In this document: positions 1 through 64,000 of the stretch, piece after piece
Position numbering within the stretch: position 1 is the first letter of the stretch
Layout of the letters: each line of letters starts with the position of its first letter
Assembly: GCA_018267095.1 (NCBI GenBank)
Contig: JAFDZC010000005.1
Location: forward strand, 62,001 to 126,000
Length of the DNA: 64,000 nucleotides
Direction of reading: 5' to 3'
From: Bacteroidota bacterium
Lineage (GTDB): Bacteria > Bacteroidota > Bacteroidia > Flavobacteriales > Flavobacteriaceae
Program-made: the position numbers and the translations under genes
Notes under the pieces: generated by a model
Database searches by the model: none
The model's input: only the letters and a program-made list of their open reading frames with translations
Told to the model about the DNA's origin: nothing

Positions 1-136
1 ACAACGCCAATCCGTTTTTAATAAAAACATGTTGCGCTTCTTGAATAGCTCCGTGTTTTGAATGATAATGCTCATCCCAGTCCGGCAATCGTATCGTAGT
101 CGAACCATCGGCTGTTGTGATGATCTCTCTTTGCAT
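1..136 (-). CDS. mnmD: tRNA U34 methyltransferase MnmD (N-terminal part only)
   Basis: This is the first 45 or so residues of a minus-strand protein that runs off the left edge of the window. The translated start reads MQREIITTADGSTTIRLPDW followed by DEHYHSKHGAIQEAQHVF, which matches from memory the conserved opening of MnmD, the enzyme that methylates nm5(s2)U34 in the tRNA wobble position. The ATG lies three bases after the stop of the preceding lipoprotein gene, so it is probably co-transcribed with the two lipoprotein genes upstream. The Rossmann methyltransferase core is outside the window, so the call rests on the N-terminal signature alone. Confidence 0.72.
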   Translation of the reverse strand, partial: MQREIITTADGSTTIRLPDWDEHYHSKHGAIQEAQHVFIKNGLAL

Positions 137-139
137 TCT

Positions 140-577
140 TTAGGGAATGTATAACTTTTTGATGCGCTCGATTGGGCCGGTACATTTGGCTTCGTGGCAA
201 TGAATGCAGGCGTCAACTCCGGCGTTGAAGTGCTTTTTGGCTTGAGCCGAATCATCGTAAATCAAATGTTGCGCGATTAAATATGCATCGGCTTGTTCTT
301 GAAAAAAATCATCGTTTTCAGCAGGGTCGGTCATTTGCGCTTTGTGGATTTTATTGAAATGCTCCGGAAATTTCCCAACCGTTTCACCCGTCATAATTCG
401 GCTTTTCAATCGCATATTATCGGCAAACATTTGCTCCATGAGCAAAGACATTTCAGACATTTGATACATCTTGAATTTGCTTTCTTTCTTATGCTGAATC
501 GGGCAAGATTTTTCTTCGGCCTTTTTTTGACAAGACATCAAAACAATCAAAGCCAATAAACTCAAAAACTGTTTCAT
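140..577 (-). CDS. small lipoprotein with one CXXCH heme-binding motif
   Basis: A 145-residue secreted lipoprotein. A hydrophobic leader of about 15 residues ends in LMSC, a good lipobox with Cys16 as the lipidated residue. Near the C-terminus the motif CIHCH (in DACIHCHEAKCTGP) fits covalent heme c attachment, so it may be a small periplasm-facing cytochrome or a redox sensor. Most of the protein is helical and methionine-rich in the middle. The start codon overlaps the stop of the upstream DUF4920 gene by one base (TAATG), which implies translational coupling. No named family was recognised; the heme assignment is inferred from a single motif. Confidence 0.7.
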   Translation of the reverse strand: MKQFLSLLALIVLMSCQKKAEEKSCPIQHKKESKFKMYQMSEMSLLMEQMFADNMRLKSRIMTGETVGKFPEHFNKIHKAQMTDPAENDDFFQEQADAYLIAQHLIYDDSAQAKKHFNAGVDACIHCHEAKCTGPIERIKKLYIP

Positions 578-1065
578 TATTCTTTGATTAAAACACCGTC
601 AGCAATAAAGCCGAATGATTTTTCAGGCTGGGTAATACTGTCAATTGACGCTTGAGATTTTCCGGCATCTTTTGCATAATGCTTGAGTTCATCAACACTG
701 ACAACGCTTAAGAATGCTTTTCCGTTCACCACCACTTCACTGCCTTTTGAATTGAGCGGCATGAAAAATCCGTAATCTTTGAACTTGACAAACGTTTCTT
801 GGTCTTTGCCTAAATCAACATTCATCCAACACCCTTTTTTCTGACAAACATCGTTGATAGTTGAAGTAAACTTTACAGAAACCGTATCGCCTTCTTTTAA
901 AGTTTCGTATTTGGCTAAAAGCGCTTCTTTGGTAATGGCTGCGTCTGGCTTTATACTATCGCCAAAAGAAGCATATTTTGCTTCGGATTTTACAGGTTCA
1001 ACATTTTTCTTTTGACAAGCTAAAGCTAATGTAAATGCAGCTAGAATAAGTATATTTTTTTTCAT
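577..1065 (-). CDS. DUF4920 family lipoprotein
   Basis: A 162-residue lipoprotein. The chosen start (MKKNILILAAFTLALACQKK) gives a clean signal peptide with a lipobox ending at Cys17; an 18-residue in-frame extension upstream has no signal-peptide character. The body carries the Flavobacteriia pattern seen in DUF4920 proteins: a TINDVCQKKGCWMNVDLG segment with two cysteines, then VKFKDYGFFMPL and a VVVNGKAFL strand. The two Cys residues and the fold recall small metal- or redox-handling periplasmic domains, but the function is unknown. It heads a three-gene minus-strand unit with the CXXCH lipoprotein and mnmD. Confidence 0.8.
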   Translation of the reverse strand: MKKNILILAAFTLALACQKKNVEPVKSEAKYASFGDSIKPDAAITKEALLAKYETLKEGDTVSVKFTSTINDVCQKKGCWMNVDLGKDQETFVKFKDYGFFMPLNSKGSEVVVNGKAFLSVVSVDELKHYAKDAGKSQASIDSITQPEKSFGFIADGVLIKE

Positions 1066-1085
1066 GGTACATGATTTTATGTTGC

Positions 1086-1119
1086 CAAAAGTAAGTGGTT
1101 CATGGCTAATAATTGGCAA
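1086..1119 (-). promoter_or_regulatory. Bacteroidota-type promoter for the DUF4920-lipoprotein-mnmD unit
   Basis: Reading the minus strand, TACTTTTG (1093-1086) is a perfect TAnnTTTG -7 box, with a TTG at 1119-1117 about 23 bases upstream as a possible -33 element. The ATG at 1065 follows after a short leader. The rest of the 1066-1351 divergent gap is AT-rich and shows no gene. Confidence 0.5.
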
Positions 1120-1351
1120 GAAAACTTAATTTTTTTGATATTGAAAAAAGAAAACTCAAAGAAAATCTCAACAAAGTAACGATTCTTAAAAAAGTCATAT
1201 TTTGTTAAATGTTTTGAGCTAATTAGTAATGCAATTTTATTATTTTAGCCGAAATTAAAATTTAAAGGTTTAACCATCTATAGTTTAGCTTTTAAATTAT
1301 TGTTTTACAACACTTTATAACTTAAAAGCAACATTACTAAACAACCTTTAA

Positions 1352-2425
1352 ATGCGTGATATTTCCAACAACGAAATCGATATCGTAACCGTTTCTAGCT
1401 CAAAAATTGATTCGGTTGATTTTGAAAACCTCTCTTTCGGAAGCATTTTTACCGATCATATGTTTGTTTGCGATTTTCGTGAAGGACAATGGCAAAAACC
1501 ACAAATCAAACCCTACGAGCCTTTTATGATTGATCCTTCGGCTAAGGTTTTCCATTACGGGCAAGCCATTTTTGAAGGCATGAAAGCTTATCGCGATGAG
1601 CACGATGATGTTTGGTTGTTCCGACCGGATCAAAACATTCATCGATTGAATAAATCGGCTGTGCGTATGGCCATGCCCGAAATTCCGGAAGAAATCTTTA
1701 TGGCTGGGCTTCAAAAGCTGATTCATCTCGAGAAGAATTGGGTTAAAAAAGGTTTAGGAAATAGTTTATACATCCGACCGTTTATGATTGCCATTGGAAG
1801 CGGTGTGATTGCCGCTCCATCAACACAATATCGTTTCATGATTATTCTATCGCCGGCTAAATCGTATTATTCCGGCGAAGTAAAAGTGCTCATTGCCGAT
1901 CATTACAGTCGGGCCGCCAACGGAGGAATCGGAGCTGCCAAAGCTGCCGGAAACTATTCTGCGCAATTTTATCCGACCAAATTGGCCAACGAAAAAGGTT
2001 TTCAGCAAGTGATTTGGACCGACGATGCCACACACACCAAGCTCGAAGAAGCCGGAACGATGAATGTATTTTTCAGAATCAAGGATACTTTATATACCGC
2101 ACCTACCAGTGAACGTATTTTGGATGGCGTAACACGTAAAAGTTTGATTGCGATTGCCACGCGCGACGGTATCCAAGTGGAAGAGCGTTCAGTTTTGGTC
2201 TCTGAATTGGTTGAAGCCGCTAAAAATGGAACTCTTAAAGAAATCTTTGGTGCCGGAACCGCTGCTGTAGTTAATCCGATTTGCGGATTTTCGTATGAAG
2301 ATGTGTACTATGAAGTTCCGAAACAAGAACATTCTATTGCGTTAGATCTCAAAGAAAAACTCACCAAAATTCAATACCGAATGGCCGATGACACCTTTGG
2401 CTGGATGGTAAAAATTGAAGGATAA
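1352..2425 (+). CDS. ilvE: branched-chain amino acid aminotransferase
   Basis: A 357-residue fold-type IV PLP aminotransferase that interconverts leucine, isoleucine and valine with their 2-oxo acids in the cytoplasm. Visible family features are the FHYGQAIFEGMKAYR segment (67-81), IRPFMIAIG (141-149), the GAAKAAGNYSAQF segment with Lys197 as the expected Schiff-base lysine, and EEAGTMNVFF further on. Length fits the larger IlvE type (about 350-360 residues). It is transcribed away from the lipoprotein unit and is followed directly by an intrinsic terminator, so it is probably monocistronic. A roughly 100-base AT-rich leader precedes it without an obvious attenuator. Confidence 0.93.
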   Translation: MRDISNNEIDIVTVSSSKIDSVDFENLSFGSIFTDHMFVCDFREGQWQKPQIKPYEPFMIDPSAKVFHYGQAIFEGMKAYRDEHDDVWLFRPDQNIHRLNKSAVRMAMPEIPEEIFMAGLQKLIHLEKNWVKKGLGNSLYIRPFMIAIGSGVIAAPSTQYRFMIILSPAKSYYSGEVKVLIADHYSRAANGGIGAAKAAGNYSAQFYPTKLANEKGFQQVIWTDDATHTKLEEAGTMNVFFRIKDTLYTAPTSERILDGVTRKSLIAIATRDGIQVEERSVLVSELVEAAKNGTLKEIFGAGTAAVVNPICGFSYEDVYYEVPKQEHSIALDLKEKLTKIQYRMADDTFGWMVKIEG

Positions 2426-2430
2426 AGAAA

Positions 2431-2458
2431 AGGCGGAATTTTGAGTTCCGCCTTTTTT
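2431..2458. terminator. intrinsic terminator between ilvE and the convergent mazG-like gene
   Basis: Arms AGGCGGAA (2431-2438) and TTCCGCCT (2446-2453) with a 7-base loop and a T run on the plus strand. The minus-strand gene stops at 2457, inside the T run, so the hairpin serves mainly ilvE but may act both ways. Confidence 0.8.
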
Positions 2459-2843
2459 ATGGTTGTATGATTTTGGTAAAATCGGGTTTGAAATAATTCG
2501 GGCCTTTCATGACTTTGCCGTCTTCGCGATAAATGGGTTTGCCGTCATGGTCCAATTTGCTCATGTTGCTGCGTTGAATCTCGTCAAAAACTTCTTCAAT
2601 TTTGTGCTGCAAGCCGTGCTCTAAAATGGTTCCGCACAAAATATACAGCATATCGCCCAAAGCATCGGCTATTTCAATTAGGTCATTGTTCTGAACTGCT
2701 TCAAAATATTCTTCGTTTTCTTCTTTCATCAAATTAAAGCGCAAAAGATTTTTTTGTTCGCCCAAATCTGCTTTGAATTCTGAACTGACACCGAGTCCGA
2801 AAGCCGTGTGAAATTCTTTGACGGCATTGATTTGTTTTTGCAT
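2457..2843 (-). CDS. MazG-superfamily nucleotide pyrophosphohydrolase
   Basis: A 128-residue all-alpha NTP pyrophosphatase of the MazG/phosphoribosyl-ATP pyrophosphohydrolase superfamily. The metal-binding signature is visible as KEENEEYFEA (EExxE) followed by EIADALGDMLYI (ExxD), the standard ExxE...ExxD arrangement on adjacent helices. Such single-domain proteins hydrolyse (d)NTPs or histidine-pathway phosphoribosyl-ATP; the C-terminal GKPIYREDGKVMKGPNYF tail is typical of a stand-alone house-cleaning form rather than HisE. It is convergent with ilvE. Substrate is not predictable from sequence alone. Confidence 0.82.
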   Translation of the reverse strand: MQKQINAVKEFHTAFGLGVSSEFKADLGEQKNLLRFNLMKEENEEYFEAVQNNDLIEIADALGDMLYILCGTILEHGLQHKIEEVFDEIQRSNMSKLDHDGKPIYREDGKVMKGPNYFKPDFTKIIQP

Positions 2844-2921
2844 GATTTATTGAATTTATTGAACAAGCAAAATACTAAGTTTAGGCTCAAATGTTTTACT
2901 TTTGGAAAAAAATTATCCCAG

Positions 2922-3110
2922 ATGTTTTCAACCGGACAACTTATTTTTGCGGCACTCTTTTTTATCGCTTTTGTAGCGATTATGATTTTCTCGTATAAAA
3001 AAGATAGCAACACACACCAGCATTTTTACAAAGGAAGTTATAAGGTTTTGATTGGATTTCTGCTTTTTATTGTGTTGCTGTTCATTATTAAAGTAACCAT
3101 GAAAAGATAA
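2922..3110 (+). CDS. small two-helix membrane protein
   Basis: A 62-residue protein starting MFSTGQLIFAALFFIAFVAI. It has two membrane segments (roughly residues 7-24 and 43-58) linked by a polar stretch with KKDSNTHQHFYKG. The start at 2922 was preferred over an in-frame start at 2808, because the extra 38 residues overlap the opposite-strand pyrophosphohydrolase gene and look non-coding. I recall near-identical small proteins in other Flavobacterium genomes, but no function is known. A perfect terminator hairpin follows the stop codon, supporting a real transcript. Confidence 0.65.
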   Translation: MFSTGQLIFAALFFIAFVAIMIFSYKKDSNTHQHFYKGSYKVLIGFLLFIVLLFIIKVTMKR

Positions 3111-3141
3111 AAAAACGCCTTCTGATGGAGAAGGCGTTTTT
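3111..3141. terminator. bidirectional intrinsic terminator
   Basis: Thirteen-base perfect arms (3111-3123 and 3129-3141, core ACGCCTTCT / AGAAGGCGT) around a 5-base loop, flanked by A and T runs, between the small membrane protein and the convergent dipeptidyl-peptidase gene. Confidence 0.88.
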
Positions 3142-3159
3142 GATAAAGCTATTTTTGAA

Positions 3160-5187
3160 TTAGTTTTCAAGTGGTAAAAAACTATACCCTTTTGAATAAT
3201 TGAGCATTTGTTCGGCAAACGTTTTTGGCTGTGCAACTTTAATATCAATCATATTGCCTTTAGCATCATATTGAGGCATGAGCACCGGATTGACAAAACC
3301 ATTGTAGGGAACATTTGAAAACGATTTGCTGCGATTCAAAACTTGTCGATGAATTTCTTGATTGACTTTGACACCATAGTTTTCGACTAAATTTTTTCCG
3401 GCTTCATAATCACCTTCTGATTTAATGCGTTGCACTTCGCGCAAAAGCTCTCCGAACAATTCACGCAGTTTTTCATAATTGGTGATGTTGTAATAAACCT
3501 TTCCGTTGCGGTTCAATACTTCAATAACGTTGTCTTTTCTGCCTTTTTCAAAAACCCAGGCACTCACCCATTGACGATTGCGCATATGGGCTTCTTCAAT
3601 ATTTGATCCCAGCTCAATACGAAGCAATTGCGTCATCAAACCGTTTCGGATGTAGTTGTCATAAGCTTCCATACCTACTTTCTTCCAATCATCCACCAAC
3701 TTCAAATCTTGTAGGATTGGGTGGTACAAATAATACAATCCTACTAAATCAGCACGGCCTTCTTCAAGCGTAGACGCATAACTCTTGAGGGTTTCTTTGG
3801 GCGTTCCGACACCCTCATTGATTTTTCCGGAAGCATGACCAATCACTTCATGCAAAGCGGTGTGCAATTTATCGGCAATTGAACCGTATTTTTCAGCCAA
3901 AGCAATTTCTTCAGCATCATTGGCAAATTCTTGGAGTTTTCCTTTGCCCGATGAATTGGCATAAGATTCAATGATATTCCCCAATGAAACTGACTTGGAA
4001 CCATACTCAGAACGAATCCAATCAGCATTGGGTAAATTGACTCCAATGGGCGTACTCGGAGAGGAATCTCCGGATTCACCGGCCACAATTACTGTTTTGT
4101 ATGAAACGCCAACCACTTTCTCTCTTTTGTACGCTTTATCAATTGAAGAATTATCTTCAAACCATTGTGCGTTGTTTGAAATCACCTCCATTTTGGCCGA
4201 CATATCAAAATCTTTGATTTGAACTACGCCTTCATAAGATCCTCTGTAACCCAATGGGTCATTGTAAACTTCGATAAAGCCGTTGATATAATCAATATTT
4301 CCTTCAGTAGCTTGCAACCAGGCAATGTTATATTCATCCCAAGTTTTGAGGTCGCCTGTATTGTAAAATTCGATGAGTAATCTCAGAGCATTTGCTTGCT
4401 TTTCATTTTCAGCTACTTCAACGGCTTGTTGCAACCAATAAATAATTCGTTTAATCGCCGGACCGTACATCCCACCTGCTTTCCAAACTTTTTCTTCTAA
4501 TTTACCATCACTGTTTTTGACCAACTTAGAATTTAATCCCAATGAAAGTGGATGTTTGGGATCCTGAGGTTGTGATTTGTAATAATCTTCAACTTCTGAG
4601 ACCTCAATTCCTGGTTGATAAAAATTAACCGCAGAGCCGGACAAAAGACCTTTTTCTTGATCTAAATTGACTTTTTTGTTGTCAACATCATTAAAAAGAA
4701 TTTCGACAATCTCAGGCGATAGTTTAGTTTTGGTAGCCGTTAAAAGCTGATTGAAATAATTTTTGCTAAAACCCGGCTTGATTTTATCACTTGAATAATG
4801 ATGGTGAATCCCGTTAGAGAACCAAACTCTTTTAAGGTATACCACAAATTTTTTCCAATCATTTGAATTTTTGTTTCCTTGATATTTTGTGTAAATATGC
4901 TCTAATGCCGCGCGGATTTTTAGGTTGTGGCGATAGTTCTGATCCCACATAATATCACGGCCGCAGGTTCCTGCTTGAGTCAGATAATAAACCAACTGTT
5001 TTTCTTTTAGGGTTAGCTTCTCCCATGAAGGAATTTGATAACGCAAAACCTTTATATCGGCAAATTGCTCTACGATATATTGAAAATCATTTGAAGGATT
5101 TGCAGAAACAACTTTTTTTGATTGTCCAAACGATGCTATAGACCAAGCCGCGAAAAAACAAATACAACTATAGGTTGATAATTTCAT
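3160..5187 (-). CDS. dipeptidyl-peptidase III (M49), exported
   Basis: A 675-residue zinc metallopeptidase that removes dipeptides from the N-terminus of oligopeptides. The M49 signature HEVIGH (HExxGH, residues 446-451) supplies two zinc histidines and the catalytic glutamate, and EEGRAD (475-480) supplies the third zinc ligand; in most family members this second motif is EECRAD, so a Gly replaces Cys here. The N-terminus (MKLSTYSCICFFAAWSIASF then GQSKK) looks like a cleavable signal peptide, consistent with a periplasmic enzyme. Length is normal for bacterial DPP III. It is alone between a bidirectional terminator and its own promoter. Confidence 0.92.
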   Translation of the reverse strand: MKLSTYSCICFFAAWSIASFGQSKKVVSANPSNDFQYIVEQFADIKVLRYQIPSWEKLTLKEKQLVYYLTQAGTCGRDIMWDQNYRHNLKIRAALEHIYTKYQGNKNSNDWKKFVVYLKRVWFSNGIHHHYSSDKIKPGFSKNYFNQLLTATKTKLSPEIVEILFNDVDNKKVNLDQEKGLLSGSAVNFYQPGIEVSEVEDYYKSQPQDPKHPLSLGLNSKLVKNSDGKLEEKVWKAGGMYGPAIKRIIYWLQQAVEVAENEKQANALRLLIEFYNTGDLKTWDEYNIAWLQATEGNIDYINGFIEVYNDPLGYRGSYEGVVQIKDFDMSAKMEVISNNAQWFEDNSSIDKAYKREKVVGVSYKTVIVAGESGDSSPSTPIGVNLPNADWIRSEYGSKSVSLGNIIESYANSSGKGKLQEFANDAEEIALAEKYGSIADKLHTALHEVIGHASGKINEGVGTPKETLKSYASTLEEGRADLVGLYYLYHPILQDLKLVDDWKKVGMEAYDNYIRNGLMTQLLRIELGSNIEEAHMRNRQWVSAWVFEKGRKDNVIEVLNRNGKVYYNITNYEKLRELFGELLREVQRIKSEGDYEAGKNLVENYGVKVNQEIHRQVLNRSKSFSNVPYNGFVNPVLMPQYDAKGNMIDIKVAQPKTFAEQMLNYSKGYSFLPLEN

Positions 5188-5222
5188 AATTAATTATTTT
5201 AATAAACATAATCTTTGGTGAA

Positions 5223-5230
5223 CAAATATA
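5223..5230 (-). promoter_or_regulatory. -7 box for the dipeptidyl-peptidase III gene
   Basis: Minus-strand TATATTTG, a perfect TAnnTTTG, 36 bases before the ATG at 5187. No convincing -33 TTG was seen. The same 140-base gap also has to drive the divergent plus-strand gene, for which TACTTTTA near 5294-5301 is a weaker candidate. Confidence 0.45.
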
Positions 5231-5327
5231 TGTAATTTGTTATCGCCATACTGCGATCTTGAATTGAAACTAAAACTACTGACAAAAAATAAATTCCTAC
5301 TTTTACGAGGATGAAATTCGCATTTCT

Positions 5328-6428
5328 ATGAGAATACTCAAATATCTTTTTTTACTGATATTGCTGGTTGCTTTTGCTGCTACAGTATACGTGGCTACCC
5401 TCAAAGCCGATTTTGAAGTACAAACCACAATGGTTCTTAAATCACCTCGGGCAACTTTATTTGATTATGTAAATGATTATCGCAATTGGGAAACCTTTGT
5501 GTCTTGGAAAAAAAACAACCCTGAAACAATTTTTTCTTACCCTAAAAACACCGTTGGCACACACGGAACTTGTCGTTGGACAGGTGATAACCAGGAAGGT
5601 AATTTAATGACAACTTCGGTAAGGAATGCTGAATTTATTTCTCAGAAAATCAATTACAACGGAGCCGAGGCAATAGGTAAAATAACTTTTGAAGATACTT
5701 TGGGCGGAACCAAAATCACCTGGAAATTAAAAGGAAAGATGAGTTTTGGCTACAAAATCTATGGTTTGCTCAGAGGTGGACCAATTCAGAATATCGAGCA
5801 AATGCAACAAGAAAGTTTAGCACAACTTGATAAAACCATAGCATACGAAATCAATACTTATAAAATAAAAGTCGACGGATTGGTCAAAAAAACCGGAACC
5901 TTTTATATCAAACAAACCATCAACAGTGAGATTGGTAAAATTCCTTACAATCTGCGGATTTTGATTCCGAGAATGGTGAATTTTTTCGCAAAAAACCACA
6001 TCAAATCAACCGGAAATCCCTTTGTTATTTATCACAGTTATGATGTGGCTCATGGCGTGAGTAAACTTTCCGTTTGCATGCCAATCGAGAAAGAAATTTT
6101 CATCAGCGAAGGCAGCGATATGTCTACCGGTTTGCTTTATCCGTTTCAAGCTGTAAAAACGACTTTAACCGGAGATTACTCGCACACTCGTGAGGCTTGG
6201 GGCAAAACCAGAGCTTATTTGTCTAAAAATCACTTGTCCGAAAATGTAGGCGGAACCCAAATTGAAGTGTACCGAAAAAATATGATGCAAATTGCCAATC
6301 CGTCCAAATGGATAACGGACATATATATTCCTGTGGGCGTATCACAACCGACTTCAGTTCCTAAACCTATCGTTGTTGAGCCAATTGTTAGTCAACCAAC
6401 ACAAAATGCTGAAACAGAAAATCCATAA
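5328..6428 (+). CDS. SRPBCC-domain membrane-anchored protein
   Basis: A 366-residue protein with an N-terminal membrane anchor (residues 5-23), then a polyketide-cyclase/START-like SRPBCC domain (about 30-170: VLKSPRATLFDYVNDYRNW, the usual binding-helix start) and a second half resembling the GyrI/effector-binding domain (about 180-335). The last 30 residues are a Pro/Val/Gln-rich tail. Flavobacteria carry this architecture widely; it probably binds a hydrophobic ligand, but none is known. It lies directly upstream of the ECF sigma factor gene with a 57-base gap and may be read through into it. Confidence 0.75.
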   Translation: MRILKYLFLLILLVAFAATVYVATLKADFEVQTTMVLKSPRATLFDYVNDYRNWETFVSWKKNNPETIFSYPKNTVGTHGTCRWTGDNQEGNLMTTSVRNAEFISQKINYNGAEAIGKITFEDTLGGTKITWKLKGKMSFGYKIYGLLRGGPIQNIEQMQQESLAQLDKTIAYEINTYKIKVDGLVKKTGTFYIKQTINSEIGKIPYNLRILIPRMVNFFAKNHIKSTGNPFVIYHSYDVAHGVSKLSVCMPIEKEIFISEGSDMSTGLLYPFQAVKTTLTGDYSHTREAWGKTRAYLSKNHLSENVGGTQIEVYRKNMMQIANPSKWITDIYIPVGVSQPTSVPKPIVVEPIVSQPTQNAETENP

Positions 6429-6485
6429 TTTTTGATGTGGCATTAAACCATTGCTTCGTTTCGGATTCAAACCGCAAAAAATCAT

Positions 6486-7025
6486 TTGGAAGAACAGGTC
6501 TTCATAGCGCAATTATTGAATCCTGCTACGCAAAATATCGCGTTTCAGAAACTCATCAGCGACTATCAGCGACCTTTGTATCATCATATTCGCAACATAG
6601 TTTTAGATCACGACGATGCGGATGATGTGCTTCAGAATACTTTCATCAAAGTTTTCCGACATTTACACAATTTTAAAGGCGAGAGCAAATTGTTTTCGTG
6701 GATTTATCGTATCGCAACAAACGAGGCCATTACGTTTATCAACCAAAAAGCCAAACGACGCGGAATCAGCACCGATGATTTACAAAATTCCTACACCGCT
6801 CAACTCAAAGCGGACACCCATTTTGATGGTGATGAGGCACAAATTAAATTACACAAAGCCATTGCCCTGCTCCCGCAAAAGCAACAGCTCGTTTTTAAGA
6901 TGAAATATTTTGAAGAAATTAAATATGAAGATATGTCTGAGATTTTAGACACTTCAGTAGGCGCTCTAAAAGCTTCGTATCATCATGCAGTAAAAAAAAT
7001 TGAAAATTATCTCACAGAAAATTAA
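6486..7025 (+). CDS. ECF-type RNA polymerase sigma factor
   Basis: A 179-residue sigma-70 family protein. Region 2 (about residues 22-90) contains DADDVLQNTFIKVFRHLHNF and the -10-binding segment SKLFSWIYRIATNEAITFIN; region 4 (about 120-175) contains LLPQKQQLVFKMKYFEEIKY and a helix-turn-helix ending SVGALKASYHHAVKKIENYL. No ATG fits: the reading frame is closed by a TAA at 6444-6446 and the first plausible start is TTG at 6486, giving the usual MEEQ-type N-terminus. It forms an operon with a likely anti-sigma gene and a Spy-like gene. Confidence 0.88.
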   Translation: MEEQVFIAQLLNPATQNIAFQKLISDYQRPLYHHIRNIVLDHDDADDVLQNTFIKVFRHLHNFKGESKLFSWIYRIATNEAITFINQKAKRRGISTDDLQNSYTAQLKADTHFDGDEAQIKLHKAIALLPQKQQLVFKMKYFEEIKYEDMSEILDTSVGALKASYHHAVKKIENYLTEN

Positions 7026-7055
7026 ACCCAAAACCATTGAAAAAGTCCTAGTGCT

Positions 7056-7469
7056 ATGAAACCTTTTAAATTAGACGAGATAGAAAAAATCGAAACAGGA
7101 TTTAAAGTTCCTGAAGGCTATTTTGATGACTTTTCTCAGCGTTTACAGCAAAATATAGAGTTGATTAAACCTGAGAGAAAGAAATATTTATCGACACGTC
7201 AACGCAGCGTAATCTCTATTGCTGCCATTTTTATTGTGGCTTTGGGAATTGCTTTTGTTCAATATTCAAAAGCACCCGAAAATTGTACTTCAGATGAAGT
7301 TGTTGAAAATTATTTAGCTTCAAACCATTGTATTAGTAATGATGATTGGGCCATGATGCTTGATGAAAAAGACCTCCAAAAAATGGAAGCAAATTTGAAT
7401 TTGAACAATCAAGAAATTGAAGAGATTTTGACCTCTGAAGAAAATTTCGAAAACTATATTATCGATTAA
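7056..7469 (+). CDS. probable membrane-bound anti-sigma factor
   Basis: A 137-residue protein with a single membrane helix (about residues 50-67, ISIAAIFIVALGIAFVQY). The N-terminal cytoplasmic part (MKPFKLDEIEKIETGFKVPE) contains the short FKVPEGYFDDF motif common in Flavobacterium proteins encoded beside ECF sigma genes; the outer part is acidic, with two Cys residues. It starts 30 bases after the sigma factor stop. Position, topology and size support an anti-sigma or sensor role, but it lacks a recognisable zinc anti-sigma HxxxCxxC motif, so this is inference. Confidence 0.6.
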   Translation: MKPFKLDEIEKIETGFKVPEGYFDDFSQRLQQNIELIKPERKKYLSTRQRSVISIAAIFIVALGIAFVQYSKAPENCTSDEVVENYLASNHCISNDDWAMMLDEKDLQKMEANLNLNNQEIEEILTSEENFENYIID

Positions 7470-7491
7470 ATACCACTCAAAAATAAAAATC

Positions 7492-7941
7492 ATGAAAAAG
7501 ATTATTTCATTTACCGCTCTGTTTTTTTGTATAACAATTGTTGGTGCTCAACCACTTTTAAAACAAAAAAAAGAGCAGATCAAAGCACTTAAAGTTGCTT
7601 TTATTACTGAAGAATTACAATTAACTCCTGAGGAAGCTTCCAAGTTTTGGCCGTTGTATAATGCTTATGAAGACAAGCAAAAAGACTACAAAAAAGATAA
7701 AATAAAAGGCTATCTCAACCGCATGGACGAATCGAGTATCAGTAATTTATCTGAAAAAGAGGCTACAGCCATGCTCACTCAAATGGAAGCGGCCGAAGAA
7801 GAAGCTTTTCAGGCGCGCAAAAAGTTTATCGCTAGCTTAAAAGGTGTTATTCCAGCGGTAAAAATAATCAAACTCAAACAAGCTGAAGAAGGCTTTAACC
7901 GAAAGCTGCTCAAGCAATACAAAGAAAAATTGCGCAATTAA
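7492..7941 (+). CDS. exported Spy/CpxP-like helical protein
   Basis: A 149-residue protein with a signal peptide (MKKIISFTALFFCITIVGAQ) and an all-helical, Lys/Glu-rich mature part. The LTPEEASKFWPLYNAYEDKQ segment is the recurring 'LTxeeAxkFWPxY' motif of small periplasmic proteins encoded with ECF sigma factors in Flavobacteriia. By analogy with Spy/CpxP it may sense or chaperone misfolded envelope proteins and feed the signal to the anti-sigma protein encoded 23 bases upstream. Role is inferred from layout. Confidence 0.62.
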   Translation: MKKIISFTALFFCITIVGAQPLLKQKKEQIKALKVAFITEELQLTPEEASKFWPLYNAYEDKQKDYKKDKIKGYLNRMDESSISNLSEKEATAMLTQMEAAEEEAFQARKKFIASLKGVIPAVKIIKLKQAEEGFNRKLLKQYKEKLRN

Positions 7942-8060
7942 CTTTTTTTTAATTCGCTCAAAGCCTCACTTGTTGACCCAGTGGCACAGTAATTGAAAAA
8001 AGGGGTTTAAGATGTGTCAAAAACACTCTTTAAAGCGATTATCAACCAAACTTTTACTTT

Positions 8061-9128
8061 ATGAAAACGATGCTCACAACAAGTCTTTCAATCTTAATGA
8101 CTTTTACGGTCCTAGCGCAAGACAAAACAATAATCAATGCTAAAAGTTCTGAAATCAGTGACAACCTTGATTTGAGAGCTTTGGCATCTATTTTTGGAGA
8201 TTCAAAAAATCTTGAAGATTTTGAACAAAGGATCAACGATCCAAATGCCCAAATTTCAAACTTAGATCTCAACGAAGACAATCAAGTAGATTACCTACGA
8301 GTTGTAGAATCAGTTGAAGGCAACACGCACCTAGTGGTGGTTCAATCTGTATTAGGGAAAGACACTTATCAAGATGTTGCCACCATCGAAGTTGAAAAAG
8401 ACAGCAACAATCAGGTTCAAATTCAAGTAGTTGGCGATGTATATATGTACGGTCCAAACTACATTTATGAGCCCGTTTATGTTCACACACCGGTAATATA
8501 CACAACTTTTTGGGCTCCTTATTATCGTCCTTATGTATCGGTTTGGTATTGGAATTATTATCCTAAATTCTACGTCGCCTGGAATCCGTGGCCGGTATTT
8601 CGATACAGAAATCACATCGGAGTTCACATCAATTTTCACAATCATTACAACTACGTAAATGTTCGAAAATGCACCCGAGCAGTTGCTTTATATCAACCCA
8701 TTAGAGCCAACTATTGTGAACGAACTTATCCGACAAGAGCTTTCAGCTACAGAAATCACAATTATCAAAATCGATATGAACTCGATCAAACCCGCAGAGT
8801 AAAACATGCCAATAGCAGAAGTGAAATGGCCTACAATAGCCCCACTAGAAATAATACCAGAAGCTATAATGATACACCAACCAGAAATGGGAATGGAACC
8901 AGATATGAATCAAATTCTGGAATCAGAAGTCAATCGGGCACAAGAACCGAGCATACAAACGGGACCCGAAATTTAGAATACCATCAAACTCGATCAAGAG
9001 ATAATCAAGCTTCTTCACCCAGAAATTCCGGAAGAGAACGAAACGAATCTATGAATACAAGATCGCATGAAAACAGAGATTCTAGGAATGCCGAAAGGCA
9101 ATATGAAAGAGGCGGAAGAAGATCATAA
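8061..9128 (+). CDS. exported aromatic- and Asn/Arg-rich protein with an EF-hand-like loop
   Basis: A 355-residue exported protein (signal peptide to about Ala19). Three parts are visible. Residues 20-130 are a globular domain with DLNEDNQVDYLRV, a D-x-N-x-D calcium-loop-like stretch. Residues 130-235 are packed with Tyr, Trp, Pro and His (FWAPYYRPYVSVWYWNYYPK). Residues 235-355 are low-complexity Asn, Arg, Ser and Thr, rich in NGT/TRN repeats and ending GGRRS. It could be an adhesive or matrix-binding surface protein; no family was named with confidence. It lies downstream of the ECF sigma operon and may be one of its targets. A terminator follows. Confidence 0.68.
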   Translation: MKTMLTTSLSILMTFTVLAQDKTIINAKSSEISDNLDLRALASIFGDSKNLEDFEQRINDPNAQISNLDLNEDNQVDYLRVVESVEGNTHLVVVQSVLGKDTYQDVATIEVEKDSNNQVQIQVVGDVYMYGPNYIYEPVYVHTPVIYTTFWAPYYRPYVSVWYWNYYPKFYVAWNPWPVFRYRNHIGVHINFHNHYNYVNVRKCTRAVALYQPIRANYCERTYPTRAFSYRNHNYQNRYELDQTRRVKHANSRSEMAYNSPTRNNTRSYNDTPTRNGNGTRYESNSGIRSQSGTRTEHTNGTRNLEYHQTRSRDNQASSPRNSGRERNESMNTRSHENRDSRNAERQYERGGRRS

Positions 9129-9136
9129 ATTAATCC

Positions 9137-9163
9137 AAAAGCATCCAAAAGGGTGCTTTTTTT
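9137..9163 (+). terminator. intrinsic terminator after the aromatic-rich exported protein
   Basis: Arms AAAAGCATCC (9137-9146) and GGGTGCTTTT (9151-9160) with one G-T pair, a 4-base loop and a following T run. Confidence 0.78.
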
Positions 9164-9211
9164 ATGGAGCAAAAGTGTCAATTCTATGAGTCGGTAAAAA
9201 AACCGTTTTTA

Positions 9212-9244
9212 TTGCATCAATTTGTCTGTAATGTAGTAAATTTG
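9212..9244 (+). promoter_or_regulatory. promoter of the kup gene
   Basis: TAAATTTG (9237-9244) is a perfect -7 box; a TTG at 9212-9214 lies 22 bases upstream. The ATG at 9268 would leave a leader of roughly 15-20 bases. Confidence 0.5.
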
Positions 9245-9267
9245 GACACTTTTTTTAACTTTTTTTT

Positions 9268-11244
9268 ATGAGCTCGCAACATCATGGCCTTCATAGTAAA
9301 CTTACTCTAGGAGGATTGTTGATTTCACTGGGAATTATTTACGGAGACATTGGAACTTCGCCTTTGTATGTAATGAAAGCCATTCTCGGACTCGATTTTG
9401 CCATCAACAAAGATTTGGTTTTGGGTGGAATTTCATTAGTATTCTGGACGCTTACCCTTCAGACTACACTCAAATATGTGCTCATTACGCTCAGTGCTGA
9501 TAACAATGGCGAAGGCGGAATTTTTGCCCTTTATGCATTAGTTAAGAGAACAAAAATCAAATGGCTCATCATTCCGGCAATCATCGGTGGTAGCGCGCTT
9601 TTAGCCGATGGAATCATTACGCCTCCTATTTCGGTTTCTTCAGCCGTTGAAGGAATTCAAACGTTCTATCCGCAAATCAATACCATACCCATTGTTATCA
9701 CTATTTTGGTGATTCTCTTTACCATACAGCAATTCGGAACCAAACTTGTAGGTAAATTTTTTGCTCCGATTATGTTGCTTTGGTTTATGATGTTGGGTGT
9801 TTTAGGTTTGATTCAAATAATGGACAATCCCGAAGTAATCAAAGCGATTAATCCGTATTACGCATACAAAATTCTCATGGCCGACAAAGGAATTAATCCG
9901 GACGGATTCTTTATTTTAGGTTTTGTTTTTCTTTGTACTACCGGAGCTGAAGCCTTGTATTCAGACATGGGGCATTGCGGCCGAAAAAACATCCGCATCA
10001 GTTGGATGTTTGTAAAAACTACTCTGATTTTAAACTACTTCGGACAAGCTGCCTATTTGATTCATCATGAAGGGCAAACATTGCGAAGTCTCGGAGGTTC
10101 AAATGCCAATCCGTTTTATTTATCAATGGCTAACTGGTTCCAGCCGTTTGGAATTGTCGTGGCAACCTTGGCTGCCGTGATTGCTTCACAAGCATTGATC
10201 AGTGGTTCTTTTACGCTGATCAACGAAGCCATGCGTTTGAATTTTTGGCCGAAAGTCCGAATTAAATACCCGACCGAACACAAAGGTCAGCTGTATATTC
10301 CGTCGATTAATTGGTTGTTGCTGTTGGGTTGTATTTGGATTGTCTTGCACTTTGAAGAATCAAGCAACATGGAGCATGCCTACGGTTTAGCCATTATTCT
10401 CTGTATGATTATGACAACCATTTTGCTCAATTTCTACTTGATTATCAAACGAGTTCAATGGTATATTTTACTACCGCTTATCGGAACTTACATCATCATC
10501 GAATCGAGTTTCTTTGTCGCCAACATCACCAAATTTGCTGAAGGTGGTTATGTTACCCTCATCATTGCCATCGTATTAATTTCGATTATGACCACTTGGT
10601 ATATGGCCAAACAAATCAGTAAAAATTATACGCGTTTTGTTAAAATTGAAAACTACAAAAAAGTTTTGGCCGAGCTCAGTGTCGATTTGTCGATTCCAAA
10701 ATATGCGACGCATTTGGTGTATATGACCAATGCTGGAAGAACCGACGAAATTGAAGAAAAAGTCATGTATTCAATTTTGCAAAAACGCCCCAAACGAGCT
10801 GATATTTATTGGTTTGTACACGTAAACATCCTCAGCGAACCTTATAAAACCGAATACAAAGTCACCGAAATTATCAAAGACGATTTATTCCGCATCGACT
10901 TTAATCTGGGCTTCCGCGAACCTACCAAAATCAATTTGATGTTCAAGGAAGTTTTGAAAGACATGGTAAAAAACGGCGAGGTTGACGTGACTAGCCGTTA
11001 TGAATCGCTCAACAAAAACAACATCTTGGGTGACTTTAAATTTATGCTCTCAGAGAAATTTTTATCGAATGACAGCGATCTCTTGTGGCATGAAAAAGTC
11101 ATCATGAATACTTATTTCTTGATCAAGAAATTTAGCCTTTCTGAAGAAAACGGATTTGGTCTTGACAGCAGTTCTGTAAAAATCGAGAAATTCCCGATGG
11201 TATTACATCCACCCGAAAATATTGGCCTTACCCGAATTAATTAA
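9268..11244 (+). CDS. kup: KUP-family potassium uptake protein
   Basis: A 658-residue inner-membrane K+/H+ symporter of the KUP/HAK/KT family. The family signature GIIYGDIGTSPLY is at residues 22-34 and NNGEGGIFALYALVKR follows at about 78-93; some twelve hydrophobic segments fill residues 13-440, and a soluble C-terminal domain of about 200 residues completes the protein. Length matches the family. The downstream rRNA methyltransferase gene begins 11 bases after the stop, so the two are probably co-transcribed from the promoter just upstream. Confidence 0.94.
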   Translation: MSSQHHGLHSKLTLGGLLISLGIIYGDIGTSPLYVMKAILGLDFAINKDLVLGGISLVFWTLTLQTTLKYVLITLSADNNGEGGIFALYALVKRTKIKWLIIPAIIGGSALLADGIITPPISVSSAVEGIQTFYPQINTIPIVITILVILFTIQQFGTKLVGKFFAPIMLLWFMMLGVLGLIQIMDNPEVIKAINPYYAYKILMADKGINPDGFFILGFVFLCTTGAEALYSDMGHCGRKNIRISWMFVKTTLILNYFGQAAYLIHHEGQTLRSLGGSNANPFYLSMANWFQPFGIVVATLAAVIASQALISGSFTLINEAMRLNFWPKVRIKYPTEHKGQLYIPSINWLLLLGCIWIVLHFEESSNMEHAYGLAIILCMIMTTILLNFYLIIKRVQWYILLPLIGTYIIIESSFFVANITKFAEGGYVTLIIAIVLISIMTTWYMAKQISKNYTRFVKIENYKKVLAELSVDLSIPKYATHLVYMTNAGRTDEIEEKVMYSILQKRPKRADIYWFVHVNILSEPYKTEYKVTEIIKDDLFRIDFNLGFREPTKINLMFKEVLKDMVKNGEVDVTSRYESLNKNNILGDFKFMLSEKFLSNDSDLLWHEKVIMNTYFLIKKFSLSEENGFGLDSSSVKIEKFPMVLHPPENIGLTRIN

Positions 11245-11255
11245 GGCCCGAAAAC

Positions 11256-12473
11256 ATGAGATTACACCGAAATTTAGTTTACACCACCATTGATTCGCTC
11301 AACAGCATTTTCAATGAAGGAGAATACGCCGACAAAGTAGTAGCACGCGCACTCAAAAAAGACAAACGTTGGGGCAGTTCAGACCGCAAGTTTGTAGCCG
11401 AAACCATCTATGAAATTGTTCGATGGAAAAGGTTGTACGCCGAAATTGCCGAAGTCAAAGAACCCTATGACCGCGATAATCTTTGGCGCATGTTTGCCGT
11501 TTGGGCTGTGCTCCGAGGCTACACCATTCCTGACTGGAACCAACTGCAAGGCACACCAGAGCGCAAAATCAAAGGTCGTTTTGATGAACTTTCAAAAATC
11601 AGAGTTTACCGCGAATCCATTCCTGATTGGATGGACCAAATAGGCGTTGCCGAACTCGGTGAAGAAGTTTGGTCACGCGAGATTGCCGCGCAAAATCATA
11701 CCGCCAAAGTCATTCTCAGAACCAATACGCTCAAAACCACCAAAGAAAAATTGCGCGCTATTTTGATGGACAACAACATCGAAACCGAATATTTACCTGA
11801 TCAAGCCGATGCCTTGGTTTTAAAAGAACGCGCCAACGTGTTCTTGACTGATGCGTTTAAAGAAGGTTTGTTTGAAGTGCAAGATGCGAGTTCTCAATTG
11901 GTGGCGCCGCTGCTCGATGTGCAACCGGGTATGCGCGTGGTAGATGCTTGCGCCGGTGCCGGCGGAAAAACATTGCACATCGCTTCACTCATGCAAAACA
12001 AAGGGCAACTCATTGCCATGGATTTGTACGAAAGCAAACTCAAACAGCTCAAGTTGCGCGCCAAACGCAACGGGGCTTTCAATATTGAATACCGCATTAT
12101 TGATTCGACCAAAGTCATCAAAAAGCTTCAAGAAAAAGCCGATCGCGTACTCATCGACGCGCCTTGCAGCGGACTTGGCGTCCTCAAACGCAATCCGGAT
12201 TCTAAATGGAAATTGCAACCGGAATTTATTGACAACATCCGCAAAGTGCAAGCAGAAATTCTCGAAAGTTATGCGCGTATGGTAAAACCCGGCGGAAAAC
12301 TCGTTTATGCCACTTGCTCGGTATTACCCTCTGAAAATCAGGAACAAATTAAGCAGTTCTTAACAACTGAGAACGGTAAAAAATTTACCTTTGTTCAAGA
12401 TTCTAAAATTCTGGCGTCTGAGTCGGGCTTTGACGGATTCTATATGGCGCTTTTAGAACGAAAAAACAATTAA
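11256..12473 (+). CDS. RsmB/NOP-family RNA m5C methyltransferase
   Basis: A 405-residue SAM-dependent cytosine-5 RNA methyltransferase. Residues about 1-140 form an RsmB-like N-terminal region, and the catalytic Rossmann domain follows. Motif I is VVDACAGAGGKTLHIASLM (about 228-246). The two catalytic cysteines are in DAPCSG (Cys304) and YATCS (Cys354), the arrangement specific to m5C RNA methyltransferases. Target is probably 16S rRNA, but RsmB, RsmF and tRNA paralogues share these motifs, so no symbol is given. It is sandwiched tightly between kup and the first endonuclease I gene (11-base gaps). Confidence 0.88.
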   Translation: MRLHRNLVYTTIDSLNSIFNEGEYADKVVARALKKDKRWGSSDRKFVAETIYEIVRWKRLYAEIAEVKEPYDRDNLWRMFAVWAVLRGYTIPDWNQLQGTPERKIKGRFDELSKIRVYRESIPDWMDQIGVAELGEEVWSREIAAQNHTAKVILRTNTLKTTKEKLRAILMDNNIETEYLPDQADALVLKERANVFLTDAFKEGLFEVQDASSQLVAPLLDVQPGMRVVDACAGAGGKTLHIASLMQNKGQLIAMDLYESKLKQLKLRAKRNGAFNIEYRIIDSTKVIKKLQEKADRVLIDAPCSGLGVLKRNPDSKWKLQPEFIDNIRKVQAEILESYARMVKPGGKLVYATCSVLPSENQEQIKQFLTTENGKKFTFVQDSKILASESGFDGFYMALLERKNN

Positions 12474-12484
12474 CCAAAACTACC

Positions 12485-13624
12485 ATGAATAAATTCTACA
12501 CGCTTTTATGCGTTTTATGTGCAACCGTGGCTTTTGCCCAACCGCCGGCAGGCTATTACAACACCGCTACCGGAACCGGTTACACACTCAAAACTCAATT
12601 GTTCAACATCATTAAAAACCACACCGATCGCGGATACGATGGTCTTTGGACTATTTATGGATTGGCCGATCGCGACCGTTTTTACGAAAACGACAACACC
12701 ATTTTAGATGTCTATTCCGAAGTGGGTGCCGGAGCTGATCCTTACACATTTACCTATCAAACCAATCAGTGCGGAAGCTACACCGTTGAAGGAAACTGCT
12801 ATAACCGCGAACACGTAATTCCACAAAGTTATTTCGGAAGCCAAGCCACACCGATGTATTCAGATGCGCATTTTGTATTGCCTACCGACGGAAAAGTAAA
12901 CGCTTGGCGCGATGATCACCCGTATGGAATGGTTGCCGGTACAACTACCAGCCCTTGTAATACCGGAGCTACCAACAATCCGTGTAATACCCAAAACGGT
13001 TCAAAACTCGGAAACAATTTAAACTCGGGTTATTCAGCAGGATACAGCCAAAAAGTGTTTGAGCCGGTTGATGAATTCAAAGGTGACATTGCACGTTGTA
13101 TTTTTTATTTTGTAACGCGATACGAAGATCGATTGGTTGACTTTTACAACACCAGCGCTTCAGAATCTAAAGTCATGTTTGACGGAACCAGCGATCATTC
13201 ATTATCCAACACGTTTTTGAATATTTTACTTACTTGGAATGCGCAAGATCCAGTGAGTGCGCGCGAAACCTATCGCAACAATGTTATAGGTGCTACAGCA
13301 CGTCAAGGCAACCGCAACCCGTTTATTGACAACAGCAACTACGCTACACAAATCTGGGGCGCGCCGCTGGCCAATCCAACATTTGAGGCTATTAATACCG
13401 TAGCCGTTTTTCCGAATCCAACCAATAACAATAAAATCAATGTAAGTTGTGCCGGAGCTATTGATCAAATAGAACTGTACAACTTAAACGGTCAGTTGGT
13501 ACAAAAGCTACAACCCGAAATTAAAAATGAAGTTTACACCATTGACCAACTCAGCTCAGGATTTTACATGATGAAAGTTACCGCAGAAGGAAAGTCAATC
13601 ATCAAGAAAGTAATTGTACAATAA
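12485..13624 (+). CDS. secreted endonuclease I with T9SS sorting domain (copy 1)
   Basis: A 379-residue exported nuclease of the endonuclease I (EndA/NucM) family. A signal peptide (cut after VAFAQ) leads into the nuclease domain (about 20-295), with the active-site segment NREHVIPQSYF at 107-117 and GNRNPFIDN near its end. The last 75 residues begin VAVFPNPTNN and end SSGFYMMKVTAEGKSIIKKV, the type A C-terminal domain that directs secretion through the type IX system. Likely cleaves extracellular DNA or RNA for nutrients or biofilm turnover. Its paralogue lies immediately downstream, and it may be transcribed with kup and the methyltransferase. Confidence 0.9.
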   Translation: MNKFYTLLCVLCATVAFAQPPAGYYNTATGTGYTLKTQLFNIIKNHTDRGYDGLWTIYGLADRDRFYENDNTILDVYSEVGAGADPYTFTYQTNQCGSYTVEGNCYNREHVIPQSYFGSQATPMYSDAHFVLPTDGKVNAWRDDHPYGMVAGTTTSPCNTGATNNPCNTQNGSKLGNNLNSGYSAGYSQKVFEPVDEFKGDIARCIFYFVTRYEDRLVDFYNTSASESKVMFDGTSDHSLSNTFLNILLTWNAQDPVSARETYRNNVIGATARQGNRNPFIDNSNYATQIWGAPLANPTFEAINTVAVFPNPTNNNKINVSCAGAIDQIELYNLNGQLVQKLQPEIKNEVYTIDQLSSGFYMMKVTAEGKSIIKKVIVQ

Positions 13625-13647
13625 AGTATCGTTCCATAATACAAACT

Positions 13648-13677
13648 AAAAAACCTCTGAACCCCAGAGGTTTTTTT
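13648..13677 (+). terminator. intrinsic terminator after endonuclease I copy 1
   Basis: Arms AAAAAACCTCTG (13648-13659) and CAGAGG plus a seven-T run (13665-13677), 5-base loop. Confidence 0.86.
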
Positions 13678-13695
13678 ATGGCCACAAGTTAAATA

Positions 13696-13727
13696 TTGGG
13701 CGAATGCAGAAAAAGTACTTACCTTTA
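13696..13727 (+). promoter_or_regulatory. promoter of endonuclease I copy 2
   Basis: TTG (13696-13698), 21 bases, then TACCTTTA (13720-13727), one base off the TAnnTTTG consensus. The ATG is 20 bases further on. With the terminator just upstream, this makes the second nuclease independently expressed. Confidence 0.45.
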
Positions 13728-13747
13728 GCCCCGCAAATTAAAAAACT

Positions 13748-14845
13748 ATGAAGAAAACCTTACTCACCGCGCTTTTGTTCAGTTCAATGTTCGGCTGGAG
13801 CCAAGCCGGTGCTCCCTCAACCTACTACAACGGATTTGATTTTACCTTAACAGGTATGGCGCTCAAAAATGCTTTGGCCACCAAAATCACCAATACCCAC
13901 ACACATTTACTTACCTATGCCGAAGCCGAAAATGCGCTGCGTTATACTGATTTAGACCCAACCGACAACACGCATCAAAATCTGTTTTTGGTGTATGGAT
14001 ACAGTCCTGAAATTTGTCCGGCTGCTTCAGCCGACAACACCGCGCACCGCCGTCGCGATAAAGACGATGACGGAACGGCCAGCTGCCAATGGAACCGCGA
14101 ACACACCTTTGCCAAATCGCTTGGAAATCCTGATTTAGGCACTGACGGACCAGGCTCAGATGCCCATCATATTCGTCCAGCCGATGTAAGCCGCAACGAT
14201 ACCCGAGGCAGCCGAAAATTCACTGCTGGTTCCGGAAACTCAGCAATAGTAGGTGCATATTGGTATCCGGGTGATGAATGGAAAGGCGACATAGCGCGCA
14301 TGATGATGTATATGTATTTGCGCTATGGTGCCCAATGTTTACCTAAATATGTAGGCGTGGGTAACTTTTTGGCCATCGATGCCAATATGGTTGATTTGTT
14401 CTTGCAGTGGAACGCCGACGATCCGGTTTCGGCCATGGAAGATCAGCGAAACACCTATTTGGGCAACGCCAACAACTTTTATGGTCAAGGCAACCGCAAT
14501 CCGTTTATTGACAACCCCTATTTGGCTACGCGCATTTGGGGCGGACCGGTAGCGCAAAATCGTTGGCCCAATGTATTCTTAGCCAACGAAAGCTTTGATT
14601 GGTATTCACTCGTGAGCGTTTCACCAAATCCGTCAAGCAATGGGCAACTCAACATCAGCAGCCCCAAAGCCATTGACGCCATTCAAGTTATTGCGCTCAA
14701 CGGACAAATCGTTTCAGAGGTAAAAAACCCAACCGCTTTGACCGATGACCACCAATACGCACTGAACAATTTACCGCGTGGATTCTATTTGCTCAAACTC
14801 AATATTGAAGACCAAGTCATCATCAAAAAAATAGCGATTCAATAA
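13748..14845 (+). CDS. secreted endonuclease I with T9SS sorting domain (copy 2)
   Basis: A 365-residue paralogue of the upstream nuclease. Signal peptide MKKTLLTALLFSSMFGWSQ, then an endonuclease I domain with NREHTFAKSLG (from 116) and DAHHIRPADVSRND as the active-site region, GQGNRNPFIDNP near its end, and a C-terminal type A T9SS sorting domain (VSVSPNPSSNGQLNISS through RGFYLLKL). It differs from copy 1 by the extra segment HRRRDKDDDGTASCQW ahead of the NREH motif and by DAHHIRP, so the two are old duplicates or separate acquisitions with possibly different specificity. It has its own promoter and terminator. Confidence 0.9.
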   Translation: MKKTLLTALLFSSMFGWSQAGAPSTYYNGFDFTLTGMALKNALATKITNTHTHLLTYAEAENALRYTDLDPTDNTHQNLFLVYGYSPEICPAASADNTAHRRRDKDDDGTASCQWNREHTFAKSLGNPDLGTDGPGSDAHHIRPADVSRNDTRGSRKFTAGSGNSAIVGAYWYPGDEWKGDIARMMMYMYLRYGAQCLPKYVGVGNFLAIDANMVDLFLQWNADDPVSAMEDQRNTYLGNANNFYGQGNRNPFIDNPYLATRIWGGPVAQNRWPNVFLANESFDWYSLVSVSPNPSSNGQLNISSPKAIDAIQVIALNGQIVSEVKNPTALTDDHQYALNNLPRGFYLLKLNIEDQVIIKKIAIQ

Positions 14846-14864
14846 ACCGAATCTCACACCGCAT

Positions 14865-14897
14865 AAAAAAAGCTCCCGTATTTTGGGAGCTTTTTTT
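14865..14897 (+). terminator. intrinsic terminator after endonuclease I copy 2
   Basis: Arms AAAAAAAGCTCCC (14865-14877) and GGGAGCTTTTTTT (14885-14897) around a 7-base loop. Confidence 0.88.
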
Positions 14898-14940
14898 ATG
14901 TCTTTATTTGATGGGCTCGGTACCAACCGAATGCTTGCTA

Positions 14941-15032
14941 TTTATCAGAAGCCGGGTGAGCGATTACCTTTGGTCAGTTCGGCCAAAAGCCTCGGTGAAG
15001 CCAAGTGCTGTGCGACCCGCAGGGACACGCCC
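14941..15032. repeat. dispersed intergenic repeat, copy of the element near 63245-63336
   Basis: The non-coding stretch between the nuclease terminator and the rho stop codon ends in GACCCGCAGGGACACGCCC, found again at 63318-63336. The flanks also share GAGCGATT and a CCAAGTGC/CTAAGTGC word in the same order. No gene is seen here. Confidence 0.55.
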
Positions 15033-15034
15033 TA

Positions 15035-16747
15035 TTAATCGTTCATCGAAATCAAAAACTCTTGGTTGTTGCGCGTTTTGGTGAATCGGTCGTTGATAAA
15101 ATCCATCGCCTCTACCGGGTTCATGTCTGACAAATACTTGCGCATGATCCACATACGTTGCAAGGTTTTCTCATCGAGCAACAAATCGTCGCGACGCGTG
15201 CTTGACGAGGTCAAATCAATGGCCGGGAAGATGCGTTTGTTGGCAATCTTACGATCGAGTTGCAACTCCATATTACCGGTTCCTTTAAATTCTTCAAAAA
15301 TCACCTCGTCCATTTTTGAGCCGGTCTCGGTGAGCGCTGTAGCAATGATGCTTAGTGAACCGCCATTCTCAACGTTACGTGCGGCACCAAAAAAGCGTTT
15401 TGGTTTTTGCAAGGCGTTGGCATCTACCCCACCGCTGAGTACTTTTCCGGAAGCCGGTTGTACCGTGTTGTAGGCGCGCGCCAAACGCGTAATCGAATCG
15501 AGCAAAATCACCACATCGTGACCACATTCAACGAGTCGCTTGGCTTTTTCAAGCACAATATTGGCAATTTTTACGTGCTCTTGCGGCTCGCGGTCAAAAG
15601 TAGAGGCAATCACCTCACCGCGCACACTGCGCTGCATATCAGTCACCTCTTCAGGGCGCTCGTCAATAAGTAATACCAACAAATAAACTTCAGGGTGGTT
15701 GGCGGCAATGGCGTTGGCGATGTCTTTGAGCAACATGGTTTTACCCGTTTTGGGTTGCGCTACAATCATGCCGCGCTGACCTTTACCAATCGGTGAAAAC
15801 AAGTCGATAATACGCGTTGAAATCGAGCTGCCCTTTTCGGCCATTTTGAATTTCTCGGTCGGGAATATCGGGGTTAAATGCTCAAACGAAACACGGTCGC
15901 GCACTACTTGTGGATCGTGTCCGTTGATTTTTAAAACGCGTACCAGCGGGAAAAACTTCTCGCCTTCTTTGGGCGGACGCAATACGCCTTTGACCGTATC
16001 TCCGGTTTTGAGTCCGAATAATCTGATTTGCGAAGTCGAAAGGTAAATATCATCGGGCGAAGCCAAGTAATTGTAGTCTGACGAGCGCAAGAATCCATAC
16101 CCATCGGGCATCATTTCAAGCACGCCTTCGGTTTCAATAATACCGTCAAACTCATAGTCAGCATCGCGCACATTGAGTGTCTTTTTGTTTTTGTGGTTTT
16201 GGTTCGGATTGTTGTGGTTTCCGTTGCCGTTGCCGTTGTTCTGCTGATTCTTGTGCTGATGTGGGTGTTGTTTTTTGTGCTCTACCACAGTCGGTGCGGC
16301 AGCTTCAGATTCAGTAGCAGCAGTTGCTGGCACAGTTTCCTCAGCAACCGGTTCAGCAGGCTCAGCTACTGCGGGTGCTGCAGTTGGTTGTTGTGCTTTT
16401 GGTGCCTTTTCTTGATGATTAAATTTACTCGGGCGGCCTCTTTTACCGCGGGGCTGATCAGCACCTTCTTGGGTGGGCTCAGCTTCCGTTGGTTTGGGCG
16501 CGGGCGATGAAAACAAATCATTTTCAGCCACCACAGCGGGTTTATCTTTTGAGATGCGCGCGCGTTTGGGCTTGGCACCGTTGTCATTGTTTTTGGCAGT
16601 ATTATCTTGTGAGGCTGCTTGGTGATCCAGAATCATCTGAATGAGTGCTTCTTTTTTGACACCGGCAAACTTAATTGTACGAGATAATTTGGCAATATCC
16701 TGAAGCTCAGTCAGCTTCATTTGCTGTAAGGCAGAAATTTCAAACAT
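15035..16747 (-). CDS. rho: transcription termination factor Rho with long low-complexity insert
   Basis: A 570-residue hexameric RNA helicase that ends Rho-dependent transcription. The Rho-N helical domain is at about 1-40. Residues 42-192 are a low-complexity insert, first Ala/Pro/Glu/Lys-rich and then a basic Asn/His/Gln stretch (about 157-188). The cold-shock-like RNA-binding domain follows (about 200-285, with [13 protein letters not shown]), then the ATPase core with Walker [10 protein letters not shown] (329-337), IDERPEEV, and Walker B VVILLDS (Asp417). The insert makes it about 150 residues longer than E. coli Rho, as is usual for Bacteroidota. It is divergent from the DUF4293 gene. 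Confidence 0.95.
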
Positions 16748-16904
16748 GTAAAATCTGTTGTGAATTTGTGGGTTGAATAGATATGATAAAAATTCTGGAT
16801 TGTAATGACCGGTAAACCATCCGGTAATGAAGTAATTACGATTTGGTCATGCAATAATACGAATAAAAATGAATCATACAATAGTATTTTTTAAAAAGAA
16901 AATA

Positions 16905-16912
16905 TATTTTTG
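16905..16912 (+). promoter_or_regulatory. -7 box of the DUF4293 gene
   Basis: TATTTTTG, a perfect TAnnTTTG, 19 bases before the ATG at 16932. The rest of the 184-base gap to rho is presumably the long rho leader; it holds two CCGGTAA direct repeats (about 16810-16830) but no clear minus-strand -7 box. Confidence 0.5.
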
Positions 16913-16931
16913 TGGCACTTAAAACTGCAAA

Positions 16932-17345
16932 ATGATTCAAAGAATTCAAACGGTATATTTAGCCCTGGCCTTTGTGGTTACGGGTGTTCTGCCTTTTGTT
17001 TTTCCGATTTGGACCTTGGCCGACGGCAAAGTAGAGTATTTTATGATGCATATGCCGTATGTGATTTTATTCGGTCTGAGCACCGCCTTATCAGTTATAA
17101 GTATTTCATTTTACAAAAAAAGACAACATCAATTTGTATTGGGCAGATTGAATATGATATTAAATTTAATTTTATTAGGATTATTGATTTATCGATCGCT
17201 AAGCTTACCTGGAGAAGCGCCTGCCGTTTCTGAGAAAGGTATTGGGATGTTCTTGCCCGCCATTGCTATCGTTTTTCTTGTTCTGGCCAACAAAGCCATC
17301 AAAAGGGACGAAGATCTCGTAAAATCTGTGGATCGATTGAGATAA
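16932..17345 (+). CDS. DUF4293 family membrane protein
   Basis: A 137-residue integral membrane protein with four hydrophobic segments (about 7-27, 42-60, 70-87 and 103-120) beginning MIQRIQTVYLALAFVVTG, the hallmark opening of DUF4293. The pairing with a divergent rho gene is one I recall as conserved in Flavobacteriaceae, which supports the annotation. No function is established. The C-terminus is basic (KAIKRDEDLVKSVDRLR) and presumably cytoplasmic. Confidence 0.82.
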   Translation: MIQRIQTVYLALAFVVTGVLPFVFPIWTLADGKVEYFMMHMPYVILFGLSTALSVISISFYKKRQHQFVLGRLNMILNLILLGLLIYRSLSLPGEAPAVSEKGIGMFLPAIAIVFLVLANKAIKRDEDLVKSVDRLR

Positions 17346-17376
17346 ACCTGTGAACTTAGTTTATTTAGTGCGAAGA

Positions 17377-17403
17377 AAACCTGGGCGATGCTCGGGTTTT
17401 TTT
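17377..17403 (+). terminator. intrinsic terminator after the DUF4293 gene
   Basis: AAAACCTGGGC and GCTCGGGTTTTTTT pair through C-G and two G-U pairs around a short GAT loop and end in a T run. The accessory, repeat-rich region starts just after it. Confidence 0.7.
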
Positions 17404-17411
17404 CGTTTACG

Positions 17412-17640
17412 GAGTAGCTGAGTGGTTATAAGAAAGACCGCTTCGCTGTAAGACACGGCTGCGCCTATAGACCGCTACGCTAGAAGACAAAATTAGTTTA
17501 GAAAGATGGAAAAATTTTATTCAGCTTAATCTAGATATTCATCTTTCGTACCACTGACAACTAACGACCGAAAATCTATAAAGCGGAAAAAACATACAAA
17601 GTTGAGTCGAGAGATGCTCGTAACCTCATTCAACATTTAG
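17412..17640. repeat. ~230-bp dispersed repeat, copy A
   Basis: Runs from GAGTAGCTGAGTGGTTATAA through AGACCGCTTCGCT, ACACGGCTGCGCCT and TCATCTTTCGTACCACT to CCTCATTCAACATTTAG. Copy B at 18451-18680 matches in order along its whole length with scattered substitutions and small indels. The two copies bracket the phosphodiesterase gene in direct orientation. No coding potential. Confidence 0.8.
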
Positions 17641-17772
17641 CAACATAATATTCTAAAAGCGCAGCGGTCTACAGCCCAGCGTGTCAAAAGGCGCAGCCGT
17701 GTCTAACCAGTTAATCAAGCGGAAAAAACATACAAAGTTGAGTCGAGAGATGCTCGTAACCTCATTCAACAT
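17581..17772. repeat. perfect 56-bp direct repeat pair
   Basis: Bases 17581-17636 and 17717-17772 are identical over 56 positions (start AAGCGGAAAAAACATAC, end ACCTCATTCAACAT), separated by 80 bases. The spacer carries AGCGCAGCGGTCT and AGGCGCAGCCGTGTCT words. A diverged third form lies at about 31587-31640. The remainder to 17828 holds CTCAG-type 8-mers and no gene. Confidence 0.88.
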
Positions 17773-17828
17773 CCAACATAAAATCTCACTCGCTCTATTG
17801 CTCAGGCACTCAGCTGCTCAGAAACTCA

Positions 17829-18326
17829 TCAACCCCTCTTCCCCAACTCAACAATCTCTAAATTTTTAATATCAGCGCCGTCAATCACAAAACGCAACAT
17901 GGTACGCACCTGATGAAAACCGCTTTTGCCCGCAGCACCGGGGTTCAAATGCAGCAAACCCAAGTTTTTATCGTACATCACCTTGAGAATGTGCGAATGT
18001 CCACAGATAAAAATCTTAGGCGTATCTCTTAAAAGTTCAGCTTTGATGGCCGCCGGATACTTCCCCGGGTAGCCTCCAATATGCGTAATCCACACCGACA
18101 CGCCTTCGCACACAAAACGCGCGTGTAGCGGAAACTCGCTTCGGGCTTGCGCGCCGTCAATATTGCCATACACCGCGCGCAAAGGTTTGTGCTGCTGAAT
18201 CGTATCGGTCACCACCAAATCGCCAATATCGCCCGCATGCCAAACCTCATCGGCTTGCTGCATATACTTGAGCATCGCCTCGTCAATATGGCCGTGCGTA
18301 TCGGATAGTAAAAGAATTTTTTTCAT
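17829..18326 (-). CDS. YfcE/MJ0936-type metallophosphoesterase
   Basis: A 165-residue calcineurin-like phosphoesterase. Metal-binding motifs are visible in order: SDTHGH (Asp9, His11), AGDIGD (Asp33), GNID (Asn55), THIGG, and GHSH. These small enzymes hydrolyse phosphodiesters with Mn2+; the natural substrate is usually unknown. The start MKKILLLSDTHGH was chosen because it fits the family; the open frame extends 27 residues further upstream, but those bases belong to a repeat element (18338-18415). The gene sits between two direct copies of a 230-bp repeat. Confidence 0.87.
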   Translation of the reverse strand: MKKILLLSDTHGHIDEAMLKYMQQADEVWHAGDIGDLVVTDTIQQHKPLRAVYGNIDGAQARSEFPLHARFVCEGVSVWITHIGGYPGKYPAAIKAELLRDTPKIFICGHSHILKVMYDKNLGLLHLNPGAAGKSGFHQVRTMLRFVIDGADIKNLEIVELGKRG

Positions 18327-18337
18327 GTTTTTTATCT

Positions 18338-18415
18338 GAAGCTGATCCCGCTGTGCGCTCTTATCTTTTGCTTTTAAAGAACCAAGCAAAAGGATAACCG
18401 CTGCCATCGGGGCTA
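18338..18415. repeat. GGGGCTA / GCGGGA intergenic element, copy 1
   Basis: Begins GAAGCTGATCCCGCTGTGCG, passes through ATCTTTTGCTT and AAGCAAAAGGAT, which pair as a stem, and ends CCATCGGGGCTA. Related elements lie at 32563-32637 (opposite orientation) and 47635-47741. It abuts the start of the phosphoesterase gene. Confidence 0.65.
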
Positions 18416-18450
18416 GGGCTGGTGTGTAAAAGTAAGCATTTTGGGGAAAT

Positions 18451-18680
18451 GAGTTGCTGAGTGGTTATGAGAAAGACCGCTGCGCTGTATGACACGGCTG
18501 CGCCTATAGACCGCTACGCTTCAAGACAAAATAAGTTTAGAAAGTGGAAAAACTTATTTAGCTTAATCGAGACATTCATCTTTCGTACCACTTACAACTG
18601 ACGACCGAAAATCATAAAGCGTAAAAAATTCACGAAGCTTCATCGAAATAAGCACGTGAACAACCTCATTCAACATTTAA
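18451..18680. repeat. ~230-bp dispersed repeat, copy B
   Basis: Direct-orientation partner of 17412-17640. Starts GAGTTGCTGAGTGGTTATGA and ends CCTCATTCAACATTTAA. Differences include GCTGCGCTGTATG for GCTTCGCTGTAAG and a diverged AAATTCACGAAGC segment near the end. Confidence 0.8.
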
Positions 18681-18700
18681 AATTTAACATACAACATAAA

Positions 18701-18860
18701 TTCCCGCTGCGCTCAAACACACCTGGTTCTTAACGGTTTCAAAAGCCTCTTTTTATGTACGCTTTTTTTAAGACGCCGGGGGGCTGACGCGCACTGAATG
18801 AGGCGTATGTTTATGTATGATGCGTTTTGCAGAAAGTTTGTTCTGAAAGACCGGCGTAAC
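18701..18860. repeat. ~155-bp repeat, left copy of an inverted pair
   Basis: Contains TCTTAACGGTTTCAAAAGCC, TCTTTTTATGTACGCTTTTT and TGATGCGTTTTGCAGAAAG. The reverse complement of 31300-31456 follows it closely base for base. The two copies face each other across about 12.4 kb that includes the FISUMP gene and the restriction-modification operon. Nothing else is seen in the gap to 18943. Confidence 0.78.
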
Positions 18861-18943
18861 CGACTCCAAAAATTTTTTTGCTTTTAATTCTCAAAAAAAA
18901 CAATAAACCTCTGATTTATAGCCTATAAACCCATTTAAATCTA

Positions 18944-18951
18944 TAAATTTG
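18944..18951 (+). promoter_or_regulatory. -7 box of the FISUMP lipoprotein gene
   Basis: TAAATTTG, a perfect TAnnTTTG, 22 bases before the ATG at 18974. Confidence 0.5.
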
Positions 18952-18973
18952 AAAAAACTTAGAATGTTTCACA

Positions 18974-20245
18974 ATGAAAAAAGAACATTTCACAGCAACT
19001 TTGTCTCTTTTACTTCTGCTTGTTTTAGTTTCATGTTCTCAAGAAGAAACAAAAACGAAAAACCAATTGGCTTCTAGATTAGGAGCGCCAATTGCAACAA
19101 ATACGGTACAAATCGGATCTCAAATTTGGATGACCAAAAACTTAAATGTAAGTCACTACCGAAATGGAGATCCTATACCTCAAGTAACCGACCCATCACA
19201 ATGGGCAAATTTAACCACTGGCGCATGGTGCTATTACCAAAATAATACTGCTAATGGCAGGGTATACGGAAAACTATATAACTGGTATGCAGTAAATGAC
19301 CCGCGTGGTTTGGCTCCTAGTGGGTACCATATTCCTACTGATACCGAATATTCAGAATTAATAAATTCCTTAGGGGGAACGAATGTTGCCGGAGCTGCTT
19401 TAAAAGAATCCGGGACCGTCCATTGGAATAGTCCCAATAGTGGTGCTTCAAATAGTAGCGGCTTTACAGGCCTTCCGGGAGGTACGTGTCAAGTCAACGG
19501 AAGTTATTACGGATTGGGTATATTAGGCTGTTGGTGGACCGCAACAGAAAATAATTCTTGTTGTGCGTGGTATTACACTTTTGCATACAACGGCAATACG
19601 GTGTCTAAAGTGAATTATGGCAAGAATGGTGGTCTAAGTATCAGATGCATTAAAGATGTTGCCATTGACATTGACGGGAATACTTACCAACCTGTGACCA
19701 TCGGCACCCAAACCTGGACGCAAAGCAATTTAAAAGTAAGTCGCTACAGAAACGGTGATCCCATCCCACAAGTGCAAGACCCTGGGGCTTGGGAAAATCT
19801 AACCACCGGTGCTTGGTGTTACTACGACAATGATCCTAATTATAACGGGCAGCGTTATGGTAAACTTTACAATTGGTACGCAATAAATGACCCCCGTGGG
19901 ATAGCACCGGTAGGGTTTCATATTCCTAGTGATGCTGAATGGAGCGTCTTAACAACTTATTTGAACGGTGATGGAAATGCAATGAAATCTGTACTTTGGG
20001 GTGGGTCGTTCCCAGTGGGCTGTGCACCGAGCAACAGCAGCCGTTTTGCGGGACTTCCCGGAGGCTGGCGCGATGATTTTTTTTTCGTTTACTATGGGAT
20101 TAACGACGCTTGCTTGTGGTGGAGTTCAACAGAGCACACCAACAGTGGTGCTTGGGACCGCTCTATTGAGCGAATTTCGCCAGCTATATACAGAAGTGAT
20201 CGCGGAAAAAAGAGTGGTTTATCAGTGCGTTGCGTACAAGATTAA
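18974..20245 (+). CDS. lipoprotein with two tandem FISUMP domains
   Basis: A 423-residue lipoprotein (lipobox VLVSC, Cys21). Two homologous halves follow, each a Fibrobacter succinogenes major paralogous (FISUMP) domain. Domain 1 (about 44-228) has IGSQIWMTKNLNVSHYRNGD, YGKLYNWYAVNDPRGLAP and ends GLSIRCIKD. Domain 2 (about 232-423) has IGTQTWTQSNLKVSRYRNGD, YGKLYNWYAINDPRGIAP and ends GLSVRCVQD. The fold is related to formylglycine-generating-enzyme/C-type-lectin-like domains, so surface carbohydrate or protein binding is plausible but unproven. Surrounding DNA is repeat-rich accessory sequence. Confidence 0.85.
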   Translation: MKKEHFTATLSLLLLLVLVSCSQEETKTKNQLASRLGAPIATNTVQIGSQIWMTKNLNVSHYRNGDPIPQVTDPSQWANLTTGAWCYYQNNTANGRVYGKLYNWYAVNDPRGLAPSGYHIPTDTEYSELINSLGGTNVAGAALKESGTVHWNSPNSGASNSSGFTGLPGGTCQVNGSYYGLGILGCWWTATENNSCCAWYYTFAYNGNTVSKVNYGKNGGLSIRCIKDVAIDIDGNTYQPVTIGTQTWTQSNLKVSRYRNGDPIPQVQDPGAWENLTTGAWCYYDNDPNYNGQRYGKLYNWYAINDPRGIAPVGFHIPSDAEWSVLTTYLNGDGNAMKSVLWGGSFPVGCAPSNSSRFAGLPGGWRDDFFFVYYGINDACLWWSSTEHTNSGAWDRSIERISPAIYRSDRGKKSGLSVRCVQD

Positions 20246-20302
20246 TAATACTTCTTAATGAGTTACCAATAACAAAACAAGGGCGCAACAAAATTATCCT
20301 CA

Positions 20303-20401
20303 GCTGCACAAAGTCTCCCGACTTTGCGTTCAACCCCAGCTGCGCAAAGTCTCCCGACTTTGCGAACAACTCAGGTACTCAGGAGCTCAGCAACTCAGCA
20401 A
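20303..20401. repeat. two CAAAGTC hairpins followed by CTCAG 8-mer tandem
   Basis: Two copies of a short element. The second (20343-20364) has perfect 9-base arms CGCAAAGTC and GACTTTGCG around TCCC; the first (20309-20326) has 7-base arms. Related hairpins occur at 21334-21358 and 22505-22528. Bases 20370-20401 are ACTCAGGT/ACTCAGGA/GCTCAGCA-type 8-mers, also seen at 17795, 21486 and 32648. No gene in 20246-20602. Confidence 0.7.
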
Positions 20402-20427
20402 CTTTTTTTGCCCCACTCAGAAATTTT

Positions 20428-20497
20428 ACTACATTTACCCCACACCACTTATTTCACGACATTAAAACCTGCTTGAGAGGCTGAGGCTTTTTGGGTG
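20428..20497. repeat. 70-bp duplicated upstream element, copy 1
   Basis: Runs from ACTACATTTACCCCACACC to GCTTTTTGGGTG. A second copy at 21551-21619 differs only at about three positions. Each copy lies upstream of a plus-strand gene for an envelope protein (starts 20603 and 21683). Confidence 0.85.
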
Positions 20498-20602
20498 GGG
20501 ATTTTTATGAATGCGCTTAGAGTTGCTGATATTGGCGTTCAATGATGAGCGAGATGGTTAAGTTATTATATAATAAAATACAAACAATTAAGATTAAAAA
20601 AC

Positions 20603-21307
20603 ATGGTAAAGAAATTATTACTCCTTTGGGCACTCACCGTAATGAACGCTAACTATTGCATTTCTCAAAACAAAGGCTATGTCGCAATTTCAATCGGCCC
20701 AAGTATACCTATAGGAGATTTTGCCAGTAAAGACGGAGCCAATGATTCGGCTGGTTTTGCCAAAACAGGAGCTATTTTTGACATTTCGTTTGCATACAAA
20801 CTAGGAAAAAATCTTGGAATATCTGCGCTTTTACGCGGACAATCAAATAGTTTTGACAACAGTGCCTTTGCAAGCGAATTAGCCAAACAAGTTGGAGGAA
20901 GTTGGACTGTAGATAGTGAAAGTTGGAAAATTGGCGGGCTTATGGTGGGTGGCTATGGTTCGTATCCGATTTCTTCAAAAGTATCATTTGATTTAAAAGC
21001 CATGATAGGTTTTTTAAGAGCATCATCGCCTGAATTATTTGTAACCCTTGATGGTAGTGGTGGGTCTGTCTGGGTAAAACAAGAAAGCAAATCTGCAACT
21101 TCGTTTTCTTATCTGATCAGTACAGGTTTTAAATTCGATGTAGGAAAGAAAATATACTTACTCACCAACTTAGATTATTTAGGGTCAAAACCTGAATTTA
21201 GCAATGTTGTTGTAACCAACAGCAGCGGAAGCAATCCGACTAAAAATACGTGGAGTCAAAATTTTGGAACGCTAAATTTAGGCATAGGGGTTGGTTTAAA
21301 AATATAA
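20603..21307 (+). CDS. outer-membrane beta-barrel protein
   Basis: A 234-residue exported protein. The signal peptide ends around NYCISQ. The mature part alternates polar and hydrophobic residues in strands typical of an eight-stranded barrel (YVAISIGPSIPIGDFASKDG, LGISALLRGQS, VSFDLKAMIGFLRAS, SYLISTGFKFDVGKKIYLLT) and ends in a terminal strand LNLGIGVGLKI. It resembles the generic OmpA/OprF-like porin-fold family, without a peptidoglycan-binding domain. Function unknown. It lies in the accessory region downstream of the duplicated 70-bp element. Confidence 0.7.
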   Translation: MVKKLLLLWALTVMNANYCISQNKGYVAISIGPSIPIGDFASKDGANDSAGFAKTGAIFDISFAYKLGKNLGISALLRGQSNSFDNSAFASELAKQVGGSWTVDSESWKIGGLMVGGYGSYPISSKVSFDLKAMIGFLRASSPELFVTLDGSGGSVWVKQESKSATSFSYLISTGFKFDVGKKIYLLTNLDYLGSKPEFSNVVVTNSSGSNPTKNTWSQNFGTLNLGIGVGLKI

Positions 21308-21333
21308 AACCAGCCTATATAACCCCAAAACCC

Positions 21334-21363
21334 AGCGCAAAGTTTCCCACTCTGCGCTTTTTT
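21334..21363 (+). terminator. hairpin terminator after the beta-barrel gene
   Basis: AGCGCA (21334-21339) pairs with TGCGCT (21353-21358), followed by a T run. The loop AAGTTTCCCACTC makes it a recognisable variant of the CAAAGTC hairpin family of 20303-20364, so this repeat may serve as a terminator. Confidence 0.62.
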
Positions 21364-21414
21364 ATTTCCAATAATTCATCAAGCCATGTTGAACATCATC
21401 TCAAGGGTTGTCGC

Positions 21415-21480
21415 AAAGCGCAGCGGTCTTACAGCAAAGCGGTCCTAAAGCGCAGCGGTCCTGCAGCGCAGCGGTCCTAA
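21415..21480. repeat. tandem array of about four 16-bp GCGCAGCGGTCC units
   Basis: Units AAGCGCAGCGGTCTTA, AGCAAAGCGGTCCTA, AAGCGCAGCGGTCCTG and CAGCGCAGCGGTCCTA in a row. The same word occurs singly at 17655, 31550 and 31690 and as its complement (AGACCGCTGCGCT) at 17441 and 18475. A CTCAG 8-mer run follows (21486-21522). No coding potential. Confidence 0.82.
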
Positions 21481-21550
21481 AATCTCCCCCACTCAGGCAC
21501 TCAGCAACTCAGTTTCTCAGCAACTTTTTTCTCTATTTATCAATTATTTA

Positions 21551-21619
21551 ACTACATTTACCCCACACCACTTATTTCACGACATCAAACCTGCTTGAGA
21601 GGCTGCGGCTTTTTGGGTG
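21551..21619. repeat. 70-bp duplicated upstream element, copy 2
   Basis: Second copy of the 20428-20497 element, about 64 bases upstream of the ATG of the next lipoprotein gene. It has one deletion and two substitutions relative to copy 1. Confidence 0.85.
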
Positions 21620-21682
21620 TTACAACCGTGTTGTTTACTTGAGCCTATATGTAACTATTATTCAGTTTAAAAATCAAAATAA

Positions 21683-22492
21683 ATGAAAACAAAAACAGCT
21701 ATTTTAGTGAGCATGATGGCAATTTTAGTTACCTCATGCAAATCAAAATATTACTATCAAGTTTATAAAGCAACTGCTACTGAAAAAATTGAATTAAAAG
21801 ATAATCGTATGGTATACGAAGATGCAAACTGCATCATATCTTACAATTTGTGGGACCAAGGCGGAAACATCGGCTTTAGCTTTTATAACAAAACCGATCA
21901 GAATATCTATTTAAATCTTGAAGAGAGCTTTTTTATTTTGAATGGAGTTGCAAACAACTACTATAAAAACCGAGTTTTTACAGATTCTAAAAGCGGTATT
22001 GTTAGTAGAGCGATTTCAGGTTATAGCTTATTCCCGATGAGTTCAATAGCAATTTCAAATACCACAAGCAATATAACATCGTCTGGGTTTTCTACTTCAT
22101 ACACCGAAGAAAAAATAATCTGCATTCCTTTTAAGTCATCCAAACTAGTAGCTGAATACAAGATAAATGAATCACTGTTCAGAGATTGTGATTTGATGAA
22201 GTACCCTTCAAAAAGACAAGTAAAAACCAAGTATTTTACCCAGTCAAATAGCCCCATCGTGTTCAGCAACAGATTAACATACCAAGTAGGAAAAAATGAC
22301 AATTGGGTTAAGGTTGCCAATGATTTTTATGTCTCTGAAATCACTAATTTACCTCAAAGTGAAATGTTCACCAATCAATTCGAACAAAACTGCGGTAGAA
22401 AAAGCAGATACTCAGTTCAAGTTCCTAAAGATAGCAGTCCGAATCGTTTTTACATAAAGTATGGTGTTGATTTGAATGATTCAAATTTTTAG
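21683..22492 (+). CDS. lipoprotein of unknown function
   Basis: A 269-residue lipoprotein (MKTKTAILVSMMAILVTSC, Cys19 lipobox). The mature part is strand-rich with many Tyr, Asn and Ser, and includes GFSFYNKTDQNIYLNLEESF and NGVANNYYKNRVF. This pattern is one I have seen in Bacteroidota lipoproteins that describe 'functional/unfolded' periplasmic domains, but I cannot name the family. The rather low-complexity FPMSSIAISNTTSNITSSGF segment is unusual. It sits in repeat-rich accessory DNA. Confidence 0.62.
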   Translation: MKTKTAILVSMMAILVTSCKSKYYYQVYKATATEKIELKDNRMVYEDANCIISYNLWDQGGNIGFSFYNKTDQNIYLNLEESFFILNGVANNYYKNRVFTDSKSGIVSRAISGYSLFPMSSIAISNTTSNITSSGFSTSYTEEKIICIPFKSSKLVAEYKINESLFRDCDLMKYPSKRQVKTKYFTQSNSPIVFSNRLTYQVGKNDNWVKVANDFYVSEITNLPQSEMFTNQFEQNCGRKSRYSVQVPKDSSPNRFYIKYGVDLNDSNF

Positions 22493-22790
22493 TATCTACT
22501 CGCTGCGCAAAGCCTCCCGACTTTACGCTAAGCTAACTTTGCATCAAGTACTTATCAAATGAAAAAGGTTTTTAAAACATCTACCCAATCAACAATTGTG
22601 GCGGTTAAAAAATGTGGCAATTGTTGGGGTCTTATTACATATCCTTCTTTCATGGTGTGTAAATTTTAATTACTAAAATCTCGAGACATTTGCGGTGTTT
22701 TTCACAGGAACATTTTTGCGGAGCTAGAGAATCAACAACAACAATGTGAGGTATTTTCGAAGGATAAAAGTTACTGAATTAAAATAAATG
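22493..22790. other. gene-free stretch with an imperfect CAAAGCC hairpin
   Basis: Bases 22505-22528 form an imperfect hairpin of the CAAAGTC family (GCGCAAAGCC and GACTTTACGC around TCCC) just after a stop codon. A 36-codon open frame at 22559-22669 has a Cys-x-x-Cys pair, but nothing else supports it. The rest is AT-rich and unremarkable. Confidence 0.5.
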
Positions 22791-23726
22791 TTATCCATAT
22801 TGTCGACATGATGGACCCATTCCTATTCGAAGAGATTCTTTATCTGTTAATGGTCTTCCACATCTTGAACAGAAACCAGTTTCAAGACCGAAATTTAAAA
22901 CAAAAGTATCTATGTCTTTTGATATCTGAATAAAGTATTGTAAAACAGGTACGATTTGATTTTGTGTAGATACTGGCATAACATATCCTTCCCTATCGAC
23001 TTTAAACAAAATTCTTCCAGTAGACTTATTCTTAATCACAATTACATGATTATTTCGAATTTGTTTTGCTGATTGGTAATGAGCATCAAACGTCATTTGT
23101 AAATGCTCAATAATACCATTTTGATTTTTGTATGTAAATCGAACTATTGGAAATTCTATCTTGGACTTTCGCCTATCTAATTCACTAAACAGTTGATACG
23201 CATCTAAGGCCTTAAAAGGTAATTTGGGCAAGGCCATTAAATGTGTCAAAAAAGCCCCTCCATACTTTTTAAAAACGGCCATCGCATGTTGGTGAACTAT
23301 AAAGAATTGTTCACCCGTTACAGTTTTTGATTGAAAATAACGATTTGCTATTGATCGAACTGATTTATCCTCTAAACCTAAAGCAATCAAAAAGGCCTCT
23401 TCATCGTTGAATAGAGTTTTAACAACATTACCCTCGAATGATTTCAAAACTTCTTCTCTACTGTCAAATTTATTATGTTGTAATGTTAATTCAACTAATG
23501 CTTTTTCAAAGAAATGTGGTTGTTGAAAAGAATCTTCAATTTCATTTTTGGATTCCCCATGAGTTACCTCATTAGAATAAATAGCTTTGATTTTCTCAAA
23601 AAACTCAATCGGAATACGAGTGTTTATATTCAAATGCTCATCAACATACCCCACTTCATTTAATGAAGTAATCAATTGGTCAAGGCTTATATTAAGTTCT
23701 TTGGTAATATTAGAAACTCGTTTCAT
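22791..23726 (-). CDS. IF2_N-like / DUF6011-like protein at the end of the hsd operon
   Basis: A 311-residue protein encoded 14 bases downstream of hsdR and therefore probably the last gene of the restriction operon. The first 30 residues (MKRVSNITKELNISLDQLIT) resemble the small IF2_N helical domain, with its xVxxIAKELNISxxxLxxxL pattern. The last 28 residues are a zinc-ribbon-like tail, FCSRCGRPL...GPSC (Cys286, Cys289, Cys307), matching the DUF6011 pattern CxRCGRxLTDxxSxxxGxGPxC. The middle is unrecognised and helical, then strand-rich. Nucleic-acid or ribosome contact is plausible; no enzymatic motif is seen. Confidence 0.68.
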   Translation of the reverse strand: MKRVSNITKELNISLDQLITSLNEVGYVDEHLNINTRIPIEFFEKIKAIYSNEVTHGESKNEIEDSFQQPHFFEKALVELTLQHNKFDSREEVLKSFEGNVVKTLFNDEEAFLIALGLEDKSVRSIANRYFQSKTVTGEQFFIVHQHAMAVFKKYGGAFLTHLMALPKLPFKALDAYQLFSELDRRKSKIEFPIVRFTYKNQNGIIEHLQMTFDAHYQSAKQIRNNHVIVIKNKSTGRILFKVDREGYVMPVSTQNQIVPVLQYFIQISKDIDTFVLNFGLETGFCSRCGRPLTDKESLRIGMGPSCRQYG

Positions 23727-23740
23727 TTGATTTAAATTCT

Positions 23741-26065
23741 CTAAGCCACACGCTCTTTGTATAAATGCGCTTGGAATTCAATAAATAATTTGCTGATATG
23801 GGCCACGTCTCCCAAAATCTCTTTGGCATCTTCTAGTGATTGATACTTGTTGGTGAGTAAAATCGGTAGTTTCTCTTGATCGAGTTCGTCCACACCCGTT
23901 TCAATGTATTTGCTCAACACGAACGTGATAAACTCTTTTTGTTGGTCGTTGATCAAGGCAAAAATAGTCGCCTCGGCTGCTTTGGCTCTGGCTTCTCTTG
24001 TCAATGCAATATAGTTGCCATTAAAGACATATTCTAATACATCATATAGGTCGCTTTTTTCCATATCAACCAACTTTTGCAAAGCCAATAAATCATCTTT
24101 CGGGAAGCCTGCAGCATCTAAATTTTCTAATAGCGTTTTTCGGGTCATTGGATTGCTCCAAAGTTTTCGCAATTCTTCTTCGTCTCTAAAAAGTTTTGGC
24201 AACTCGCCAAATAAGTTGTTCAGAAACTCCTCTGCCGATATAGGTTTACCTTCGGCACTCCAAAACGAGGTCGAAACCATGTGTTTGATTTCTCTTTCTT
24301 TACCGTTACGCAATTTGACTTTTACTTTTGCGGCTGTCGGTGAAGGGCCACCTGGGTCATCAACGACCGGTTTTTCTGGTTTTGGCGTTGGGTAAGGCCT
24401 TGGTGTTTTGGGTTCATCTTCAATTGGTTCTCCATCCCATTCAGGGTCTGAAAAGTGTTTGTAGGCATCTACAAAGTCATAAATAGTAAAAAACTCTTTG
24501 CCGTCAAACAAACGTGTGCCTCGACCAACAATTTGTTTAAACTCTATCATTGAATTTACAGGGCGAAGCAATACAATATTCCGAATGTTCCGTGCATCAA
24601 CTCCTGTAGAGAGTTTTTGCGAAGTGGTCAGAATGGTTGGGATGGTTTTTTCATTGTCTTGAAATTCACGCAACAGTCTTTCACCTTCTTCTCCGTCATT
24701 GGCGGTAACACGAACACAATAATATGTGTCCTTGCTTTGAGCATTTTGGTTCACCAAATCTCTGATTAATGCCGCGTGCGCTTGATTAGCACAAAAAATA
24801 ATTGCTTTTTCGTTTGGGTTGGTTTCATCCAAAAAGATTTTTACCCGTTTGGCTTCGCGCTCGACAATTTCAATGGTGCGATTAAAATCTTTTTCTTCAT
24901 AAAGTTTACCTTCTTCTATTTCGCCTTCTACCACCGTATCATCTGGGGTGTAGCGATAATCATCCAAAGTCGTTTTGATCCGTTTTACTTTAAAAGGTGT
25001 TAAGAAACCGTCGTTGATTCCCTCTTTTAGCGAATAGATATAAACTGGTTCACCAAAATATTTGTAGGTATCTACATTGTCTTTTCGCTTGGGTGTGGCG
25101 GTTAAACCCAATTGCACTGCCGGGCCAAAATATTCTAAAATGCTGCGCCAATTGCTTTCGTCATTGGCTCCGCCCCGGTGGCACTCGTCAATGATGATAA
25201 AATCAAAATAGTCGGCCGGATACTCCCCGAAATAGGGTGCCGGTTTTCCTTCTGCATCCGCGCCACTCATAAAGGTTTGAAAAATGGTAAAGAAAATGCT
25301 GCCGTTGGTGGGCACTTTTCCGCTTTTCTTTATCTCATTGGGTTTGATGCGCACCAAAGCATCTTCCGGAAAAGCCGAAAAAGAGTTGTAGGCTTGGTCG
25401 GCCAAAATGTTTCGGTCGGCCAAAAATAAAATTCTTGGTCTTCGGCTGCCGTCTCGTTTTAAATTCCAACGCGTTTGAAACAGTTTCCACGCAATCTGAA
25501 AAGCAATGGCCGTTTTTCCGGTTCCTGTGGCAAGGGTCAGCAAAATTCTTTCTTTGCTTTGTGCAACGGCTTCAACGGTTCGTTGCACGGCTATTTCCTG
25601 ATAGTATCTTAACTGCCAACTTCCACTTTTGTCTTCAAACGGAACATGGGCAAATTTTTCTCTCCAATGGTTTTGATCTGAAAAGGTTTTGTTCCAAAGT
25701 TCGTCTGGGCTCAGAAAATGGTTTACCAAACCTTCTTCGCCTGATTTCATACAAATTTGGTAAATGGCTTTACCGTTGGTGCTGTAGGTGGTTTCTAGTT
25801 TTAATTTCTCAGCATACTTCTTGGCCTGCATTACCCCTTCGCCCACTTCCAATTCATCGCTTTTGGCTTCAACCACCGCCAATTTGATGCCTTTGTACAC
25901 CAACACATAATCGGCAATTTCTCGTTTGCCCCTGCCCCCGCCGGTTTGAATTTTACCTGCCGTGATGTTGTATTCACGAAGGACTTTAGAGCCTTCCACA
26001 ACGCCCCATCCACAAGCCTTAAGCTTGGGATCTATGCGTTCTGCTCTTGTTTCTGCTTCGTTCAT
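23741..26065 (-). CDS. hsdR: type I restriction endonuclease subunit R
   Basis: A 774-residue motor and nuclease subunit of an EcoEI-like type I restriction system. The N-terminal PD-(D/E)xK nuclease shows Asp52 and EAK (66-68). The superfamily 2 helicase has Walker A LATGTGKTA (178-186), DECH (293-296), GLTATPKR and the motif VI region QIVGRGTRL. The C-terminal part (about 580-774) is the EcoEI_R_C-type region that binds the modification complex. Length is short compared with EcoKI HsdR (about 1,170) but normal for the EcoEI group. It is separated from hsdS by three small genes. Confidence 0.94.
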   Translation of the reverse strand: MNEAETRAERIDPKLKACGWGVVEGSKVLREYNITAGKIQTGGGRGKREIADYVLVYKGIKLAVVEAKSDELEVGEGVMQAKKYAEKLKLETTYSTNGKAIYQICMKSGEEGLVNHFLSPDELWNKTFSDQNHWREKFAHVPFEDKSGSWQLRYYQEIAVQRTVEAVAQSKERILLTLATGTGKTAIAFQIAWKLFQTRWNLKRDGSRRPRILFLADRNILADQAYNSFSAFPEDALVRIKPNEIKKSGKVPTNGSIFFTIFQTFMSGADAEGKPAPYFGEYPADYFDFIIIDECHRGGANDESNWRSILEYFGPAVQLGLTATPKRKDNVDTYKYFGEPVYIYSLKEGINDGFLTPFKVKRIKTTLDDYRYTPDDTVVEGEIEEGKLYEEKDFNRTIEIVEREAKRVKIFLDETNPNEKAIIFCANQAHAALIRDLVNQNAQSKDTYYCVRVTANDGEEGERLLREFQDNEKTIPTILTTSQKLSTGVDARNIRNIVLLRPVNSMIEFKQIVGRGTRLFDGKEFFTIYDFVDAYKHFSDPEWDGEPIEDEPKTPRPYPTPKPEKPVVDDPGGPSPTAAKVKVKLRNGKEREIKHMVSTSFWSAEGKPISAEEFLNNLFGELPKLFRDEEELRKLWSNPMTRKTLLENLDAAGFPKDDLLALQKLVDMEKSDLYDVLEYVFNGNYIALTREARAKAAEATIFALINDQQKEFITFVLSKYIETGVDELDQEKLPILLTNKYQSLEDAKEILGDVAHISKLFIEFQAHLYKERVA

Positions 26066-26104
26066 TGTAGTAGCTCGTTAAACAAAAAAAGTAACCTCAT
26101 TAGG

Positions 26105-26563
26105 TTACCTTTTCTCTACACTGTCATTTGTTTTAATGACAACATCATTTTTTACTAATTCAGTAACATTTATTGTTGGCAATAAAAACATATTGAATGC
26201 TGTATTTTCAAGTTTAGCATGCAATACCCCCCGAAGTGTACCCATCGCTAGCACCAAAATATGTCGAGCAAAGCCTACAGGTAATTTTATTTCTTCAATA
26301 TCTGGTTGATAAAGTTTATCCCAATCTTGAGCACCTATTTCAAAAAAACAACCAATCTCTAAAATGATAAACGGACTTTTTTCCTGTAGAAAATTAACGG
26401 ATAAAAAAACAAAAACATTTCGTTTTTCCAGATTAAATCCAAAGCGCAAACCATTGGCCAATTCAATATTTTCATTGCTTCTGTCAAAAGCACTTTCAAT
26501 GATAGCAAATTGCTCAGTAGTAATACTGCGTAATCCAAAACTTATTTGGTCTCTATTTTCCAT
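26105..26563 (-). CDS. SecB-like protein of a predicted toxin-antitoxin-chaperone set
   Basis: A 152-residue protein with no signal peptide. Its order of elements recalls the SecB fold: N-terminal strands, FIILEIGCFFEIG in the middle, then a long helix starting with VGFARHILVLAMGTLRGVLH and the terminal FLLPTINVTELV, comparable to the conserved end LPPVNFDALY of SecB. Its ATG overlaps the stop of the XRE gene by one base (TAATG). In known TAC systems a SecB-like chaperone follows the antitoxin in the same way. The fold call is by eye and needs a structure-based search. Confidence 0.55.
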   Translation of the reverse strand: MENRDQISFGLRSITTEQFAIIESAFDRSNENIELANGLRFGFNLEKRNVFVFLSVNFLQEKSPFIILEIGCFFEIGAQDWDKLYQPDIEEIKLPVGFARHILVLAMGTLRGVLHAKLENTAFNMFLLPTINVTELVKNDVVIKTNDSVEKR

Positions 26564-27030
26564 TATGCTGCTAATGCGTAGTTACTGTCATCCTCTGCTA
26601 ATTGTACATTCACTGTTTTAGTGTAATCAGTCATAGCAGTGTTATAAAAAACTGGGGATTGGTCGATGTTTCCTTGCGAAATATTCTCTTTGATATATGG
26701 TTTTACCTCTTTAGGCACCTCAATCAAAGTAATGTCTAAAATACGCTGTACTTTACAGATGGTCTCAATTTGCAAGTTTTCTTGTCCTCGCAGAAGTTTA
26801 TTGACATATTGCGCAGAACATCTCATGGCTTCGGCCAATTCTACTTGCGTCTTTGGATATACATTTGCTTTTTTGTTAGCAGTCAAAGCAGATAGAATTT
26901 TAACTGCAATACTAAATGATACATCCAACCAATCTTCATTAGCTTGTCTCCATTTGGCTTTTTCAAGCCAACCTGAGTCTTTACTTGATACGTTTTTTAA
27001 AAAACTTTCAATATTTTTATTTTTTGCCAT
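26563..27030 (-). CDS. XRE-family antitoxin-like regulator
   Basis: A 155-residue DNA-binding protein. The HTH lies at about residues 58-103 (KTQVELAEAMRCSAQYVNKL then LRGQENLQIETICKVQRIL), and the upstream WLEKAKWRQANEDWLDVSF segment is characteristic of a Bacteroidota HigA-like group. The start MAKNKNIESF at 27030 was chosen; a four-residue in-frame extension exists. It begins two bases after the stop of the predicted toxin gene (TAGCTATG) and overlaps the SecB-like gene by one base. It would neutralise the toxin and repress the module, by analogy. Confidence 0.75.
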   Translation of the reverse strand: MAKNKNIESFLKNVSSKDSGWLEKAKWRQANEDWLDVSFSIAVKILSALTANKKANVYPKTQVELAEAMRCSAQYVNKLLRGQENLQIETICKVQRILDITLIEVPKEVKPYIKENISQGNIDQSPVFYNTAMTDYTKTVNVQLAEDDSNYALAA

Positions 27031-27032
27031 AG

Positions 27033-27560
27033 CTAGAAACAAATTTCAAAAAAGGTGTCAACATCGTAAACTCCTATGGTTTTTAGATAATCTCTACATT
27101 GATTTATTCGAGTACGTTCTTCTTCTCCGTGGGGTCTGTCTTCCATATTTAGGGTCAGTTTTATCATTCCACCGGTAATAACATACAGATCTTCTTTTTC
27201 TTCTTGAGAAATTTTTAAGGCATAAAGTCTCAGCCAATTTTGTTTGGCTTTTTGTCTGGGTAATTCAGTTGCTTTATATTCATTATTGTATAAATTGGTA
27301 AAGAACTCGTTTAGTTGGTGAGGTGTAGCCTCGGTTAAAGCTACCATCCTATTTCTAAATCTTTTTACTTCCTTTCTTGTTATTTCAACTGCCTCTTGTA
27401 TAGTATGTTCGCTTTTTAAGTCAGCTTCATTCTCTGTAAAAAAATTAAAAAGAAATAATGGATCTTCCCATTCATCCAATACATGTTCTAATGCATCAGG
27501 ACCATCCGGTAGATGTTGAAAGGCATATAAATTTTGAACAAATGTACGAACTATTACCAT
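27033..27560 (-). CDS. predicted toxin of the XRE/SecB-like module
   Basis: A 175-residue protein starting MVIVRTFVQNLYAFQHLPDG. An acidic helical N-terminal half (Glu/Asp-rich, FNFFTENEADLKSEHTIQEA) is followed by WLRLYALKIS...YVITGGMIKLTLNM, a strand pattern seen next to XRE genes in other Bacteroidota, and suggestive of a RelE/HigB-like RNase core. No catalytic residue can be assigned with certainty. It begins 35 bases after the hsdS stop and is coupled to the XRE gene. An alternative is a restriction-related accessory protein. Confidence 0.5.
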   Translation of the reverse strand: MVIVRTFVQNLYAFQHLPDGPDALEHVLDEWEDPLFLFNFFTENEADLKSEHTIQEAVEITRKEVKRFRNRMVALTEATPHQLNEFFTNLYNNEYKATELPRQKAKQNWLRLYALKISQEEKEDLYVITGGMIKLTLNMEDRPHGEEERTRINQCRDYLKTIGVYDVDTFFEICF

Positions 27561-27595
27561 AAAATCAACCCACAGGTTTATTTTTTTGTGTTTTG

Positions 27596-28786
27596 TTAAC
27601 TAACAGCTTCCTTTAGCAACTTCTTATCTGCCAACTCCCCCGCAAACGCCTTCTGCAAAATACTTTTTTTCAACTCCTCCAAATCAGCAATTTTCTTTTG
27701 ATATACCGCTTCCAACTTTTGGGTTTCAGCGCGCAAAGCATCCAATTGACGGACGATGGTTTGTTGTTCTTTGAGAGGTGGAACTGGAACAATCCGATTT
27801 TCCATCGAACCTTTTGAAACGTGTATCATTGTTGTTCCCGTTCCTTGTGCAGCCTTGATTTTTTCTTTATCCCATTCAAAAAGCGTGAAAAGAAAATCTC
27901 TTGTAACTAAATTTTCATCAGGAATTACTTTCCAAATATGATAGTGATAGATAACCTTCTCTTCTTTCCAAATTCTTGGACCAAATGAGGCTGACCATGC
28001 ATATAGTAAATCTTCCTTATCACAATACTTGTCTTCATCCAGCTCTAAATCTGAATAATACCAATGGTCGCTTGTGAAAAAGTTGCCAACACGTAAAACA
28101 CGGTATTTACCTTTATCAAGTAGCTCATCCTTCTTGTATGCTCTACCATTAATCAGTTTACATATTTCATCAATTCTTTTCTCTTCCCAACCCTCACCCT
28201 TTTTCTCAAACACCCCCTGCAAATAGCTTTCAAAAAGTTCACGAGCATTTTTGAGGTTTTGTTCGGCATTGGCTTTTGCCTTAGCTATGGCGGCAAAGGC
28301 TACATCTAATAGGGAAACTATGCGTTGTTGTTCGGGGAGAGATTTGGGATAAGAAAATATTACTTGCTTAACCGCTGCACCATTAAAATGAGGTTGGGCT
28401 GCACCTGATGCTAAACTATTTGCTTGGTCCCAATACGATTTTGTTTTTGAAAAATACCAATAGAGTTTATTATCAATTTTTTCTTTGAATTTAATTCTGA
28501 TAAGGTATGAGGCAAATACAGAAGGTTCAACATCTTCGTAAAGGAGAACTTTTGCAAATGTTGCTCCTGTTCTTGCCATTAGTAAATCATTGTTTTGTAG
28601 TAAAAAAGATGCCGCTTCTTTTGAATGTTTGAGATATTTCTTTTCAGTCGAAATTAATTCACCATTATCATCAATATCTGTTATTCTAACGTATCTATAA
28701 TCTCCTACTTCAGTTGACTTATCGGTAAACCCATATTCAACATCAGCAATTTCACCAAGAGATTTTATTTCCCAACCTTGTTTCAT
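27596..28786 (-). CDS. hsdS: type I restriction-modification specificity subunit S
   Basis: A 396-residue DNA recognition subunit with two target-recognition domains (about 1-150 and 200-345). The conserved helical spacers are visible: SLPEQQRIVSLLDVAFAAIA (about 155-175) and PPLKEQQTIVRQLDALRAET (about 340-360), followed by a C-terminal coiled coil (LEAVYQKKIADLEELKKSIL). The start ATG overlaps the hsdM stop in ATGA. Two complete TRDs with different sequences imply a bipartite, asymmetric recognition sequence that cannot be read from the protein. Confidence 0.93.
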   Translation of the reverse strand: MKQGWEIKSLGEIADVEYGFTDKSTEVGDYRYVRITDIDDNGELISTEKKYLKHSKEAASFLLQNNDLLMARTGATFAKVLLYEDVEPSVFASYLIRIKFKEKIDNKLYWYFSKTKSYWDQANSLASGAAQPHFNGAAVKQVIFSYPKSLPEQQRIVSLLDVAFAAIAKAKANAEQNLKNARELFESYLQGVFEKKGEGWEEKRIDEICKLINGRAYKKDELLDKGKYRVLRVGNFFTSDHWYYSDLELDEDKYCDKEDLLYAWSASFGPRIWKEEKVIYHYHIWKVIPDENLVTRDFLFTLFEWDKEKIKAAQGTGTTMIHVSKGSMENRIVPVPPLKEQQTIVRQLDALRAETQKLEAVYQKKIADLEELKKSILQKAFAGELADKKLLKEAVS

Positions 28787-30234
28787 ATCAGTTCCAAAAT
28801 TGAGTTAAGGATTTCCGCACTTTCTTCGTCCAATGCTTTCATTTCTTCCAAAATGGCTCGGGGTGGGCGTAGCGTTACTTCTTCTTTTTTATTCGGGTTC
28901 TTTACGCTCAAATCGAACGTGCTTTGGTCAATGTCTTTTACATTTACCGTCCAGGAGTTTTCGCTATCAGCAAGAGTTTTTTGCAGTTCAATAAATTCTG
29001 CCAGGTCGTTTTCGTTGAGTGGGTTGGTCTTGCCCAAATTGCGGGTGAGGTTCAACTGGTAGTACCACACGTTTTGGGTAGGTTTGCCTTTTTCAAAAAA
29101 CAACACAACGGTTTTTACCCCTGCACCGGTAAATGTGCCACCGGGTAAATCCAACACGGTATGCAGGTTGCAGTTTTCCAACAAGGTTTTGCGTATGGCC
29201 ACCGTTGCATTGTCGGTATTGCTCAAAAAGGTGTTTTTTATGACCACCCCTGCTTTGCCGCCTGCTTTGAGTATTTTAATAAAGTGCTGTAAAAAGAGCG
29301 AAGCGGTTTCGCCTGTTTTAATCGGGAAGTTTTGTTGCACTTCGGCACGTTCCTTTCCCCCAAAAGGCGGATTGGCCAGCACCACCTCATAACGATCTTT
29401 TTCTTGTATGTCGGCCAGGTTTTCGGCCAGCGTGTTGGTGTGTATGATGTTGGGCGCTTCTACGCCGTGCAAAATCATATTCATCACCCCCAAGATATAC
29501 GCCAATGATTTTTTCTCTTTGCCGTAAAACGTGCTTTTTTGAAGCGTTTCCCAATCTTTGGTCGAAAGCCCGGGCTTATTTAAGTAAGCAAAAGCTTCGC
29601 ACAAAAAGCCCGCACTGCCCACAGCACCATCGTATATTTTATCACCTATCTTGGGAGCCACCACTTTGACGATGGTCGTAATCAGCGGACGCGGGGTATA
29701 ATACTCTCCTCCGTTGCGCCCTGCGTTGCCCATATTTTTGATTTTGTCTTCATATAGGTGGCTCATTTCATGCTTTTCGGCATGGGTACGGAAACGCAAT
29801 TGATCAATCAGGTTAATTACCTCGCGTAAATTATAACCACTTTGGATGCGGTTTTTCAGTTCGCTGAAGATTTCACCAATCTTGTATTCAATCGTATTGG
29901 CACTCGCGGCGCTTTGCTTGAATTTTTTGAGGTAGTTAAAGAGTTGTCCATTTACAAAATCAGCGAGGTCATCACCTGTCAAAGCATTGTGATGGTCTAG
30001 TTTTCCGTCTTTGTCTTTGGGTGCGGCCCAAGTCGCCCATCGGAAAGCTTGGTCAATAATTGGCGTGTAGGTCTTACCGGTTAATTCGGCTGCGGTGGCA
30101 CGGTCTTTTTCTAAATCATCCAAATACTTGAGAAACAAAATCCAAGAGGTTTGTTCTACATAGTCTAGTTCACTGCCGCAACCCGCATCTTTATGAAGGA
30201 TATCGTCAATATTTTTGAAAGTTTGTTCAAACAT
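28783..30234 (-). CDS. hsdM: type I restriction-modification DNA methyltransferase subunit M
   Basis: A 483-residue N6-adenine methyltransferase. The HsdM N-terminal domain is at about 5-130; GEYYTPRPL (176-184) and motif IV NPPF (288-291) are clear. Motif I reads DGAVGSAGF (202-210) where many HsdM proteins have DPxxGSGGF, a variation that still keeps the two glycines. With HsdS it protects the host DNA and directs HsdR. It heads the operon; a minus-strand TAACTTTA at 30264-30257, close to the Bacteroidota -7 box, precedes it by about 24 bases. Confidence 0.94.
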   Translation of the reverse strand: MFEQTFKNIDDILHKDAGCGSELDYVEQTSWILFLKYLDDLEKDRATAAELTGKTYTPIIDQAFRWATWAAPKDKDGKLDHHNALTGDDLADFVNGQLFNYLKKFKQSAASANTIEYKIGEIFSELKNRIQSGYNLREVINLIDQLRFRTHAEKHEMSHLYEDKIKNMGNAGRNGGEYYTPRPLITTIVKVVAPKIGDKIYDGAVGSAGFLCEAFAYLNKPGLSTKDWETLQKSTFYGKEKKSLAYILGVMNMILHGVEAPNIIHTNTLAENLADIQEKDRYEVVLANPPFGGKERAEVQQNFPIKTGETASLFLQHFIKILKAGGKAGVVIKNTFLSNTDNATVAIRKTLLENCNLHTVLDLPGGTFTGAGVKTVVLFFEKGKPTQNVWYYQLNLTRNLGKTNPLNENDLAEFIELQKTLADSENSWTVNVKDIDQSTFDLSVKNPNKKEEVTLRPPRAILEEMKALDEESAEILNSILELI

Positions 30235-30580
30235 TTTTAATTTATTCTTTATTGGGTAAAGTTATCATTCTTTCAGATTCGCCGAAAAAAATATATCAAA
30301 GTCATAACATAGCATCAATCACGATTGTACATAATTCATCACAGCAAACTCAATATCGTTTTGTTCAAAGCGCAATCAGAACTTTCGGTTTTTATAATTA
30401 TACAAAAAATAAAAACTTAGCCCTAAAATTGGCTTTATGCAGCAAACAAGCAGTGGTAGTAGGTAAAAATAATCAAAAATCTCAGAAGGCAAATTTTTTT
30501 AAAAAGCTCCGTAGCTTGATGGTATAGCGCCTTTTGACTCGATTTTATTTAAAATTTAAATTATTTTATACAACCTGTCT
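30235..30580. other. hsdM upstream region with a tRNA-like 5' fragment
   Basis: No credible gene; the 91-codon plus-strand frame starting at 30252 has no family features. Bases 30505-30531 (AGCTCCGTAGCTTGATGGTA then TAGCGCC) look like the acceptor strand and D arm of a tRNA, but nothing downstream continues as anticodon and T arms. A weak minus-strand -7 box for hsdM lies at 30257-30264. Confidence 0.4.
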
Positions 30581-30670
30581 GTGGCAAAACCCTTCCAAAA
30601 ACAGATTTTGCCACAAAAGTTGTGGCAAAATATTAGTTTCGAGCACTTTTGCCACAAAAACTATGGCAAA
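30581..30670. promoter_or_regulatory. array of GTGGCAAAA inverted repeats, likely operators of the XRE gene
   Basis: TTTTGCCACAA (30606-30616) and TTGTGGCAAAA (30620-30630) form a perfect 11-base dyad. A second dyad, TTTGCCACA and TATGGCAAA (30648-30670), has one mismatch, and a half-site GTGGCAAAA is at 30581-30589. The dyad centres are about 41 bases apart, near four helical turns. The array precedes the HTH gene at 30710, suggesting autoregulation. Confidence 0.6.
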
Positions 30671-30709
30671 GTATTTGTTTTGAGCGCTTTATCACAAAAC
30701 ATCTGCGCC

Positions 30710-31243
30710 ATGAAACGAGAAAACGAACTCCGAAAACTTTTGGGCATCAGCCAAATTGAAATGGCCATGCTTTTGCAAATCAGCCGCAGTCAGTGGTCGA
30801 TGTTTGAAATCGGGCAGCGCGATTTGCCCTTGGCCGCCAAACAATTGTTGGCTGAACTCTTGCAGTATTTGCAAACCACCGAGGCCCAGGCCAAAGCGCC
30901 CAACCCAAAAACCCAAACGGCTTTACAAAAAGAACTCGAGGCTCAGTTGCGCGAAAATGAATACCAACGGCTGCTCATAGCCCAAAGAACAGCCTTTTAC
31001 GAAAAGAAATACCACCAAGAGCTGCGGGCTTGGCAACTGAGCGAGTTTTTAAAAACCCGCAAACACCATAAAAAATTCAAACAAATTCCGCATCTGATCA
31101 CGATGACGCAAAAAACAGTGCCCCCGCCCCCGCCCGAAAACCTCATCTTATGGCAACATCACCAACACAAACAAGAACTGCTTGAACTTGAGCGGTTGTT
31201 GCTCGAAAGCCAATACCGCAAGGTGAATAGAGCAATAAATTGA
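30710..31243 (+). CDS. XRE-family HTH protein with long helical tail
   Basis: A 177-residue protein. The N-terminal HTH (about residues 6-45, LRKLLGISQIEMAMLLQISR then SQWSMFEIGQRDLP) is a standard XRE fold; the rest is charged and helical (KELEAQLRENEYQRLLIAQ) with a short Pro run (PPPPPEN) at about 145. The ATG at 30710 begins MKRENELRKLLG; a GTG-initiated extension of 43 codons runs over the inverted-repeat array and is rejected. It is divergent from hsdM, so it could regulate the restriction operon as well as itself. Sequence in the tail is GC-richer than the AT-rich hsdS region. Confidence 0.72.
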   Translation: MKRENELRKLLGISQIEMAMLLQISRSQWSMFEIGQRDLPLAAKQLLAELLQYLQTTEAQAKAPNPKTQTALQKELEAQLRENEYQRLLIAQRTAFYEKKYHQELRAWQLSEFLKTRKHHKKFKQIPHLITMTQKTVPPPPPENLILWQHHQHKQELLELERLLLESQYRKVNRAIN

Positions 31244-31299
31244 GGCCGCTGAGCCAATAGATTTAAGAGTTTTTACAGAAAATCTGTAACACTGTCGTT

Positions 31300-31456
31300 T
31301 AAACGATGGTTTCAAAACAAACATTCCGCAAAACGAATCATCCCTCATAAAACGCTTCATTCGGTGAGCGTCAGCCGCCGGGGGCTTAAAAAAAGCGTAC
31401 ATAAAAAGAGGCCTTTGAAACCGTTAAGAACTAGGTGTGTTTGAACGGAGCGGGCA
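31300..31456. repeat. ~155-bp repeat, right copy of an inverted pair
   Basis: Reverse-complement partner of 18701-18860; includes GCGTACATAAAAAGAGGCC and TTGAAACCGTTAAGAACTAG. See the left copy. Confidence 0.78.
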
Positions 31457-31534
31457 TCGTAAAGTGAGCAATGGATTTTTTGCATTAGAAAGATGAGCGC
31501 AAATTCGGGAAACTATGCGGAGCTAAGTCCAACA

Positions 31535-31720
31535 GCGAACCGGTCTTAAAGCAAAGCGGTCTTAAATCCGACCAAAGCAAGTTTATAAAGCGTAAGAAGT
31601 TTACAAAGTTGAATCGAGAAATTCGCGTAACCTCATGCAACATTTAAAATTCAACATTTAACATCCTTGAAGGCACCGCCGTGTCTCAAAGCGAAGCGGT
31701 CAAAAGGCGTAGCCGTGTCC
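31535..31720. repeat. diverged copy of the 17.4-kb repeat family
   Basis: Carries GCAAAGCGGTCTTAAAT, then AAAGTTGAATCGAGAAATTC and CCTCATGCAACATTTAAAAT in the same order and orientation as copy A at 17412-17772, and ends with CAAAGCGAAGCGGTC and AAGGCGTAGCCGTGTCC words. No gene between 31244 and 31777. Confidence 0.7.
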
Positions 31721-31744
31721 TCTCAAACAACCACATAATTTCCG

Positions 31745-31752
31745 TATATTTG
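31745..31752 (+). promoter_or_regulatory. -7 box of truA
   Basis: TATATTTG, a perfect TAnnTTTG, 25 bases before the ATG at 31778. Confidence 0.5.
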
Positions 31753-31777
31753 CCCCCGAAATTCTCCCGCTCACAGC

Positions 31778-32530
31778 ATGCGCTATTTTATACAGTTTTC
31801 ATACAACGGCACGCAATACCACGGTTGGCAAATACAGCCGCAGGCCCGCTCGGTACAGCAAACCCTGACCCATGCCTTGAACACGCTGTTGTCAGAAAAA
31901 TTTGAAATCACCGGTGCCGGCCGAACCGACAGCGGCGTGCATGCCCAAATAATGTATGCGCATTTTGACTATGAGTGCGCTTTGCCCGAAAACTTGGTGC
32001 ACAAACTCAATTCGTTTTTGCCCAAAGACATTGCCGTGCAAAGAGTTTTGGCCGTAAGCGATCAGGCGCATGCCCGATTTGATGCCACGGCACGCACCTA
32101 TCAGTACCACATCCATCAGCAGAAAAATGTTTTCTTGGACGGTTTGAGTTGGTTTTATGGTAAAGAACTGAATGTAGATGCGATGAACGCCGCGGCGCAG
32201 TTGCTCTTGTTGCACACTGATTTTGAGTGTTTTTCAAAAGTGCATACCGAGGTGTATACTTTTGACTGTGCGATTTCAGAAGCTTATTGGACGGTACACG
32301 AAGATCGTTTGACCTTTACCATTACCGCCAATCGTTTTTTGCGCAATATGGTTCGGGCCATTGTGGGCACTTTGCTTGAAGTGGGCAGAAACCAAATGAG
32401 CTTGGCCGAATTTCAGCAAGTATTAGACAGTAAAAACCGCAGCGAGGCCGGAGTTTCGGTGCCCGCACACGGATTGTATTTAACCAATATTGTGTATCCG
32501 TATGTTTCGTTGCACCAGGATATTGAATGA
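31778..32530 (+). CDS. truA: tRNA pseudouridine synthase A
   Basis: A 250-residue enzyme that converts uridines 38-40 of the tRNA anticodon stem to pseudouridine. The catalytic motif GAGRTDSGVHA is at 46-56 with Asp51 as nucleophile; FSYNGTQYHGWQIQ (7-20), ATARTYQYHI and FTITANRFLRNMVRAIVGTL are the other conserved TruA segments. Length is normal. It is the first core gene to the right of the accessory region and has its own -7 box. Confidence 0.95.
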   Translation: MRYFIQFSYNGTQYHGWQIQPQARSVQQTLTHALNTLLSEKFEITGAGRTDSGVHAQIMYAHFDYECALPENLVHKLNSFLPKDIAVQRVLAVSDQAHARFDATARTYQYHIHQQKNVFLDGLSWFYGKELNVDAMNAAAQLLLLHTDFECFSKVHTEVYTFDCAISEAYWTVHEDRLTFTITANRFLRNMVRAIVGTLLEVGRNQMSLAEFQQVLDSKNRSEAGVSVPAHGLYLTNIVYPYVSLHQDIE

Positions 32531-32562
32531 GAAAACAAAACACTCATAGAAGAAGAAATCTT

Positions 32563-32637
32563 TAGCCCCGATAGTAGCGGTTATCCTTTTGTGGCGGGGT
32601 TCGACACAAAAGATAAAAGCGAAAAGCGGGAATAGCT
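32563..32637. repeat. GGGGCTA / GCGGGA intergenic element, copy 2 (reverse orientation)
   Basis: Starts TAGCCCCGATAGTAGCGG, contains TTATCCTTTTGT and ACAAAAGATAA as a stem, ends AAGCGGGAATAGCT. Same family as 18338-18415 and 47635-47741. CTCAG-type 8-mers (32648-32680) follow up to the next ATG. Confidence 0.68.
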
Positions 32638-32680
32638 ACTAATAAAATAGCTCAGTCTCTTAGAAACTCAGTAACTCAAA

Positions 32681-34438
32681 ATGAAAGCAAAAGCCTTTGA
32701 TACCGTCGTTTTTAAACGAATTCTAAAATACGCCAAACCGTACCGTTGGCGCTTTAACAGCGTGATTGCGTTTGCCATATCGCTCTCGGTGTTTGCCGCG
32801 CTCCGGCCGTATTTGCTGAAACTGACGGTGGATAATTACATCAAAACCCACGACAAGCACGGTTTGCTGTTGTATATCATGCTGATGGGCGTGGTGCTTT
32901 TGCTCGAGGTTTTGTCGCAGTTTTATTTTGTGCTGTGGGCCAACTGGCTCGGGCAAGATATTGTCAAAGACATCCGCGTGAAGCTTTTCAAACACATGCT
33001 GAGTTTTAGAATGCAGTATTATGACAATGCGCCGGTGGGGCAATTGGTGACGCGTTCGGTATCAGACATCGAGCAAATTGCCAAAATCTTCAGCCAGGGT
33101 TTGTTTATGATTACCAGTGATTTGATGAAGATGCTTGTGGTGTTGCTCTTTATGTTTTATATGAACTGGCAACTGAGTTGGATTGTGGTGTTGGCCATGC
33201 CGGTGTTGGTGTTTTTTACGCGCATTTTTCAGCGCAAAATGCAAGTAGCCTTTGAAGAAGTGCGCAACCAAATTGCCAACATGAACACATTTGTACAAGA
33301 ACGCGTCACGGGCATGAAAATCGTTCAGCTGTTTCACCGCGAAGCCATTGAGGCCGAAAAGTTCAGCGAGATCAATGACAAACACCGCAAGGCTTGGGTC
33401 AAGACTATTTTATACAACTCGATTTTCTTTCCGATTGCCGATATTATTTCGTCGCTTACTTTGGGGTTTGTGGTGCTCTATGGTGGGATTAGAATTTTGC
33501 ACGGCGACCATTTTACGACCTTCGGGGATTTGTTTTCGTACACCATGTTTATTGGAATGTTGTTTAATCCGCTGCGTCAAATTGCCGATAAGTTCAACGA
33601 GATGCAAATGGGCATGATTTCGGCCAACCGCGTGTTTGACATCATCGATACCCAAGACCAGATTCAAGATACCGGAAGTGTCGAGGCGCCTGTTTTTGAA
33701 GGCAACATTGAATTCAAAGATGTGCATTTTAGCTACATTCAAAACGAAGAAATCATCAAAGGCATCAACCTGCAGGTCAAGGCCGGCCAAACTGTGGCCA
33801 TCGTAGGGGCTACCGGCGCCGGAAAATCAACCATCATCAATTTGCTCAATCGCTTTTATGAAATCAACGCGGGCAGCATCTATATTGACGGTCGCAACAT
33901 CAAGGAATACACTTTAGAATCCATGCGCCAACAAATTGCGGTGGTGTTGCAAGATGTGTTTTTGTTTGCCGATACGATTCTGAACAACATCACGCTGCGC
34001 AACCCGGATATCAGTCGCGAGCAAGTGATGGAAGCGGCTCAGAAAATCGGGGTTCACGAATTTATTACAAGTCTTCCGGGCGGTTATGACTACAACGTCA
34101 AAGAGCGCGGGGTGATGCTCTCGTCGGGACAACGCCAACTCATTGCGTTTTTGCGCGCTTATGTGAGCAACCCAAGCATTTTGATTTTGGACGAGGCCAC
34201 TTCATCCATCGATACACATTCAGAAGAACTCATTCAAAGTGCTACGGATAAAATCACCCGCGGAAGAACTTCGGTGGTGATTGCGCACCGATTGGCCACG
34301 ATTGTCAAGGCCGATCAAATCATCGTCATGGACAAAGGTTTGATTGTCGAGCAAGGCACGCACGCTGAATTACTCAGCATTTCCGGTGGTTATTACAAGA
34401 ATTTATACGATTCGCAATTTTTAACCATTGAAGAATAA
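32681..34438 (+). CDS. ABC exporter, fused permease and ATPase (MsbA/MDR type)
   Basis: A 585-residue half-transporter that works as a homo- or heterodimer in the inner membrane. Six membrane segments fill about 20-310. The ATPase domain has Walker A GATGAGKST (376-384), signature LSSGQ (480-484), Walker B LILDEA (501-506) and the switch histidine in VVIAHRLAT. The signature helix reads QRQLIAFLRAY instead of the usual QRQRIAIARA. Substrate is unknown; lipids or drugs are usual for this family. It follows truA after an intergenic repeat. Confidence 0.9.
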   Translation: MKAKAFDTVVFKRILKYAKPYRWRFNSVIAFAISLSVFAALRPYLLKLTVDNYIKTHDKHGLLLYIMLMGVVLLLEVLSQFYFVLWANWLGQDIVKDIRVKLFKHMLSFRMQYYDNAPVGQLVTRSVSDIEQIAKIFSQGLFMITSDLMKMLVVLLFMFYMNWQLSWIVVLAMPVLVFFTRIFQRKMQVAFEEVRNQIANMNTFVQERVTGMKIVQLFHREAIEAEKFSEINDKHRKAWVKTILYNSIFFPIADIISSLTLGFVVLYGGIRILHGDHFTTFGDLFSYTMFIGMLFNPLRQIADKFNEMQMGMISANRVFDIIDTQDQIQDTGSVEAPVFEGNIEFKDVHFSYIQNEEIIKGINLQVKAGQTVAIVGATGAGKSTIINLLNRFYEINAGSIYIDGRNIKEYTLESMRQQIAVVLQDVFLFADTILNNITLRNPDISREQVMEAAQKIGVHEFITSLPGGYDYNVKERGVMLSSGQRQLIAFLRAYVSNPSILILDEATSSIDTHSEELIQSATDKITRGRTSVVIAHRLATIVKADQIIVMDKGLIVEQGTHAELLSISGGYYKNLYDSQFLTIEE

Positions 34439-34528
34439 TTTAAAATTAATACATATTAGCTGTTAAAATCTTAAAAAGTTAATATTATCTTAAAAAAATT
34501 ATACTTTTAGCGCGCTAAAAAAATTAGA

Positions 34529-35554
34529 ATGCACGCTCAAATTTATCGTTTATTAATTCTTTGTTTCTTTTTTTCCATCACAACTCAGGCACAAACCGCT
34601 GTTGATTCACTGAAGCTCAGTGCCATTAAAACCGATTCTATAAAAGTTGTACCACAACAGTCGGTGCGCATTGATAACAACACCACTTATATTTTCTCAA
34701 AACCCAGAACGATTGATTTGATTCGGTATGTTCCGTCAGATTTATATCAATTCGGCGTTTCACTAACGCGCAAAGAAAACCTCAAATGGGATGCTTTGGC
34801 TTTGGGTGCTACCGCAGCAACGATTCCGTATGACCAAAAAATTCTTGAAGACGCCATTGATTTTGGCGATCGATTGGGCGGTTGGGACGAATCGCCGCGC
34901 TACAAACGCGTGTTGGGCTTAGAATTTTTCCCGACCAGTGTGAGTTCAGGCGTTTATTATTTGGGCAACGGCAACACCACGCTTTTTTTGAGCGGATTCT
35001 TCTATGTCAAAGGGCTCATCAACCGACAAGATTACCGCGCACTGAATACTTCGAGCGAACTCGTTGAAGCACTCTTGAGTGTGGGGGTAACCACGCAAGC
35101 TTTTAAACGGATGACCGGTCGTCAGAGCCCGATTGCGGCTATTGAAACCGGACACGACGGCGGACACTGGACCCCTTTTCCGAGCTTTAGTGCCTTTGGC
35201 AAACACACGCCTTATTACGATGCGATGCCGTCAGGACACATGGCCACCTTTATGGCTACCTTGATTATTATTTCTACCAATTATCCCGAATATAAATGGA
35301 TCAAACCGGTAGGGTATTCACTCGGTGGTTTGTTAGCATTTAGTATGGTGAGCAATAAAGTACATTGGGCTTCTGATTATCCGGTGGGGATTCTCATCGG
35401 TTATATGATTGGTAAAAACATTGCCAAGCGTCGCATTACCGTCAAAAAAGACAATACGGTGGGCATGGCTGCCAAAAAACCGCGTTATGATGTGAGTTAT
35501 AGTTTGAATCAATTCTATAACACCCAACTGGCCGGAGTGACCATTAAGTTTTAG
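34529..35554 (+). CDS. exported PAP2-family phosphatase (1)
   Basis: A 341-residue exported protein (signal peptide to about Ala21). The C-terminal half is a PAP2/acid-phosphatase domain: KRMTGRQSP (193-201, a degenerate KxxxxxxRP), PSGHMATF (234-241), and HWASDYPVG with His279 and Asp283. The N-terminal 80 residues are a polar leader of unknown role. PAP2 enzymes remove phosphate from lipids such as undecaprenyl-pyrophosphate or PgpB substrates. A second PAP2 gene starts three bases after the stop. TACTTTTA at 34502-34509 may be its -7 box. Confidence 0.82.
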   Translation: MHAQIYRLLILCFFFSITTQAQTAVDSLKLSAIKTDSIKVVPQQSVRIDNNTTYIFSKPRTIDLIRYVPSDLYQFGVSLTRKENLKWDALALGATAATIPYDQKILEDAIDFGDRLGGWDESPRYKRVLGLEFFPTSVSSGVYYLGNGNTTLFLSGFFYVKGLINRQDYRALNTSSELVEALLSVGVTTQAFKRMTGRQSPIAAIETGHDGGHWTPFPSFSAFGKHTPYYDAMPSGHMATFMATLIIISTNYPEYKWIKPVGYSLGGLLAFSMVSNKVHWASDYPVGILIGYMIGKNIAKRRITVKKDNTVGMAAKKPRYDVSYSLNQFYNTQLAGVTIKF

Positions 35555-35557
35555 CGC

Positions 35558-36100
35558 ATGAGCATGAAAAAAGTTGTCGTATTTATTTTGGTCATTTGTT
35601 TGACTACCCACATAAAAGCTCAGAACCGTGATATTACCAGTGCCGGTGACATTATCCAAATTGCTCTTCCAGCCGCAGCATTAACTACTGCTTTTATCTA
35701 TGACGACGACGGTTCAAAACCCGTAAAGCAATTCATTTTTGCTTACGGAAGCGGATTCATCTTACAACAATCGCTCAAACACCTTGTTCATAAACCACGC
35801 CCTGATGGTTCTAACAATTATTCATTCCCATCCGGACATACCACTTGCGCTTTTACCGGAGCTGCTTTTATTCAAAGAAGATACGGTTGGAAATACGGTG
35901 TTCCGAGCTACATACTTGCATCTTTTGTAGGTTATTCACGTATTCAAGCCCAAAAACACGATGGCTGGGATGTACTCGCCGGTGCCACCATCGGTATCGG
36001 AACCAACTACATTTTTACCAAACCCTATCAGAAAAAAGTTCAGGTGGGTTTTATCAACGATCAAAACGGCTATCAACTCGGTTTGACTTATACTTTTTAA
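35558..36100 (+). CDS. exported PAP2-family phosphatase (2)
   Basis: A 180-residue PAP2 protein with a complete active site: K74-x6-R81-P82 (KHLVHKPRP), PSGHTTCAF (91-99) and SRIQAQKHDGWDV carrying the Arg/His/Asp triad. A signal peptide (MKKVVVFILVICLTTHIKAQ) precedes it; the start may be this second methionine. Only a few residues of hydrophobic sequence remain, so it is probably periplasmic or outer-membrane attached rather than a six-helix type. Three-base spacing shows it shares a transcript with the larger PAP2 gene. Confidence 0.83.
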   Translation: MSMKKVVVFILVICLTTHIKAQNRDITSAGDIIQIALPAAALTTAFIYDDDGSKPVKQFIFAYGSGFILQQSLKHLVHKPRPDGSNNYSFPSGHTTCAFTGAAFIQRRYGWKYGVPSYILASFVGYSRIQAQKHDGWDVLAGATIGIGTNYIFTKPYQKKVQVGFINDQNGYQLGLTYTF

Positions 36101-36206
36101 GCCAGCCAACTGCTGAAAAACAAATTCAGATTTAAAATAAATCCGTACATTCGCAACCGGATTGACGCGAGTCATTTTTAGCAATTTTTTGAAATAACAC
36201 TCTACA

Positions 36207-37595
36207 ATGAAATACGATATTATTGTTTTAGGAAGCGGACCCGGCGGATATGTCACTGCGATTCGCGCTTCGCAATTGGGCTTTAAAGTAGCCGTTGTTG
36301 AAAAAGAAAACCTGGGCGGAATTTGCCTCAATTGGGGTTGTATTCCCACCAAAGCGCTTTTAAAATCAGCGCAGGTTTTTGATTATTTAAAACATGCTTC
36401 AGATTACGGTTTGACCGTGAAAGAATACGACAAAGATTTCAACGCTGTGATTGCGCGTTCGCGTTCAGTAGCCGATGGCATGAGCAAAGGCGTTCAATTC
36501 TTGATGAAAAAAAATAAAATTGATGTAATCGACGGTTTTGGAAAAATCAAACCGGGCAAAAAAGTTGACGTGACTACTGCCGATGGCAAAGTAACCGAGT
36601 ACAGCGCCGATCACATCATCATAGCTACCGGAGCTCGTTCACGCGAGTTGCCTAACTTGCCACAAGACGGTAAAAAAATCATCGGTTATCGTCAAGCCAT
36701 GACCTTGCCATCACAACCCAAGAAAATGATTGTCGTAGGTTCAGGCGCGATTGGCGTTGAGTTTGCTCATTTTTACAACGCGATGGGCACCGAGGTAACG
36801 GTGGTTGAATTTATGCCGAACATCGTTCCGGTAGAGGACGAAGACATCTCAAAACAATTCGAACGTTCACTCAAAAAAGCTGGCGTCAACATCATGACCA
36901 ATGCTTCGGTAGAGCGCGTTGATACTTCAGGCAGCGGCGTAAAAGCCTTTGTCAAAACCGCTAAAGGCGAAGAAGTGCTCGAAGCCGATATCGTGCTTTC
37001 GGCCGTAGGTATCAAAACCAACATCGAAAACATCGGACTCGAAGAAGCCGGTATTGCTACCGATCGCGATAAAATTTTGGTGAACAGTTATTATCAAACC
37101 AACGTTCCGGGGTATTATGCCATTGGCGATGTGACTCCGGGTCAGGCCTTGGCGCACGTAGCCTCAGCCGAAGGAATCCTTTGCGTAGAGAAAATTGCCG
37201 GCCTACACGTTGAACCGCTTGATTACGGAAACATTCCGGGTTGTACCTACGCTACCCCTGAAATCGCTTCGGTGGGCTTGACTGAAAAAGCGGCCAAAGA
37301 AAAAGGATACGAAATCAAAGTGGGTAAATTTCCGTTTACTGCTTCGGGCAAAGCCAAAGCGGCCGGAACGCCTGATGGTTTTGTCAAAGTTATTTTTGAT
37401 GCCAAATACGGCGAATGGCTCGGTTGCCACATGATTGGTGCCGGCGTTACCGATATGATTGCCGAAGCGGTCGTAGCGCGCAAACTTGAAACCACGGGTC
37501 ACGAAATCCTCAAAGCGGTGCACCCGCACCCAACCATGAGCGAGGCCGTGATGGAAGCCGTTGCCGATGCGTATGGCGAAGTGATTCATTTGTAA
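36207..37595 (+). CDS. lpdA: dihydrolipoyl dehydrogenase
   Basis: A 462-residue FAD flavoprotein, the E3 component that reoxidises lipoate in pyruvate, 2-oxoglutarate and branched-chain dehydrogenase complexes and in glycine cleavage. The FAD-binding GSGPGGY is at 9-15, the redox-active pair Cys40/Cys45 in GGICLNWGCIPTK, a second GxGxxG NAD site in VVGSGAIGVEF, and the catalytic His in HPHPTMSEAV near 439-443. No other complex genes are near, so it may serve several complexes. TACATTCG at 36146-36153 is a weak -7 candidate. Confidence 0.95.
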   Translation: MKYDIIVLGSGPGGYVTAIRASQLGFKVAVVEKENLGGICLNWGCIPTKALLKSAQVFDYLKHASDYGLTVKEYDKDFNAVIARSRSVADGMSKGVQFLMKKNKIDVIDGFGKIKPGKKVDVTTADGKVTEYSADHIIIATGARSRELPNLPQDGKKIIGYRQAMTLPSQPKKMIVVGSGAIGVEFAHFYNAMGTEVTVVEFMPNIVPVEDEDISKQFERSLKKAGVNIMTNASVERVDTSGSGVKAFVKTAKGEEVLEADIVLSAVGIKTNIENIGLEEAGIATDRDKILVNSYYQTNVPGYYAIGDVTPGQALAHVASAEGILCVEKIAGLHVEPLDYGNIPGCTYATPEIASVGLTEKAAKEKGYEIKVGKFPFTASGKAKAAGTPDGFVKVIFDAKYGEWLGCHMIGAGVTDMIAEAVVARKLETTGHEILKAVHPHPTMSEAVMEAVADAYGEVIHL

Positions 37596-37942
37596 GATAG
37601 TAGTTAGTAATTAGTAATTAGTAATTAGTAGTTAGTACTATATAAATCCGTTGGGCAACTGGCGGATTTTTTTTTTGCGGCTATTCCTGCTGTTCGTGGC
37701 AAGTCCTCAAAGCCTGCCCTGTTTTATTAGCTGGGTCGGGCGCTTCTGGGGTCGCGCCGCCCAAAGCAATAAAACAACGGGCTTTCTTTTGCGGGCTTTT
37801 TACTGCCATCACCAGCCTGCCGCTGGCAGGGGGCCGGAAACTGGTGTACGCCGGAGAAACCCATTAAAAAAATGCAAGGCAATCCGCTGAATCACATTGG
37901 TTTTTAGTAGCTTTAGCTTTCTGTTTCCTAAACAAAATCCTG
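37596..37942. repeat. gene-free stretch: heptamer tandem repeat and hairpin-rich element
   Basis: Bases 37598-37639 are six TAGTAAT/TAGTAGT heptamers right after the lpdA stop. Then comes GC-richer sequence (37680-37860) with TATTCCTGCTGTTCGTGG and a perfect CCTGCC/GGCAGG hairpin (37816-37830). It resembles the hypervariable intergenic elements of Flavobacterium. TAGCTTTA (37908-37915) may be a -7 box for the next gene. Confidence 0.6.
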
Positions 37943-39310
37943 ATGAAAAAATTCCTATTACTGCTCAGCGTTGCTCTTGCGTTCATTTCATGCAAAAAAA
38001 CCGAAAGCACGAATCCGTACGAGCCCAAAGAATACGTTGAACTCAAACATCCAGACTGGAGCAAAAACGCCACGATTTATGAAGTAAACGTGCGTCAATA
38101 CACACCCGAAGGTACCTTCAAAGCCTTCGAATCACACTTGCCGCGGCTTAAAAAAATGGGAGTCAATATTATCTGGCTTATGCCGATTCACCCGATTGGC
38201 ATCGAAAAAAGAAAAGGCAGTTTGGGAAGTTACTATTCAGTCAAAGATTACTACGGCGTGAATCCGGAATTTGGCAGCAAAGCCGATTTCAAACATCTGG
38301 TGGATCAAATTCACAAAATGGGCATGCACATCATTGTTGATTGGGTGGCCAACCATTCGTCTTGGGACAATCAGCTCGCCAAAGACCATCCGGATTGGTA
38401 CACCAAAACCGAAGAAGGCCAGTTTCAGCCCACCCCTTGGTATGACTGGGACGATGTGATTGACTTTGATTACGATCAGCCTGGCATCCGCGAATACATG
38501 ACCCAAGCGCTGGTATATTGGGTCAAAGATTTTGATATTGACGGTTATCGCTGCGATACGGCCGGTTTTATTCCGACTGATTTTTGGGACAACGCCCGCG
38601 CCGAAATGGATGCTGTAAAACCGGTTTTTATGCTCGCCGAATGGGAATCGCGCGACATGCACAAAAAAGCCTTTGACATGACCTACTCCTGGACTTTGTT
38701 TGATAAAATGACTGCCGTAACGCGTGACCACAAACCACTGGGCGGACTCATTGAATATATGGCGCACGATGTAAGCACTTTTCCGCGCGATGGTTATCGG
38801 ATGACTTTTACCGACAACCACGACATGAATTCTTGGAACCACAATATGGTGTACAACTTTGGCGATGGGCTCAAAGCCTCGATGGTTTTGTGCGGAACCA
38901 TCAACGGAATGCCACTGGTTTATGGCGGACAAGAAGCCGGACTCAACCGATCACTGAAGTTTTTTGACAAAGATTTAATCGAGTGGAAATCGCTTCCGTA
39001 CGAAGGGCTCATCACCCAAATCTTTGATTTAAAACACCAAAACAAAGCGCTCTGGAACGGAAAAGACGGTGGGGTCATGGTGCGCATCTATAACGACAAG
39101 CCCGAACAAGTTTTGTCGTTCTCGCGCAAAAAAGACAACAATCAAGTGATTACCATCATCAATTACAGCGCTGAGCCGGCAGAGGTTACTTTAAAATCAG
39201 CCCATCAAAAAGGCAGTTATCGCGAATGGTTTAGCGAACAAAACATCGAACTCAATGGCAACGACAAGCTTAGCTTACAACCTTGGCAATATCTTGTTAT
39301 GGTGCGATAA
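37943..39310 (+). CDS. alpha-amylase-family (GH13) lipoprotein
   Basis: A 455-residue lipoprotein (FISC lipobox, Cys17) with a (beta/alpha)8 GH13 domain. Conserved regions are in order: VDWVANHSS (133-141), GYRCDTAGF with nucleophile Asp205, LAEWES with acid/base Glu233, and FTDNHDMNSW with Asp294. A C-terminal beta-sandwich (about 365-455) completes it. GH13 enzymes of this size attached to the envelope usually hydrolyse alpha-1,4-glucans outside the cytoplasm. Asn-292/His-293/Asp-294 are all present, so it should be active. Exact specificity cannot be read. Confidence 0.88.
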   Translation: MKKFLLLLSVALAFISCKKTESTNPYEPKEYVELKHPDWSKNATIYEVNVRQYTPEGTFKAFESHLPRLKKMGVNIIWLMPIHPIGIEKRKGSLGSYYSVKDYYGVNPEFGSKADFKHLVDQIHKMGMHIIVDWVANHSSWDNQLAKDHPDWYTKTEEGQFQPTPWYDWDDVIDFDYDQPGIREYMTQALVYWVKDFDIDGYRCDTAGFIPTDFWDNARAEMDAVKPVFMLAEWESRDMHKKAFDMTYSWTLFDKMTAVTRDHKPLGGLIEYMAHDVSTFPRDGYRMTFTDNHDMNSWNHNMVYNFGDGLKASMVLCGTINGMPLVYGGQEAGLNRSLKFFDKDLIEWKSLPYEGLITQIFDLKHQNKALWNGKDGGVMVRIYNDKPEQVLSFSRKKDNNQVITIINYSAEPAEVTLKSAHQKGSYREWFSEQNIELNGNDKLSLQPWQYLVMVR

Positions 39311-39311
39311 A

Positions 39312-40436
39312 CTAAACCGTTTTGAGCGCTTCAATCAAATAATCTAGATCGTCATGGGTGTTCAGATGACTCAGTGAAATGCGTAGCGAAGGCTTCTGCA
39401 AATCATCTTCTGAAAGCATTTGCGCCAATACGTGCGAGGGCGAAATACTGCCCGATTGACATGCACTTCCGCGTGATACGGCAATGCCTTTCATATCAAG
39501 ATGAAACAAAATCATCGCGGTTTTATCAGCGGTAAACGGCAGCATCACATTGAGAATATTGTAGAATCCGTTGGCCGAACCGTTGATTTTATAACCCGGA
39601 AAATGTTCTTGCAAAGCCGAAAGCAAATAAGTGCGCAAAGACACAATGTGCGCCTGATGCGGTGCTAATTGCTCTAAAGAAATTTCGAGCGCTTTGGCCA
39701 TGCCGATGATGTTGTGTACCGATTCGGTTCCGGCACGCAAGCCTTTTTCTTGTTCACCGCCCAAAAGCATCGATTGCATCGACAAGCCTTTGCGGATATA
39801 CAAAAAGCCAATGCCTTTCGGGCCATTGAATTTGTGCGCACTCGCGACCAAAAAATCTATGGGTAGTTGTTGTACATCAATAGGCGTTTTCCCCATCGAT
39901 TGCACCGTATCTGAATGAAAAAAAGCTTGATGCGTGCGGCACAGCTCACCTACTTTCTGAATATCTGTTACCACGCCGGTTTCGTTGTTTACATGCATCA
40001 AAGACACCAATGTTTTGACATCAGCGGCGAGTAATTCTTCTAATTGAACCAAATCAGGTTGACCATCGGGATGTATGTTCAAAAGCACTAAAGCTACCTC
40101 GCTGTTTTGGGTCATTTCTTCTAAAGTATGCAAAACGGCATGGTGCTCGGTCGGACTCGTGATGATGCGTTGAACCTGCAAGTGGTCAATAGCATTGCGA
40201 AAAACCCAGTTGTTCGATTCGGTTCCACAGGAAGTAAAAACAATTTCTGAAGCCGTTGCTTGGATACTTTTGGCAATGGATTTTCGGGCGAGTTCAATGC
40301 TGCTTTTGGCTTGACGTCCAAAACTATGTGTTGAAGACGGATTTCCGTAATCTTCTTTCATTGAAGCCAACATCGCTTCAATCACTTCAGGAGCAATGGC
40401 CGTAGTGGCGGCATGATCAAGGTAGACTTTTTTCAT
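39312..40436 (-). CDS. cysteine desulfurase (NifS/IscS type)
   Basis: A 374-residue PLP enzyme that releases sulfur from cysteine for Fe-S clusters or thio-cofactors. The start MKKVYLDHAATT is the family opening. PLP lysine is Lys202 in SAHKFNGPKG, and the persulfide cysteine is Cys326 in SRGSACQSGS, the class I arrangement. No iscU or suf genes are near. It is possible that it supplies sulfur to the molybdenum cofactor genes elsewhere in the window, but that is only a guess. It is convergent with the GH13 gene (one-base gap between stops). Confidence 0.9.
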   Translation of the reverse strand: MKKVYLDHAATTAIAPEVIEAMLASMKEDYGNPSSTHSFGRQAKSSIELARKSIAKSIQATASEIVFTSCGTESNNWVFRNAIDHLQVQRIITSPTEHHAVLHTLEEMTQNSEVALVLLNIHPDGQPDLVQLEELLAADVKTLVSLMHVNNETGVVTDIQKVGELCRTHQAFFHSDTVQSMGKTPIDVQQLPIDFLVASAHKFNGPKGIGFLYIRKGLSMQSMLLGGEQEKGLRAGTESVHNIIGMAKALEISLEQLAPHQAHIVSLRTYLLSALQEHFPGYKINGSANGFYNILNVMLPFTADKTAMILFHLDMKGIAVSRGSACQSGSISPSHVLAQMLSEDDLQKPSLRISLSHLNTHDDLDYLIEALKTV

Positions 40437-40440
40437 GCGC

Positions 40441-40448
40441 CAAAGGTA
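40441..40448 (-). promoter_or_regulatory. -7 box of the cysteine desulfurase gene, very close to the ATG
   Basis: Minus-strand TACCTTTG, a perfect TAnnTTTG, ends only four bases before the ATG at 40436, so the transcript would be leaderless or nearly so. Confidence 0.42.
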
Positions 40449-40504
40449 TTAATTTTCGTTTTTGATTGCCGAATTTCTGATGCGGATGGTGTAAATTAAA
40501 ATCC

Positions 40505-40512
40505 TATTTTTG
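40505..40512 (+). promoter_or_regulatory. -7 box of the 40527 lipoprotein gene
   Basis: TATTTTTG, a perfect TAnnTTTG, 14 bases before the ATG. Divergent from the 40441-40448 box; no clear -33 TTG for either. Confidence 0.45.
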
Positions 40513-40526
40513 TCAAAATTTTTTTC

Positions 40527-41498
40527 ATGAAAAAAGCACTCGGAATACTGGCTTTACTTTTGGCACTCAATAGTTGTGATGATGGCGATATGACCATTGA
40601 AAATGTAGATTTTCAAACTGTAACAGCATCCAGTTGCGGCGAAACTATTTACAAAATTCGCGACAATGAAGCCATGTATCTGAAAATGCCGGAGTCTGAA
40701 AATGCATTTATCAATGAAGCTACACCTGATGGCGAACCGCGTGTTAAAACCATAGGCGGAAACATCAGCGTTACCTATCGAACCTACAATGGCACGGTTT
40801 CATCAGCCAATATTTGCAGTACGCCCAGCCCGGTGAGTCCGGCAGCTACGCAAGAATGGACAGCAGTAGACGGAACCATTGAAATTACCTCAACAGCTGT
40901 TTATTCAACACCCGATGCTACTACCGGCGCCACGAAGATTGTTCGCTATTTGCACAACATTGTTTTTAAAAATATCGTCTTCCAAAAACCCGATGGTCAA
41001 CAAATTTATGAGACCTTCAATTTTGGCGAATACAGCACCACGCCAACTACATTGCCTTTTAACTTTATTGCGGACGATGTAAAACTTTGTACATCCGGAA
41101 ACTTGTTATACAATGCCCGCAACAACGGAATTGAAGCCTTGTATATTGAGCAATTAGATCCGGCATTGTTATCAACAGATAACCTCGGAACCGCCAAAAC
41201 GGCTTTGATTTCAGACACTACAAATCATTTGGTGTATCGTTTATTTGAATCAGCTATTACGACAACTAATGAGGCATATTTTTGTGGCGGAACGCTGCCA
41301 TCTGAACCTTCCGTTGATGAAGAGTGGATTGCCCAACCAGGCGTGGCCGGAACCAGTGGCATTATTGAAGTAACCACCACCACCAACGGAACCGGTTATT
41401 TACACACCATCAAACTCAAAGGGGTCACCTTTCAGAAAGGCAACAACACGTTCTATTACGGAAATGATATTTTGTACGGAAACTTGTTGACCAACTAA
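40527..41498 (+). CDS. lipoprotein of unknown function with repeated beta units
   Basis: A 323-residue lipoprotein (LALNSCDDGD, Cys17). The mature protein is Thr/Ser/Gly-rich and strand-forming, with two similar halves: ASSCGETIYKIRDNEAMYLK ... ATQEWTAVDGTIEITSTAV and LCTSGNLLYNARNNGIEALY ... VDEEWIAQPGVAGTSGIIEV, each ending in a GxxFQKxxxxxYE/Y strand. The halves suggest a duplicated beta-sandwich domain. I cannot name a family. It is alone, with the Smr gene convergent and abutting (one-base gap). Confidence 0.65.
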   Translation: MKKALGILALLLALNSCDDGDMTIENVDFQTVTASSCGETIYKIRDNEAMYLKMPESENAFINEATPDGEPRVKTIGGNISVTYRTYNGTVSSANICSTPSPVSPAATQEWTAVDGTIEITSTAVYSTPDATTGATKIVRYLHNIVFKNIVFQKPDGQQIYETFNFGEYSTTPTTLPFNFIADDVKLCTSGNLLYNARNNGIEALYIEQLDPALLSTDNLGTAKTALISDTTNHLVYRLFESAITTTNEAYFCGGTLPSEPSVDEEWIAQPGVAGTSGIIEVTTTTNGTGYLHTIKLKGVTFQKGNNTFYYGNDILYGNLLTN

Positions 41499-41499
41499 C

Positions 41500-42054
41500 C
41501 TATTTGGTCTGTTTAAAATAAACTTCTGTAGCGCCTACTCCATACTTTTGATAGTTGGCATCTTGAAATGTAATTTGGTCATATCGACTGAGCATCGCAT
41601 CTAAATCGGCTTTGAGCACACCTTCGCCCACACCGTGAATAAAAACAATTTTCGGGATGCGATTGCGCAGGGCAAATTCAATATGTCGTTGGGCGGTTTC
41701 AATTTGCAAATTCAAGATTTGATAGTTGCTCATCATCTTGGGATTCTTGACTAATTTTTCGATGTGTAAATCAAATTCAGGCGGCGGAATTTCGCCTTTT
41801 TGTCGAACCGCTGTGGGCTGTTTGTGCTTGATTGGAACTTCTTTTTCTTGTTGAATTTTCTGAGCATTAAAACTTTTTATACGACCGCTTAAATCACTGG
41901 AATTTAAATTTTTAACCAATTGATTGACAAAATAAGTCATCGTAAATCCATCGGTAGTTTCAATGGTGATTTTATCTCCTTTGATCTCCGAAACCACGCC
42001 GTCCATATCATCATCTAAAACCGAAACTTGATCGCCAATTTTAAAGTTGTTCAT
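41500..42054 (-). CDS. Smr-domain protein
   Basis: A 184-residue protein. An N-terminal SH3-like part (FKIGDQVSVLDDDMDGVVSE) resembles DUF2027, followed by a basic linker and a C-terminal Smr domain (about 100-184) with DLHIEKL, the helix IETAQRHIEFAL and the catalytic-loop IHGVGEGVLK. Smr domains nick branched DNA or act as RNases; this one lacks MutS ATPase domains. Start MNNFKIGD was chosen; MTMNN two codons upstream is possible. It overlaps the small membrane protein gene upstream by about 14 bases. Confidence 0.8.
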   Translation of the reverse strand: MNNFKIGDQVSVLDDDMDGVVSEIKGDKITIETTDGFTMTYFVNQLVKNLNSSDLSGRIKSFNAQKIQQEKEVPIKHKQPTAVRQKGEIPPPEFDLHIEKLVKNPKMMSNYQILNLQIETAQRHIEFALRNRIPKIVFIHGVGEGVLKADLDAMLSRYDQITFQDANYQKYGVGATEVYFKQTK

Positions 42055-42223
42055 CGTCATTTTTTTGTTCTTTACTCGGAATCTTTGCACTCAATTTAAT
42101 CAACCCAAAAATAAAAACACCCAAGGCAATCACCATGACGATTGTATTTTTTTCATCGGAATTTTGCTCGTAAAAAGCAACCGCAATAGCCACAACCATG
42201 ATGAGCCAATAAAGATTTTTCAT
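42041..42223 (-). CDS. small membrane protein paired with the Smr gene
   Basis: A 60-residue protein (MKNLYWLIMVVAIAVAFYEQ) with two membrane helices and a basic, acidic-ended tail (KIPSKEQKNDDEQL). The 12-residue in-frame extension upstream is ignored. Its stop lies inside the start region of the Smr gene, so the two are co-transcribed. No function known. Confidence 0.6.
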   Translation of the reverse strand: MKNLYWLIMVVAIAVAFYEQNSDEKNTIVMVIALGVFIFGLIKLSAKIPSKEQKNDDEQL

Positions 42224-42247
42224 AAGAAATCGATTAAAATTGAAATT

Positions 42248-42255
42248 CAAAAATA
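42248..42255 (-). promoter_or_regulatory. -7 box of the small membrane protein-Smr operon
   Basis: Minus-strand TATTTTTG, a perfect TAnnTTTG, 25 bases before the ATG at 42223. On the plus strand TATTTTTTG at 42293-42301, with one extra T, may serve the divergent DUF2752 gene. Confidence 0.45.
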
Positions 42256-42328
42256 ACAAACTTAAAATTGGTACATAGGCATTTTAAAAGGATATTTTTT
42301 GTAAAATTGTCTAGCCAAAAACTAAATC

Positions 42329-42613
42329 ATGAACTGGGAAGAATACATGATACCATGCATGAGCAAAGCACTTTTCGGGCTTGAATGTCCGGGTTGTGGT
42401 GCACAAAGAAGTTTGTTGTTGGTTTTCAAAGGAAATTTCTCGGCAGCGTTTCATATGTATCCGGCGATTTATACCTTGCTTTTGTTTTTTGGTTTTTTGG
42501 CCTTACACTTTATTGACAAAAGCCACAACTATCACAAAATACTCGTGCGCTTGGCGGTGGTCAACGGAGTCATTATGATTGCTGCTTACTTATACAAAAT
42601 GTTCATTTTATAA
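42329..42613 (+). CDS. DUF2752 family membrane protein
   Basis: A 94-residue protein with the DUF2752 signature GLECPGCGAQRS (17-28) next to two or three membrane helices (about 48-63 and 76-92). The CPxCGxxR motif suggests metal or thiol chemistry at the membrane, but no role is established. A CCC-motif membrane protein gene follows 15 bases later, a pairing I recall from Flavobacteriaceae, so they likely form one transcript. Confidence 0.83.
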   Translation: MNWEEYMIPCMSKALFGLECPGCGAQRSLLLVFKGNFSAAFHMYPAIYTLLLFFGFLALHFIDKSHNYHKILVRLAVVNGVIMIAAYLYKMFIL

Positions 42614-42628
42614 CCTGATTTATATTCT

Positions 42629-42976
42629 ATGGAAAAAAGAAAATTACCCAATGCTTCGGCCGTACTTATTTTAGGAATCATGTCTATACTCACTTGCTGT
42701 TGCTGGGGTGTTATTGGTTTAGTCTTAGGAATTGTTGCCTTGGTTTTAGCCAAAAAAGACATGGCACTATATCAAGAAAACCCAGAATTATACGAAGGAT
42801 ATTCAAATATCAACACCGGCCGAGTGCTAGCTATTATCGGAATTGTGCTCAGTGCCATTTACTTCTTGATCAATATCTATATGATGGTGGTGATGGGCGA
42901 AGACGGTATCAAAGAGTTTCAACAAAATCTAATTGAAAAAATCAAACATCAGCAAGAAATGGAAGAAATGGAATAA
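42629..42976 (+). CDS. CCC-motif membrane protein
   Basis: A 115-residue protein: polar start MEKRKLPNASAVLILGIMSI, a first membrane helix carrying the triple cysteine LTCCCWG (22-28), a short hairpin AKKDMALYQENPELYEGYSN, and a second helix pair (about 66-88) followed by a charged coiled-coil tail. This matches the small DUF4190-like 'CCC motif' group of Bacteroidota. The role of the triple cysteine is unknown. A bidirectional terminator follows. Confidence 0.8.
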   Translation: MEKRKLPNASAVLILGIMSILTCCCWGVIGLVLGIVALVLAKKDMALYQENPELYEGYSNINTGRVLAIIGIVLSAIYFLINIYMMVVMGEDGIKEFQQNLIEKIKHQQEMEEME

Positions 42977-43008
42977 AAAAATCCTCCGGTTTTCGGAGGA
43001 TTTTTTTT
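42975..43008. terminator. bidirectional intrinsic terminator
   Basis: Arms AAAAAAATCCTCCG (42975-42988) and CGGAGGATTTTTTT (42994-43007), 5-base loop; shared by the CCC-motif gene and the convergent ornithine aminotransferase gene. Confidence 0.88.
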
Positions 43009-44251
43009 ATCGTTCAAATTGCTTTAAGGTTTCTGTAATGATGCGGACACAGTCTAGCAATTGTTCTTGATCCATCACCAATGGCGGTGCAAAACGAATA
43101 ATATTGCCGTGGGTTGGTTTAGCCAACAATCCGTTGTCACGCAAAGCCATACAAATGTTCCAAGCAGTTTCACTTTCTTCAGTATCGTTGATCACAATAG
43201 CATTGAGCAAGCCTTTACCGCGAACCAAAGTAACAATGTTTGATTGCTCGACATATTTGCTCAACTCTGAGCGAAATAATTGTCCTAAACGTTCGGCATT
43301 TTCAGCCAATTTTTCATCGCGAACAACCTCTAAAGCCGCCATGGCTACCGCAGCCGCCAATGGATTTCCGCCAAAAGTTGAACCGTGTTGTCCGGGTTTA
43401 ATCACATTCATCACCGAGTTGTTAGCCAACACCGCTGAAACCGGATAAACACCACCTGAAATGGCTTTTCCGAGAATCAAAACATCTGGTTGTACATTTT
43501 CGTGATGCACAGCCAAGAGTTTTCCGGTACGCGCAATGCCGGTTTGAACTTCATCGGCAATAAACAAAACATTATATTTTTCGCAAAGCGCTTTGGCTTG
43601 GGCTAAATAACCTTCAGAAGGGACATAAACTCCGGCTTCGCCTTGAATGGGTTCAACCAAAAATCCGGCTATGTTGCTTGATGATTGCAACACGCGTTCT
43701 AAATCTTCGAGTGAATCGTAAGGAATTTTGATAAAACCTTCGGTATAAGGACCAAAGTTTTTGCGCGCGTTCTCATCATTAGAAAATGAAATAATCGTCG
43801 TGGTTCTTCCGTGGAAATTGCCTTCGCAAACCACAATCAGCGCTTGACTTTCAGCAATCCCTTTGACTTCATAAGCCCATTTACGGCAAATTTTGAGGGC
43901 AGTTTCAACGGCTTCGGCGCCGGTATTCATCGGAAGCACTTTATCAAATCCGAAGTATTTGGTTAAATATTCTTCGTACAAACCGAGTTTATCATTGTAA
44001 AAAGCTCTTGAGGTAAGCGTTAAAGTTTGCGCTTGCTCCATCAACGCATTCACAATTCTAGGATGGCAATGACCTTGATTCACCGCCGAATAAGCCGAGA
44101 GAAAATCGTAGTATTTTTTGCCTTCAACATCCCAAACATAAACGCCTTCGCCGCGGCTGAGCACCACCGGCAGCGGATGATAATTATGAGCACCGTATTT
44201 GTCTTCGAGTTCAATCAAAGCGGCTGAGCTCATTTTTTCAATCACTGACAT
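43007..44251 (-). CDS. rocD: ornithine aminotransferase
   Basis: A 414-residue fold-type I PLP aminotransferase converting ornithine plus 2-oxoglutarate to glutamate semialdehyde. The N-terminus [20 protein letters not shown] is diagnostic for ornithine aminotransferase rather than acetylornithine or GABA enzymes. [14 protein letters not shown] (about 231-244) and [13 protein letters not shown] with PLP-lysine Lys262 are present. It has a good promoter and shares a terminator with the convergent gene. It probably supports arginine catabolism or proline synthesis. Confidence 0.92.
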
Positions 44252-44317
44252 AAAAAATCACTTTAAAATAGAAAATGGCCATTCCTACTTAAGGAGAGAA
44301 ATCATCCTGATATGCCA

Positions 44318-44346
44318 CAAAACTAGGCAAAAAATTAAGAATTCAA
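44318..44346 (-). promoter_or_regulatory. promoter of rocD
   Basis: Minus-strand TAGTTTTG (44325-44318) is a perfect TAnnTTTG; a TTG at 44346-44344 is 18 bases upstream. The best two-part match in the window. Leader about 60 bases. Confidence 0.55.
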
Positions 44347-44363
44347 CAAAAATGAAAGCCTTT

Positions 44364-45080
44364 TTACGACTTATGTTTATGTTCATCTTGAATTTTAGAC
44401 AATATGTCGTTCATCATTTCAATTTGCACCTTTTGAATCTCGATGAGTTCTTGCTGTTGGTGCAACATCAAATGGTCGAGCTTTTCGTGCAGCATTCTGA
44501 TTTCAAGCTCTGATTTGAGGTTGATCATATAATCATTGCGCGCGCGTTCGCGGTCTTTTTCTTCTTGACGGTTTTGACTCATCATAATCACCGGCGCTTG
44601 CAAAGCCGCAATACACGAAAGAATCAAATTCAGTAAAATAAACGGATACGGATCAAAACCTTTGTTGGCAAACCAATAAACATTGAGGCAAATCCACACC
44701 AAAATGAAAAAACAAAACGAAATAATGAACGTCCAGCTTCCGCCAAAATCAGCCACGCGATCGGCCACGCGTTGTCCAAAAGTCAGTTGCGTCGGAGTAT
44801 CGTCTATTTGATTGACAATGAGTTTGTTCTCATTGAGCGAGTTGATCACGTTGCTTTCTAACTGACTGAGTTCGCCCAAACCTTGACTTAAATAATTGGC
44901 AATGTATTTTTCGCGATATAAATTGAGTTCACTGAGCGAAATGGCGTCGTCATCGGTAATTTTCGGATAATCTTGTTTGATTAAATCCAAAATCGAAAGG
45001 CTTACAAACTGACATAAAACACGCTCCGATAATGGAAACTCACTACCTGAAATCGCGCTTACAAAAGTGTTCTTTTTCAT
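44364..45080 (-). CDS. DUF1003 membrane protein
   Basis: A 238-residue protein with the DUF1003 domain: FGQRVADRVADFGGSWTFII, two membrane helices (about 110-130 and 145-165), then SQNRQEEKDRERARNDYMIN and a long coiled coil with heptad-like Leu/His/Gln (LHEKLDHLMLHQQQELIEIQ). An N-terminal part of about 80 residues is polar. DUF1003 proteins are inner-membrane proteins of unknown function. The histidine kinase gene lies 20 bases upstream in the same direction, so the two could share a transcript. Confidence 0.8.
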   Translation of the reverse strand: MKKNTFVSAISGSEFPLSERVLCQFVSLSILDLIKQDYPKITDDDAISLSELNLYREKYIANYLSQGLGELSQLESNVINSLNENKLIVNQIDDTPTQLTFGQRVADRVADFGGSWTFIISFCFFILVWICLNVYWFANKGFDPYPFILLNLILSCIAALQAPVIMMSQNRQEEKDRERARNDYMINLKSELEIRMLHEKLDHLMLHQQQELIEIQKVQIEMMNDILSKIQDEHKHKS

Positions 45081-45100
45081 TTATTTTGCTTTTGAATGGG

Positions 45101-46144
45101 TTAAAAAACAACTGTAAACGTAGCGCCTTGGTTGTGCCCGGGGCTTACAGCGTCTATCCGGCCTTTGTGTTTTTCAACGATGGTCTTACAAAGATACAAT
45201 CCTAATCCGGTTGGGTATTCGTTGGCTGTACCCATTTTCTTTTCAGCGGTAAATTTTTCAAACAATACACTCGGCGTTTTGAGTTCAAAACCCAAACCGT
45301 GGTCTTGAACACTAATCAACAATTGATCATCTTTAACTTGATAAACCAAATTGATTTCGCCTTCAGGGTGTGAAAATTTGAGTGCATTATCAACCAAATT
45401 AACCAACACGCGCAACAATAAATCTGGGCTAATCATTAAAGCATATTCTTTGACGAGCAGCTTAGAAGTCAATCGAATTTTCTTGAGTTGTGTTTGTTGA
45501 CTCACTTGAACGGCCAACTTATCGTTTAATTCAGTCAATGAAATTAGCTGTCGCTTGGGCTCAATTGAAATCAATTCGTCTTGAATCTTGAGTAATTTGA
45601 TAAAACCGTGAATAAAGTTGAGTTGTTGCGTAGTGGCCTCATGAATGAGTTGGGCATACTGTGGAATTGGTTCGGCGGCATTCTCTTCGATGATCAATTG
45701 AGACAGTGATTGCGAATTGGCGGTAAAAGTTTTTAAATCATGCGAAAGCAAATAAAGCATATCTTGTTTTTCGTTCAAAAACTTCTCGTTGCTCTGAATC
45801 ATCTCAAGAATATGTCGCATGAGCAAACCGGCTTCATCTTTATAATCAACCGGCAACAGTGGAATTTCTCTTTTTTTCTGATAATTCAATAAGGATCTTG
45901 AAGCCAGTTCAATCGGAAAAATAAGTCGTTTGAGCACCAACAAAGTAATTCCGGTAGCCACCAAAGTCAAGACCAACGCCCAAATCAAAATCGAAATAGG
46001 CGAAGCATTTTCTTGGGCGAATAAAACATAAAATAAAATACCTATCAGCGGAATATGGATGCCGACAAAAGCAACAAATAAAAATTTAAAGGCATAGCTC
46101 TTTTTGAGAAAGCCAATCGAAGAAAGGTTTTGGTAAAGCTTCAT
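45101..46144 (-). CDS. orphan membrane sensor histidine kinase
   Basis: A 347-residue kinase. Two membrane helices (about 20-42 and 50-72) leave almost no periplasmic loop, so the input is likely membrane-associated. A HAMP-like linker precedes the H box LLSHDLKTF (His135). N box NLVDNALKFSHPEGEINL, G1 box VQDHGLGFEL and G2 box PTGLGLYLCKTIVEKHKG complete the ATPase. No response regulator gene is adjacent; it is followed by DUF1003 only. It may sense membrane state and signal to a distant partner. Confidence 0.88.
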   Translation of the reverse strand: MKLYQNLSSIGFLKKSYAFKFLFVAFVGIHIPLIGILFYVLFAQENASPISILIWALVLTLVATGITLLVLKRLIFPIELASRSLLNYQKKREIPLLPVDYKDEAGLLMRHILEMIQSNEKFLNEKQDMLYLLSHDLKTFTANSQSLSQLIIEENAAEPIPQYAQLIHEATTQQLNFIHGFIKLLKIQDELISIEPKRQLISLTELNDKLAVQVSQQTQLKKIRLTSKLLVKEYALMISPDLLLRVLVNLVDNALKFSHPEGEINLVYQVKDDQLLISVQDHGLGFELKTPSVLFEKFTAEKKMGTANEYPTGLGLYLCKTIVEKHKGRIDAVSPGHNQGATFTVVF

Positions 46145-46220
46145 GGAATAGGATGGATTGTTTGTAAAACAAAAATAAGAACCTTCACCGCAGAAATGTT
46201 AAAAACAAAAATAAGTTATC

Positions 46221-46249
46221 AAAAAAAAGCCGCTAAAATATCAGCGGCT
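46221..46249 (-). terminator. terminator of the purine/molybdenum cofactor operon
   Basis: On the minus strand AGCCGCT (46249-46243) and AGCGGCT (46234-46228) with an 8-base loop and a run of Ts to 46221, just after the DUF6986 stop at 46257. It ends the 17-kb transcript. Confidence 0.82.
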
Positions 46250-46256
46250 CAATTCT

Positions 46257-47588
46257 TTATCGGTTCATTCTGTTCTCGAGAATCTTCTTAAACGAACGCC
46301 CTCTGATTTCCTCCAGGGTCAATCCGGTGGCCAACACTTCTTCTTCGGTAATCGCTCCACTGTTGAGCGCGCGCAAGAAATAATTGAGCAAACCTTGCCC
46401 GGTGGCCGCATCGTCAAAGACATCGCCAATCAAAGTCGCCCGTGCCGCTTTATCTACAAAGGTTTTGAGGCGTTCTACGGCATCGTCATAACTTTCTAAG
46501 AAAAACGCATACACCGCGGCATAACGCATCGGAAACTGCGCCGGATTCAAATCCCAACCTTGATAATAACCGTTCCACAATGAGTGTCGAATGTGGTCAT
46601 AACCTTTCTTCCAAGCGCGGTGCACCACTTCTCTGTTTTCGGCTTCTTGGGCCGGGGTCAAATCACCACGGTGCGGTCCGATCGGCATGGTGTTGGTCGC
46701 TCCATCGCTGAGCCAAATGCCCGTATGCGCCAAAGCCACTTTGGTCATGTGGTGCGCAAAATCACACACCGGATGATCCATTTCTTGGTATTTGGCCGTA
46801 ATGCTGCAACTAGCCGTGTAGTCATACGTTCCAAAATGCATCGCGATACATCTGTCTTGTGCGGCCTGAATAAATCGGTACAGCGGATTGGTTCCGTCAA
46901 TGGCCATAATCGCCTGCGTGGTTTCGACCATCATTTCCATTTTCAAAACACTGTTGGGCAAACCGAGTTCTTGCTCTAAAATCGCAAAGAAATTGGCCAA
47001 GGTTTGCGGCTGTTCCGGAATGGTCACTTTGGGCAACATCACTACAAAATTCTCCGGAAGCTTTCCGCCGGTTTCTTTGACCAAAGTCGATACAAAAATG
47101 TCTAAAGTGCGCAATCCGCGCTCTTTCATTTCTTCGGTAAACGGCTTGATACGGATGCCAATAAATGGTGACAACGTTCCTTCGCGCATGCCTTTGGCGA
47201 GTTCGCGCGCGGTAGATGCAGCCGTTTGATCTTCTTCTTCATTGCTGCGGTTTCCGTAACCGTCTTCAAAGTCAATGCGATAATCTTCAACGGCTTCGGT
47301 TTTGAGTTTGGCCACAACTTTATCATAAATGCGTTGGCTGAATTTCGGATCCGAAAAACCAAAAACACTCCCAAAAACTTCGTGGTTGGGTGCATAAGTT
47401 TCTAGAATTTCGAGTGCGCGTGCACCCAAAGCCAAGGCAGCGTCTGATTTAAAAAGGTTCGCCCCGCCATAAAGCGTATGCACGGGTTGACGCTCGCTGC
47501 GGTCGCCCGGATATATTTGGTTAAAAGCCGAATTGGCCTGTTTCAAACTGTTGAATAATTGCTCTTTTTTATCGTTCGGAATGGTCAT
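46257..47588 (-). CDS. DUF6986 / CitE-like aldolase-superfamily protein at the end of the purine operon
   Basis: A 443-residue protein of the HpcH/HpaI aldolase and citrate-lyase-beta superfamily. The metal-binding segment RIDFEDGYGNR (104-114) is close to the DFED motif of CitE and malate-synthase-like enzymes; KMEMMVETTQAIM carries a second acidic pair. It has no CoA-ligase or lyase partner. Family members recurrently sit in purine catabolism clusters of Bacteroidota, so it may use glyoxylate or another ureide-derived C2 acid. The gene is 158 bases from the UraD-UraH gene, with a repeat element between them. Confidence 0.68.
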   Translation of the reverse strand: MTIPNDKKEQLFNSLKQANSAFNQIYPGDRSERQPVHTLYGGANLFKSDAALALGARALEILETYAPNHEVFGSVFGFSDPKFSQRIYDKVVAKLKTEAVEDYRIDFEDGYGNRSNEEEDQTAASTARELAKGMREGTLSPFIGIRIKPFTEEMKERGLRTLDIFVSTLVKETGGKLPENFVVMLPKVTIPEQPQTLANFFAILEQELGLPNSVLKMEMMVETTQAIMAIDGTNPLYRFIQAAQDRCIAMHFGTYDYTASCSITAKYQEMDHPVCDFAHHMTKVALAHTGIWLSDGATNTMPIGPHRGDLTPAQEAENREVVHRAWKKGYDHIRHSLWNGYYQGWDLNPAQFPMRYAAVYAFFLESYDDAVERLKTFVDKAARATLIGDVFDDAATGQGLLNYFLRALNSGAITEEEVLATGLTLEEIRGRSFKKILENRMNR

Positions 47589-47634
47589 TTTAATTGCGAA
47601 TTAGAAATTATAAATTACGAATTATTAGTTTTTT

Positions 47635-47741
47635 GAAGCTCGTCCCGCTATGCGCTTCAATCTTTTTTGCTTTGGCCACCCCGAGTGCAGTCGAGAGGCA
47701 TTTTGATAAGCAAAAAAGGATTTCCGCTTCTATCGGGGCTA
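47635..47741. repeat. GGGGCTA / GCGGGA intergenic element, copy 3, with insertion
   Basis: Starts GAAGCTCGTCCCGCTATGCG and ends CTATCGGGGCTA, like copy 1 at 18338-18415, but has an extra CCACCCCGAGTGCAGTCGAG segment between TTTTGCTT and AAGCAAAAAAGG. It is inside the purine operon, between the UraD-UraH and DUF6986 genes. Confidence 0.62.
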
Positions 47742-47746
47742 GGGCA

Positions 47747-48595
47747 TCAGCTTCCTCTATAAGTGCTGTATCCAAACGGATTCACCAACAACGGCACATG
47801 ATAATGCGCATCGTCAAAAGTCTGAAAAATAATTTCCACCATTGGGTAAAAAGTTTGGATTTTTAAATCGGCATAATACGCACCGGTATCAAAAACCATC
47901 TGATAGGTATCGGCTTTTAAGATACGATCGGGCGGCAACAAATCAGGAATTCTGCCATCAGCATTGGTGATGCCTTGTGCCAGTGTTTGCCAGCTTCCGT
48001 TGTAAAATCTCTTCAAACGAATGGTGATGTTCTTGCCCGGAACGCCCACAGAAGTATCGAGCACGTGCGTAGTAATTTGGCTCACTTTTAAAAAACCAAA
48101 ATCACCTTCGGTCAACAATTTTTTTAAGCGAATGATGCTGATTTTATGCTGTTCGCCCATGGCAATATGCACTTCTTCTTCGGTGGAGTTTTGCAACCGA
48201 TCTTGCAGCAATCGCAACATTTCATCAGCTGATTTTCCGGTGGCGCAAACAATAAAAATAAAACCGTTTTTGGCTTCATAATCAGCATTAGCCTTCGCTA
48301 AAGCCTCAATGGTTTGATTGCTGGCAACGGCTACTCCGGCTTGTTCTTTTCCGGCAAACTTTTCGGTCAAACTTTTTACATCTCCAATTTTCGGATGGTG
48401 CGTAAATGATTCGCGCCAATCGGCTTCGGTACATTCGTTGTACCAAATATCTTCCGCTTTGGCTACCAAGTCACGCTCTGAGGCAAACGGAAAATGTTGC
48501 ATCATTGCATCGGTCCAACGCCGTGAACCACAACAGGCAAACAAATGCGCTGCCGCAGTGCTTTTATCTAATTGATTAAAACTTGCTAAATTCAT
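47747..48595 (-). CDS. UraD-UraH fusion: OHCU decarboxylase and 5-hydroxyisourate hydrolase
   Basis: A 282-residue bifunctional enzyme. The N-terminal half (about 1-165) is the OHCU decarboxylase, with HHPKIGD (66-72). The C-terminal half (about 170-282) is the transthyretin-like HIU hydrolase, with SQITTHVLD (172-180) and the terminal YRGS tetrad. These act in order HIU hydrolysis then OHCU decarboxylation to S-allantoin, so the fusion runs in reverse order of the reactions. The start ATG at 48595 follows the puuD stop by one base; a TTG nine bases upstream would overlap it. Confidence 0.9.
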   Translation of the reverse strand: MNLASFNQLDKSTAAAHLFACCGSRRWTDAMMQHFPFASERDLVAKAEDIWYNECTEADWRESFTHHPKIGDVKSLTEKFAGKEQAGVAVASNQTIEALAKANADYEAKNGFIFIVCATGKSADEMLRLLQDRLQNSTEEEVHIAMGEQHKISIIRLKKLLTEGDFGFLKVSQITTHVLDTSVGVPGKNITIRLKRFYNGSWQTLAQGITNADGRIPDLLPPDRILKADTYQMVFDTGAYYADLKIQTFYPMVEIIFQTFDDAHYHVPLLVNPFGYSTYRGS

Positions 48596-48596
48596 A

Positions 48597-50015
48597 TTAT
48601 TCAAGGTGTGCGCCCTGCTCGATCCAGCAACGGATGAGTTTGCGCTCTTCTTCAGTGATATTTGTTTTGTTATTCTGCGGCATCGTCTTGGTAATCACTA
48701 CGCGCTGCAGGATTAAATCTTTCTTTTTCAAAATATCTTCGGGCGTATCGTATTTCACGCCGTTCGGAGCTACTTTATACGTATCATCGGTCGGGCTGGC
48801 CGAGTGACATTGCACACATCGTTTTTGGATAATGGCATTGACTTCTGAAAACGGCACTTGTTCTTTGCACGCGTACGGATCAGAACTCGGCGCCGATACA
48901 AAGCAAGCCGCGAGTAAAATCAATACCGAAACCGGCAAAATCCATATGTTAAGTTGCTTTTTTTCTTTGAGGTTTAAATAGTGTTTCACCCCGGCCGCGC
49001 CTAATGAAATTATGGCCAAAATCAACCACGGATATTCATAGCCAAAGGTCGACGGAAAGTGATTGCTGACCATCACAAACAACACCGGCAAAGTAAAATA
49101 GTTGTTGTGCAACGAACGGGCGAGCGCTTTTTTACCCAAAGTCGGATCGAGCGGCAAACCTTTCTTAGCAGCATTCACCATAGCCTTTTGCGAAGGAATA
49201 ATCACAAAAAACACATTGGCCACCATGAGGCTTCCGATCATGGCCCCAAAGTGGATATAGGCCGCGCGACTGTTGAAAACATGGCAATAAAACCAGGCAA
49301 AGGCAATCAAAATCAAAAAACCAATCACCGCAAAAGCCACCGGTTTTTTAATCAAGGCTGATTTACACAATTGATCGTACAAAATCCAGGCAACCACAAA
49401 CGAGCCAACGCCAATTAAAATACCTTGCGTTGCGGTAATATCGAGTACATTTTTGTCAATCAAAAAAGCCGAGGCATTGAAGTAATACACCACAAAAAGC
49501 AAACAAAACCCGGTGAGCCAAGTAAAATAGGCCTCGTATTTAAACCAATGCAAATCTTTCGGGATTTTCTTGGGCGCAATTTTGTATTTTTCTAAGTAGT
49601 AAAATCCGCCGCCGTGCACTGCCCAAAGGTTTCCGGCCAATTCATCGCGTACCTCTTCGGTTCGGTTCAAGGCATTTTCGAGAAACACAAAATAAAAAGA
49701 CGCGCCAATCCAGGCAATGCCAAAGGTAATGTGCATCACGCGGATGATGATGTTGAGCCATTCCATAAAATGGGCTTCCAGCGGCGAGCCTTTGACCAAA
49801 ATGTACGTATTGGACAAGATGCCTACAAGCACAAGCAAAATACCCGCATAAATGTAATTCAATCCGGTGGTGCGGATTTCTTCATTCTCAGAAGGCTCTT
49901 CTTCCGACTTGGCAATGACTTTTTTGGGCAGTTTATAGGCCATATAACTCAGCGTAATCAGCAAGCCGAAATACACCGCATACAATACCCAAATGATGAA
50001 TAAATTGACTTTCAC
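48597..50015 (-). CDS. puuD: urate hydroxylase PuuD with cytochrome c domain
   Basis: A 472-residue membrane protein that oxidises urate to 5-hydroxyisourate and passes electrons to the respiratory chain. About eight or nine membrane helices fill residues 5-375, with HITFGIAWIGASFYFVFLEN typical of the family. The C-terminal about 90 residues form a cytochrome c domain with CVQCH (400-404) and a Met ligand near 445 (KTMPQN). It replaces the flavin or copper uricases of other organisms. The stop-start with allantoicase overlaps by one base, so translation is coupled. Confidence 0.9.
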   Translation of the reverse strand: MKVNLFIIWVLYAVYFGLLITLSYMAYKLPKKVIAKSEEEPSENEEIRTTGLNYIYAGILLVLVGILSNTYILVKGSPLEAHFMEWLNIIIRVMHITFGIAWIGASFYFVFLENALNRTEEVRDELAGNLWAVHGGGFYYLEKYKIAPKKIPKDLHWFKYEAYFTWLTGFCLLFVVYYFNASAFLIDKNVLDITATQGILIGVGSFVVAWILYDQLCKSALIKKPVAFAVIGFLILIAFAWFYCHVFNSRAAYIHFGAMIGSLMVANVFFVIIPSQKAMVNAAKKGLPLDPTLGKKALARSLHNNYFTLPVLFVMVSNHFPSTFGYEYPWLILAIISLGAAGVKHYLNLKEKKQLNIWILPVSVLILLAACFVSAPSSDPYACKEQVPFSEVNAIIQKRCVQCHSASPTDDTYKVAPNGVKYDTPEDILKKKDLILQRVVITKTMPQNNKTNITEEERKLIRCWIEQGAHLE

Positions 50016-51031
50016 TATTTGTTGATTTTACCAAAAATTCTCAATCGACTCACGCCCCCATCGGGAAATATATTCAAACGAATGTGCGTAATCGGCCCTA
50101 GATTTTGTATTTCTGAACTGTATTCATGTTCGTGGTCAGCACTGAGTTTTTGCTGCGGAAGTAAGGTTTTCCAGTCGGCGGTTTCTATTTGGTCATCAGT
50201 GGTCACACAGGCTTCAATCGAGCAACTGTCGGGGTAATTCCCTTTAAAATGACATGTATCCACTACAATTCGTTCAGGCGTTCCGCGGTGGGCCAAGCGC
50301 AAAACAACCCAGTCACGGTTGTTGGGCGTTCGGTTGCGTTTGGTTTCCCAACCATCACCCATATTGGCTCCGCGATTGGGCATAATCAAATTGCCCATCG
50401 CGCTAAAAAACATATCGTTACAGGCAATGGCTTGACCGCCGTTGATGGCCGCTGCCAAATCGAGTGTTTGGTTTTCTGAAACTTCTTCCCAATTTTTAAA
50501 AACTTCGCCATAAACGCGAAAACGCGCCACGCCTCCGTCAGGATAAATATGCAAACGCAAATGCGTGTAAATCGCGTCGTCTTGACAAGCGTAAAAGTTC
50601 TGCGAGCCCGGATCTAAAGGTGATTTAGTCAGGATTTCTTTCCAAACAACGCTTTCCCAATCGGTTACAGCTGAATCGTCTGCAATATACACCGCCTCTA
50701 CCGAAGCATGCGGTGGATGATTGCCCAAAAAGAAGTTGGTATCAATGTCAAATCCTTTAATTTTACCCGAAGTAGCGAGTTTTACAATCGCCCAATCGTG
50801 GCCCGGGGTGCGCTTTCTGCGGCTTTCCCAACCGTCCATCCATTTGCCGCGATCGGTATATTTATCGGCGATAAAAATACCGCGGGTGGGTTTGATGAGA
50901 TTTTCTTTTTCGGCAAAAAAGTCGTCGGTACAAAACAATACCTGACCGCCCAATCGCTCGGCTGCCAAATCAGTTAATTGAGCAAAAGCCGGTGCTTCTT
51001 TGATGATTTCTTTTACTTTTTCAAAAGCCAT
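50015..51031 (-). CDS. alc: allantoicase
   Basis: A 338-residue enzyme that splits allantoate into ureidoglycolate and urea. Two homologous allantoicase domains are visible (about 15-165 and 185-335), each with a GWESRRKRTPGHDW or GWETKRNRTPNNRDW core and an SVEAVYIAD/SIEACVTTD strand. Length is normal. It overlaps allB by 19 bases and puuD by one base. The next step, ureidoglycolate hydrolysis or lyase, is not encoded in the window. Confidence 0.92.
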   Translation of the reverse strand: MAFEKVKEIIKEAPAFAQLTDLAAERLGGQVLFCTDDFFAEKENLIKPTRGIFIADKYTDRGKWMDGWESRRKRTPGHDWAIVKLATSGKIKGFDIDTNFFLGNHPPHASVEAVYIADDSAVTDWESVVWKEILTKSPLDPGSQNFYACQDDAIYTHLRLHIYPDGGVARFRVYGEVFKNWEEVSENQTLDLAAAINGGQAIACNDMFFSAMGNLIMPNRGANMGDGWETKRNRTPNNRDWVVLRLAHRGTPERIVVDTCHFKGNYPDSCSIEACVTTDDQIETADWKTLLPQQKLSADHEHEYSSEIQNLGPITHIRLNIFPDGGVSRLRIFGKINK

Positions 51032-52362
51032 TTTCCTTGGTTTTTATGTTCTATAGTTTGATTTTTATAAACGGTTGACCCTAAAACGATGGTTTCTTGC
51101 ACCATGCCGTAGAGTTTTTGCCCGATGTACGGACTGATTTTGTGTCTGAATAAAATATCTTCTTCTTGAATGGTTTGCGCTTGTTCGGGTTGCCAAATTA
51201 CGATATCCGCATCAGCACCTACCGCCAGATTTCCTTTGTTTTGATTGCTGAGAAAACGAGCCGGTTCTGAAGTCAACAACGGGATAAACTCTTCTAAAGT
51301 CATAGTGTCTTTAACCGCTGTCCAGGAAGCATTGAGCAAAAACTGAATCCCGGCAATTCCGCCCCAAGCTTTTTTGAGGTTGCCCGAATTCATTTCTTTG
51401 ATTTCAGCTGGCGCGGGCGAATGATCGGTCGCTAAAAAATTGAGCACACCCGTTTTTAAAGCGGACTTAAGTTGTTCATTGTTGTTTTTTTCGCGAATGG
51501 GCGGTGCGCATTTGTATACGCAATTACCATCGGGGATTTCTTCGGCTGAAAAATAAATATACTGGGTGCAGGTTTCGGCGGTAATCGGCAAACCTTCGGC
51601 TTTAGCGGCTTCAATCATCGACAAAGCTTCGGCAGAAGCCACGTGTACAATATGCACCGGACAATTGTGTTTGCGCGACATTCGAATCATGAGCGCAATG
51701 GCATCGTTCTCCCATTTCTTAGGTCTGCTAGCCAAATAATGCTGATAGCTGGTTGGATGCGTATCAAATCCACAATCTTCTTCTTGATCGTACAGCTCGC
51801 AATGCGCCAACAGCGGAATGCCGTAGCGCGCAATGATCGGCATGGCTTCTTCTAAATCGGCTTCGGTTACGTTCGGAAATTCATCAATGCCTGAATGCGT
51901 CAAAAAACACTTCACGCCTACGACGCCCATTTCGATCAAAGCAGGCAATTCGTGTGCATTTCCGGGAACCAATCCGGCATAAAAACCCACATGGACGTGC
52001 ATTTTTCCGGCCGTAGCATCTAGTTTTTGCTGAAAAGCGGCAGCAGAAGTCGTGACCGGGCTCGCATTGAGCGGCATATCGATGATTGTTGTGGTTCCTC
52101 CGGCGGCGGCGGCTTGGGTGGCGGTATCAAAACCTTCCCAAAGTGTTCGTCCGGGTTCATTAACGTGTACGTGTACATCAAGTACGCCGGGCATGATTAC
52201 TGCATCGCCGAAATCTTCAGACTCGGGCAAATGCTGATCATCAATCGAAGTAATTTTTCCGTCGCTAAAGCCTAAAGTGGCAGGCTGTAATTTTTGGTCC
52301 AACCAAACGCGACTACTGTATATTTTTCTTTTGTTCAAAAGAGTATTTTTAAAAAAAGACAA
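51013..52362 (-). CDS. allB: allantoinase
   Basis: A 449-residue amidohydrolase that opens the hydantoin ring of allantoin. Metal ligands: LDVHVHVNEPG (His64, His66), Lys151 in GVKCFL (the carboxylated lysine), and FLATDHSPA near the C-terminal third. No ATG fits: the frame starts at TTG 52362 or TTG 52338 (LNKRKIYSSRVW). A 61-base gap separates it from moaA, the largest inside the Moco-allantoin part, but no terminator lies there. Confidence 0.9.
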   Translation of the reverse strand: MSFFKNTLLNKRKIYSSRVWLDQKLQPATLGFSDGKITSIDDQHLPESEDFGDAVIMPGVLDVHVHVNEPGRTLWEGFDTATQAAAAGGTTTIIDMPLNASPVTTSAAAFQQKLDATAGKMHVHVGFYAGLVPGNAHELPALIEMGVVGVKCFLTHSGIDEFPNVTEADLEEAMPIIARYGIPLLAHCELYDQEEDCGFDTHPTSYQHYLASRPKKWENDAIALMIRMSRKHNCPVHIVHVASAEALSMIEAAKAEGLPITAETCTQYIYFSAEEIPDGNCVYKCAPPIREKNNNEQLKSALKTGVLNFLATDHSPAPAEIKEMNSGNLKKAWGGIAGIQFLLNASWTAVKDTMTLEEFIPLLTSEPARFLSNQNKGNLAVGADADIVIWQPEQAQTIQEEDILFRHKISPYIGQKLYGMVQETIVLGSTVYKNQTIEHKNQGKWLLKK

Positions 52363-52423
52363 CCAACAAATATAGTTTTTAATTAAAAAAACACAAGGCT
52401 TTTTGCGAATAATTCAAGACGAA

Positions 52424-53431
52424 TTAACCACCAATGGCAATCATGCTGCGGTTTTGTGAAAACAAGTCGGGGTTTTCAAATTTTCGGTCGTCATCCAACC
52501 CACCGCGGATCGGAAATTTAGCGCGTAGGTTTTGTTCAATGAGCGGTAAAATCGACGCTCCCGAGCGCAAGGTTTCCAGTAAAGGCGTTTCTGAATTTGA
52601 GAAGAGACAATTCTTGAGTTTTCCGTCGGCGGTCAACCGAATGCGATTGCAGGTGCTGCAAAATGGATTGGTCACCGAACTGATGATGGCAAAACTGCCG
52701 GCATATCCTGAAATTTTATAGTTTTTGGCCGTGTCGTGTGGAGCATCTTCTATGCGTTCAATCTGATGAAAATTGTAATGACTGCGCAACTCTTCAAGTA
52801 TTTCGGCATACGAAACCAGCTTGCTTCTGTCCCACTCGTTTCCGTTGAACGGCATAAATTCAATAAAGCGAATTTGAATGTTTTGGTGCTCTGTCAAAGC
52901 AATAAAATCGAGGATTTCGTCATCGTTAAAACCTTTCATCAGCACCACATTAATCTTCACTCTGAATGAATTTTCGAGCAATAGTTGCACATTTTTCATG
53001 ACTTGCTCAAAGTGATTGCGGCGGGTAATTTGATGGTATTTTGGGCCTGAAAGTGTATCTAAACTTACATTGAGCGAACGAATTCCGGCTTTTTGAAACG
53101 TCTCGACAAACTGATCCACCAACAATCCGTTCGTGGTCAAGGTCAACTGTACGCCAAGTTTTCCCAATGATTGAATAATCTTCGCAGCATCTTTGCGCAC
53201 CAGCGGTTCCCCACCGGTCAATCTGATTTTTCGCACGCCCAAATCGACAAAAGTTTGTGCGATGTGCAGAATTTCGTCGGCCGTCATCAAATGCGGTTTG
53301 GGCGTGAGCTGAATGCCTTCGGCGGGCATACAATAGGTACAGCGCAAATTACAATGTTCGGTGAGCGAAATGCGCAAATAATCGTGCATTCGACCAAAAG
53401 CGTCGTGCAATATCAGCTGTGGATTAGGCAT
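52424..53431 (-). CDS. moaA: GTP 3',8-cyclase MoaA
   Basis: A 335-residue radical SAM enzyme that starts molybdopterin synthesis from GTP. The SAM cluster motif is CNLRCTYC (Cys27, Cys31, Cys34); the second cluster is CSTCNRIRLTADGKLKNC near the C-terminus. The chain ends in AIGG, the Gly-Gly tail of MoaA. It overlaps the moaCB gene by eight bases. No Moco riboswitch-like structure was recognised upstream. Confidence 0.95.
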   Translation of the reverse strand: MPNPQLILHDAFGRMHDYLRISLTEHCNLRCTYCMPAEGIQLTPKPHLMTADEILHIAQTFVDLGVRKIRLTGGEPLVRKDAAKIIQSLGKLGVQLTLTTNGLLVDQFVETFQKAGIRSLNVSLDTLSGPKYHQITRRNHFEQVMKNVQLLLENSFRVKINVVLMKGFNDDEILDFIALTEHQNIQIRFIEFMPFNGNEWDRSKLVSYAEILEELRSHYNFHQIERIEDAPHDTAKNYKISGYAGSFAIISSVTNPFCSTCNRIRLTADGKLKNCLFSNSETPLLETLRSGASILPLIEQNLRAKFPIRGGLDDDRKFENPDLFSQNRSMIAIGG

Positions 53432-54335
53432 GTTGACCGCCGTTTAAAATATTGAATAAATGCAAAACCGACGGAAAAATCGCTTCCATGGATTCGGCAG
53501 CTCCGGCCGCAGAGCCCGGCAACGCTAAGATAAGGGTATCACCTTTGAATCCGGCCACACTGCGCGAAAGCATCGCATAAGGTGTTCGTTCTTGGCCATA
53601 ACTGCGCATGGCTTCTTCAATGCCCGGAATGCGCCTGTCGAGCAACGGCAAAATAGCTTCGGGCGTTACATCTTTGTGCGATAATCCGGTACCGCCAGTA
53701 AAAATAAGTAAGTCTATTTTTTGCGTGGTATATTGGTCAACCTGTTGTTGAATTGGGTCGATTTGGTCGGGAATAATGCGGTAATCTGTGAGATTCAATC
53801 CTAAAGTTGCGAGTTTTTCGGTGATGATTTTACCCGAAACATCTTCTTTATTTCCGGCTGAAACGCTGTCCGAACAAACCACCACAGCCGCTTTTAAATC
53901 CGGTTTTTTATTTTTTAAAACATCTGATTTTCCGCCTTTTTTGTGCAATAATTTGATGGTCGAAATCTCGACGGCTTTATCAATGGGTTTGAGCATATCA
54001 TACATGGTCAAAGCTACAATCGACGCGCCGTGCATCGCTTCGACTTCAACACCGGTTTTGTATATAGTTTTGACCGTTACCTGAATTTCTATGCTTTTTT
54101 CGTGCAGCTCATAAGCTACTGCGGTGTATTCAATCGGCAAAGGATGACAATCCGGAATCACCGAAGAAGTATTTTTGACGGCAAACAATCCGGCTGTGCG
54201 CGCCACTTCGAGCACATCGCCTTTGGGCACTTTTTTCCCAAGGATTGATTGTATGGTTTCAACTGAACCAACCTGAACAATCGCTTGGGCTACGGCTTCT
54301 CTGAGCGTATTGGTTTTGTGGGTAATATCAACCAT
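53424..54335 (-). CDS. moaCB: bifunctional MoaC-MoaB protein
   Basis: A 303-residue fusion. The N-terminal half (about 1-140) is MoaC, which completes cPMP formation: MVDITHKTNTLREAVAQAI and TGVEVEAMHGASIVALTMYD. The C-terminal half (about 155-303) is MoaB/MogA-like and adenylylates molybdopterin: VVCSDSVSAG, TGGTGLSHKDVTPEA, ILALPGSAAGA. The start at MVDITHK (54335) fits the MoaC family; an 18-codon extension overlaps moaE. One base separates it from the moaE stop. Confidence 0.9.
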   Translation of the reverse strand: MVDITHKTNTLREAVAQAIVQVGSVETIQSILGKKVPKGDVLEVARTAGLFAVKNTSSVIPDCHPLPIEYTAVAYELHEKSIEIQVTVKTIYKTGVEVEAMHGASIVALTMYDMLKPIDKAVEISTIKLLHKKGGKSDVLKNKKPDLKAAVVVCSDSVSAGNKEDVSGKIITEKLATLGLNLTDYRIIPDQIDPIQQQVDQYTTQKIDLLIFTGGTGLSHKDVTPEAILPLLDRRIPGIEEAMRSYGQERTPYAMLSRSVAGFKGDTLILALPGSAAGAAESMEAIFPSVLHLFNILNGGQHA

Positions 54336-54336
54336 A

Positions 54337-54783
54337 TCAAATGTTCTTTTTCCAGGTGTGGGTTCCGTTTTCAAAAATTTCTTTGCCAAAAATCGGCACT
54401 TTGGCTTTAATCGTTTCTACCAAAAAATGCAGTGCCTCAGCCGAATCTTTCCGATGTTGGGATGAAACAAAAACAAACAAGCAAATTTCTCCGGCTTTGA
54501 CTGTTCCGAGGCTGTGATAAATGTGCATACAAGTTAAGTCAAATTGTGCAAAAGCCTGTTCGCGTATTTCAGCTAAAACCTGTTCTGCCATCGGTTCATA
54601 CGCTGAATAATCAATGGCAGCAACGGTTTGTCCTTCCAGCACATCAGCGCGCACTTGTCCGAGAAAAATCTGATGCGCACCTATGTTGGTTTTGCTTTGG
54701 TGTTTGGCAATTGAATCGGCAATGAACTCGGGCGCAATGGCTCCGGATACAAAAACCGTTTTTTTGGTGGTTGAATGCGACAT
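54337..54783 (-). CDS. moaE: molybdopterin synthase catalytic subunit MoaE
   Basis: A 148-residue protein that adds sulfur to cPMP using thiocarboxylated MoaD. Conserved MoaE features: GAHQIFLGQVRADV, AIDYSAYEPMAEQVLAEI, HSLGTVKAGEICLFVFVSSQ, and FGKEIFENGTHTWKKN. The usual GFHR of the family appears as RKDSAEALHFLVETIKAKVP. Three bases after the moeB stop, so in the same transcript. Confidence 0.9.
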   Translation of the reverse strand: MSHSTTKKTVFVSGAIAPEFIADSIAKHQSKTNIGAHQIFLGQVRADVLEGQTVAAIDYSAYEPMAEQVLAEIREQAFAQFDLTCMHIYHSLGTVKAGEICLFVFVSSQHRKDSAEALHFLVETIKAKVPIFGKEIFENGTHTWKKNI

Positions 54784-54786
54784 AAT

Positions 54787-55845
54787 TTAAGCGTTTATAG
54801 AAATCGACGCGGTTCCGCCGGGCAAATGTCCGACTTGGGTAAACCCTTGACTCAGCAGATATTCAGCGGCCAATCGGCTTTGATTTCCGTGTGGGCAAAA
54901 TAAGATTATTTTTTGGTTTTTATCTAAGGATTCTAACTGTGCTGACAATTCGTTCAAAGGCCAATTTTTGACGGAAGTTCCGTGTACCAATGCTTCGTGT
55001 TGCGGTTCGCGCAAATCAATCAGGCAATAATCGGCATGGTTGAGCAAACCCAAAAAACGGCTTGGTTCAATGTTCTTGACTTGAGGCTGATGCTTTCGGC
55101 GCAACTCAAGTCCGCGCAACAAACCTTTTTGAATTTGCAACGGATTTTTCTCGAATGCGATGGTTTGAAATTGTACGCTTTTCAGATCGGCCAGCAATAA
55201 CTTTCCGAACAAAACTTCGGCTTGATTCAAAATGATTTTAATTACTTCGTTGGCTTGCAAAGTTCCGAGCAATTGCGGCACCGTTACTACTGTTCCAGAA
55301 GCATCGCAATTGATTTGTTGGGTGATATCTTCTGGCTCAGGAAACAAACATCGATAAGTAGGCCCGGCCTGATAATTAAAAACTGAAAGTTGCCCTTGCC
55401 AAGCGTGCACAGAGGCATACACCCACGGACGGTTGAGCGCCAAAGCCACATCGTTGATCAAATAGCGCGCAAGAATCGAATCGGTACAATCCACTAAAAC
55501 ATCATACCCAAAAGCGATGGAAAATGCATTGGATTCTGAAAAATAATCGTTAAAAACCTTTGTTGATATTTCCGGATTCTGATTTTGGATAAAACGCTCA
55601 GCAACTGAAACTTTAGTTTGTCCGCAATCATGCGGCGTGTACATCAACTGCCGATGCAAATTACTCATCGAAACCACATCGCCATCCACCATTCCTAAAT
55701 GACCAATTCCGGCAGCGGCCAATTGTTGTAAAACAGCCACGCCCAAACCTCCGGCGCCAATGACCAATACGCGCGCTGAGGCCAATTTTTGCTGACCTTG
55801 TGTGCCGATTTCAGGCAAAGCGATTTGTCGTGTGTAGCGTTCCAT
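54787..55845 (-). CDS. moeB: MoeB/ThiF-type adenylyltransferase with rhodanese domain
   Basis: A 352-residue enzyme that adenylates the C-terminal Gly of MoaD and then provides sulfur. The ThiF domain has ATP-binding GAGGLG (30-35), NLHRQLMYT and DCTDS. The rhodanese domain (about 250-352) has active Cys317 in CPHGNQSR. The zinc CxxC pairs of E. coli MoeB are not seen; only CLFPEPEDIT carries a lone cysteine. It is next to moaD, as expected. Confidence 0.88.
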   Translation of the reverse strand: MERYTRQIALPEIGTQGQQKLASARVLVIGAGGLGVAVLQQLAAAGIGHLGMVDGDVVSMSNLHRQLMYTPHDCGQTKVSVAERFIQNQNPEISTKVFNDYFSESNAFSIAFGYDVLVDCTDSILARYLINDVALALNRPWVYASVHAWQGQLSVFNYQAGPTYRCLFPEPEDITQQINCDASGTVVTVPQLLGTLQANEVIKIILNQAEVLFGKLLLADLKSVQFQTIAFEKNPLQIQKGLLRGLELRRKHQPQVKNIEPSRFLGLLNHADYCLIDLREPQHEALVHGTSVKNWPLNELSAQLESLDKNQKIILFCPHGNQSRLAAEYLLSQGFTQVGHLPGGTASISINA

Positions 55846-55851
55846 AATTGT

Positions 55852-56094
55852 TTATCCGCCTGCAAACGGAGGCAATAAAGCTAGTTCGTCATGAGCGTTG
55901 ATAACAACCTCATCCGTCGCTATTTTTTGATTGACAGCTAGGACAAAATGAACGGTTGATAAGCTAGGGTATTTTTCGAGCAAAGTTTTTTTGAGTTGAT
56001 AGACCGAAATGATTTTGTCTGAAGAAAAGCGTTCCTCAACAACACCGGTCAGTTCAGCAATCAGTCCGAAATATTTCAAGTTAAACGCGCTCAT
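55852..56094 (-). CDS. moaD: molybdopterin synthase sulfur carrier subunit MoaD
   Basis: An 80-residue ubiquitin-like protein whose last residues are LLPPFAGG, the Gly-Gly end that receives a thiocarboxylate. N-terminal FNLKYFGLIAELTG and QLKKTLLEKYPSL match the MoaD fold. The start overlaps the exporter gene upstream in ATGA. Confidence 0.9.
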   Translation of the reverse strand: MSAFNLKYFGLIAELTGVVEERFSSDKIISVYQLKKTLLEKYPSLSTVHFVLAVNQKIATDEVVINAHDELALLPPFAGG

Positions 56095-56837
56095 GTGGTG
56101 TACAATTTAAATATGGCAATGCCCAAAACCAAGGCTAAAACGTTTCGTAAAGTTGCGGTATTGAATTTTTTACTGCCGTAATATCCGCCCAAAATTCCAC
56201 CCAGCGCTACAACCAAAGCCACCATCCACGAAGTAGCCGGAAGCGAGGCACCTTGCGAAATCAGTCCAAACAAACCTGAGATTGAATTGACCAAAATAAA
56301 CAAGGCCGAAACCGCTGCGGTTTGCTTCATCTCGGCCCAACCCAGCAACAGCAAAACCGGACTTAAAATGATGCCGCCGCCAATACCGATCAAACCAGAG
56401 ATAAATCCAATCACCGCGCCAATCAACAAGGCAGTTGGCAAATGAATCGGTTTGGTTTGCTCAGTTGATTTTCCGAAAAAACCGAGCAACCTGAATACTG
56501 CTATAATCAAAACCGAGCCGAGCATGATTTTGTAAATATGTGCTTCTACCGTTAGCATTCCACCTAAAAAAGAACACGGAATCGAAGTAATCGCAAAAGG
56601 CCAAAACAACGACCATTCAAATTTTTTCTCGCGGTAATAAAAGTAAAACGAAATACCCGAAACCAGAATATTAAGGACCAAAGCGGTGGGTTTCATCATC
56701 GAAATCGGAAACGCAAACAAACTCATCAACGCCAAGTAACCGCTCGCACCACCGTGCCCTACACTGGCATACAAAAACGCAACTACCGGCAAAAGCAAGA
56801 GCAATAAAGGCGATTGGAATAATTCGTAAATGGGCAT
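56091..56837 (-). CDS. TauE/SafE-family membrane exporter inside the Moco genes
   Basis: A 248-residue protein with about eight membrane helices and the TauE/SafE pattern (LLPVVAFLYASVGHGGASGY, GFISGLIGIGGGIILSPVLL). Family members export sulfite, sulfoacetate or related anions; some are encoded next to molybdenum enzyme genes. The ATG at 56837 was chosen; a TTG at 56873 directly after moeA is possible. It overlaps moaD by four bases. Its place between moeA and moaD suggests a sulfur- or molybdenum-related anion, but the substrate is unknown. Confidence 0.82.
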   Translation of the reverse strand: MPIYELFQSPLLLLLLPVVAFLYASVGHGGASGYLALMSLFAFPISMMKPTALVLNILVSGISFYFYYREKKFEWSLFWPFAITSIPCSFLGGMLTVEAHIYKIMLGSVLIIAVFRLLGFFGKSTEQTKPIHLPTALLIGAVIGFISGLIGIGGGIILSPVLLLLGWAEMKQTAAVSALFILVNSISGLFGLISQGASLPATSWMVALVVALGGILGGYYGSKKFNTATLRNVLALVLGIAIFKLYTT

Positions 56838-56873
56838 TTTTTTGAGATTTTCAACCCACAAATATAGCGACAA

Positions 56874-58052
56874 TTACACTTGCGACAGCAGATATACGGC
56901 AACTTTATCACCGGCCTTTAGAGTATAATTCCCGGCGGGAACATAGACCAAAACATTGGCCGTCACAAATGAATCGAGCATGGCAGAATCTTGATGCGGC
57001 AAAACGGTTACTTTTCCATTTGTTTGTTGCGCCTTTAAAAACTGATCGCGCACATTATCTACCTTGTAATCATGCGCCAAAGACAAACGGAGTTGCGATT
57101 CAAACGAAGTTTTAAAGCCTGAAATCATTTGCAAAGCCGGCCAAACATAGAGATAAAAACACGTTAAACTCGCCGCCGGATTTCCGGGTAAAGCAAAAAC
57201 TAATTGCTTTTTTTTGTGCCCGACCCAAAGCGGTTTTCCAGGTTTTTGATTCACATTATAAAAGAGGTTTTCAACGTTTAAATCAGACAGAGCTTTATTT
57301 ACAAAATCATAATCACCTACCGAAATTCCACCGGAAATAATCAGCAAATCGTTATCGGCAAGCGCGTTTTGCAAAGTAGTTTTGGTCGCGGTTAAATCAT
57401 CGATGGTTTGATAATGTTGGATGTTGGTATAATGAGCACTTCGCAAAGCAGCTTCGAGCATGATGGAATTGCTGTTGTATACTTTTCCGGGCAAAAGTGG
57501 TTTTCCGGGCGCTAGTAATTCATTGCCATTGACCACGATTCCAATGCTGGGCTTTTTAAAAACCAAAACTCGATCGATGCCCAATCCGGCCAAAAAACCC
57601 ATAGCCGCTGCATTCAAAAATGTTCCTTTGGACAACGCTAATTGGCCCGTGGTGATTTGTGCTCCGGCGCGACGAATATTGGTCCCTGCACCAACGGCTT
57701 CAGACAAAAACAATTGTTGTTCTTGTTGCTGAACTTTCTCCATTTGAATGACGGCTTGTGCTGAACTCGGAACCGCTGCTCCGGTAAATATTTTAACCGT
57801 TTGTCCGGGTTTGAGCGCAATAGAATGAGCATCACCCGCTTTGATTTCGCCGATGATTTCATAACTCAACGCATCGTGCAAAGCCAGTGCATAACCATCC
57901 ATCGTGGCTTGATCAAACGGCGGAAGCGAAATCGGAGCCAACACATCTTCGGCCAAAACATGCTGTAAAGCCTCAGTCAACGAAAGCTGAGTAACCTCCG
58001 AACTCGGTAAGGCATTTTGCAACAATCCAAAAGCTTCAGCAACTGAAATCAT
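56874..58052 (-). CDS. moeA: molybdopterin molybdotransferase MoeA
   Basis: A 392-residue enzyme inserting molybdate into adenylylated molybdopterin. Family segments: PPFDQATMDGYALAL (about 43-57), TGAAVPSSAQAVIQMEKV, GNELLAPGKPLLPGKVYNSN, SGGISVGDYDFV and FALPGNPAASLTCF. C-terminal domain IV (about 320-392) is complete. It overlaps xdhC by four bases, linking cofactor synthesis to cofactor insertion into xanthine dehydrogenase. Confidence 0.93.
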   Translation of the reverse strand: MISVAEAFGLLQNALPSSEVTQLSLTEALQHVLAEDVLAPISLPPFDQATMDGYALALHDALSYEIIGEIKAGDAHSIALKPGQTVKIFTGAAVPSSAQAVIQMEKVQQQEQQLFLSEAVGAGTNIRRAGAQITTGQLALSKGTFLNAAAMGFLAGLGIDRVLVFKKPSIGIVVNGNELLAPGKPLLPGKVYNSNSIMLEAALRSAHYTNIQHYQTIDDLTATKTTLQNALADNDLLIISGGISVGDYDFVNKALSDLNVENLFYNVNQKPGKPLWVGHKKKQLVFALPGNPAASLTCFYLYVWPALQMISGFKTSFESQLRLSLAHDYKVDNVRDQFLKAQQTNGKVTVLPHQDSAMLDSFVTANVLVYVPAGNYTLKAGDKVAVYLLSQV

Positions 58053-58957
58053 AAGCCGGGTTTGTTTTTAACCGCAATGAGTTCGGCCGCCACACTGATG
58101 GCAATTTCCTGCGCGGTTTCGCTTTTGATGTCCAAACCAATCGGGGCGCGCAGTTGTGACCACTGTTCAGAAGTAAATCCTTCTGAAAGCAAATCGTTTT
58201 TTAGGGTTTCGATTTTTTCGCGGCTGCCCATCATGCCTAAATATTTATAGGAACGTCTGATCAATCGACGAATGATGACGCCGTCGGTGCGATATCCAAA
58301 CGACATAATCACCACATAAACCGCATCGCCTTCGGGGATGTATTGCTCAATTTCTTCGAAAGCTACCGTCGTTTTATGGTGCGCAAACGCATTGGCTTGC
58401 ATGGTATTGAGGTTTTCGCGGTGATCCAAAATATGGATCTCAAAATCGAGTCGCGACAATACTTCGCTTAACGCTAAACCCACGTGGCCGCCGCCAATGA
58501 TGTATACTTGCGCTTGTTTTTTGAGGGTTTCTTGATAACACCAAACCGCAGCTTCTGGTTGCAGAAGCGAAATCCCTGAATCGCTAAAAAAAACTTCTGA
58601 TTTGTGGTCAGAAATAATATCCGATAACAACGATAAATGCTTTGAATCAAGATCGAAAAAAGCAATGTTTTGTTGGCCAGAACATATCATGCCTGACTGA
58701 TTCTGCGCTGCTGATTTGTCGTGGATTTGCAACTTGGTGAAGGGTAAAAAGCGTTCTCCTTGCAGCAAACTGCGCGCATATTCGACGAGCTTGTGTTCCA
58801 TGATACCGCCGCCAATGGTTCCGAACATTTGATTTTCAGAAACCACCATTTTAAAACCGGTTCGCCCCGGACTGCTCCCCTGGTGGCTAATAACTACCAT
58901 CAAAACACAGCGTTTCTTTTGCTGCAACCAAGCATGAATAGTAGCGAACACATCCAT
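58049..58957 (-). CDS. xdhC: xanthine dehydrogenase accessory protein XdhC
   Basis: A 302-residue protein that binds and sulfurates the molybdenum cofactor and inserts it into xanthine dehydrogenase. N-terminal VISHQGSSPGRTGFKMVVSE, the middle GGGIMEHKLVEYA, and the Rossmann part VYIIGGGHVGLALSEVLSRL with MMGSREKIETLK near the end are the family marks. Start ATG at 58957 is ten bases after the xdhB stop. Confidence 0.9.
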   Translation of the reverse strand: MDVFATIHAWLQQKKRCVLMVVISHQGSSPGRTGFKMVVSENQMFGTIGGGIMEHKLVEYARSLLQGERFLPFTKLQIHDKSAAQNQSGMICSGQQNIAFFDLDSKHLSLLSDIISDHKSEVFFSDSGISLLQPEAAVWCYQETLKKQAQVYIIGGGHVGLALSEVLSRLDFEIHILDHRENLNTMQANAFAHHKTTVAFEEIEQYIPEGDAVYVVIMSFGYRTDGVIIRRLIRRSYKYLGMMGSREKIETLKNDLLSEGFTSEQWSQLRAPIGLDIKSETAQEIAISVAAELIAVKNKPGL

Positions 58958-58967
58958 AAATAGTGAT

Positions 58968-61208
58968 TTATCGGTATAAATCCGTCAAGATTTTCTCGGG
59001 TGTATACGGTGCATCGACTGCTAAATCTGCCTTCGGATTGAACGCCCGCACCGCATCGCGCAATGCAAAATAAGCCCCTATTCCGTACATGAGTGGCGGC
59101 TCACCAACTGCTTTTGATTTTTTGATGGCGAGTTCGTGTCCTTCGGTTTCTAGATGCGCCACCATGATTTTTTTTGGCACCGAGTAAATATCGGGTACTT
59201 TATAAGTCGATAAGGCATTGGACATCAATCGGCCTTCTTTGTTGTAGACAATTTCTTCGAGTGTCATCCAACCGATTCCTTGGACCAATCCGCCTTCAAT
59301 CTGACCGTTGTCAATGTCTTTGTTCATGCTTTTGCCAAAGTCATGCACCAATTGCACCGAATCAAATTCATAGGTTCCGCGCAAGCAATCAACCGTTACT
59401 TCAAAAAGAGCAGTTCCGTAGACATGATAAGCAAACGGATGTCCTTTTTCTTTGGTTTTATCGTAGTGAATCGTTGGCGTGGCATAATGGGCGTTTTCAG
59501 TCAAAGCAACGCGTTGGGTAAAGGCTTTGAGCACCAAATCTTTCCAAGTCATGCCGGTAGGTTTTCCGTCGGCCAAAACTTGACCTGAATCAAAAGTGAT
59601 ATTTCCGCTGTGGTCTTGCGAGGCCACTGCTTTAAGTCGCTCGGCCAGTGCGTTACAAGCCAGTTCCAAAGCTTTTCCGTTTAAGTCGGCACCGGCGCTG
59701 GCTGCAGTAGGCGACGTATTGGCCACACGCAAGGTATTGGTCGATTCGATGCGAACGAGCGAAGGCGCAATACCGAAAATTTCTGAAGCAATCTGCACCA
59801 TTTTGGTGTTGACGCCCTGTCCCATCTCGACGGCTCCGGTACTGACCACCACACTGCTGTCGTGGTAAATATGCACCAAAGCGCGCGCGTGGTTCATCAT
59901 GGTATTGGTAAACGAAATGCCAAAACAAATCGGTTGAACCGCTAGGCCTTTTTTAAAGCGATGATTGTTTTTGTTGAACTCAGCAATACGCTGTTTTTGC
60001 TGATCGTAATCGTACATTTCCATACAGCTTTTCCAAGCGTGATGTGCTTGGGTTTGTGTTAGGATTTGTCCGTAAGAAAGTTCGTCTCCATCTTGAACTA
60101 AATTTTTCTGTTGAATTTCGGCCGAGCTCACACCGAGGGTTTCTGCGGCTTTGACTATCGCAGCTTCAATCACGAATTTACCTTGCGGGCCGCCAAAACC
60201 TCTAAAAGCGGTATTGGGTGGTAAATTGGTTTTACAGCTGTAAGCCGTGGCTAAAACATTCGGTATGAAATAAGCATTGGTAGAATGAAAAAGCGTTCGT
60301 TCCATGACCGCCGGAGACAAATCAGCCGCAGCGCCCGCATTCTGGTAATGCGTCACTTCATAAGCGATGATTTTTAAATCTTTGCTCAAACCAATTTTAA
60401 AATCGGCCGAATACGGATGGCGTTTTCCGGTCATGCGCATATCGTCCATACGATGCAAAGACATCTTGACCGGACGCTGTAAAATTTGCGCGGCCATCGC
60501 CACCATCACCGCCCACGGAGTTGCTTGATCTTCTTTTCCGCCAAAGCCACCGCCGAGGCGAACCGTATCAATCTCAACTTTGTGCATCGGAATGCCCAAC
60601 ACTTGGGCCACCATGCGCTGAACGGCTGTCGGGCCTTGGGTAGAAGATGAAATCACAATGCTGCCGTCTTCTTTTGGTCGGGCATACGCACCTTGGGTTT
60701 CGATGTACAAATGCTCTTGACCGTTGACATCGCTGCGGCCTTCAATGATGTGTTCACACTGCGCCCAAGCCTGAGCCGTATCGCCCAAACGAAAAGTACG
60801 CGGTGGAATAATGAGTTTATTTTTGGCTTGTGCCTCGCGCGGATCGGTAATAACTTCAAGCAATTCGTACTCAACTTTGATTAGTTGGGCAACCATGCGG
60901 CAATGATACTCTGAATCACCCACAATAATAGCAATGACTTGTCCGCGAAAATGAACTTCACCGTCGGCCAACAAAGGCTCATCAGGGATAATTCCGCCAA
61001 TTTGATTGAGTCCGGGCACATCTTGAGCTGTGAGAATCGCTGTGATTCCCGTTGCTTTTTTTGCCTCGGACAAATCGAGTGATTTGATTTTGGCATGAGC
61101 CACGGTCGCATCAAACGGAAGCGCATACAAGGTTCCGTATTGCTCGCGTAAATCGTCGAGGTAAATAGATTTTCCTTGAACGTGGTTGTGAGCGTCTATA
61201 TTGATCAT
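58968..61208 (-). CDS. xdhB: xanthine dehydrogenase molybdopterin-binding subunit
   Basis: A 746-residue large subunit with the molybdenum cofactor. Conserved segments: LGGGFGGKEDQATPWAVMVA, FRGFGGPQGKFVIEAAIV, GAVEMGQGVNTKM and KAVGEPPLMYGIGAYFAL, which carries the catalytic glutamate (Glu of GEPPL). It oxidises hypoxanthine/xanthine to urate. The start overlaps the stop of the small subunit gene in ATGA. Length fits bacterial two-subunit enzymes. Confidence 0.93.
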   Translation of the reverse strand: MINIDAHNHVQGKSIYLDDLREQYGTLYALPFDATVAHAKIKSLDLSEAKKATGITAILTAQDVPGLNQIGGIIPDEPLLADGEVHFRGQVIAIIVGDSEYHCRMVAQLIKVEYELLEVITDPREAQAKNKLIIPPRTFRLGDTAQAWAQCEHIIEGRSDVNGQEHLYIETQGAYARPKEDGSIVISSSTQGPTAVQRMVAQVLGIPMHKVEIDTVRLGGGFGGKEDQATPWAVMVAMAAQILQRPVKMSLHRMDDMRMTGKRHPYSADFKIGLSKDLKIIAYEVTHYQNAGAAADLSPAVMERTLFHSTNAYFIPNVLATAYSCKTNLPPNTAFRGFGGPQGKFVIEAAIVKAAETLGVSSAEIQQKNLVQDGDELSYGQILTQTQAHHAWKSCMEMYDYDQQKQRIAEFNKNNHRFKKGLAVQPICFGISFTNTMMNHARALVHIYHDSSVVVSTGAVEMGQGVNTKMVQIASEIFGIAPSLVRIESTNTLRVANTSPTAASAGADLNGKALELACNALAERLKAVASQDHSGNITFDSGQVLADGKPTGMTWKDLVLKAFTQRVALTENAHYATPTIHYDKTKEKGHPFAYHVYGTALFEVTVDCLRGTYEFDSVQLVHDFGKSMNKDIDNGQIEGGLVQGIGWMTLEEIVYNKEGRLMSNALSTYKVPDIYSVPKKIMVAHLETEGHELAIKKSKAVGEPPLMYGIGAYFALRDAVRAFNPKADLAVDAPYTPEKILTDLYR

Positions 61209-62608
61209 ATCAAATCTTGCATGTTTAGTTGGTTCGGAAACAACGACAAAAAGTGTCCGAAGAACAATTGTCGGGCGAGTAATCGTTTGTATTCTTGGGT
61301 TCCGCGCGCATCGCTAATCGGCGAAAGTTCGGTTTGCAAAATCGCTTCGGCCTCGCGAAGGGTTTGTGCACTAAGTTTTTTTCCGATGAGATAATCCGCC
61401 GTAGCCGAAAGGTATAATGGCGTTGGTCCTACACCGCCCATCGATAGATGCGCTTCGGTAATTTGATCAGCACTCATTTGCAAACTAATCGCCGTGTTCA
61501 CGCTGGCAATGTCCAGGTATTGTCGCTTGCACACTTTGTCAAAATAAAACAATCGCTGCATCGGCAACTCAAAAGTAATTTGACTGATGATTTCCTGCGG
61601 TTGTTTGTCTAAAGTTTTATAGCCGAGGTAAAACGAGCGCAAAGGCAGTTTTCGTGTGGCTTTAGTAATTGAATTTTGTAGCGTTATCTCGGCGTTGAGT
61701 GCCAACAAAATTGCTGTAAAATCGCCAATCGGAGAGGCATTCGCTAAGTTTCCGGCAATGGTTCCGATGTTGCGAATCGGTGTGGACGAAATGAGTTTTA
61801 AAAATCGATGCCACTCAGGAATGCGTTCTAACATAAACGGATGTTCCATGAGTTGGGTCACGGTGACCGATCCGCCCAAGGTTACCTGATGGCCGCTGAT
61901 TTGAATTTGACTCAGTTCAGAATGGTTGAACAAATAATCGAGTTCGAGTCCGTGCAGTTGATCGTGCTTTTGCACATATAAATCAGTTCCGCCGCCCACA
62001 GCTAGTTGACCGGATGTGGCCGGAACTTCGGCTGAAATCAAGGCCAATCGCTCGGGAATTTCTAGGAAATAATCTGGAATAAATTGGTTTTCTATCAACC
62101 AAGACAAAGGTTGTTGCGCGTCTTTGTTTTGCAACTCTTCGGCCACCAAAGCCGCAGCGCGCTCAATAGATTTGTATCCGGTGCAACGACAAATATTGCC
62201 GTCAATGGCGCTGATGACTTCGTCGGTAGTGGATGCAGAACAAGTAAGTGCATATCCGCTAAGTGAATTCACGAATCCCGGTGTACAAAAACCGCATTGA
62301 GTTCCGGAGCATTGCACCATGGCCTGTTGCACTTTGTTGAGTCCGTTGGGCAAATTGACGCCTTCAACGGTGACCACATGTTTTCCGTGAATGTTAGCCA
62401 ACGGAGTCAAGCACGATGTAGCACTCATATAATTAACCGAACCTTCGGATGATGCACCAATTAAAACCGTACACGCACCACAATCGCCTTCGCGACAACC
62501 AATCTTGGTTCCGCGCAGGTTTTGTTCATAGCGGATAAAATCGAGTAAAGTCGTGGCCGGATGCACCTCGGTCTGGATGAGTTCTTGATTGAGTAGAAAT
62601 TGAATCAT
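61205..62608 (-). CDS. xdhA: xanthine dehydrogenase small subunit (Fe-S and FAD)
   Basis: A 467-residue subunit. The plant-type 2Fe-2S cluster uses Cys38, Cys43, Cys46 and Cys66. The second cluster uses Cys105/Cys108 (QCGFC) and Cys140/Cys142 (CRC). The FAD domain follows (about 200-360: LAVGGGTDLYV, TIAGNLANASPIGDF). It channels electrons from the Mo site to NAD+. It starts seven bases after the guanine deaminase stop. Confidence 0.93.
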   Translation of the reverse strand: MIQFLLNQELIQTEVHPATTLLDFIRYEQNLRGTKIGCREGDCGACTVLIGASSEGSVNYMSATSCLTPLANIHGKHVVTVEGVNLPNGLNKVQQAMVQCSGTQCGFCTPGFVNSLSGYALTCSASTTDEVISAIDGNICRCTGYKSIERAAALVAEELQNKDAQQPLSWLIENQFIPDYFLEIPERLALISAEVPATSGQLAVGGGTDLYVQKHDQLHGLELDYLFNHSELSQIQISGHQVTLGGSVTVTQLMEHPFMLERIPEWHRFLKLISSTPIRNIGTIAGNLANASPIGDFTAILLALNAEITLQNSITKATRKLPLRSFYLGYKTLDKQPQEIISQITFELPMQRLFYFDKVCKRQYLDIASVNTAISLQMSADQITEAHLSMGGVGPTPLYLSATADYLIGKKLSAQTLREAEAILQTELSPISDARGTQEYKRLLARQLFFGHFLSLFPNQLNMQDLI

Positions 62609-62615
62609 ACTGGTT

Positions 62616-63095
62616 TTAGTATTCTATTTTGTCTTGGCTTGAGGCCCACAAACGGAAAGCTTCCAAGGCTTCTTCGCGCATGAATTGTTCGGTTACCAAT
62701 TTGCGGTTGGCATACGGAAGTTCTAGCTCTTCATAGATGAATTGATCATCAAAATTGATATCGGCCGCATCTTTTTTGGTATTGGCAAAATACATTTTAT
62801 CAGGTCTGGCCCAGTAAATCGCGCCCAAACACATCGGGCAAGGTTCGCAACTGGTGTAGATTTCGCAACCGTCTAATTGAAAAGTGCCTAGTTCTTTACA
62901 GGCATTTCGGATGGCCACCACCTCGGCATGGGCTGTGGGATCGTTGGTAGAGGTAACGCCGTTGGCTCCGCGGGCGATGATTTTTCCGTCTTTGACGATG
63001 ACCGCGCCAAACGGACCTCCGTTGCCACTTTTTACATTTTCAATTGACAGGCGAATGGCTTCCTGCATAAACTCGGTTTGTTTGTCTAAACACAT
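62616..63095 (-). CDS. guaD: guanine deaminase, first gene of the purine operon
   Basis: A 159-residue cytidine-deaminase-fold enzyme turning guanine into xanthine. Zinc ligands: HAE (His56, Glu58) and PCPMC (Cys86, Cys89). The segment YWARPDKMYFANTKKDAADI and the C-terminal tail ending DKIEY match bacterial guanine deaminase rather than TadA. The minus-strand TATATTTA at 63119-63112 is close to the -7 consensus and 17 bases upstream of the ATG, so it may drive the whole 17-kb operon. Confidence 0.9.
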   Translation of the reverse strand: MCLDKQTEFMQEAIRLSIENVKSGNGGPFGAVIVKDGKIIARGANGVTSTNDPTAHAEVVAIRNACKELGTFQLDGCEIYTSCEPCPMCLGAIYWARPDKMYFANTKKDAADINFDDQFIYEELELPYANRKLVTEQFMREEALEAFRLWASSQDKIEY

Positions 63096-63537
63096 AAAAA
63101 TTAATTTGGGGTAAATATAAATAAAAGTTGATTTGACGATTCATAAGTGTTGATAGAAATAGCCGGATAATGAGTTTAGGAAGTTGAGAAGTTTAGCGAG
63201 AAGGTTTATGAATTGACAACCGACAACATAAAACATCAGCTTCTGATTGAAGCCTATGTTTCTGTGAGCGGCTTGCGTGAGCGATTGAAGCTAAGTGCCG
63301 CGCACTGCGAAAAGCGCGACCCGCAGGGACACGCCCAAATAATAACCAACCGATGACTGAAGACCGACGACTGACAGCTCAAAATTGTCGAATATATTCT
63401 ACAAAAACTAAGGAAATATATTACGGATTTATTGATTGCTTCCTGTATTTTTGTCGATAGATAATCATTTGAGATTGTTTGACAACTGCCCCACCATCTA
63501 CCCTGCTGCTGATTGTTGAAAATCAAATAGATTGTTA
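63096..63537. repeat. gene-free stretch with dispersed-repeat fragments
   Basis: Holds the likely purine operon promoter (63112-63119), then GAGCGGCTTGCGTGAGCGAT and GACCCGCAGGGACACGCCC (63318-63336), the latter shared with 15014-15032. ACCGATGACTGAAGACCGAC and CGACTGACAGCTC echo the ACAACTGACGACCGAAAAT words of the 17-18 kb repeats. The short open frames here are not convincing. Confidence 0.5.
63446..63453 (+). promoter_or_regulatory. -7 box for the right-edge gene
   Basis: TATTTTTG, a perfect TAnnTTTG, about 85 bases before the likely TTG start at 63538. Confidence 0.4.
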
Positions 63538-64000
63538 TTGAAATCGTTTTTTACTAAGCCCCTCGAATTTCGCCACCGAAAAGTGGTGCATTATACTTTA
63601 TTGGCGTGTATGCTACTATTGCAGTTATTGGCTGTGGTGGTTTGGTATCAGGAAACCTATGGCGCAAAGAAAACCCGGCGCGCCTTTGACCATTGGACAC
63701 AAGCCAATGCCGTGAATCGTTGGACTGATCAATTGATTGCGGCTTTATTTGATGCGCAACTGCATTTTCACAACTATACCGAGCACGGAACAGCCGAATC
63801 GCTCAAAGCTTATCGCCAATCGTTATCGGTAGCCGCGCAAGCCAGCGACAGCCTGAAGTTGGCTCCAAAAAAACTGGATGATTTTGCCGCGGTGGTGAGT
63901 CAACAAAAGCAAACGCAAGCCTTTATTGAATCGCTCAAAAAGCAAATTGACGATCAGTTATCACAGCAAACTTCAGAAAAAAAATTGGGGAACACCGCGC
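63538..64000 (+). CDS. N-terminal part of a membrane-anchored sensor-like protein (continues beyond window)
   Basis: The open frame from TTG at 63538 runs to the right edge (154 codons). A membrane helix (about 23-37, LLLQLLAVVVWYQE) follows a basic start, MKSFFTKPLEFRHRKVVHYT. Then comes a long helical outer part (RAFDHWTQANAVNRWTDQLI, FHNYTEHGTAESLKAYRQSL) with the spacing of a CHASE3-type periplasmic sensor. It may be a histidine kinase or chemoreceptor, but the diagnostic C-terminal domain is outside the window. No ATG is available in frame before residue 28; other TTG starts lie just upstream. Confidence 0.5.
   Translation, partial: MKSFFTKPLEFRHRKVVHYTLLACMLLLQLLAVVVWYQETYGAKKTRRAFDHWTQANAVNRWTDQLIAALFDAQLHFHNYTEHGTAESLKAYRQSLSVAAQASDSLKLAPKKLDDFAAVVSQQKQTQAFIESLKKQIDDQLSQQTSEKKLGNTA

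Follow-up and report, generated by a model that had tools for sequence, protein, structure and literature searches.

Why should a type I restriction operon carry a toxin, an antitoxin and a SecB-like protein between its specificity and restriction genes? The question is raised by positions 22791..30234 of the window (the whole stretch of 64,000 nucleotides that was analysed), where seven intact ORFs lie on the minus strand. The hsdM gene (28783..30234) encodes a type I N6-adenine methyltransferase of 483 aa (PF02384, 6.7e-62; PADLOC MTase_I, 3.6e-162), hsdS (27596..28786) a specificity subunit of 396 aa (PF01420, 3.5e-49, in two stretches) and hsdR (23741..26065) an EcoAI-family restriction subunit of 774 aa (NF046051, 4.9e-241; 802 bits against a cut-off of 550). 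Judged by these profiles, the identities are firm, and HsdM, HsdS and HsdR of an EcoAI-like type I restriction-modification (RM) system are all intact. The order and gap sizes given in a sequence-only reading of this DNA were reproduced throughout: an ATGA overlap between hsdM and hsdS (28783-28786), 35 bases from hsdS to the gene of a 175-aa protein, 2 bases from there to an XRE gene with its ATG at 27030, a 1-base overlap with the SecB-like gene, 39 bases to hsdR and 14 bases from hsdR to a DUF6011 gene.

The three genes in the middle were compared with toxin-antitoxin-chaperone (TAC) modules. The 175-aa protein (27033..27560, minus strand) gave a predicted structure with a pLDDT of 92, whose structural matches were RelE/HigB-like and included the tuberculosis TAC toxin; by predicted fold it is thus a HigB/RelE-like toxin, which would act as a ribosome-dependent mRNase. 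These RelE/HigB-like matches come from the 1000 chains ranked highest by Foldseek and re-aligned for this comparison; an ADP-ribosyltransferase fold of the CmdTAC type may lie outside that set. Basic and glycine residues of the toxin were strictly conserved. Sequence searches of the PDB with the toxin returned no relative, which places it, compared to known TAC modules, beyond the reach of Pfam and PDB sequence searches. The antitoxin (26563..27030, minus strand; 155 aa from the ATG at 27030) combines an XRE helix-turn-helix (HTH; PF01381, 2.7e-6) with a C-terminal extension of 65 residues (26566..26760), which we read, from the comparison with chaperone-less relatives, as a chaperone-addiction region. 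Such extensions had a median of 70 aa in trios (50 measured) and 31 aa in toxin-antitoxin pairs (24 measured; Mann-Whitney p value 1e-9), a long extension being typical of chaperone-addicted antitoxins, and the extension may bind the chaperone. The antitoxin ends in SNYALAA, of which NYALAA (26566..26583) also closes the tmRNA tag of the same genome, GEGNYALAA, suggesting a degron-like, ssrA-like end. A score of at least 8 against NYALAA was reached by 19 of 51 trio antitoxins, none of 33 pair antitoxins and 9 of 1021 background ORFs; pair antitoxins also leaned slightly towards the tag compared to background (p value 0.0013), and trio antitoxins did so more (trio versus pair, p value 0.0004).

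The third protein of the trio (26105..26563, minus strand; 152 aa) had no PF02556 match in a profile search, no relative in PDB sequence searches and no signal against single SecB sequences in hhalign. Its family did align with a four-member SecB alignment over 124 columns (hhalign probability 74.5%, P 2.7e-5), which suggests a distant SecB relative by profile. The genes for toxin, antitoxin and SecB-like protein are adjacent on one strand, and the same trio was found in 52 of 98 loci. Overall, the trio reads as a TAC module because the HigB-like predicted toxin fold is joined by the antitoxin extension and the ssrA-like end; together with the distant SecB profile kinship, this supports the earlier suggestion of a TAC-like trio, in which the antitoxin would depend on the SecB-like chaperone.

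The arrangement had been described as one not recognised from known systems, and in this respect the sequence-only reading was overtaken. PADLOC-DB 2.0.0 already lists the trio family, without a description, as the phage-defence candidate PDC-M64, and passages of PMC12255303 report another module, DarTG2, in the same slot between hsdS and hsdR. The XRE and SecB-like proteins of the window matched PDC-M64C models (1.2e-9 and 1.6e-12, respectively) and the window toxin matched none, while among the 52 members of the toxin family 43 matched a PDC-M64B model and 27 a PDC-M64A model. By these model matches, the window trio is of the same family as PDC-M64. The PDC class is described as discovered through ‘guilt-by-embedding’, and embedded defences are treated in Payne et al. 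2024 (bioRxiv), as cited in PMC12255303. A literature search that left out preprints and most subscription journals found no paper naming PDC-M64 and, among the papers listed, none on a TAC module inside an RM operon. What is new here for this undescribed candidate is its probable TAC identity, the predicted HigB-like fold of the toxin and the ssrA-like antitoxin end.

A conserved unit of all seven genes was rejected, as none of 20 regions around HsdR relatives contained a match to toxin, antitoxin or chaperone, and no conserved association was seen for the DUF6011 gene. The latter (22791..23726, minus strand) encodes 311 aa with a C-terminal zinc-ribbon-like part (PF19474, 4.2e-12) and an IF2_N-like start that reached an E value of only 0.18. 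Its protein matched two of 395 genomes of the phylum, namely its own and one other (weakly, 7.5e-4), and only its own in a set of 148; tblastn (E 0.01) found no match outside the window’s own stretches among the loci compared, plasmids gave one match covering 24%, and none was confirmed in viral contigs. Membership of DUF6011 in the system was rejected since no conserved association was found, and the gene is probably a downstream passenger with no sign of belonging to the system explained here.

In the same 20 regions, the slot between hsdS and hsdR was visible in 18, because the contig ends before hsdS in the other two (L178 and L179). None of the 18 carried the trio; in the examples scanned, the slot held Y1 transposases (L173, L174), an M78 peptidase (L182), an Xre/RES pair (L187), a DUF5131 pair (L188), an AlbA/Schlafen protein (L191) or almost nothing (23 bases in L189, 4 bases in L190). 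In a comparison with L173 and L174, the closest relatives, DNA similarity on the hsdS side ended at 27632 and 27631, respectively, and resumed at the hsdR start codon in L173 and four bases before it in L174. The G+C content of the cassette was 0.32-0.35, compared to 0.444 for hsdM and 0.425 for hsdR, and among the matches listed, repeats at its edges were only short or weak. Reading 1.5 kb upstream of hsdR, with some loci cut by contig ends, placed the module there in one of 30 loci of this HsdR family (the window’s own) and in two of 30 of another family. The RM genes appear to be horizontally mobile, as other families have genomes in which HsdR is 88% and 83% identical.

The sequence-only reading saw no sign of an internal terminator between the genes, but a strong terminator-like hairpin was found between the SecB-like gene and hsdR (26084..26115). 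Its sequence, AAAAGGTAACCT-AATG-AGGTTACTTTTTTT, includes the stop codon of the SecB-like gene, and its A-tract and U-tract give it the shape of a bidirectional terminator. The program scan gave it on the plus strand only. It folds at -14.9 kcal/mol (z -4.53), with none of 200 shuffles as low, and as a putative terminator it argues against simple co-transcription of the trio with hsdR. A simple stem script let stems run into the T tract and missed this hairpin, and for that reason the blanks of the script were not used as evidence; the folding result was decisive. The Bacteroidota-type promoter consensus is TTTG-N17-22-TAnnTTTG. This pattern had three matches in the window (4.5 expected) and none in the operon, and sigma-70-like sites, at 18 compared to 21.0 in shuffles, were not above the shuffles.

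In many genomes, related trios were found within restriction operons (type I, IIG-like and type III), with the module on either side of hsdR across relatives. Placement in a restriction operon was seen for 22 of 52 trios compared to 3 of 33 chaperone-less pairs, counted from the 98 loci after leaving out nine in which the module is close to the end of a contig and four that lack an antitoxin or chaperone call. Before the counts, L073 and L092 were dropped as copies of L022 and L024, and near-copies such as L112/L113 and L109/L111 were kept. Among the 22, three were linked loosely, with two to six other genes between (L045, L084, L100). With descent allowed for, the difference was not significant (median p value 0.25 over 8 starred independent pairs), in a test that used the hand-set context labels of the tree, which differ slightly from the automatic rule (for instance, they include L030 and L115 and leave out L045 and L061). 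On that tree, the module entered or left the hsdS-hsdR slot at least four times, gain and loss being inseparable. The recurrence of the trio beside restriction genes is more than chance, judged against 0.52 expected with restriction genes scattered at random, and a bias of the trio towards restriction operons is supported by the loci compared. Because defence genes cluster, general clustering in defence islands may account for part of the enrichment. The 80 loci used were the best 80 of at least 570 in a ranking by similarity to the window toxin; they are hence not a random sample, and they overlap with the other sample, so that neither enrichment test is independent of the other. The restriction profiles were seeded partly from module-adjacent genes, which favours detection there. 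The refuting condition set by the sequence-only reading gave a mixed outcome: a bias towards such operons was seen, but 30 of the 52 trios lay outside detected restriction clusters, which means that the module does not need one. The roles of loss prevention and of reporting that it proposed for the module are hypothetical.

We consider it probable (roughly 0.6) that the type I operon took up a complete TAC cassette between hsdS and hsdR and thereby gained a layered defence, with a second line against phages that get past restriction. HsdMSR would first cut unmodified phage DNA, while the antitoxin would stay folded only with the help of the SecB-like chaperone. If a phage escaped restriction, its structural proteins would occupy the chaperone, as we infer from CmdTAC and HigBAC, and the freed antitoxin with its ssrA-like end would be degraded by ClpXP. 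The toxin would then stop translation, so that the infection is aborted or the restriction enzyme gains time to clear the DNA. Possible, but clearly less probable, is that defence and mobile modules collect between hsdS and hsdR because insertions are tolerated there, and that the TAC module acts alone, in phage defence or self-maintenance, gaining only co-transfer with the mobile operon. The sharp edges, low G+C content and own terminator-like hairpin of the cassette are consistent with this, as are the varied guests or few bases in the slot of the 18 relatives, never the trio, and the site has been called a potential recombination hotspot in passages of PMC12255303. However, one slot does not explain the bias, since type III and IIG-like operons contain the module too and its position can be on either side of hsdR, and trios occur in restriction operons more often than chaperone-less pairs, though not significantly with descent allowed for.

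Compared to the layered defence, we find it very unlikely that the module stabilises the restriction locus, or its carrier element, by punishing loss of the operon. Such addiction is open to any module with a labile antitoxin, and the degron-like antitoxin end and the apparent mobility of the RM genes would suit it, but addiction by itself should need no chaperone, and the toxin was nearly absent from phage collections (one of 50,697 records; four loci confirmed in IMG/VR). It is just as hard to credit that the XRE antitoxin, whose domain could bind DNA, and the terminator delay hsdR after transfer until methylation is complete, with the toxin incidental. The hairpin between cassette and hsdR, and others 3' of the chaperone gene in L063 (z -4.7), L038 (z -3.1) and L056 (z -2.7), speak for such a timer; against it, chaperone-to-nuclease gaps of 3-23 bases in L058, L076, L086, L088 and L095 leave no room for such a hairpin, and an incidental toxin does not fit its strictly conserved residues. 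An improbable alternative of wider reach is that HsdMSR is monitored by the SecB-like chaperone or by the extended antitoxin, for instance for capture by a phage anti-restriction protein, and that loss of restriction would in itself release the mRNase. As to a guard of the PrrC type, in which the Hsd complex would keep the toxin in check, the cassette encodes its own antitoxin and often occurs without detected RM genes. If sensing of this kind were real, Bacteroidota would have recruited chaperone-addicted modules several times independently, as a general second stage behind type I, IIG-like and type III systems.

The trio shares the toxin-antitoxin-SecB-like order with M. tuberculosis HigBA-SecB, E. 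coli HigBAC (Mets et al. 2024, as cited in PMC11980606), MqsRAC and CmdTAC, and the predicted HigB-like fold and C-terminal antitoxin extension with known TAC modules. The window antitoxin has an LAA-type end like that of CmdA, and passages of PMC11618068 report such ends for further TAC antitoxins as well, whereas placement in an RM operon is absent from the passages of the TAC literature. DarTG2 lies between hsdS and hsdR of a type I operon in the RRDM island of E. coli, an island with activity against phages (PMC12255303), and is similar to the window trio as a toxin-antitoxin module in the same slot; it differs in its ADP-ribosyltransferase toxin acting on DNA and its upstream repressor RptR, and the passages on it mention no chaperone. 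PrrC of EcoprrI is, like the predicted toxin of the window, a guest RNase encoded with hsdMSR and serves as a second line of defence (PMC3710099), but there the RM enzyme itself keeps the toxin inactive, where the cassette brings an antitoxin and a chaperone. MqsRAC is likewise a TAC module linked with restriction, cooperating with McrBC against phage T2 (PMC10783111), but it is plasmid-borne, its McrBC partner is chromosomal and its toxin is of the MqsR type. If the trio and the nuclease worked together in cis, in the way that MqsRAC and McrBC cooperate in trans, DNA-cutting and translation-stopping layers would be joined in a single operon.

Overall, genes for probable chaperone-addicted toxins adjoin modification or restriction genes more often than under random scatter, in type I, IIG-like and type III operons, and the variable hsdS-hsdR slot offers a testable place for more second-line modules. 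Other neighbours of the trio were a PtuA-like ATPase (L064), a JukA-like gene (L045), large genes without a PADLOC match (L120, L075) and genes with metabolic domains (L087).

Re-reading of the sequence bore out the seven minus-strand ORFs and the gap lengths proposed by the sequence-only reading. In the 3.13-Mb genome (G000; window at C15:62001-126000), hsdM (28783..30234) and hsdS (27596..28786) are followed by genes for a 175-aa toxin (27033..27560; HigB/RelE-like by predicted fold), an XRE antitoxin (26563..27030) and a SecB-like chaperone (26105..26563), and then by hsdR (23741..26065) and a DUF6011 gene (22791..23726). The three Hsd proteins are clearly those of a type I system, with HsdR matching the EcoAI/FtnUII family. 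The claim that no internal terminator interrupts the operon was wrong: a hairpin at 26084-26115, with the stop codon of the SecB-like gene inside it, folds at -14.9 kcal/mol (z -4.5) and has both an A-tract and a U-tract, so that co-expression of the trio and hsdR should not be assumed. Divergent from hsdM lies an XRE-like ORF on the plus strand (30581-31243; 220 aa from a GTG), whose first 45 residues appear repetitive by eye and whose true start may be further in.

The DUF6011 gene was rejected as a part of the system on its near-absence elsewhere, as it was found in 2 of 395 genomes of the phylum, one match being weak, and by tblastn in none of the other loci fetched up to that search. At the start of its product, similarity to IF2_N is very weak (E 0.18); the cysteine-rich end resembles a zinc ribbon and is common to several PHROG families of unknown function.

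Related loci were compared in a set of 98, consisting of 19 loci and the best 80 of at least 570 by likeness to the window toxin, minus two copies, plus the window (52 toxin-antitoxin-chaperone (TAC) trios, 33 chaperone-less pairs, 9 loci cut by contig ends and 4 without a called partner). The window antitoxin consists of an HTH and a long tail, and the residues after the HTH had a median of 70 in trios (50 measured) compared to 31 in pairs (24 measured; p 1e-9). Its C-terminus, SNYALAA, resembles the tmRNA tag of its own genome (GEGNYALAA; ARAGORN), and a score of at least 8 against NYALAA was reached by 19/51 trio antitoxins, 0/33 pair antitoxins and 9/1021 other ORFs. The antitoxins of two other loci, L031 and L035, end in DYNYREAA and DYNYRNAA, while the tag in both genomes (L124, L123) is DNNYSYRLAA; antitoxin ends may follow the tmRNA tag of the respective host.

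The chaperone lies outside the reach of the Pfam SecB model (PF02556), which had no match in the genome at E up to 1. Single SecB sequences gave no alignment, while an alignment of four SecB proteins matched the chaperone family with a probability of 74.5% (P 2.7e-5; 124 columns). The window antitoxin and chaperone match models of PDC-M64, a PADLOC phage-defence candidate, as do 43/52 members of the toxin family, the window toxin itself having no match. Passages of PMC10855318 and PMC12988326 characterise PDC entries as putative, mostly unvalidated candidates from guilt-by-embedding; PDC-M64 is named in neither. A separate Bacteroidota TAC (L198:1471-2651) combines a PF02556 chaperone with a 105-aa toxin, which stays below every Pfam cut-off and seems to be a short relative of the toxin in the window.

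By analogy to CmdTAC and HigBAC, the trio most likely senses phage proteins and responds by stopping translation: a phage protein would occupy the chaperone, the antitoxin would be degraded and the freed toxin would stop translation. In CmdTAC, according to the part of PMC11618068 consulted, a phage capsid protein takes the chaperone, ClpP degrades the antitoxin and the toxin is freed; for HigBAC, the trigger is a tail protein of phage lambda (cited in a passage of PMC11980606). An excerpt of PMC10783111 describes cooperation between the TAC MqsRAC and the restriction system McrBC, dormancy likely buying restriction time to clear phage DNA, and a trio within a type I operon would unite both defence layers in one transferable unit. 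TACs as a class are already known and the trio family is already catalogued as PDC-M64. As far as the literature searched shows, the following are new: the assignment of PDC-M64 to the TACs, with a predicted HigB-like toxin, the tie between tail and chaperone inside one toxin family, the occurrence in three types of RM system and the analysis of the slot.

Within the 98-locus set, a restriction gene was found in the same-strand cluster of 22/52 trios compared to 3/33 pairs by local profiles (Fisher 0.0012), although other genes intervene in three of those trios (L045, L084, L100) and the difference, when controlled for descent, kept its direction but was no longer significant (median p 0.25). 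Around trios, restriction genes per 10 kb numbered 2.71 (0-1 kb), 1.02 (1-2), 0.55 (2-3), 0.23 (3-4), 0.61 (4-6), 0.45 (6-8) and 0.07 (8-10). The toxin occurred in 20/296 genomes of a phylum sample, with a PF02384 gene within 5 kb in 6/20, where random scatter would give 0.52 (P 5e-6), a test that overstates the specificity for restriction because both enrichment tests have loci in common and defence genes cluster anyway. Among the arrangements were hsdM-hsdS-[TAC]-hsdR (window, L038, L056, L086; L063 with one additional gene; L095 with hsdS cut), hsdR-[TAC] (L046, L051), hsdR-[TAC]-hsdM-hsdS (L072), a large IIG-like methyltransferase followed by the TAC (L022, L024, L107) and type III Mod-[TAC]-Res (L058, L076, L088). 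PADLOC confirmed Mod and Res of L058, Mod of L025 and the IIG enzyme of L044, the remaining genes bearing local labels. Other trios neighbour a PtuA-like ATPase (L064), a JukA-like protein (L045), metabolic genes (L087) or large genes without PADLOC match (L120, L075). In L025, the TAC and type III methyltransferase are followed on the same strand by an 876-aa protein (573-3200) that has a ThsB-like TIR at its end.

On a toxin tree of 96 rows with context labels set by hand, in which gain and loss are indistinguishable, restriction context required at least 16 changes by parsimony (8 forced by starred branches) and the hsdS-hsdR slot alone 6 (at least 4 forced). Modules of this type have moved into or out of restriction operons repeatedly. 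The window toxin clusters with L041-L045 (99*), none of which lies in the slot, L044 following an IIG-like enzyme. Similarity in DNA to the nearest operon relatives, L173 and L174 (HsdR identity 85% and 80%), ends inside hsdS at 27632/27631 and picks up again at the hsdR start codon or four bases before. None of the 18 relatives with both hsdS and hsdR visible (20 fetched) carried the trio in the slot; guests in those scanned (L173, L174, L182, L187, L188, L191) were Y1_Tnp transposases, an M78 peptidase, an Xre/RES pair, a DUF5131 pair and an AlbA/Schlafen protein, and in two relatives the slot was nearly empty (4 and 23 bases). The sharp edges, the varied guests and the A+T-rich cassette (G+C 0.32-0.35 compared to 0.444 in hsdM and 0.425 in hsdR) mark the trio as a lineage-specific guest in a slot of variable content. 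PrrC is likewise a guest toxin in an hsd operon (section of PMC3710099), and DarTG2 occupies exactly the slot of the window trio, a site termed a potential recombination hotspot (section of PMC12255303). The hsd operon of L051 holds two guests, an HTH_17 and PIN_3 pair in the slot (5389-6187) and the TAC after hsdR (from about 10001).
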